A DNA stretch of 21,725 nucleotides, from IMG/VR virus record IMGVR_UViG_3300021962_000749, positions 1 through 21,725 of that record; one strand, 5' to 3'. This DNA comes from a virus. Every line of letters begins with the position of its first letter. Positions within the stretch are counted from its first letter, which is position 1. The translations under genes were made by a program, and so were the position numbers. A model generated the notes under the pieces. It ran no database searches, was not told the DNA's origin, and saw only the letters and a list, made by a program, of their open reading frames with translations. Of the stretch, positions 1-21,725 are shown one piece after another.

Positions 1-1002
1 TTTAGGTACTATGAACAGCTCACGGCATTGCTCACCATAGGGTGCGGAGCAGGAAGGAACCTGTGCCATGTTAGGGGTGCGGTGTGTCATACGTCCTGTC
101 ACTGCCCCATTGGTTACGACACCTCCATGAATACGGTGCGTAGGCTTACAGTAGTTGATCCACTGGTCAACAAGACCAACACGTTTCTGTAGCATCAGGT
201 ACTCCGCTATCAGCCTCGCTTCTGGTCTTTCGATTCCAGCTAACACCTTCTCATCAACCTTCGCTCTGCCCTTGTCAGTCTGCTGAGTGAACTTCACACC
301 CAAGCCCTCCAGTCTCTTGGCAATCTGTTGCCTGCTACCGGGGTTGAAGACCTCAACATGGTCAGACAATGGCTTGCCTCTCTTACCTATTCTGGGAGTG
401 ATGATGGGCGGGAAAGCCTCCTGCATCTCAATCTCAATATCAATCATTCTCAAGTTAAGACTGTCACGCAGCTTCAGAGCATTAAATATATCAAACATCA
501 CACCATGTTGTTCCTGTTTCTTCAAGATGTATGCCACCTGATGTTCCAGCTTGATACTTTCATCTGAAAAATCATCATCCTTCAGTACCTTCAGCAAGTT
601 TTTATACACCTTCCTTGTAACCACTATGTCCTGCTTTGCATACTCAGCCATCTCATCAGAGAACCCGGCATCATAGTCCCTGAAGTCACCCTTGTTGCAT
701 CCCAAGGCAGTTCCCCATGCAGCAAGACTGTGACCACCGTCCTTGCAGGGGTCGTGCAGCCTCGACATGACCAGAGTGTCCTGCATCTTCTGAAACGGTA
801 CTTTGACATCCCACAACTGTTCCAACAGCGGGGCATCAAAGCCAATCAGATTATGATTAACAACCTTGTTTGCTCTAGCTACCAGACCGCGAACAACACT
901 GGCATCCTCTGTTACTACAGGATCACCATCATCAATGGCGTATGCAGCACACCAGATAGTGTCGTGCGCCATGTTGGTTTCAAGGTCGATATACAGAATC
1001 AC
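1..1002 (-). CDS. T7-like family A DNA polymerase (3' end off window)
   Basis: Replicative DNA polymerase with an N-terminal 3'-5' proofreading domain. The 334 visible codons are open with no stop. They begin with DLET (exo I, D6 and E8), then show a VNHNLIGFDAPLL stretch (exo II) and a YAKQD segment (exo III). Near the left edge is GAVTGRMTHRTPNMAQVPS, the family A signature at the entry to the polymerase domain, followed by PYGEQCRELF as in T7 gp5. T7 gp5 has about 700 residues, so roughly half is missing beyond position 1. I chose the GTG at 1002-1000 because GGAG lies 8 bases upstream and GTGA overlaps the stop of the preceding 38-codon ORF. It is the last gene of the leftward operon visible here and presumably works with the primase-helicase at 2231-3838. 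Family assignment is very secure; the exact start is an inference. Confidence 0.93.
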   Translation of the reverse strand, partial: MILYIDLETNMAHDTIWCAAYAIDDGDPVVTEDASVVRGLVARANKVVNHNLIGFDAPLLEQLWDVKVPFQKMQDTLVMSRLHDPCKDGGHSLAAWGTALGCNKGDFRDYDAGFSDEMAEYAKQDIVVTRKVYKNLLKVLKDDDFSDESIKLEHQVAYILKKQEQHGVMFDIFNALKLRDSLNLRMIDIEIEMQEAFPPIITPRIGKRGKPLSDHVEVFNPGSRQQIAKRLEGLGVKFTQQTDKGRAKVDEKVLAGIERPEARLIAEYLMLQKRVGLVDQWINYCKPTHRIHGGVVTNGAVTGRMTHRTPNMAQVPSCSAPYGEQCRELFIVPK

Positions 1003-1115
1003 TTGTAATGCTCCATGCACTTGACTGACCACAACGCCAGCCAGACTTTGAACTGATCCAGCGTCATATCACCAGCTATCAGTTTTTCATACGCATCTTC
1101 AACGCTGTCAGTCAT
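999..1115 (-). CDS. 38-residue ORF between Cys-protein gene and DNA polymerase
   Basis: A small ORF, MTDSVEDAYEKL to CMEHYK, filling the gap between the Cys-motif gene and the polymerase. Its ATG overlaps the end of the upstream gene by 8 bases. Its TGA overlaps the polymerase GTG (GTGA). This chained overlap is the norm in the operon and suggests translational coupling. The peptide is a mixed acidic/aromatic helix-like sequence (LDQFKVWLALW) with no signal peptide or membrane segment. I do not recognise a family. It could be a real microprotein or only a translated linker that carries ribosomes to the polymerase start. Confidence 0.5.
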   Translation of the reverse strand: MTDSVEDAYEKLIAGDMTLDQFKVWLALWSVKCMEHYK

Positions 1116-1302
1116 CATAATCATAGTCATCCATTGGACATATTTCCTCATAGGGTTTCAAGTCATCCCTTTCTTCAACTTCAAACGTGCCTTTGATAGT
1201 TGAAAAACATTTATCACAAAGATCAACATACTGCCCACTGTGGACTGACTTCCTTGTAGCCTCAAAATCATTTAGTTCTACATCGCAGGCAAGGCATCTC
1301 AT
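1108..1302 (-). CDS. Small protein with two CxxC pairs (zinc-finger-like)
   Basis: A 64-residue protein starting MRCLACDVELND. It contains CLAC near the N-terminus and CDKC about 35 residues later, a spacing that suits a single structural zinc site. The C-terminal tail is strongly acidic (DDYDYDD). Small proteins beginning MRCLAC and followed by an EATRK segment are familiar in podovirus replication regions, but no function is known to me. The frame is open 11 codons further upstream. I prefer the ATG at 1302 because it overlaps the TGA of the preceding gene (ATGA) and follows a purine-rich AGAAAGAGA. DNA, RNA or protein binding are all possible roles. Confidence 0.78.
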   Translation of the reverse strand: MRCLACDVELNDFEATRKSVHSGQYVDLCDKCFSTIKGTFEVEERDDLKPYEEICPMDDYDYDD

Positions 1303-1475
1303 TTTAGAGTCTCTTTCTGTTGAAAGATAAAGCAAACAGGGGGACTGACATGATACTCCAGTGTTTCTCTGTTACGTCTGGCCTCATCCTTGATCTCTTT
1401 TGTCAATGCCCTGTCGCACTTGATCCCTTTTGCACACCAATCCCAGTAGGGACAATACTTCTCAGCTTCACTCAT
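1299..1475 (-). CDS. Cys-rich mini-protein, CCCH-like pattern
   Basis: A 58-residue protein beginning MSEAEKYCPYWDWCAKGIKC, with a further Cys near PPVCF at the C-terminus. The C-x5-C-x5-C arrangement followed by a distant Cys suggests a compact metal-binding fold. Function is unknown. An ATG seven codons upstream (1496) overlaps the methyltransferase stop as ATGA. However, the start at 1475 lies directly in the 21-bp repeat shared with the end of the helicase gene. There the same ATGAGT would give an ATGA overlap with the helicase stop if the methyltransferase cassette were absent. GGGAG lies about 10 bases ahead of it. I therefore take 1475 as the ancestral and likely current start. Its stop overlaps the next gene's ATG. 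Confidence 0.7.
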   Translation of the reverse strand: MSEAEKYCPYWDWCAKGIKCDRALTKEIKDEARRNRETLEYHVSPPVCFIFQQKETLK

Positions 1476-1490
1476 AACATTTCTGCTCCC
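1470..1490. repeat. 21-bp direct repeat, copy 1 (methyltransferase cassette, downstream side)
   Basis: Positions 1470-1490 are identical over 21 bases to 2229-2249 in the same orientation; the flanking bases differ on both sides. On the coding (minus) strand this copy carries GGGAGCAGAA plus the start codon of the Cys-rich gene at 1475. The two copies are 759 bp apart and enclose the methyltransferase gene. Confidence 0.95.
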
Positions 1491-1492
1491 TT

Positions 1493-2194
1493 TCATTGCT
1501 TTAATAAGGTATTGAATGCTCTTGCAGCCACGACTGGTACTTGCCCATTGCCAATGGCTTTAAGTCTGTCCACCCTAGAGGCCACCACATCAGATGTTCT
1601 GTCCACTCCGGGTTTATCTTTCCCCCAGCGTGTGTAGCTAATGATGGCGTTCTCCTTGTGTATTCCGCTGGGTACGCCCCTTCCTTTGCATTGTGCGCTG
1701 TTGGGGTAGGCAAGTAGGAATAGTCTCGGTCGTACATGCTCCCCTCCAAAGGCAGCAGCATGAAACACTGACCAGACGCAACCATACCCGATCTCGGCAA
1801 GGTCACTGATGACCACGGCAAGTCCTCGTTTAACAAGGAGTTCGCTGTTTTCCACGAATGCGAATCGAGGTCGTACTTCACCGATAATTCGTGCCATGTG
1901 CTTCCACATGCTTGATCTGCTTCCCTCAATTCCGGCTCCCTTTCCTGCTGAACTGATGTCCTGACAGGGAAACCCGCCCGAAACAACATCAACAATTCCG
2001 CGCCACGGTTTGCCGTCAAAGGTTTGAACGTCATCCCAGATCGGGAAAGGCGGGAGAAGGCCGTCATTTTGTCTGGCGGCAAGTACGCAAGCTGGGTATG
2101 GCTCCCACTCAACTGCGCAGACGGTTCTCCATCCAAGCAGCTTGCCCCCAAGTATTCCTCCACCAGCACCTGCGAAAAGAGCCAACTCATTCAA
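1493..2194 (-). CDS. DNA cytosine-5 methyltransferase (compact phage form)
   Basis: Transfers a methyl group from S-adenosylmethionine to carbon 5 of cytosine in DNA, probably to shield phage DNA from host restriction. Motif I is FAGAGGGILGG (residues 7-17, SAM binding). Motif IV is GGFPCQDIS with catalytic C77. Motif VI is VENS (E115; the usual form is ENV). Motif VIII is the RPRLFLLA segment. Motif X is IGNGQVP near residues 214-220. At 233 residues it is short for the family, leaving little room for a target-recognition domain between motifs VIII and X. The start is TTG at 2194 with GGAGG six bases upstream. A 229-codon second frame starting with ATG at 2190 overlaps almost the whole gene. 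The gene lies between 21-bp direct repeats and looks like an inserted cassette. Confidence 0.92.
   Translation of the reverse strand: MNELALFAGAGGGILGGKLLGWRTVCAVEWEPYPACVLAARQNDGLLPPFPIWDDVQTFDGKPWRGIVDVVSGGFPCQDISSAGKGAGIEGSRSSMWKHMARIIGEVRPRFAFVENSELLVKRGLAVVISDLAEIGYGCVWSVFHAAAFGGEHVRPRLFLLAYPNSAQCKGRGVPSGIHKENAIISYTRWGKDKPGVDRTSDVVASRVDRLKAIGNGQVPVVAARAFNTLLKQ
1501..2190 (-). CDS. Overlapping second-frame protein inside the methyltransferase gene
   Basis: A 229-codon open frame lying wholly inside the methyltransferase gene. It begins at an ATG four bases after the TTG of that gene and shares its GGAGG site (10-base spacing). The product starts MSWLFSQVLVEEYL. Later come a YDLDSHSWKT segment, LPRSGM, YLPTPTA, and a C-terminal NPEWTEHLMWWPLGWTDLKPL block. 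From memory these match a recurrent phage/prophage family marked by (W/L)PTPTA and NPxWVEWLMGWPxGWT motifs, often annotated beside or as DNA methyltransferases. That is why I list it rather than treating it as a shadow. It has no catalytic motif I can name. It may be a genuine dual-coded partner, for example a recognition or accessory factor, or a by-product of conservation in the methyltransferase frame. The family resemblance is recalled, not searched. Confidence 0.55.
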   Translation of the reverse strand: MSWLFSQVLVEEYLGASCLDGEPSAQLSGSHTQLAYLPPDKMTAFSRLSRSGMTFKPLTANRGAELLMLFRAGFPVRTSVQQEREPELREADQACGSTWHELSVKYDLDSHSWKTANSLLNEDLPWSSVTLPRSGMVASGQCFMLLPLEGSMYDRDYSYLPTPTAHNAKEGAYPAEYTRRTPSLATHAGGKINPEWTEHLMWWPLGWTDLKPLAMGKYQSWLQEHSIPY

Positions 2195-2200
2195 AATTTA

Positions 2201-2224
2201 CCTCCAATTAATTTTTGTTAATTG
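2201..2224 (-). promoter_or_regulatory. Shine-Dalgarno site and AT-rich hairpin ahead of the methyltransferase
   Basis: GGAGG (2205-2201, minus strand) is one of the strongest ribosome sites of the left arm and serves both the TTG at 2194 and the ATG at 2190. Directly upstream, CAATTAA and TTAATTG (2205-2211 and 2218-2224) form a 7-bp stem with a 6-base loop. The stem slightly overlaps the GGAGG, so folding could limit ribosome access. Confidence 0.55.
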
Positions 2225-2228
2225 CCTG

Positions 2229-2249
2229 ACTCATAACATTTCTGCTCCC
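2229..2249. repeat. 21-bp direct repeat, copy 2 (methyltransferase cassette, upstream side)
   Basis: Identical to 1470-1490. On the minus strand it encodes the last residues of the primase-helicase (GAEML and the TGA). In copy 1 the same bases hold a ribosome site and start codon. Joining across the repeat would leave the helicase end intact and place the Cys-rich gene in ATGA overlap with it. Confidence 0.95.
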
Positions 2250-3838
2250 AGCTCAGTCAATCTGCCGGTGTTTTTATTGTAGTTTAGATGACTGGCAATA
2301 CCAGTATCCCCGATCCATCTGCTTTTCAGGACACGCAAGGTAGTGGTGTTTTTAACGCTCGCATCCTCTGCCTGTGTGTCACGCTCACACGCTATCACAG
2401 CATCAGATAGTTGCGCAATAGAACCGGAGCCTCTTAGCAATGACAATGTGACAGGTGCGCCATTCTCAAGTGGCTTGCCATCGGGCCTCGACAGGTGAGT
2501 GACAATGTGCAAACTGCACCCTGTCTGCTGCACCACTTCTGACCGTAGCCTTGTCATCAACTCATCGATCTTCTGTCTCTCATTTTGTGTTGCCTCACCA
2601 CTCACAACAATGCTGATGTGATCCAGCACCACTATGGAGCAGTCCATAGCCTTGACAAAATACTTCAAACGACTAATAACATTGTCAAGGTCAGTGCTAC
2701 CCCAATGATCCCACAGTGACACCCTGTGTCCTATACCCAGATCATCATAACATTGGTCAATTTCAGAAGGATCATACTCAGTGCCATGCAGGTGTATCGG
2801 CTTGTTCAAGTGAAGCCCAGCCAGACCCCTCAGTGTCCTTTCCGGGGTTTCCTCAAGGAATGCAACACCAACATGGTCAGTAGTATTGAGTAACGTGCTG
2901 TAGACCAGCTCGCGCAATGCTGATGACTTGCCTACGCCACTGCCTGCACACCATGTGACCAGCTCTGCCTCCCTGATGCCTTGCAACATCCTGTCTAAGC
3001 CCCTCCAAGGATAGTGCCAGCGCGGGGGCGGTACTGGTGACTTCAGAGCCTCCCTAAACTGATCAGCAAGCACGATGCCGTCAGGCGTGAACCTGTCAGC
3101 TTTCCACCATGCCGGACTGTACTCTGCTGTCCTTCCGTTCACGTAATAATCACAAGAATCCTTGATCCCTGTCGGGTGCTGCATGATCCTTGCCTTGCCA
3201 CCGAACAGTTGCGCACATTCCGCTGCTGCTTTTCTGCCCGGCTCATCAGAGTCGAAACAAAAGACCAATGTTTCAAACTTGTCGAGCCATTCATACGCAG
3301 CTTTGCAGTCTGCCAGCGCACCCGCAGCACCATTGCGGATACTGACAACGGGATACTTGCTGCCCAGCAACTGATACGCTGCCTGTGCGTCTTCTTCGCC
3401 TTCTGTAATTGTGCAGAACTTCGCAGGGGAGAACAACTGCTGACCGAATAGCCCAGCCTGCTTGACTTCACCGACCCAAGGGAACCTCTTGTCTGGATAA
3501 CGCATCTTTGCTGCAACGATCTTTGTTGGATCGTTTTTGTCAAAATATGCGTAGTAGGTTTTATCCTCTGTTTTCAAGGACTTAAATAGTTTCGCAGTGT
3601 CGGCAGTGATGCCTCTTGCACTGTCCCCAGAGTACCTGCCTGTGATCAACAAGTTCTCAACTGCACTGAACGCTGGCTTCGGTGTCGGCCTCTGAGCCTC
3701 ATCAGGGATTGCTTCGCCCTGAAACAACTGCTGACAGCTAAAGCACCATATGCTGCCATCCTCATTGACTGAAGCAGCATCGGATGACCTGCACCCAGTC
3801 TGATCTGGACATGGTTGATGTGTTCTTTGAAATGTCAT
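2231..3838 (-). CDS. T7 gp4-like bifunctional DNA primase-helicase
   Basis: A 535-residue replisome protein that unwinds DNA as a ring and lays down RNA primers. An N-terminal Cys4 zinc site (C10, C16, C32, C35) is for primase template recognition. The TOPRIM domain has EGEEDA (residues 146-151) and FDSDEPG (195-201). The RecA-like helicase has Walker A GSGVGKSS (299-306), Walker B IVVLDH (402-407), the motif around THLSRP (447-452) and GSGSIAQLSD (470-479). The length matches T7 gp4 (about 566). The frame is open seven codons upstream, but I chose the ATG at 3838. It overlaps the previous stop as ATGA, has GGAGG upstream, and puts the zinc site at the usual distance from the N-terminus. It acts with the polymerase at the left edge. 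Its 3' end carries copy 2 of the 21-bp repeat. Confidence 0.95.
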   Translation of the reverse strand: MTFQRTHQPCPDQTGCRSSDAASVNEDGSIWCFSCQQLFQGEAIPDEAQRPTPKPAFSAVENLLITGRYSGDSARGITADTAKLFKSLKTEDKTYYAYFDKNDPTKIVAAKMRYPDKRFPWVGEVKQAGLFGQQLFSPAKFCTITEGEEDAQAAYQLLGSKYPVVSIRNGAAGALADCKAAYEWLDKFETLVFCFDSDEPGRKAAAECAQLFGGKARIMQHPTGIKDSCDYYVNGRTAEYSPAWWKADRFTPDGIVLADQFREALKSPVPPPRWHYPWRGLDRMLQGIREAELVTWCAGSGVGKSSALRELVYSTLLNTTDHVGVAFLEETPERTLRGLAGLHLNKPIHLHGTEYDPSEIDQCYDDLGIGHRVSLWDHWGSTDLDNVISRLKYFVKAMDCSIVVLDHISIVVSGEATQNERQKIDELMTRLRSEVVQQTGCSLHIVTHLSRPDGKPLENGAPVTLSLLRGSGSIAQLSDAVIACERDTQAEDASVKNTTTLRVLKSRWIGDTGIASHLNYNKNTGRLTELGAEML

Positions 3839-4215
3839 CGGTTCGCTTCCTCCGCGCATTCAAGCAGATGTTCCCCCAATAACTCTCGGATTTTCTCAAG
3901 ATTCTCCACTGGGTTTCGGCCTCTCAACGCATCAGCCAGCAGGCAGTCAACAGCACTGCCATGATTCGTCAACAGTTCCAGTAGGTTGTTGTCGGACAGA
4001 ATATCAGCAGCCACCCAGAAACCATCGGCATACGGGATTCTGTGCGTCCTCCAGCCATCGTCATCAAAAGACTCAGCCACCAGTTCTTGAAGTGCTGCTT
4101 CTGCTTCTTGCCAATTCAGCACCTGCTTTCTGTAGATGTCCTGTAGCGGTTCCGGTTTCATTGACTCTGGCTTGAGAGCCTCGTACAACATCTGTTTGCA
4201 ATCTATCTTTTCCAT
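3835..4215 (-). CDS. Hypothetical protein, 126 residues, acidic
   Basis: Opens MEKIDCKQMLYEALKPES and is acidic and helix-rich, ending in a Leu/Glu-rich segment (LEKIRELLGEHLLECAEEAN). No catalytic motif, membrane segment or signal peptide is visible, and I do not recognise it. It lies between an HTH-like gene (13-base overlap at its start) and the primase-helicase (ATGA overlap at its end), so it is co-translated with the replication genes. Its end supplies the Shine-Dalgarno site for the helicase. A replication accessory role is possible from position alone. Confidence 0.75.
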   Translation of the reverse strand: MEKIDCKQMLYEALKPESMKPEPLQDIYRKQVLNWQEAEAALQELVAESFDDDGWRTHRIPYADGFWVAADILSDNNLLELLTNHGSAVDCLLADALRGRNPVENLEKIRELLGEHLLECAEEANR

Positions 4216-4430
4216 AGTTCCTCCAATTTTTTAAAATCAGCCACTGCCATCTTAACATGACAACCCTCCATCTCAACTAGCTCCCGTACCATCATTGTTA
4301 CATGCGCAACAGGGACACCATACCTATCTGCTGCGCCTTCCATGCTTTCTGATCCGTTCATGACGGCTCTGGCAGCACAATAAACGTCCATGATCTCTTT
4401 CCCTCCCTCTTCATACAACAACTCTAACAT
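4203..4430 (-). CDS. Small HTH-like protein
   Basis: 75 residues. The segment MEGAADRYGVPVAHVTMMVRELVEM reads as a helix-turn-helix: an AADRYGV helix, a turn at G-V-P, then a VAHVTMMVREL recognition-like helix. A Lys-rich helix (FKKLEELWKR) follows. This suggests a small DNA-binding or sigma-like regulator; target unknown. Two starts are credible: the ATG at 4430 (AGAGGA eight bases upstream) and one 13 codons later at 4391, preceded by GAGGGAGGG. It is the first gene after a 101-base gap in the operon and overlaps the next gene by 13 bases. Confidence 0.7.
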   Translation of the reverse strand: MLELLYEEGGKEIMDVYCAARAVMNGSESMEGAADRYGVPVAHVTMMVRELVEMEGCHVKMAVADFKKLEELWKR

Positions 4431-4531
4431 AAAAATTTTCCTCTTGACAACAAGTTTTATACAACACTAACATCTCTGTTGTGGTTCTGGCAACTCTCTG
4501 ACGATAAATTTTTAATAATAAATAATAATTA

Positions 4532-4975
4532 TCACTTCAGCGTGTCACCAGCGTGATTACAGAGTGCATCAGCTTTCGCAGCCTGCTCTGCAAGTAATTG
4601 TTTTAGTGTTTCCCTTTCTGTTTTCCTCCGGGCTGCTTTCGCTGACAGCAGATCACCGCCAGCATCCAAAATCTCCCGGTAAGCCTTCCTCCCTGCCTCT
4701 GCTGCTAATGACTTGATCGAACCATCCACAATCTTATAGGCTTCCAGTCGGCCTCTCTTCGCTTGTTTTGGTTTCTCAGGCACCATGCGCCTCAACTTCC
4801 AGTTGTGGGAAAGTTTGTCCTGACTACCATCATTCATATAAAGTAACTGTGTTTTATATGCACAGGGTGGCAGCACTTCCACAATTCCTCCTTTTTTAAG
4901 GTACTCAGCAACATGTTCTGCCACTTCCTGTTGCTGTTGTCTTTTTTGATCAGTGATCGTGTCCCGTAAGCTCAT
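4532..4975 (-). CDS. Hypothetical basic, helical protein, 147 residues
   Basis: The N-terminus has a polar Gln-rich helix (DQKRQQQQEVAEHVAEYLKKGG) leading into a short conserved-looking core (GIVEVLPPCAYKTQLLY). The rest is Lys/Arg/Ala-rich helix, likely coiled coil (AARRKTERETLKQLLAEQAAKAD). The strong positive charge suggests nucleic-acid contact, but no domain is recognised. The start overlaps the previous stop as ATGA. It is followed by about 100 bases without a gene (4431-4531), which hold an AT-rich run and no clear promoter. Confidence 0.72.
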   Translation of the reverse strand: MSLRDTITDQKRQQQQEVAEHVAEYLKKGGIVEVLPPCAYKTQLLYMNDGSQDKLSHNWKLRRMVPEKPKQAKRGRLEAYKIVDGSIKSLAAEAGRKAYREILDAGGDLLSAKAARRKTERETLKQLLAEQAAKADALCNHAGDTLK

Positions 4976-5274
4976 GCTGTTTCTCCTACCTTTTCAAGAA
5001 CGTGCTCACTCAATGTTGCCAGCCAGTCTGTCAAGGTGTCAATACCGAAGTCGCATTCACCAATAAATTGACATTTCACCAACTCAAATTTGGTGATGTC
5101 ACCAAAACAGTCCACAACAACAATGAACCTACCACCATCACCATCACAGCCGTACAACGTGCTGCCTGTATACCCTTCTTCAGGGTCTACATCGTCTTCG
5201 ATAATATAAAACGGATGTCCGACTCCGATAATCTCATGCCTTTCTTGCCAATCACGCTTAGTGAATTTACTCAT
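4972..5274 (-). CDS. Hypothetical protein, 100 residues
   Basis: Begins MSKFTKRDWQERHEIIG and continues with a beta-rich, Gly/Asp-rich middle (GYTGSTLYGCDGDGGRFIVVVDCFGD) and an amphipathic C-terminal helix. No family recognised. The frame is open 13 codons further upstream, but GGAGG lies six bases before the ATG at 5274 and there is no ribosome site for the longer form, so I use 5274. Its stop overlaps the next gene's ATG. The 54 bases upstream (5275-5328) hold only the Shine-Dalgarno site. Confidence 0.75.
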   Translation of the reverse strand: MSKFTKRDWQERHEIIGVGHPFYIIEDDVDPEEGYTGSTLYGCDGDGGRFIVVVDCFGDITKFELVKCQFIGECDFGIDTLTDWLATLSEHVLEKVGETA

Positions 5275-5328
5275 TATTGCCTCCAAATTTCGCGTAGAAT
5301 CGTTTTTAACCATGTACCTAATACCTAC

Positions 5329-5679
5329 CTACAGGGTGTCCTCAATCGGCCTCAAATCGGCTTCTATTAACGCTGCAATTTCATGTTCATGCTCAAAAAT
5401 CACACGCTTCGCAGCATGTTTGACCAGCAAGTCCAGCCATCTTAAAACTTCCTGATCTGCTTCAGCATCCCTTGGTCGCATCATCCGGGCAACAATCGCA
5501 CCAGCGAAATGTGATGCTTCGTGCGTGTCGATACTGAGCCTCAGAAACTCCCAAGGGTGTCTGTCGAGACAATGTCGCGCCAGTGCCTGAATGACTGCCT
5601 CTGATGGCCTTACTTCGCTGTGATCTGTCAACCCGTCATACAACCTGCTTTTGAAAAACTCTTGTAAATTCATAGACAT
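5329..5679 (-). CDS. Hypothetical protein, 116 residues, alpha-helical
   Basis: An all-helical-looking protein (MSMNLQEFFKSRLYDGLTD, then AVIQALARHCLDRHPWEFLRL, then LLVKHAAKRVIFEHEHEIAALIEADL). His and Glu are frequent in EASHFAGAIVARM and FEHEHEIAAL, but these do not form an HExxH. Two adjacent ATGs (5679 and 5673) are possible. The second overlaps the previous stop as ATGA and has GAGG at 10-base spacing, so the true product may be two residues shorter. No family recognised. Confidence 0.75.
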   Translation of the reverse strand: MSMNLQEFFKSRLYDGLTDHSEVRPSEAVIQALARHCLDRHPWEFLRLSIDTHEASHFAGAIVARMMRPRDAEADQEVLRWLDLLVKHAAKRVIFEHEHEIAALIEADLRPIEDTL

Positions 5680-6026
5680 ACTTCCTCATATATTGCATGT
5701 GCTTCCCCGAAACCTTTAGCCATAGCCGTAAACTTTTCAGATTCCCAGCTACCATATACTTCTGGGCGATCCCAGAAACCCGTCCCATGTCCATTGCGAG
5801 TAAGCCAGAAATCATGACCTGCCTGTTCTATATTATCGTCAGACAGGAAGCATTGAATCCGGCTGTAAAAGGCAAGGCAGTCTATAATAGATTCGCGCAA
5901 AAAGTCAGGATCAAGTTCCGTTCCGGTTTCTGGCTGGTCAGTATCGCCCGTTTCTGTGAAATCAACGGCTTCAAGATATGCATTTAAAAATTTTGTTTCT
6001 TTTGCTGTCAAAGTGATTGTTTTCAT
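5670..6026 (-). CDS. Conserved phage protein with GHDFWLTRNGHG motif
   Basis: 118 residues. The C-terminal half carries EQAGHDFWLTRNGHGTGFWDR, a block I recognise from many phage and prophage hypothetical proteins of this size. The N-terminus (FLNAYLEAVDFTETGD) also fits that family, and the middle is a variable helical linker. Function is unestablished. The conserved H, D, R, N and H residues could form an active or binding site, but this is inference. It is expressed from a ribosome site in the shared AGGAAAAAGACAATG leader, and its stop overlaps the next gene. A weak hairpin lies upstream at about 6048-6068. Confidence 0.85.
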   Translation of the reverse strand: MKTITLTAKETKFLNAYLEAVDFTETGDTDQPETGTELDPDFLRESIIDCLAFYSRIQCFLSDDNIEQAGHDFWLTRNGHGTGFWDRPEVYGSWESEKFTAMAKGFGEAHAIYEEVCL

Positions 6027-6077
6027 TGTCTTTTTCCTAATCGTTTCCCTATACCCAGAAGGGATAGGCCTTAGTCG

Positions 6078-6200
6078 TTAAATAATTGTGAATAATCCAT
6101 AAACAAATAGCATTGACCATATGACACCGATGCCTATCAAAATCAATGCCTCGCCCGCCACCTTGCGCCAGTTTGTTTTTCTTTTGCCATATGTTCTCAT
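6078..6200 (-). CDS. 40-residue single-span membrane protein
   Basis: A small ORF beginning MRTYGKRKTNWRKVAGEA, followed by a hydrophobic stretch (ALILIGIGVIWSMLFVYGLFTII) that ends at the stop. The basic N-terminus and single span predict an inner-membrane peptide with its N-terminus in the cytoplasm. AGGGAG lies eight bases before the ATG, and ATGA overlaps the stop of the upstream gene, both strong signs of a real gene. Small membrane peptides in early phage operons often act on host functions or superinfection; nothing in the sequence picks one. Confidence 0.72.
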   Translation of the reverse strand: MRTYGKRKTNWRKVAGEALILIGIGVIWSMLFVYGLFTII

Positions 6201-6397
6201 TGTTTACGCTCCCTTAACGCCATACATGCATAGTGGTACTCATCCCAGTACTGCCCGGCTTTCGGATTGCCGATAGAATCGCCTACTCTAGCAGCATCGT
6301 ATGCATCTTGTCTGATATACTCTAGCTGATCCCTGCTTAGTGTGCGGAATCTTGCTAAAGTGTCAGAATGCCATGAATTTTCGTCATAAGTGACCAT
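6197..6397 (-). CDS. Conserved small phage protein, 66 residues
   Basis: A short polar protein with LSRDQLEYIRQDAYDAARVGDSIGNPKAGQYWDEYHYACMAL. The pattern YIxxDAxxA, then GNPKxGxYxDExHYA, is one I recall from small accessory proteins in many phages and prophages. No function is known. It reads as two helices with a charged turn and has no membrane segment. The start codon shares one base with the previous stop (TAATG), and its own stop overlaps the start of the membrane peptide at 6200. Confidence 0.8.
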   Translation of the reverse strand: MVTYDENSWHSDTLARFRTLSRDQLEYIRQDAYDAARVGDSIGNPKAGQYWDEYHYACMALRERKQ

Positions 6398-6603
6398 TAT
6401 TTCACCCCCTTGATCAGTCCGTTTTCCATTGTCACATTGGCAAAGAATTCCCGGCCCTGTCCTGTGATATGTGGACGGTTCGCGCCTGTCAGTGTGCCAG
6501 TAGAGCGATATTCAGGCCCGAATAGACTGGTTTCGATGTAACGCAATGGTTTGCCGATATTGGCTTTCAAGTCTTTTTTGCTGGCGTAGTTGAAAATAAT
6601 CAT
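6397..6603 (-). CDS. Conserved small phage protein, 68 residues
   Basis: Begins MIIFNYASKKDLKANIGKPL and contains LRYIETSLFGPEY and TGTLTGANRPHITG, a combination recalled from small hypothetical proteins of many phages and prophages. Probably a compact alpha/beta fold; no function is known. The frame stays open for 14 codons upstream, but the ATG at 6603 carries the AGAGGAAAAGACA leader seen before several genes in this arm. The longer form would begin inside the GC-rich palindrome at 6641-6652. It ends TAATG into the next gene. Confidence 0.82.
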   Translation of the reverse strand: MIIFNYASKKDLKANIGKPLRYIETSLFGPEYRSTGTLTGANRPHITGQGREFFANVTMENGLIKGVK

Positions 6604-6640
6604 TGTCTTTTCCTCTATTTTTCTGATTTGTTTAATGGCG

Positions 6641-6652
6641 CGCATGCATGCG
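6641..6652. repeat. Perfect 12-bp palindrome after a stop codon
   Basis: CGCATGCATGCG is a perfect inverted repeat, extendable on the minus strand to GGCGC...GCGCC arms. It lies immediately downstream of the 62-residue gene's stop at 6656. No T-run follows, so it is not a classical terminator. It could be an mRNA-stabilising hairpin or a protein site. Confidence 0.6.
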
Positions 6653-6655
6653 CCC

Positions 6656-6844
6656 TTATGCTATTTCCGACAATTTGCGGTTTGTCTCCTGATCACACAC
6701 ATGACCATATAGATACCAGCCAATCTGATTTGTCTGTGGCATTGTCCCGTAAATATGGATTTCCCCATCACTGGTTATGCGGTAATTCCGGTTTCCGTAT
6801 TCAGACCGCAGTATTTTCCTGATTTTTTCAATTGTGTGATTCAT
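6656..6844 (-). CDS. Small phage protein, 62 residues
   Basis: The sequence MNHTIEKIRKILRSEYGNRN leads into YRITSDGEIHIYGTMPQTNQIGWYLYGH. It suggests an N-terminal helix and a beta-strand core rich in Tyr and Trp. The GEIHxYGxMPxTxxxGWYL pattern recalls small proteins from other phages, but I cannot name a function. The start has the shared AGAGGAAATAAGACA leader. Downstream is a 12-bp palindrome. The 60 bases upstream separate it from the DUF7227-like gene. Confidence 0.78.
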   Translation of the reverse strand: MNHTIEKIRKILRSEYGNRNYRITSDGEIHIYGTMPQTNQIGWYLYGHVCDQETNRKLSEIA

Positions 6845-6859
6845 TGTCTTATTTCCTCT
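6842..6859 (-). promoter_or_regulatory. Shared translation-initiation leader, copy 2
   Basis: AGAGGAAATAAGACAATG, identical over 18 bases including the ATG to the leader at 7733-7750. Shorter versions lie at 6601-6616 and 6024-6038. The AGAGGA core is the Shine-Dalgarno site, with about nine bases to the ATG. Confidence 0.75.
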
Positions 6860-6904
6860 TTGTGAATGTAAATTTATTTGATCATGTGCTCAGTAGATTG
6901 TCAA

Positions 6905-7735
6905 TCATCCTATTGCAATTATCTGATTCAGTTTGTTGTAGGATTGACGGTTAAAGAAAAATGAAGCTTTGCCATTCTCGGATTCCCTTTCCTGCCTGCT
7001 TGATCCTTTCCTTTTCAATGCACCAACAGAGTTTGCCGGATCAAGAAAACGCAAATCAGTATCATCAAAATCCAGCAATCCATTCGGGATTGTCTCTTCA
7101 CCCTGCAATCCCTTAGTGTTGAAAGCGATTACTGTTCTGAATTGAGATTTGATTGCCCTAGCTGTAATTGCTAGTGATTTATCAGTGTATGCGGACCCGG
7201 AAAAGGTAAGGTCATAATTTGGTAATTTGTTTTTCTGTACTCTCGCAAGAATTTTGGTGTAGTCGTAAAAACGGGTTTCAGGATTAGCTGCAATCACATC
7301 ATGCCAGTCTATATCACTGGTCCCGTTAAGACGGATTGCCAGTTTATCGCCATGCTTTCTCTGCAATGCCTGAATTTCACTATGCAATTGCGCCTTGAAT
7401 TCATCAGGGCGTAGCAGAAACAAAATTGTTCTTTTTGTTGCTGCATTCTGTCCTACTGTCATTCCCAATTGACCGGATGAGATCAGGCAAGACTCTTTAC
7501 AGCCAAAAAGAGCGGCAGCGGCACACAGTGTTTTTACTGATACCTTATCAGCAGGCTGTAAATACAAGATGCAAGTTATATATCCTTCTTTTTCACCCTT
7601 TTCGACTTTGATACTGCTTCCCAAAAGCTTCATGGGTCTATTCAGGTAGTCCAGATTGTCCAGTGCCCATGCTTTGGCATTTTGATTGATCAAGACTGAA
7701 TCAAGTATTTCCTGCTTTGTAATTGGTGTGATCAT
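6905..7735 (-). CDS. DUF7227-like phage/plasmid protein
   Basis: The first and largest early gene after the control region, 276 residues. Blocks I recognise are AAALFGCKESCLISSGQLGM (a two-Cys motif, residues about 75-94), RTILFLLRPDEF, LAIRLNGTSDIDW, FYDYTK, YDLTFSGS and FNTKGLQGE. These match a protein family of phages and plasmids called DUF7227 or related to phage gp88. Its biochemical role is unknown. The conserved GC-x3-C pair and the charged NGTSD block look like a functional site. The start at 7735, not the in-frame codon 20 residues earlier, is set by the AGAGGAAATAAGACA leader and places the start about 32 bases after the predicted transcript start. Confidence 0.75.
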   Translation of the reverse strand: MITPITKQEILDSVLINQNAKAWALDNLDYLNRPMKLLGSSIKVEKGEKEGYITCILYLQPADKVSVKTLCAAAALFGCKESCLISSGQLGMTVGQNAATKRTILFLLRPDEFKAQLHSEIQALQRKHGDKLAIRLNGTSDIDWHDVIAANPETRFYDYTKILARVQKNKLPNYDLTFSGSAYTDKSLAITARAIKSQFRTVIAFNTKGLQGEETIPNGLLDFDDTDLRFLDPANSVGALKRKGSSRQERESENGKASFFFNRQSYNKLNQIIAIG

Positions 7736-7750
7736 TGTCTTATTTCCTCT
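7733..7750 (-). promoter_or_regulatory. Shared translation-initiation leader, copy 1
   Basis: AGAGGAAATAAGACAATG ahead of the DUF7227-like gene, identical to the one at 6842-6859. It fixes the start codon of this gene. The similarity of the two leaders continues a few bases into the coding sequence (ATGATCACACC versus ATGAATCACAC), hinting at a duplicated initiation region. Confidence 0.75.
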
Positions 7751-7773
7751 TGTGTTGTTGTTGGTGTAGGTGT

Positions 7774-7802
7774 ATTTGAACAAGGGCGCGATCACTTGTC
7801 AA
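7774..7802 (-). promoter_or_regulatory. Leftward sigma-70-type promoter for the early operon
   Basis: On the minus strand TTGACA (7802-7797) is a perfect -35. A 17-base spacer leads to TCAAAT (7779-7774), a 4/6 match to the -10. The predicted start near 7767 gives a 30-base leader to the ATG at 7735. It is the only good promoter seen for the leftward arm. The paired CACAATTG sites just upstream could be activator or repressor sites. Confidence 0.65.
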
Positions 7803-7829
7803 CACTTTTCTAAATTATTTTTTATATTC

Positions 7830-7848
7830 CACAATTGATTCACAATTG
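7830..7848. repeat. Two CACAATTG sites 11 bp apart
   Basis: CACAATTG at 7830-7837 and 7841-7848, one helical turn apart and about 30 bp upstream of the leftward -35. CAATTG is itself palindromic. The placement suits a regulator or host-factor binding site. Confidence 0.5.
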
Positions 7849-7925
7849 CTGTCTCGCTTCTACTATATGGTAAAGCTGCTCAGTGCTTATATGGGTACTA
7901 CTCCACCACTCACTCATCACTCCAC

Positions 7926-8024
7926 AACCTACCACAAGCATATGCCTGCTGAGTCTACGGCATATCACAGGCATATCACTGGCAAGCCTACGGCATATCA
8001 CAGGCATATCACTGGCGCACTACA
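7926..8024. repeat. Iteron-like array, 11-bp units in three 33-bp blocks
   Basis: The decamer GGCATATCAC starts at 7959, 7970, 7992 and 8003, all separations being multiples of 11 bp. A 29-bp sequence is exactly duplicated at 7955-7983 and 7988-8016 (33-bp period). Degenerate units fill the positions at 7981 and 8014, and the preceding block 7926-7958 matches the 33-bp period at 7 or 8 of 11 bases per unit. Phased repeats between divergent operons are typical of replication origins or multi-site operators. In one plus-strand frame the array would encode an 11-residue repeat, but that frame has no ribosome site and starts with TTG, so I do not call it coding. Confidence 0.75.
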
Positions 8025-8031
8025 TTGGTGC

Positions 8032-8075
8032 GGTAACACGTTACGAAAGGTAACACGGTAACACTCCGGTAACAC
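8032..8075. repeat. Four GGTAACAC direct repeats
   Basis: GGTAACAC occurs at 8032-8039, 8049-8056, 8057-8064 and 8068-8075, spaced 17, 8 and 11 bp. GTTAC at 8040-8044 forms a short inverted repeat with the first copy. It directly follows the 33-bp array, and the two arrays together span 150 bp. Likely protein binding sites; the ligand is unknown. Confidence 0.7.
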
Positions 8076-8471
8076 TTGAGCGACAGGGGCGGCCTTCGAT
8101 GACCCACCGGGGGGAGGGTAGCTGCTTAGTAATTGTTACAGTACCCAGTCAGATACAGCAGAGGAAAAATAAGAAAAATACAATATAAAATACCAGAGCC
8201 TCTCTAAAGACACCCTTGAAGCAGGAGACTATGTAGGCATAAGGAGAGGTGCTATAAGTCTTTGTTATTATTAAGAATAATATTACAGCGGGGGATTGCG
8301 GAGATGCAGAAGTCTTCTGAGACCCGCAGTGATCTGCACATGTCGCCAGTGTTTCTATAAAGGGGTTAAAAAGTCACCCACTTCACGATTGTAGAGCAAC
8401 ACAATAAGGACTGTATGATTGAGTGTTATTTAGAGTGTTTGTGGATACTTTAGGGATTTAGTGTTTATTAG
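8076..8471. other. Long non-coding stretch of the control region
   Basis: About 400 bases without a credible gene on either strand; open stretches are under 20 codons. It contains a G-rich patch (GGGGGGAGGG near 8110) and an AT hairpin TATTATT-AAG-AATAATA at 8266-8282. The remainder is AT-rich, with no clear promoter before the one at 8472. I see no tRNA. Confidence 0.5.
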
Positions 8472-8500
8472 TTGACTTTTGTTAAAAAATATGTTATAAT
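8472..8500 (+). promoter_or_regulatory. Rightward consensus sigma-70 promoter for the packaging/structural operon
   Basis: TTGACT (8472-8477), a 17-base spacer and TATAAT (8495-8500). The -10 context ATGTTATAATAT is identical to that of the second promoter at 13893-13921. Transcription would start near 8507, leaving a leader of about 180 bases with several hairpins before the first ATG at 8690. Confidence 0.88.
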
Positions 8501-8521
8501 ATTACTATATAAACGTATTAC

Positions 8522-8615
8522 TTCAGAATCCTCTGAAAGTGTAAACAAAATAAGAACTATTACCTGTTTAACATCAGAGGGTCTGAAGGTGCTAAGGCGC
8601 TCCGAAGGAGCAGCC
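8522..8615 (+). promoter_or_regulatory. Structured leader with alternative hairpins
   Basis: Local stems are TTCAGA/TCTGAA (8522-8527, 8532-8537), TCAGA/TCTGA (8574-8578, 8582-8586) and GGCGCTCC-GAA-GGAGC-A-GCC (8596-8615). In addition CCTCTGA (8530-8536) can pair perfectly with TCAGAGG (8574-8580), which would break the first two stems. This resembles an attenuator or antitermination leader; no T-run follows directly, though TTTT occurs about 20 bases after the third stem. Confidence 0.5.
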
Positions 8616-8689
8616 GAAGGATAATAATTATTAATTATCTTTTAGACTTGTTGTTGATCTCTACAGAGACCTATATAGAAGGGGATACT

Positions 8690-8830
8690 ATGCCTTTGAA
8701 AAAAGGATATTCCAGTCAGACCATCTCCAGCAACATCAAGAAGGAGATGAAAGCAGGTAAGCCACAGAAGCAGGCTGTTGCTATAGCGTTGAGTTCTGCT
8801 CGTAAATCAAAAAAGAAAAATAAAAAATAA
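8690..8830 (+). CDS. Small basic phage protein, DUF6496-like
   Basis: 46 residues beginning [20 protein letters not shown] and containing [18 protein letters not shown], a block recalled from small basic proteins near terminase and structural genes of podoviruses (DUF6496-like). The C-terminus is a Lys tail (KSKKKNKK), which suggests nucleic-acid or capsid contact. The frame is open 14 codons upstream, but AGGGG lies just ahead of the ATG at 8690 and similarity begins there. It is the first gene of the rightward operon; function unknown. Confidence 0.82.
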
Positions 8831-8833
8831 TTA

Positions 8834-9217
8834 ATGACAGAGAAGACGGGTAATAGGCGCGGTAGACCCCCTAAGAAGGCACTGGCAGCTAACACACCGG
8901 GGAAGCTAACTAAGCGTGGTAGACCTCCCGGAGAGGCTGCTGCAATGGCTGAGTTTAAGGCTAGGATACTTACATCTCCTAAGTCTACTAAGGTCATTGA
9001 AGCCATCTTTGATGCTGCTCTTGATAATGATAATAAGAATCAAGCTGCTGCGTGGAAGCTACTCATGGACAGAATGGTTCCTGTTTCTTCGTTTGAGAAG
9101 GGTTCTGGTGGCAAGGCAGCGGTAACAATTAATATTACTGGTATTAATGAATCTGCTGGTATTACTATTGATGCTGATGATGGTGACTTTGAAGATATAG
9201 ACCCTGATGGAAATTAA
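8834..9217 (+). CDS. Probable terminase small subunit with two AT-hooks
   Basis: 127 residues. Two AT-hook cores, RRGRPPKK and KRGRPPGE, lie in the first 35 residues and would bind the minor groove of AT-rich DNA. The middle (LTSPKSTKVIEAIFDAALDN, NQAAAWKLLMDRMVP) is helical and matches, from memory, small-terminase-like proteins of marine podoviruses. The tail is acidic (DADDGDFEDIDPD). Its position two genes ahead of the large terminase supports a role in recognising phage DNA for packaging. The start is three bases after the previous stop with only a weak ribosome site, so translation is probably coupled. It overlaps the next gene by 11 bases. The TerS call is an inference. Confidence 0.65.
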   Translation: MTEKTGNRRGRPPKKALAANTPGKLTKRGRPPGEAAAMAEFKARILTSPKSTKVIEAIFDAALDNDNKNQAAAWKLLMDRMVPVSSFEKGSGGKAAVTINITGINESAGITIDADDGDFEDIDPDGN

Positions 9218-9686
9218 AAATAAAAAGAACGCACTAAGCGTCTATGAACACCTCAGTAAAGAGGTTGACCTGCCTGAATACCTTGTTGTTGCTATGTTGG
9301 CTAACATCGCAGTAGAGACAGGCGGTACGTTTGATTACACAACAAAGCAGGTAGGCCGCAAGAACCCCGCCTACGGCTTGTTCCAGTTTGACCCCCTTGG
9401 TGGCCTATATGGTCTATACCAAGACTACCTCGACTACATTAGGGCAGATGACTCCGCAGAGACACAATTGGATATGCTCGTGGACATCCTGCTAATGTAT
9501 TGGCTCAAGGGGGTCTCCCATGTTGGTCGCGGGAATGTACTGAAAGTTCTTAGTGCTCCTAGTGCTGAGAAAGCTACGCAGGCTTTCTGCGACCACATAC
9601 TTCGTCCCGGCAAACCCCACATGGAGCGTAGGCTTGCTGCGTGTAAAGAAGTTCAAGAGCTGTTGTTATCAGCTAAACAGGCATAA
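9207..9686 (+). CDS. Lysozyme-like peptidoglycan hydrolase
   Basis: 159 residues with a lysozyme-superfamily layout. A helix carries MLANIAVETGGTFDY, whose Glu is the likely catalytic acid. GLFQFDPLGGLYGLYQDYL follows, and later GVSHVGRGN and AFCDHILRPGKPHMERR. This resembles the phage tail lysozyme-type domain that cuts peptidoglycan during entry or release. There is no signal peptide or membrane segment, so it would need a holin or to be carried in the virion. Its place between the putative small terminase and the large terminase is unusual. Nearest relatives and the exact glycosidase class cannot be judged by eye. Confidence 0.72.
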   Translation: MEIKNKKNALSVYEHLSKEVDLPEYLVVAMLANIAVETGGTFDYTTKQVGRKNPAYGLFQFDPLGGLYGLYQDYLDYIRADDSAETQLDMLVDILLMYWLKGVSHVGRGNVLKVLSAPSAEKATQAFCDHILRPGKPHMERRLAACKEVQELLLSAKQA

Positions 9687-9688
9687 GA

Positions 9689-10066
9689 ATGGCAAATAGT
9701 CTTAGTTTTTCAGATTTAGGTAATTATCAATCTGTAGGTAAGAACCTTACTGGTGGCGCAACAACAACTTTGTTTACAGTTCCTACTGGTTTTAATATCC
9801 GTGTTTTGATGTTGTTCATCGCCAATGCTGGAGGTTCTTCAGCTACTTACTCCGCTACATGGGAAGATGGTACTTCAATAACATTCCAAGGAACTAAAAA
9901 CCTCGGAGCAGGTTCTTACGACATCTTTGGTGGCTCCTCTGGTGGATTGTTGATCATGAATGAAGGGGAATCAATTACTGTTACTACCGCTGCAGGTAGT
10001 ACCTTCACCGCCATAGCTACTATTGAGCTTATACGACACGCTGGTTCTAAGTACAACATATCGTGA
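9689..10066 (+). CDS. Probable virion decoration or surface protein
   Basis: 125 residues, beta-rich and Gly/Ser/Thr-rich. It opens MANSLSFSDLGNYQSVGKNL, with TTTLFTVPTGFNIRVLMLFIANAGG and later GESITVTTAAGSTFTAIATIELI. The TVPxGFxxxVxxLFIxN and NEGESxTVTxxAGSxFT patterns recall small beta-sandwich virion proteins of marine phages, such as head decoration or tip proteins. It starts two bases after the lysozyme-like gene, and its TGA overlaps the GTG start of the large terminase. The role is inferred from fold-like features and position. Confidence 0.6.
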   Translation: MANSLSFSDLGNYQSVGKNLTGGATTTLFTVPTGFNIRVLMLFIANAGGSSATYSATWEDGTSITFQGTKNLGAGSYDIFGGSSGGLLIMNEGESITVTTAAGSTFTAIATIELIRHAGSKYNIS

Positions 10067-11319
10067 CAGACTTAAACATACGCCTCCTGAAATGGCAGAA
10101 AAAGGCGTGGAATGATCCTAGCAGGTTTCAGGTTATTGTAGCTGGTAGACGTACTGGTAAGACTCAGTATGCTCGCTACAAGTTAATTGTTAAAGCCTTG
10201 GAGATACCTAACACCGATGTGTTCTATGTTGCTCCAACAAGGGATCAAGCCCGTAAGCTGATGTGGCGTGAGCTGCTAGAACTCACTCACGGCATCAGAA
10301 CAGGTGAACATGTTAATAATCTTGAAATAACATTAATCAATGGCTCTGTCATCTCTCTGCGGGGTGCTGACAGGCCAGAGACCATGCGAGGTACAAAACT
10401 TTACTACCTTGTTATGGACGAATATGCCGACATGAAGCCGGACGTATGGGAGCAGATTCTACGCCCTGCCCTAGCTGACCACAAAGGAGAAGCCTTGTTT
10501 ATAGGCACTCCGATGGGCCGTAACCATTTCTACGACCTGTACAAGTACGCTGAAGTAGGCAATGACTCTGAGTGGGCTGGTTTTCATTTCACTAGCCTAG
10601 ACAACGAAACCCTAGACCCTCTTGAGATTGAGGCGGCTAAGAGGTCAATGTCCTCCTACTCTTTCAGGCAGGAGTTCATGGCATCCTTTGAGTCCAGAGG
10701 TTCTGAGATATTTAAGGAAGAATGGATAAAATATGGAGAGCCTCCGTCAGAAGGAGACTACTATATTGCCATAGACCTTGCAGGCTTTCAGGAAATCAAC
10801 AAGGCTGTTTCAAAGAACTCTCGTCTTGACCAGTCAGCAATCTCTGTTGTTAAGGTGTTACCTAACGGTGATTGGTTTATTGATAATATTATTAGGGGAC
10901 GCTGGGAGCTGGGTGTAACCGCAGAGAAGATATTTCAGGCTGTGCGTGACTATAGCCCTGTAGCTGTAGGCTTGGAGAAGGGCATCAGCAGACAGGCTGT
11001 AATGACTCCTCTCAGCGACCTGATGCGAAAGTACAACACCTACTTCAATGTGCAAGAGCTGACTCACGGAAACAAAAAGAAAGTAGACCGTGTTATCTGG
11101 TCATTGCAGGGACGCTTTGAGCATGGACGGATTTACCTTAACAAAGGTGAGTGGAATGAACAATTCCTTGATCAGCTATTCCAGTTCCCTAACGAGCTTG
11201 TGCATGATGACCTTGTTGATGCTGTGTCTTACACGGATCAGTTAGCTAAAGTCCCTTACGGGTTAGATGACTTTGTTGATTCTACCTACGTTCCCTTAGA
11301 TATTATAACAGGCTATTGA
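10063..11319 (+). CDS. terL: Terminase large subunit (packaging ATPase-nuclease)
   Basis: Pumps phage DNA into the procapsid using ATP and cuts the concatemer. The ATPase domain has Walker A VAGRRTGKTQ (residues 26-35), Walker B YLVMDEY (D119, E120) and a coupling motif FIGTPMG (146-152). The RNase H-like nuclease has D238 (YIAIDLAG), E305 (VGLEKG) and D383/D386 (HDDLVDAVSY), the expected acidic residues. At 418 residues it is on the short side for the family. GTG is the start because GTGA overlaps the preceding stop and the ATPase motif then sits at the normal distance. The portal gene begins one base after its stop. Confidence 0.96.
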   Translation: MTDLNIRLLKWQKKAWNDPSRFQVIVAGRRTGKTQYARYKLIVKALEIPNTDVFYVAPTRDQARKLMWRELLELTHGIRTGEHVNNLEITLINGSVISLRGADRPETMRGTKLYYLVMDEYADMKPDVWEQILRPALADHKGEALFIGTPMGRNHFYDLYKYAEVGNDSEWAGFHFTSLDNETLDPLEIEAAKRSMSSYSFRQEFMASFESRGSEIFKEEWIKYGEPPSEGDYYIAIDLAGFQEINKAVSKNSRLDQSAISVVKVLPNGDWFIDNIIRGRWELGVTAEKIFQAVRDYSPVAVGLEKGISRQAVMTPLSDLMRKYNTYFNVQELTHGNKKKVDRVIWSLQGRFEHGRIYLNKGEWNEQFLDQLFQFPNELVHDDLVDAVSYTDQLAKVPYGLDDFVDSTYVPLDIITGY

Positions 11320-11320
11320 T

Positions 11321-13264
11321 ATGGAAGATTTTATTGAAGATAAAGAAGACTTTATCCGCGAGCAGACGCTTGATGAGTGGGTAATGTCCAAAGTATATGA
11401 ATGGCGGGAGCATTATGAAAATAATTATCAACGCCTGCATGACGAATACAACCGCATCTGGCGTGGTGTTTGGTCTGCTGAAGACAAGACTCGTGAGTCT
11501 GAACGCTCTAGGCTCATTAGTCCTGCAACACAGCAAGCTGTTGAGTCTGCCGTAGCTGAGATTGAAGAAGCTACCTTTGGCAGAGGAACATGGTTTGATA
11601 TTGCTGACGACCACATGGACACTGACAAGTCCGACATTGAGATGCTGAAGCATCACCTGCATGAAGACTTCAAGAAACAAAAGATACGCAAAGCTATCGC
11701 AGAATCTTTGTTGGTCTCTGCTGTATACGGCACTGGCATGGCTGAAGTGGTGCTGGAAGAAATCAAAGAAATGTCTCCGGCTACTCAGCCAATCATGGAA
11801 GGCCAGCTCACCGCTGTTGGTGTAAACATAATCAACAGGACAGCAGTTAAGATGCGTCCTATCCTTCCACAGAATTTCCTTATTGATCCTTCTGCTACCT
11901 CTATTGAGGATGCGATTGGCTGTGCTATTGATGAGTATGTTCCTACTCACAGCATAGAGCTGATGCAAGAGAAAGGTGTCTATAAAAAGACTCCTATCGG
12001 CACTGCTATCCATGACCTTGACTTGGAAGAAGATAAAACATTGCTTGTTCCTGAAACGTCAAAATCAAGAAAAACCACTTATTATGGTCTTGTTCCCCGT
12101 CACCTGTTGAAGAAAGCGCAGGAAGATGATTCAGAGATTGTAGAACTTTCTGATACTGAGGACGAAAGCTCTTACTACGTTGAAGCTATTGTTGTTCTTG
12201 CTAATGGTGGTGACTTGCTGAAAGCAGAAGAAAACCCCTACATGATGCAGGACAGGCCCGTCATTGCTTTCCAGTGGGACATTGTTCCCGGCAGGTTCTG
12301 GGGCAGAGGCATCTGCGAGAAAGCCTACAACAGCCAGAAGGCTCTCGATGCTGAACTCCGTGCGCGTCAGGATGCTCTGGCATTGACTGTACATCCAATG
12401 ATCGGCATTGACTCTACCCGCATCCCTAGAGGCATGACTACTGATGTCCGTCCCGGCAAGACCATTCTGACCGTAGGTAGACCGTCTGAGATTCTGGAGC
12501 CTATCCGTCTTGGCGGTGTTGACCAGATTACCTTTGCACAGGCAGATTCTCTCCAGCGTATGCTACAGATGGCTACGGGTGCTATTGACTCTGCTGGCAT
12601 CCCCGGCAGCATCAATGGCGAGGCTACCGCTGCTGGTATCAGCATGAGCCTTGGAGCGATTATTAAGCGTCACAAGCGCACCCTGATTAACTTCCAAGAA
12701 TCGTTTATTATTCCTTTTGTTGAAAAGGCTGCGTGGCGTTACATGCAGTTTGATCCTGAGCATTATCCTGTTAGTGATTATAAATTTATAACCACTTCTT
12801 CTTTGGGGATCATTGCCAGAGAGTATGAAGTTACTCAGCTTGTACAACTGCTGCAAACTATGTCTCCAGACTCTCCGCTATATCCTGTCCTTATTACTTC
12901 AATAATTGACAACATGAGCTTGGCTAACAGGGAAGAACTCAAGTCTACTCTGGCTCAGGCTTCTCAGCCGTCCCCAGAACAGCAGCAGATGCAACAAATA
13001 GCGTTTGAGGCAGACCAGAGGTTCAAAGCCAGCCAGTCAGGTGCGCTGGAAGCTCAGGCTGCTGAGTCCCAGTCAAGGGCGCAGAAGTATCAGATGGAAG
13101 CACAGTTGCTGCCGCAAGAGCTTAAAATTAAAGAAATTGACGCAGTGACCAAGAATCTCCAGCAGGGCAACGCAGACGAGAGCGAATTTGCTAAGAGGAT
13201 TAAGCTGGCTGAAGTATTGCTTAAAGAGCGTGAGGTCGCTGCAAAGGAGCGTAAAAATGGCTAA
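11321..13264 (+). CDS. Portal (head-tail connector) protein
   Basis: 647 residues, forming the dodecameric ring at one vertex through which DNA enters and leaves. It opens with an acidic helical region (MEDFIEDKEDFIREQTLDEW). It continues with ISPATQQAVESAVAEIEEATFG and a core with a RPVIAFQWDIVPGRFWGRG segment typical of podovirus portals. The last 110 residues are Gln/Ala/Glu-rich coiled coil (EQQQMQQIAFEADQRFKASQ). Length and location after TerL fit. There is only a weak ribosome site, but the start is one base after the TerL stop, so coupling is likely. The end overlaps the next gene by eight bases. A 236-codon antisense frame in it is a shadow. Confidence 0.92.
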   Translation: MEDFIEDKEDFIREQTLDEWVMSKVYEWREHYENNYQRLHDEYNRIWRGVWSAEDKTRESERSRLISPATQQAVESAVAEIEEATFGRGTWFDIADDHMDTDKSDIEMLKHHLHEDFKKQKIRKAIAESLLVSAVYGTGMAEVVLEEIKEMSPATQPIMEGQLTAVGVNIINRTAVKMRPILPQNFLIDPSATSIEDAIGCAIDEYVPTHSIELMQEKGVYKKTPIGTAIHDLDLEEDKTLLVPETSKSRKTTYYGLVPRHLLKKAQEDDSEIVELSDTEDESSYYVEAIVVLANGGDLLKAEENPYMMQDRPVIAFQWDIVPGRFWGRGICEKAYNSQKALDAELRARQDALALTVHPMIGIDSTRIPRGMTTDVRPGKTILTVGRPSEILEPIRLGGVDQITFAQADSLQRMLQMATGAIDSAGIPGSINGEATAAGISMSLGAIIKRHKRTLINFQESFIIPFVEKAAWRYMQFDPEHYPVSDYKFITTSSLGIIAREYEVTQLVQLLQTMSPDSPLYPVLITSIIDNMSLANREELKSTLAQASQPSPEQQQMQQIAFEADQRFKASQSGALEAQAAESQSRAQKYQMEAQLLPQELKIKEIDAVTKNLQQGNADESEFAKRIKLAEVLLKEREVAAKERKNG

Positions 13265-13538
13265 AGATTATAGGCTAGAGAAGGCAGGTGTTGATGGATA
13301 TAACAAGCCCAAACGCACCCCTAATCACCCTACAAAGAGTCATGTGGTTGTTGCCAAAGAAGGCGACCAAGTAAAGACGATCAGATTTGGGCAGCAGGGA
13401 GTCTCTGGTAGTCCTAAGAAGGAAGGCGAGTCTGAGTCGTACCGCAAACGTAGAGAGTCCTTCAAAGCCCGTCACTCCAGCAACATCAAGAAAGGCAAGA
13501 TGTCAGCGGCTTACTGGGCCGATAAAGTTAAATGGTAA
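13257..13538 (+). CDS. Small conserved basic phage protein (DUF5872-like C-terminus)
   Basis: 93 residues, strongly basic, beginning MAKDYRLEKAGVDGYNKPKR. It has HPTKSHVVVAKEGDQVKTIRFGQQG and ends FKARHSSNIKKGKMSAAYWADKVKW. The RFGxxG ... RxxFKARHxxN ... AYWAxKxxW signature is shared, from memory, with small DUF5872-like proteins next to portal genes in many phages. A head-completion or DNA-binding role is plausible, not shown. AAGGAG lies just before the ATG at 13257, inside the portal 3' end. The frame is open 23 codons further upstream, but without a ribosome site. Confidence 0.82.
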   Translation: MAKDYRLEKAGVDGYNKPKRTPNHPTKSHVVVAKEGDQVKTIRFGQQGVSGSPKKEGESESYRKRRESFKARHSSNIKKGKMSAAYWADKVKW

Positions 13539-13562
13539 TAATAACAACAATAAGGAGAGCTT

Positions 13563-13712
13563 ATGCTAACCCAAGCTGAAGTAAAGAAGATTATTGACCA
13601 GATCAATGAGTCATTTAAGGAAGATCGTAAACGAATTGCTACACTGGAAGCTAAAGTAGCTGCCTTAGAAACACCAAAAAATATCAAAAAAGCAGCAACT
13701 GAGGAAAAATAA
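13563..13712 (+). CDS. Small coiled-coil protein, 49 residues
   Basis: Begins MLTQAEVKKIIDQINESFKE and continues RKRIATLEAKVAALETPKN, a clear heptad-like coiled coil (I, L, V, A and L at a/d positions). It ends with a Lys/Ala tail. AAGGAG sits seven bases before the ATG. TAATG joins it to the next small gene. Similar short coiled-coil proteins occur after the portal in other podoviruses; function unknown. Confidence 0.72.
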   Translation: MLTQAEVKKIIDQINESFKEDRKRIATLEAKVAALETPKNIKKAATEEK

Positions 13713-13888
13713 TGGACGGGGATACCAGAGTTAGTATTCTTTTAACAATTATTGCCAACACAGCAGGGCAGTATTCTGTTCAAGAAGTGATTGAGCTTTA
13801 TACTTTTATTAAAAATGAGTATAAAGAAAACTCTCTTACTAAGTTACGCTTAGTTAAAGAAAAAACTCCACAAACACCTGTTCATTAA
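13712..13888 (+). CDS. Small hypothetical protein, 58 residues
   Basis: Sequence MDGDTRVSILLTIIANTAGQ, then YSVQEVIELYTFIKNEYKEN and a basic C-terminus. Likely two helices. The first hydrophobic run (VSILLTIIANTAG) is too short to call a membrane span with confidence. The start shares a base with the previous stop (TAATG). It ends just before the second rightward promoter. No family recognised. Confidence 0.65.
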   Translation: MDGDTRVSILLTIIANTAGQYSVQEVIELYTFIKNEYKENSLTKLRLVKEKTPQTPVH

Positions 13889-13892
13889 TTTC

Positions 13893-13921
13893 TTGACATT
13901 TTGTCATAATTATGTTATAAT
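13893..13921 (+). promoter_or_regulatory. Second consensus sigma-70 promoter, ahead of the capsid genes
   Basis: TTGACA (13893-13898), a 17-base spacer, TATAAT (13916-13921). Both hexamers are perfect. The -10 context ATGTTATAATAT equals that of the promoter at 8472. Transcription would start near 13928, inside the Shine-Dalgarno site of the next gene. It likely boosts the scaffold and capsid genes, with output ending at the terminator at 16235. Confidence 0.9.
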
Positions 13922-13933
13922 ATAGGAAAGAAA

Positions 13934-14182
13934 GTGAAAAATAAAGAATTAGAAACCTACTACAACACTTTCCTTGATCTTTTTGCTTATTCTGGCTGGA
14001 AGCAGCTTCTAGAAGAACTAGAAACAACTGTAGACCAGCTAAATGATCTTCGCAGTATCCAAGATGCTCAAGACCTTGCTTTCCGGCAGGGACAACTTGA
14101 AGCTATCTTAACCATTCTGAACTTTGAGACTTCCGTCCGTAAGGCTATTGATTCAATAGAGGAAGACGAAAATGCTCTTTGA
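13934..14182 (+). CDS. Conserved helical phage protein, 82 residues
   Basis: Begins at GTG and reads MKNKELETYYNTFLDLFAYSGW, then KQLLEELETTVDQLNDLRSI and RQGQLEAILTILNFETSVRKA. It is wholly helical with a probable coiled coil. The ELETYYxxxxDLFxxxGWKQL and QxxxLxxxxNFE patterns are familiar from small proteins between portal and scaffold in T7-like marine phages; function unknown. AGGAAAG precedes the GTG but overlaps the expected transcript start of the promoter at 13893, so the gene may be translated mainly from the longer upstream transcript. Its stop lies inside the next gene. Confidence 0.82.
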   Translation: MKNKELETYYNTFLDLFAYSGWKQLLEELETTVDQLNDLRSIQDAQDLAFRQGQLEAILTILNFETSVRKAIDSIEEDENAL

Positions 14183-14381
14183 CTTTAAGTGTCCTACTGG
14201 GCATGTGTTTGAGGCTAATGTTTCCTCTGATATTAGGTCTAAAGAGTGTCCTCACTGTTCAGAAACCGCTAGTCGCACTATTTCAGTGCCTAACTTCAAG
14301 ATACCTTTCGATGGGGGTTACCCCGGAGCAGCTCTTAAATGGGCAAAGTATCACGAGAAAGGCTCTAAGAAGTACGACTAA
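14172..14381 (+). CDS. Zinc-ribbon protein, FmdB-like
   Basis: 69 residues. CPTGHVFE near the N-terminus and CPHCSETASRTIS about 20 residues later form a zinc ribbon (Cys, His, Cys, Cys) like FmdB-type regulatory proteins. The C-terminal FDGGYPGAALKWAKYHEK segment is common in phage versions. The role is unknown; such ribbons may bind nucleic acid or act in assembly. The ATG lies 11 bases inside the previous gene. Confidence 0.85.
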   Translation: MLFDFKCPTGHVFEANVSSDIRSKECPHCSETASRTISVPNFKIPFDGGYPGAALKWAKYHEKGSKKYD

Positions 14382-14387
14382 TCCACC

Positions 14388-14419
14388 AAAGGGATACCAT
14401 CAGCCTTAGATGCCCCTTT
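14388..14419 (+). promoter_or_regulatory. Intergenic hairpin before the scaffold gene
   Basis: AAAGGG (14388-14393) pairs with CCCTTT (14414-14419), and CATC with GATG inside it around a 7-base loop. There is no U-run, so it is more likely an mRNA processing or stability element than a terminator. Confidence 0.5.
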
Positions 14420-14452
14420 CATTCTCCATAATGTATATACACGGAGCTAATA

Positions 14453-15235
14453 ATGGCAGAGCTTATAGATAAGCGTGTGCTTGAGGGCGAAATTAAAGCC
14501 CTAGAAGAATTAGAACTTAAAGAAGAAACACAGCAGCAGGCGGCAGAGCCAGAACCTGTTGAAGAAATCCCCGACAAGTACCGAAACAAATCTTTAACTG
14601 ACTTGGTTCGTATGCACCAAGAAGCAGAAAAGATGGTAGGCCGTCAGGCTAATGAAGTAGGGGAGCTTCGTAAAGTTGTCGATGACTTCATAACCAAGCA
14701 GACAGAACTTGTCTCAAGCAAGAGAGAACCCGCTGAAGAAGTTGACTTCTTTGCTGACCCAAAAACAGCAGTGAACCAGTCCATTGAGAGTCATCCGGCT
14801 TTTCAGGAACTGAGGACACTGACAGCTCAACAGCGTCAGGCTACGGCACAGGCAGAGATGCTACGTCGTCACCCAGATGCAACACAGCTTATATCAGATC
14901 AGAAGTTTCAGGAGTGGATAGAGGCTTCTAAAGTACGACAAGCATTGTTGATTAGAGCTGACAAAGAGTACGATGTAGACGCAGCCGATGAGCTGTTTTC
15001 CTTGTGGAAAGAACGTCAGAGTCTTGTAAAGCAGACAGCTTCTTCTGAACTGTCCGCAAGAAAAGACACTGTACGCAAAGCCTCTATAGGAAATACATCT
15101 ACCGCTGTTGAACAGGCCAGCAGGAAGAAATACAGAAGGCAAGACATTATTAACTTAATGAGGGATGATCCTGATAGATACGCTTCCCTAGCTGCTGAAA
15201 TCCGACAGGCTTACGCAGAGGGCAGAGTAGTTTAG
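14453..15235 (+). CDS. Capsid assembly scaffolding protein
   Basis: 260 residues, acidic and helical, directly ahead of the major capsid gene. The first 40 residues are Glu-rich. The conserved scaffold-like block IPDKYRNKSLTDLVRMHQEA leads into EKMVGRQANEVGELRKVVDDF, a coiled coil. The C-terminus is basic (RKKYRRQDIINLMRDDPDRY), as expected for the capsid-binding end of podovirus scaffolds. It would guide procapsid assembly and then leave. GGAG is seven bases before the ATG. It is transcribed with the capsid gene from the promoter at 13893. Confidence 0.88.
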   Translation: MAELIDKRVLEGEIKALEELELKEETQQQAAEPEPVEEIPDKYRNKSLTDLVRMHQEAEKMVGRQANEVGELRKVVDDFITKQTELVSSKREPAEEVDFFADPKTAVNQSIESHPAFQELRTLTAQQRQATAQAEMLRRHPDATQLISDQKFQEWIEASKVRQALLIRADKEYDVDAADELFSLWKERQSLVKQTASSELSARKDTVRKASIGNTSTAVEQASRKKYRRQDIINLMRDDPDRYASLAAEIRQAYAEGRVV

Positions 15236-15259
15236 GACTCCTGATTACCGGAGATTGAA

Positions 15260-16213
15260 ATGGCTACTTCAACTTACCCCACTATGACTGGCGCGGTCGG
15301 AATGACCGAAGCTGCAACCTTTGTCCCTGAACTTTGGTCGGACGAGATTCGGGCTGCTTACGAGAAAAATCTTGTATTGGCTCGTCTTGTAAAACGTCTG
15401 GCAATGAAAGGCAAAAAAGGTGATGTTGTTCACATCCCTGCTCCGACTCGTGGTTCAGCCTACGCCAAGAGCGAAAACACCGCAGTAACCCTTCAGAACG
15501 CTACTGAGTCTGAAGTACAGGTTGCTATTAACAAACACTATGAATACTCTCGTCTGATCGAGGATATCGTTAGTGTTCAGGCTCTGGATAGCCTGCGTAG
15601 CTTCTACACCAGCGATGCTGGCTACGCTCTTGCCAAGCAGATCGACACCGACCTGTTTGCTCTGGGCAAGTCACTGGGTAATGGCGATGGTTCCGACTGG
15701 ACTCATAGCGCATCTTTCTTCCCTGATGCTTCTACTGGCCTGACTGCGTATGCTGTTGATACTGTGACCACCTCTGATGTGTTCACTGATGCTATCTTCC
15801 GCGCCTTGATCCAGCAGATGGATGATGCTGATGTGCCGATGGATAATCGTGTATTTGTTATCCCCCCGTCACTCCGCAACGCCATCATGGGCATTGACCG
15901 CTATGTATCTAGCGACTTTGTTAATGGTCGTGGTGTACAGAATGGTAAGATTGGTGAGCTGTACGGCATTGACGTATATGTTACCAGCAACTGCCCTGAA
16001 GTAGAATCAGCAGTCGATAACACTGCTGGTGACCGCTTGGTTGCTTCTATGCTGATGCACAAGGATACGCTGATCTTGGCAGAGCAGATGGGAATCCGCA
16101 GCCAGACTCAGTACAAACAGGAATATCTGGCTAACCTCTACACCGCTGATACCCTCTACGGTGTTCAGGCTTACCGCCCGGATTCTGGTTTTGTTCTGGT
16201 TGTAAACGACTAA
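15260..16213 (+). CDS. Major capsid protein
   Basis: 317 residues, probable HK97-type fold, forming the icosahedral shell. Recognisable parts are TFVPELWSDEIRAAYEKNLV at the N-terminus, KGDVVHIPAPTRGSAYAKSE, an EYSRLIEDIVSVQA segment for the spine helix region, and a C-terminal domain with NRVFVIPPSLRNAIMG, YGIDVYVTSNCP and QTQYKQEYLANLYTADTLYG. GGAG six bases ahead of the ATG is a good ribosome site. It follows the scaffold gene and ends just before a strong terminator, the usual arrangement for high capsid output. No protease gene lies nearby. Confidence 0.95.
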   Translation: MATSTYPTMTGAVGMTEAATFVPELWSDEIRAAYEKNLVLARLVKRLAMKGKKGDVVHIPAPTRGSAYAKSENTAVTLQNATESEVQVAINKHYEYSRLIEDIVSVQALDSLRSFYTSDAGYALAKQIDTDLFALGKSLGNGDGSDWTHSASFFPDASTGLTAYAVDTVTTSDVFTDAIFRALIQQMDDADVPMDNRVFVIPPSLRNAIMGIDRYVSSDFVNGRGVQNGKIGELYGIDVYVTSNCPEVESAVDNTAGDRLVASMLMHKDTLILAEQMGIRSQTQYKQEYLANLYTADTLYGVQAYRPDSGFVLVVND

Positions 16214-16234
16214 TATTTATTTAGTCTAAGCAAG

Positions 16235-16273
16235 AACTGCACAGTCTTAATCGGCTGTGCAGTTTTACTTTTT
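16235..16273 (+). terminator. Strong intrinsic terminator after the capsid gene
   Basis: AACTGCACAG (16235-16244) pairs perfectly with CTGTGCAGTT (16255-16264) around a 10-base loop. It is followed by TTAC and TTTTT. It closes the scaffold-capsid unit. I see no clear promoter between it and the fibre gene at 16297, so tail genes may depend on read-through. Confidence 0.93.
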
Positions 16274-16296
16274 CAGCAAAAGAGTTTGAGAATTCC

Positions 16297-17982
16297 ATGA
16301 CAACCAAAATCATCACCAAGAACAGTTCTACTGCTTCTGCTGTTCCCTCATCAGCCAATCTTGAGCAGGGTGAATTGGCTGTCAATGTTACTGACAAACG
16401 CCTTTTTACAGAGAATGCTTCTGGCACTGTTGTAGAGTTGGGGACTAATCCGACCTCACTGACAGTTGGTAATATTACATCATCAGGCACATACACTGGT
16501 ATTGTGTCATCAAGCAATGCCACTATTACTGGTGGATCTGTCAATAACACACCTATTGGTGGTACTACTCCCAGCACTATTGTAGGAACCAATATCACTG
16601 CCAACACTGGTTTTACTGGTGCTTTGACAGGCAATGTAACTGGTAACGTCACTGGCAACTTAACAGGAAACGTAACTGGAAATGTCACAGGTAATGTTAC
16701 TGGTAATGTCACTGCTTCTAGTGGCACTACAACTCTTAACAATCTTATTATTAATGGTACTACTGATTTTAATGGGGCTATCCTCACTGATCTGGGGACT
16801 CCTTCAGCGTCCTCTGACGCAGCCACTAAAGGCTATGTTGATACCCAAATCACCAGCTTAGTAGCCTCTGCTCCTGCTGCACTAGACACACTTAATGAAC
16901 TAGCTGCTGCCTTGGGCGATGATGCTAACTTTTCTACTACTATTACTAACTCTATAGCTACTAAACTTCCCCTAGCAGGCGGCACTATGACTGGTGCTAT
17001 AGCTATGGGTGGTAATAATATTACTGGTCTTGGCACTCCTACACTTAGCAACGATGCTACCAGCAAGACCTATGTAGACACTCAAGACGCACTGAAGCTC
17101 TCCCTGACTGGTGGTACTATGTCAGGCAACATAGCTATGGGCAGCAACAGCGTCACAGGGCTTGCAGCTCCTTCTGCGGGTGGCGATGCAGCTAATAAAA
17201 CATATGTTGATTCTATCCTTGGTTCTGCTACAGACGCAGCAACCTCAGCAGCCGCAGCAGCAGCCTCCGCAAGTGCAGCCAGTACGTCTGCCTCTAATGC
17301 CTCCACTTCAGCAACTAATGCAGCTTCTAGCGCATCTAGTGCATCCTCAAGTGCAGCAGCCGCTGCTACTAGCTACGATAACTTTGATGACCGTTATTTG
17401 GGACAGAAAAGTTCTGCTCCTTCTACAGACAATGACGGAGATGCCCTGCTGACAGGTGCTTTGTACTTTGATACTACTGCTAATAAGATGCAAGTTTACA
17501 GCGGGAGTGCTTGGGTAGATGTAGCTCCTACTGCTACTAGCGTAACTGTTAGCCAGATTAGTGATCTTACAGCAACCGCTGCTGAAATAAATGTTTTAGA
17601 CGGCATTACTGCCACAACTACAGAGCTGAACTTGTTAGATGGCATTACTGCTCTGGTTACAGCTTCTAGCACTGACACGTTCACGAACAAGACCGTCAGA
17701 GACACTGTGTACGCTCTGTCTGGCACAGCCTTTGACGCTACCAACGGTGCAGTGCAGACCAAGACCCTATCTGGTAACACCACCTTCACAGACTCACTAA
17801 GCTCTGGTGATGCCATTGTGTTGATGCTAGAGGCTGGTGCCAGCTACACGGTGACCTACCCGACCATGACTTGGGTGACCAGCGCAGGCAATGTTGCTCC
17901 TACGCTGACTGCGAAGGACACACTGGTGTTTTGGAAAGTCTCCACAACTCTCTACGGTGCTTACACAGGAAGCTATGTGTAA
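16297..17982 (+). CDS. Tail fibre protein with repeat and Ala/Ser-rich segments
   Basis: 561 residues, probably a trimeric host-contact fibre. It opens MTTKIITKNSSTASAVPSS with LEQGELAVNVTDKRLF, a common N-terminus of phage fibre proteins. After that come seven TGNV-type tetrapeptides (residues about 111-138) and repeats of the type DAATKGYVDTQ and LAGGTMTGAIAMGGNNITGL. A long Ala/Ser stretch follows (around 310-360), then YFDTTANKMQVYSGSAWVDV, the twin AEINVLDGIT / TELNLLDGIT repeats, and a beta-rich C-terminus. GAG lies before the ATG at moderate strength. TAATG overlap joins it to the spike gene. A 201-codon antisense frame here is an artefact of repeat composition. Confidence 0.9.
   Translation: MTTKIITKNSSTASAVPSSANLEQGELAVNVTDKRLFTENASGTVVELGTNPTSLTVGNITSSGTYTGIVSSSNATITGGSVNNTPIGGTTPSTIVGTNITANTGFTGALTGNVTGNVTGNLTGNVTGNVTGNVTGNVTASSGTTTLNNLIINGTTDFNGAILTDLGTPSASSDAATKGYVDTQITSLVASAPAALDTLNELAAALGDDANFSTTITNSIATKLPLAGGTMTGAIAMGGNNITGLGTPTLSNDATSKTYVDTQDALKLSLTGGTMSGNIAMGSNSVTGLAAPSAGGDAANKTYVDSILGSATDAATSAAAAAASASAASTSASNASTSATNAASSASSASSSAAAAATSYDNFDDRYLGQKSSAPSTDNDGDALLTGALYFDTTANKMQVYSGSAWVDVAPTATSVTVSQISDLTATAAEINVLDGITATTTELNLLDGITALVTASSTDTFTNKTVRDTVYALSGTAFDATNGAVQTKTLSGNTTFTDSLSSGDAIVLMLEAGASYTVTYPTMTWVTSAGNVAPTLTAKDTLVFWKVSTTLYGAYTGSYV
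16627..16710 (+). repeat. Seven 12-bp units coding TGNV repeats
   Basis: Seven tandem 12-bp units encode T-G-N-V (the third unit is T-G-N-L). Every unit has a different nucleotide sequence, mostly through third-position changes, so the protein repeat is kept while the DNA repeat is eroded. Confidence 0.9.
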
Positions 17983-19916
17983 TGAGCAAATTAGCTAAAG
18001 CTCTGACAGCAGCGGCAGGTAATGCAGGTGAGTCTCTGTACGTTGAGGATGTATTCTCGACTTATTTGTATACGGGTAATAGTTCTACGCAGACCATCAC
18101 CAACGGGATTGATCTGGCTGGTGAAGGCGGGTTGGTTTGGAGGCAAGGAAGGTCTGCCGCTACAGGTGGGCAACTGATTGATACCGCAAGAGGAATAGGC
18201 AGTTATCTTATTTCCTATTCTACGGATGCGGCACAGACAGGTTCTAACTGGATAGATTCGTTTAATTCAAACGGCTTCACCATGAACATTAATTCGTTTA
18301 ATGGTGGCGCAACCTACGCCTCGTGGACATTCCGCAAGGCTGAGAAGTTCTTTGATGTTTTGACTTATACTGGGAATGGTGTTGCGGGAAGGACTGTGGC
18401 GCATAATCTTGGTAGTACACCTGCGGTGATGATAATAAAAAGAACAAGCACTTCAGGATCAAACTGGCGTGTCTACCACACTTCTTTAGGTAATGGGCAA
18501 GCATTATCGTTAAACACGACCGATGCAGCAGGAGCTACTACTAGCTTATGGAATAGTACAACGCCAACTGACTCAGTATTTACTCTTGGCGATAACGGTA
18601 ACGTCAATCAATCGGGTGAATCTTTTGTAGCCTACCTATTCGCCTCAGACGCAGGAGGCTTTGGCGATGACGGCACGGAGAATATTATTTCGTGTGGGTC
18701 GTTTACGACTGATGGCAGCGGTAGCGCCACGGTCAGTCTTGGGTATGAGCCGCAATGGGTAATGATTAAACGATCCGATGCTGCCGACGACTGGATAATG
18801 CTAGACGCCATGCGCGGGATGTCATATAGCAACTGCCTAAAGTTGGCGGCAAACGCATCATCTGCTGAATACAACTTTGGGGCAAACCAAACCTATCCAA
18901 CCGCCACTGGATTCAGTATTAACGGCACCTTGTCTGCAAGCGGCACCTACATCTACATCGCCATCCGCCGTGGCCCGATGAAAGTGCCTACAGCAGGGAC
19001 TGAGGTGTTTAGTCCTGTTTCAAGAGCGGGGACAAGCGCGGTAGCATCTGTCACTACGCCAAATTTCCCACCTGATTTGGTGATCATTAAAAATCAAACA
19101 GCAGGAATTGCAGGACGAGTGAGAACAAAGTTAACTGGCCCAAATGTTAGACTTGTTACATCAAGCACTGATGTAGAGGTTCCTGATAGCGATGAATTCC
19201 GCTCTTTTGACCAGCTAGGTTATACATTTGGGGCTAATTCAGCAAGCGACTTTGGAACGCAAAATTATAGCGGTTATACATATATTAATTGGGCCTTCAA
19301 GCGCGCCACAGGCTTTTTTGATGCGGTAGCTTATACTGGGACTGGAAGCAATACATCAATAAATCATAATCTTGGCGTTGCACCAGAATTAATGATTGTC
19401 AAAAGAAGAAATAGCTCAAGAGTATGGGCTGTTTGGGCAAGCGGCATAGATATAGACGATTATTTAACACTAAATGGAAGTGCGGGTGTAGCTACCTTTT
19501 CTTTATGGCAAAGCACGTTGCCAACAGCAACGCAAATTACATTAGGAACAGACGCAAGTGTAAATGGTTCTGGCGACACCTACATAGGCTACCTATTCGC
19601 CACCTGCCCCGGAGTAAGCAAAGTAGGTAGCTACACAGGTAATGGTACAAGCCAAACGATTGACTGTGGATTTAGTGGTGGGGCGAGATTTATTTTAATT
19701 AAGTCTACAAGCACTACAGGTTCATGGTGGGTATATGATTCTGCGCGTGGTATTGTTGCAGGTAATGATCCTGCTCTACAGCTAAACTCTACAGCCGCAG
19801 AAATAACAAGCGCTGATGCTATAGACCCAGATAGCAGTGGATTTATTGTTAATCAAGAAGCTACTTGTTCTATTAATGCTAGTGGAGTTTCTTATATCTT
19901 TATGAGTATTGCCTGA
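17982..19916 (+). CDS. Tail spike-like protein with DUF7483-type repeats
   Basis: 644 residues starting MSKLAKALTAAAGNAGESLY, followed by VEDVFSTYLYTGNSSTQTIT. The body is made of tandem domains with a shared plan: FFDxxxYTGxG, a HNLGxxPxxMIxKR strand, a Trp-containing segment, LWxSTxPTxxxxTLGxxxxVNxSGxxxxxYLFA. One copy begins near residue 122 and another near 445, with a third partial copy after KVGSYTGNGTSQTID. I recall this as the DUF7483 repeat of marine phage virion proteins, probably a beta-sandwich sugar-binding or fibre domain. The ATG at 17982 overlaps the fibre stop (TAATG). Base composition becomes visibly more AT-rich from about 19020 to the end. TGATG leads into the homing-endonuclease-like gene. 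Confidence 0.82.
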   Translation: MSKLAKALTAAAGNAGESLYVEDVFSTYLYTGNSSTQTITNGIDLAGEGGLVWRQGRSAATGGQLIDTARGIGSYLISYSTDAAQTGSNWIDSFNSNGFTMNINSFNGGATYASWTFRKAEKFFDVLTYTGNGVAGRTVAHNLGSTPAVMIIKRTSTSGSNWRVYHTSLGNGQALSLNTTDAAGATTSLWNSTTPTDSVFTLGDNGNVNQSGESFVAYLFASDAGGFGDDGTENIISCGSFTTDGSGSATVSLGYEPQWVMIKRSDAADDWIMLDAMRGMSYSNCLKLAANASSAEYNFGANQTYPTATGFSINGTLSASGTYIYIAIRRGPMKVPTAGTEVFSPVSRAGTSAVASVTTPNFPPDLVIIKNQTAGIAGRVRTKLTGPNVRLVTSSTDVEVPDSDEFRSFDQLGYTFGANSASDFGTQNYSGYTYINWAFKRATGFFDAVAYTGTGSNTSINHNLGVAPELMIVKRRNSSRVWAVWASGIDIDDYLTLNGSAGVATFSLWQSTLPTATQITLGTDASVNGSGDTYIGYLFATCPGVSKVGSYTGNGTSQTIDCGFSGGARFILIKSTSTTGSWWVYDSARGIVAGNDPALQLNSTAAEITSADAIDPDSSGFIVNQEATCSINASGVSYIFMSIA

Positions 19917-20392
19917 TGACAAAAGACAAGTTCAGAGCCGCATACACTAGAAGCAAAGCAGACTCTAAAAGAAGAGGTATAGATTTTCTATTCACTTTTG
20001 AAGAATGGAAACAATGGTGGTTAGATACTGGGAAGTGGGAATTGCGCGGTAAAAAATCTGGCTGCTATCAAATGTGTCGTATCAATGATATTGGCGCTTA
20101 TTGTATTGACAACGTTTATTGCGACACTATAGAAGAAAATAGCGCATTGCCGCATAAAGGGCAATCACGACCAAAAGAATGGAAGCTCAAAATAAGCGCA
20201 GCATTAACAGGACAACCTAAAAGTAAGAGTCATGCTAAAGCGTTGGCTGCTTCAAAATTGGGCAAAAAATATCTAACTCCTTTTGGGGTATTTGATACAT
20301 CTACCGAATGCGAGAATTTTTGTGGCATTAAAAGAGCTACAATAATGTGGAGATGCAGGAATAATTTTAACAATGAATGGTCATACGCATAG
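19916..20392 (+). CDS. Homing-endonuclease-like protein (HNH/NUMOD type)
   Basis: 158 residues. The N-terminal part has RGIDFLFTFEEWKQWWLDTG and YQMCRINDIGAYCIDNVYCDTIEEN, close to the Arg-x-D-x-G-x-Y-x(3)-N-V-x-C-x-T-x(2)-E-N core of phage HNH-like homing proteins. The middle (KISAALTGQPKSKSHAKALAASKLGKKY) is like NUMOD3 DNA-binding repeats. The C-terminus (TPFGVFDTSTECENF, then GIKRATIMWRCRNN) resembles the DNA-binding tail of such proteins. The first His of a classical HNH is not obvious, so activity is uncertain. It is basic and AT-rich compared with the phage core and sits between spike and chaperone genes. It is probably a mobile gene, with TGATG coupling to the spike stop. Confidence 0.68.
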   Translation: MTKDKFRAAYTRSKADSKRRGIDFLFTFEEWKQWWLDTGKWELRGKKSGCYQMCRINDIGAYCIDNVYCDTIEENSALPHKGQSRPKEWKLKISAALTGQPKSKSHAKALAASKLGKKYLTPFGVFDTSTECENFCGIKRATIMWRCRNNFNNEWSYA

Positions 20393-20403
20393 GAATATCA
20401 ATT

Positions 20404-20931
20404 ATGGAATACCGTATTCAATCAACTGGCGAAGTCAAAACTCAAGGCGAAGTCAGAAGAATGCACAGCAACACATCACTGCCACGAGTGTGGGACGCTA
20501 ACGTCTGCTCAGCTCTTGGCATAGACCCTGTATTTGAAACACCCAAGCCGGAAGTCACAGGCTACACGCAGGCAGTCAGAGACGGTGTTACACAGGACGC
20601 TAAAGGCAACTGGGTACAGGCTTGGAAGGTCGTTGATATGTTCAGCAACTACACTGATGAAGATGGCAACCTAGTCACCAAGACTGACCAAGAGAATGAC
20701 TACCAAGCCAGATTGAACAGTGAGGCGGCTGCTTCTGTTAGGACACAGCGTGATAAACTACTGGCTGAGTCAGATTGGGTAACAGTCAAAGCAGTAGATC
20801 AGAACGCACAAGACAGCTTGGGCATTCAAGTCCCGCAGGTCTGGCTAGACTACAGACAAGCACTGCGTGATATTACTAGCCATGCAAACTTTCCATACTT
20901 ACAAGACGCTGACTGGCCTGTCAAGCCGTAG
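20404..20931 (+). CDS. Tail assembly chaperone-like protein
   Basis: 175 residues from MEYRIQSTGEVKTQGEVRRM. The C-terminal third, QRDKLLAESDWVTVKAVDQN followed by VWLDYRQALRDITSH and FPYLQDADWPVKP, matches the phage tail assembly chaperone / fibre assembly pattern (RDxLLxxSDW ... WxxYRQxLRDI ... FP ... WPxxP). It likely helps the fibre or spike fold or attach. AGGA lies about 10 bases before the ATG at 20404. The upstream in-frame ATG would overlap the homing gene and lacks support. It lies directly after the homing-endonuclease-like gene, which may have separated it from the spike it serves. Confidence 0.8.
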   Translation: MEYRIQSTGEVKTQGEVRRMHSNTSLPRVWDANVCSALGIDPVFETPKPEVTGYTQAVRDGVTQDAKGNWVQAWKVVDMFSNYTDEDGNLVTKTDQENDYQARLNSEAAASVRTQRDKLLAESDWVTVKAVDQNAQDSLGIQVPQVWLDYRQALRDITSHANFPYLQDADWPVKP

Positions 20932-20941
20932 GGAGTAGGTC

Positions 20942-21184
20942 ATGGACATTGATGAGAATACTCTACGAAAAGTAATTCGTGAGGAGATGAAGTCTGTGTT
21001 GAAAGAGATTGGGCTTCACGATGATGATGCAGGTGAAGATGTCCGTGACTTGCGGTCTTTAATCCGTGACTGGAGGGAGACCAAGAAAACCATCTGGAAC
21101 ACGGTGGCTCGGTGGGGGACTATGGTAGTGCTAGGGATACTTTCTATCGGTGCTTGGAATAAATTTAGTGGGAATGGTGAGTGA
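20942..21184 (+). CDS. Single-span membrane protein, holin candidate (DUF6127-like)
   Basis: 80 residues. An N-terminal helix (MDIDENTLRKVIREEMKSVL) is followed by KEIGLHDDDAGEDVRDLRSL and an amphipathic IRDWRETKKTIWNTVARW, then a hydrophobic span WGTMVVLGILSIGAW near the C-terminus. The IGLHDDDAGEDVRDLRSLI block recalls the DUF6127 family of small phage membrane proteins located near lysis genes. It probably forms or controls the lysis pore. GGGAG is upstream of the ATG. Its stop overlaps the next start (TGATG). Confidence 0.75.
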   Translation: MDIDENTLRKVIREEMKSVLKEIGLHDDDAGEDVRDLRSLIRDWRETKKTIWNTVARWGTMVVLGILSIGAWNKFSGNGE

Positions 21185-21297
21185 TGAAATATATCGGTAA
21201 GAAGTTCAAGGCTTTTGTTTTGACAATGTCCGAAATGCAAGCTGCCCAGTTTGTTGTGGCTGGTATAGTCATGTTTATTCTTGCTTTAATTGTGTAA
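21184..21297 (+). CDS. 37-residue membrane peptide, possible lysis partner
   Basis: Starts MKYIGKKFKAFVLTMSEMQA and ends in a single hydrophobic span (FVVAGIVMFILALIV). The basic N-terminus is cytoplasmic by the positive-inside rule. The TGATG overlap with the holin candidate implies co-translation. A pair of small overlapping membrane proteins suggests a holin-antiholin or pinholin-like pair; this is inference. Confidence 0.68.
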   Translation: MKYIGKKFKAFVLTMSEMQAAQFVVAGIVMFILALIV

Positions 21298-21325
21298 ACA
21301 ATGTTGATAAAAGGCAGTAGTATTT

Positions 21326-21688
21326 ATGTGGGTAGACCGGACACTGTTTGTAAGCCCAATAGAATATGGACTATGTACATCAGTTTCAGAGTTTAACGCA
21401 CTGTTCCCTAATCAAGAGTTCCTAGCTGGAAGGAGTTTAGCAGAGACAAAGAGTGTTGAGCTTGAAGGTAATATAAAAATATTAGTTTGTATTTCTCCTA
21501 CAACAAGAAACTTTGATTATTTATCTTTAGTGCATGAAAGCGTTCATGTCTGGCAGTTCATTAAAGAATACATAGGAGAGCAGTTACCGGGCATAGAGCA
21601 AGAAGCCTACTGCATAGAAGCCATAGTTAATCAGTTAACACAAGAATACGATAGACAAACAACAAGTAAAAAGAAAAAGAAGAAATGA
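21326..21688 (+). CDS. Small HExxH zinc-peptidase-like protein
   Basis: 120 residues. MWVDRTLFVSPIEYGLCTSV opens a fold that I recall from proteins next to phage lysis genes (start VDRTL, end ExEAYxIxxIxxxL). The motif LVHESVHVWQF (HExxH, around residues 70-74) with a downstream EQEAYCIEAI (Glu as possible third zinc ligand) is a minimal gluzincin-like arrangement. Substrate is unknown: it may process a phage or host protein, or act in lysis. A Lys tail (SKKKKKK) ends it. The ribosome site is weak. Its stop overlaps the next ATG. Whether it is an active protease cannot be told from the motif alone. Confidence 0.7.
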   Translation: MWVDRTLFVSPIEYGLCTSVSEFNALFPNQEFLAGRSLAETKSVELEGNIKILVCISPTTRNFDYLSLVHESVHVWQFIKEYIGEQLPGIEQEAYCIEAIVNQLTQEYDRQTTSKKKKKK

Positions 21689-21725
21689 GTCTTTTAGCTA
21701 CGGGATTGTCAATACTCGATACTGT
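21685..21725 (+). CDS. Start of a further gene, cut by window edge
   Basis: ATGA overlap with the previous stop opens a frame reading MSLLATGLSILDT at the right edge. Only 13 codons are visible, too few to assign a product. A tail or internal virion protein would suit the position. Confidence 0.5.
   Translation, partial: MSLLATGLSILDT

Follow-up and report, generated by a model that had tools for sequence, protein, structure and literature searches.

The DNA analysed here (the window) is a 21.7-kb virus fragment, positions 1 to 21,725 of IMG/VR record IMGVR_UViG_3300021962_000749. It very probably encodes a split, two-subunit cytosine-5 methyltransferase in the manner of M.EcoHK31I, with the two subunits encoded by one stretch of DNA in different frames. 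We refer to these frames as alpha (F1) and beta (F2). Both are located on the same strand within positions 1493-2194, beta being the +1 frame of alpha. The start of beta lies 4 nt inside alpha and its end 8 nt short of the end of alpha, so that beta spans 98% of alpha's length. These coordinates confirmed the initial annotation, which had described two frames of 233 and 229 codons starting at TTG 2194 and ATG 2190 and served by one GGAGG. All features of the locus are compiled in Table 1.

Table 1. Features of the alpha/beta locus, given as positions in the window.
Feature	Positions	Strand	Evidence or remark
Shine-Dalgarno GGAGG	2201..2205	-	sequence; 6 nt to TTG 2194, 10 nt to ATG 2190; common to both starts
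Alpha, m5C methyltransferase catalytic subunit, 233 aa, TTG start	1493..2194	-	ORF, PF00145, phmmer
Alpha motif I, LFAGAGGG	2156..2179	-	
Alpha motif IV, GGFPCQDIS, containing the catalytic Cys	1952..1978	-	GFPC invariant in 61 relatives
Alpha motif VI, FVENSELL	1835..1858	-	
Alpha motif VIII, GGEHVRPRLFLLAY	1706..1747	-	
Alpha motif X, RVDRLKAIGNGQVPVVAARAF	1514..1576	-	in 12 loci found in the chain of beta instead
Beta, +1-frame partner, 229 aa, ATG start	1501..2190	-	ORF, stop avoidance, excess conservation, fourfold constraint, PHROG_1008
Beta N-terminal part, residues 1 to ~77, over alpha motifs I-IV	1960..2190	-	excess conservation
Beta YDLDSHSWKT	1846..1875	-	
Beta LPRSGMVASG	1771..1800	-	P132 and G135 conserved far above alpha-imposed expectation
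Beta PTP motif YLPTPTA, start of the variable region	1696..1716	-	proposed target recognition
Beta motif-IX-like block, GGKINPEWTEHLMWWPLGWTDL	1561..1626	-	DNA overlaps alpha motif X

The gene set of the fragment is podovirus-like and comprises primase/helicase, terminase, portal/head-tail adaptor, major head protein, and tail fibre. The overlapping pair is flanked on the minus strand by the primase/helicase gene (2231-3859) on one side and a small ORF (1299-1496) on the other. At positions 1493-1496, the TGA of alpha shares the sequence ATGA with the ATG of the small ORF, which suggests translational coupling. Another same-strand overlap, 112 nt in length (17871-17982), was observed between the tail fibre ORF 16297-17982 and ORF 17871-19916. 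The latter encodes a tail fibre/virion protein, and its true start may be located further inside.

An in-frame TAA precedes the TTG of alpha by two codons, and the frame lacks an early ATG. It matched PF00145 with an E-value of 3.8e-30, covering only profile positions 5-178 of 324, and in the comparison with M.HhaI it covered residues 15-178 of 327 (phmmer, 5.8e-13). The elements that define the PF00145 catalytic domain, namely motifs I, IV with its PC, VI, and VIII, are all present. Overall, alpha carries motifs I-VIII and the motif X of a C5 methyltransferase chain, RVDRLKAIGNGQVP. The initial annotation had singled out ENS in place of ENV as a notable deviation. This is not a sign of decay, as E115, N116, and S117 are invariant across 61 relatives; ENS is thus the norm of this family. 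The further remark that the methyltransferase is short, with little space for target recognition, was borne out. Only ~43 residues separate the end of motif VIII (residue 163) from the start of motif X (residue 207), which leaves no room for a recognition domain. Identity among relatives drops to 0.15-0.26 over codons 161-190, and the linker preceding motif X is unconserved. Since the recognition domain and motif IX are not in this chain, alpha alone is incomplete as a monomeric enzyme.

The initial annotation had also considered that frame two might be a widespread mis-annotation that tracks the conservation of frame one, that is, an untranslated frame mirroring only the protein sequence and codon bias of alpha. 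The underlying likeness is real: codon-shuffled versions of the window's alpha average ~180 bits with the beta profile, and the match of one monomer, IPP14, is a pure shadow (27 bits at a null maximum of 28). Plain similarity to beta was therefore rejected as insufficient evidence. Because a conserved alpha alone yields beta-like sequence, our claims rest on the excess over a shuffle null. The real beta scored 432 bits, well above the shuffle maximum of 234. Identity to the window's beta was 0.50 versus 0.30 after codon shuffling, and it exceeded every shuffle in 128 of 128 comparisons.

Relatives were gathered twice, through beta and through alpha blind to beta, and the two collections partly overlap. 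The search through beta returned 474 IMG/VR stretches encoding a relative. As the relatives are not independent, the counts of loci given here are not counts of events. In all 80 alpha-selected loci, including those with insertions of up to ~170 nt, beta contained no internal stop up to a few codons from the end of alpha. We calculated the expectation for 133 homologues by resampling synonymous codons while preserving the alpha protein. The beta frame should then contain 5.95 stops per gene if alpha's codon usage is applied and 8.5 if the usage is taken from neighbouring genes, and the probability of zero stops was ~0.002 or less per gene. There are 37 point changes, all synonymous in alpha, that would introduce a stop into beta. 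The remaining frame had 14.8 stops on average and was stop-free in none of the 133 genes. An ATG was kept at the start of beta in 116 of the 133.

Constraint on the second frame was also visible at sites that are silent in alpha. For this purpose, we compared pairs of loci sharing a neighbouring gene, with the neighbour as control; flanking genes were used instead of the helicase gene, because the latter has only five relatives. Fourfold-degenerate sites differed by 0.27 in alpha versus 0.60 in the neighbour. The value was lower for alpha in 126 of 128 pairs, and in 28 of 28 when protein identity was matched. At an alpha identity of 0.6-0.7, third positions differed by 0.42, versus 0.58 in control genes. 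The excess conservation is spread along beta: residues 40-60 reached 0.76-0.78 at an expectation of 0.38-0.47, and over residues 201-210 beta was conserved at 0.82, with 0.33 for the null and 0.69 for alpha.

The codon periodicity changes along the locus. Over codons 1-163 of alpha, most variation occurs at alpha's third position. Over codons 164-212 the pattern flips, and the most variable position is the first of alpha, which is the third of beta. Variation at alpha positions 1, 2, and 3 was 0.456, 0.297, and 0.284 for codons 191-200, and 0.241, 0.120, and 0.106 for codons 201-212. Over motif X (codons 213-228), alpha's periodicity is dominant again. Thus, the same DNA serves first the catalytic motifs of alpha, then the PTP region and IX block of beta, and finally motif X of alpha. 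Purifying selection was accordingly detected on both frames of this same-strand pair. Frequent stops or neutral change in frame two, which the initial annotation had named as evidence against a second gene, were not observed among the relatives. On these substitution patterns, beta is a real coding sequence and not a shadow of alpha. The mis-annotation reading, already contradicted by the open frames, the suppressed fourfold sites, the turn in periodicity, and related segments in genes with little overlap or in frame in monomers (see below), is extremely unlikely.

Proteins of the beta type range from 227 to 380 aa and differ mainly in the PTP-rich variable region, which is short in the window's beta. 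No Pfam family matched beta, and Pfam gave nothing relevant even on beta chains containing motif X. Beta matched PHROGs 1008, 26627, and 35493. PHROG_1008, annotated as 'DNA methyltransferase', aligned with the window's beta at 3.4e-16 over positions 18-147 and 259-281. Motif X of the window's alpha matches positions 289-320 of the same profile, which represents one chain, whereas the window uses two frames. A profile search of beta against PDB sequences returned no match. The AlphaFold model of beta alone had a pLDDT of 57 and a pTM of 0.26, and no PDB match was found for it. A poor fold of lone beta is consistent with, but does not prove, an obligate partner.

Natural rearrangements of the locus support the reading that beta is the missing C-terminal part of the enzyme. 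Automatic sorting assigned 259 loci to the layout with motif IX in beta and motif X in alpha, 12 to a layout with both in beta, and seven to single chains. In L006, L250, L253, and L258, alpha stops after motif VIII and the beta-frame chain extends from the IX block to GNGQVP (motif X). The initial annotation had asked whether frame two also occurs as a separate gene, and homologues with little overlap were found as annotated genes in actinophages. The second genes of the pairs in mycobacteriophages Yecey3 (gp86/85, overlap 101 nt) and Ryadel (gp8/7, 209 nt) and in Gordonia phage Float294 (gp62/61, 14 nt) matched the beta profile at 4e-18, 1e-22, and 8e-20, respectively. They carry motifs IX and X, and both products of each pair are annotated as DNA methyltransferase or methylase. 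In single-chain monomers such as L299 and Aggie gp53 (L267), all parts are joined. L299 has the order alpha, PTP repeats, GGQLNADWVEALMGYPQGWTDL, and then RIKRLKGLGNAVVP (motif X); its main-frame segment matched the PTP-IX part of beta at 5e-16. The L299 model aligned end to end with M.HhaI (Z 24.1, 213 residues, 2.4 A), with low confidence in the PTP region.

These variants favour the suggestion of the initial annotation that the dual-coded partner is a recognition factor, since natural chains exist in which the beta segment is joined to motif X or to the entire enzyme. Beta could instead be translated as a separate accessory, for example an anti-restriction or other DNA-binding factor, that is not a structural part of the methyltransferase. 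The N-terminal 77 residues of beta, conserved without a methyltransferase counterpart, and the lack of a Pfam family would fit such a protein. It would, however, leave alpha without motif IX and a recognition domain, and it does not account for the PTP-IX segment being joined to motif X or, in L299, to the whole enzyme. Moreover, in bacterial-genome loci found through beta, an alpha-type sequence overlaps in 80 of 80, with some frames broken or truncated. We therefore regard a separate accessory as unlikely and favour beta as the second subunit.

The arrangements above place motif IX in the partner chain, and its motif-IX-like block was also compared by profile. When an IX-X profile was run against the whole PDB sequence set, the best matches were mostly to DRM/DRM2, which are cytosine-5 methyltransferases, and both motifs aligned in register. 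Their individual E-values of 0.2-1.1 are not significant, and the matches thus support, but do not prove, the identity of motif IX. A comparison restricted to the IX-X profiles (hhalign) gave an E-value of 0.0066 at 6% probability, which is likewise not significant. The profile of beta chains containing motif X aligned over 16 columns located exactly at motif IX, with an E-value of 0.1. Direct comparison of the beta profile with Firmicute/Mycoplasma-type monomers gave no usable signal.

A single fused chain could also arise by ribosomal frameshifting, with translation starting in alpha and slipping into the beta frame after motif VIII. Monomers do exist, and for the 12 loci whose beta frame contains both IX and X, a single slip would complete the enzyme. 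In the window, such a slip would lose motif X, because this motif stays in alpha's frame. A slip product would need neither beta's own ATG nor the constraint observed on residues 1-75, and an unsystematic look noted no obvious slippery site. Frameshifting is hence very unlikely, and two separate subunits remain the preferred reading.

For the two-subunit enzyme, we infer translation of both frames, complex formation, a DNA target, and a biological role along the following lines. Neighbouring starts on one ribosome-binding site would allow alpha and beta to be made side by side. Alpha would contribute SAM binding and catalysis through motifs I-VIII, followed by the unconserved linker and its C-terminal motif X. 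Beta would contribute the PTP-rich variable region, as the proposed target-recognition domain, and motif IX. Together, they would form a complex equivalent to a single M.HhaI-like enzyme. The assembled enzyme would methylate phage DNA, presumably against host restriction; escape from restriction is the usual purpose of such methylation.

The two-polypeptide principle of m5C methyltransferases is known. In M.EcoHK31I, the small polypeptide is encoded within the gene of the large one, in an alternative frame. The window resembles this enzyme in its large chain with motifs I-VIII and X and its small chain with motif IX. According to PMC3404938 (citing Lee et al. 1995), M.EcoHK31I, which recognizes YGGCCR, consists of two polypeptides, the larger with motifs I-VIII and X and the smaller with IX, and the large subunit is reported to hold the predicted recognition domain. 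Unlike M.EcoHK31I as described there, the window's alpha offers no space for such a domain, the variable region is under beta periodicity, and the recognition part appears to be located in beta. Beta also differs from that description by starting 4 nt after alpha, by its 98% cover, and by its conserved N-terminal part over motifs I-IV.

M.AquI (CYCGRG) is a naturally split m5C methyltransferase whose small subunit comprises the distal variable region, IX, and X (PMC3404938). The small chain of the window likewise combines a variable region with motif IX, but motif X is in alpha; the M.AquI layout is met in the 12 relatives that include L006, L250, L253, L258, and the actinophage pairs. Enzyme halves complement well when the chain is divided, artificially or in nature, between motif VIII and the recognition domain (PMC3404938, PMC5944983), and the known split enzymes support the two-subunit reading. 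The pairs of Yecey3, Ryadel, and Float294 share with the window the distribution of a catalytic half and a PTP-IX half over two genes. They differ from it in their short overlap, in having X in the second gene, and in lacking a counterpart of beta residues 1 to ~77 over the catalytic core. Compared with M.HhaI and M.HaeIII, the catalytic domain and the motif order are alike, but those enzymes are single chains in one frame.

Hundreds of phage contigs, as well as prophage-like loci, retain the pair, and the constraint can therefore be measured residue by residue. The pair also occurs in bacterial contigs; the 80 loci retrieved are mostly from Pseudomonas, Acinetobacter, and other proteobacteria, with one archaeal bin. 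Most annotations of related phages give one of the two frames. Salmonella phage S9-5 is annotated with alpha only, whereas beta alone is annotated in Pseudomonas phage VB_PaD_phPA-G, as 'hypothetical protein', and in Stenotrophomonas phage SOVA965, as 'DNA-cytosine methyltransferase'. The phage records MW722521 (L162), PP083311 (L163), and PP079418 (L167) show these three patterns of annotation for the same locus type. Annotation rules against overlaps thus hide half an enzyme, and a methyltransferase cloned from the annotated frame alone might lack activity where recoding alters the other frame.

Near-complete same-strand overlaps of two conserved domains are rare, and cases in which both products are parts of one enzyme are rarer. 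The literature searched yielded no account of such a phage pair, which is not proof of absence. Apparently undescribed in that literature are the near-complete nesting, the conserved N-terminus with which beta covers the catalytic core, and the occurrence of the pair across hundreds of phages. The chances appear evenly balanced that the locus represents a large, mostly mis-annotated phage class of obligate two-subunit methyltransferases encoded by nearly fully overlaid genes, in which the N-terminal part of beta arose de novo by overprinting, motif X moved between frames, and single chains were re-formed from the split state.

Four monomers (L299, L276, L277, and L267, the latter being Aggie gp53) contain a beta-like +1-frame segment over motifs VI-VIII, while their main frame has IX and X. 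In L299, this segment ends with PRAGMMRNGKLYQL. The segments scored 49, 60, 40, and 74 bits, respectively, versus shuffle maxima of 30, 29, 20, and 36. Such remnants may be fossils of an earlier split state, and their scores above shadow expectation hint at a return from split genes to a single chain in some monomers.

Frame shifts close to codon 83-89 exchange the two frames in L240 and, around 900-955, in L281 and L282, and the resulting ORFs combine the start of beta with the end of alpha, or the reverse. In L194, L204, L205, L206, and L236, a stop interrupts alpha while beta is open; these loci were selected through beta and are thus biased. A second beta-/alpha-like copy on the opposite strand of L110 (650-1807, minus) is probably an inverted repeat produced by assembly and was not considered further.
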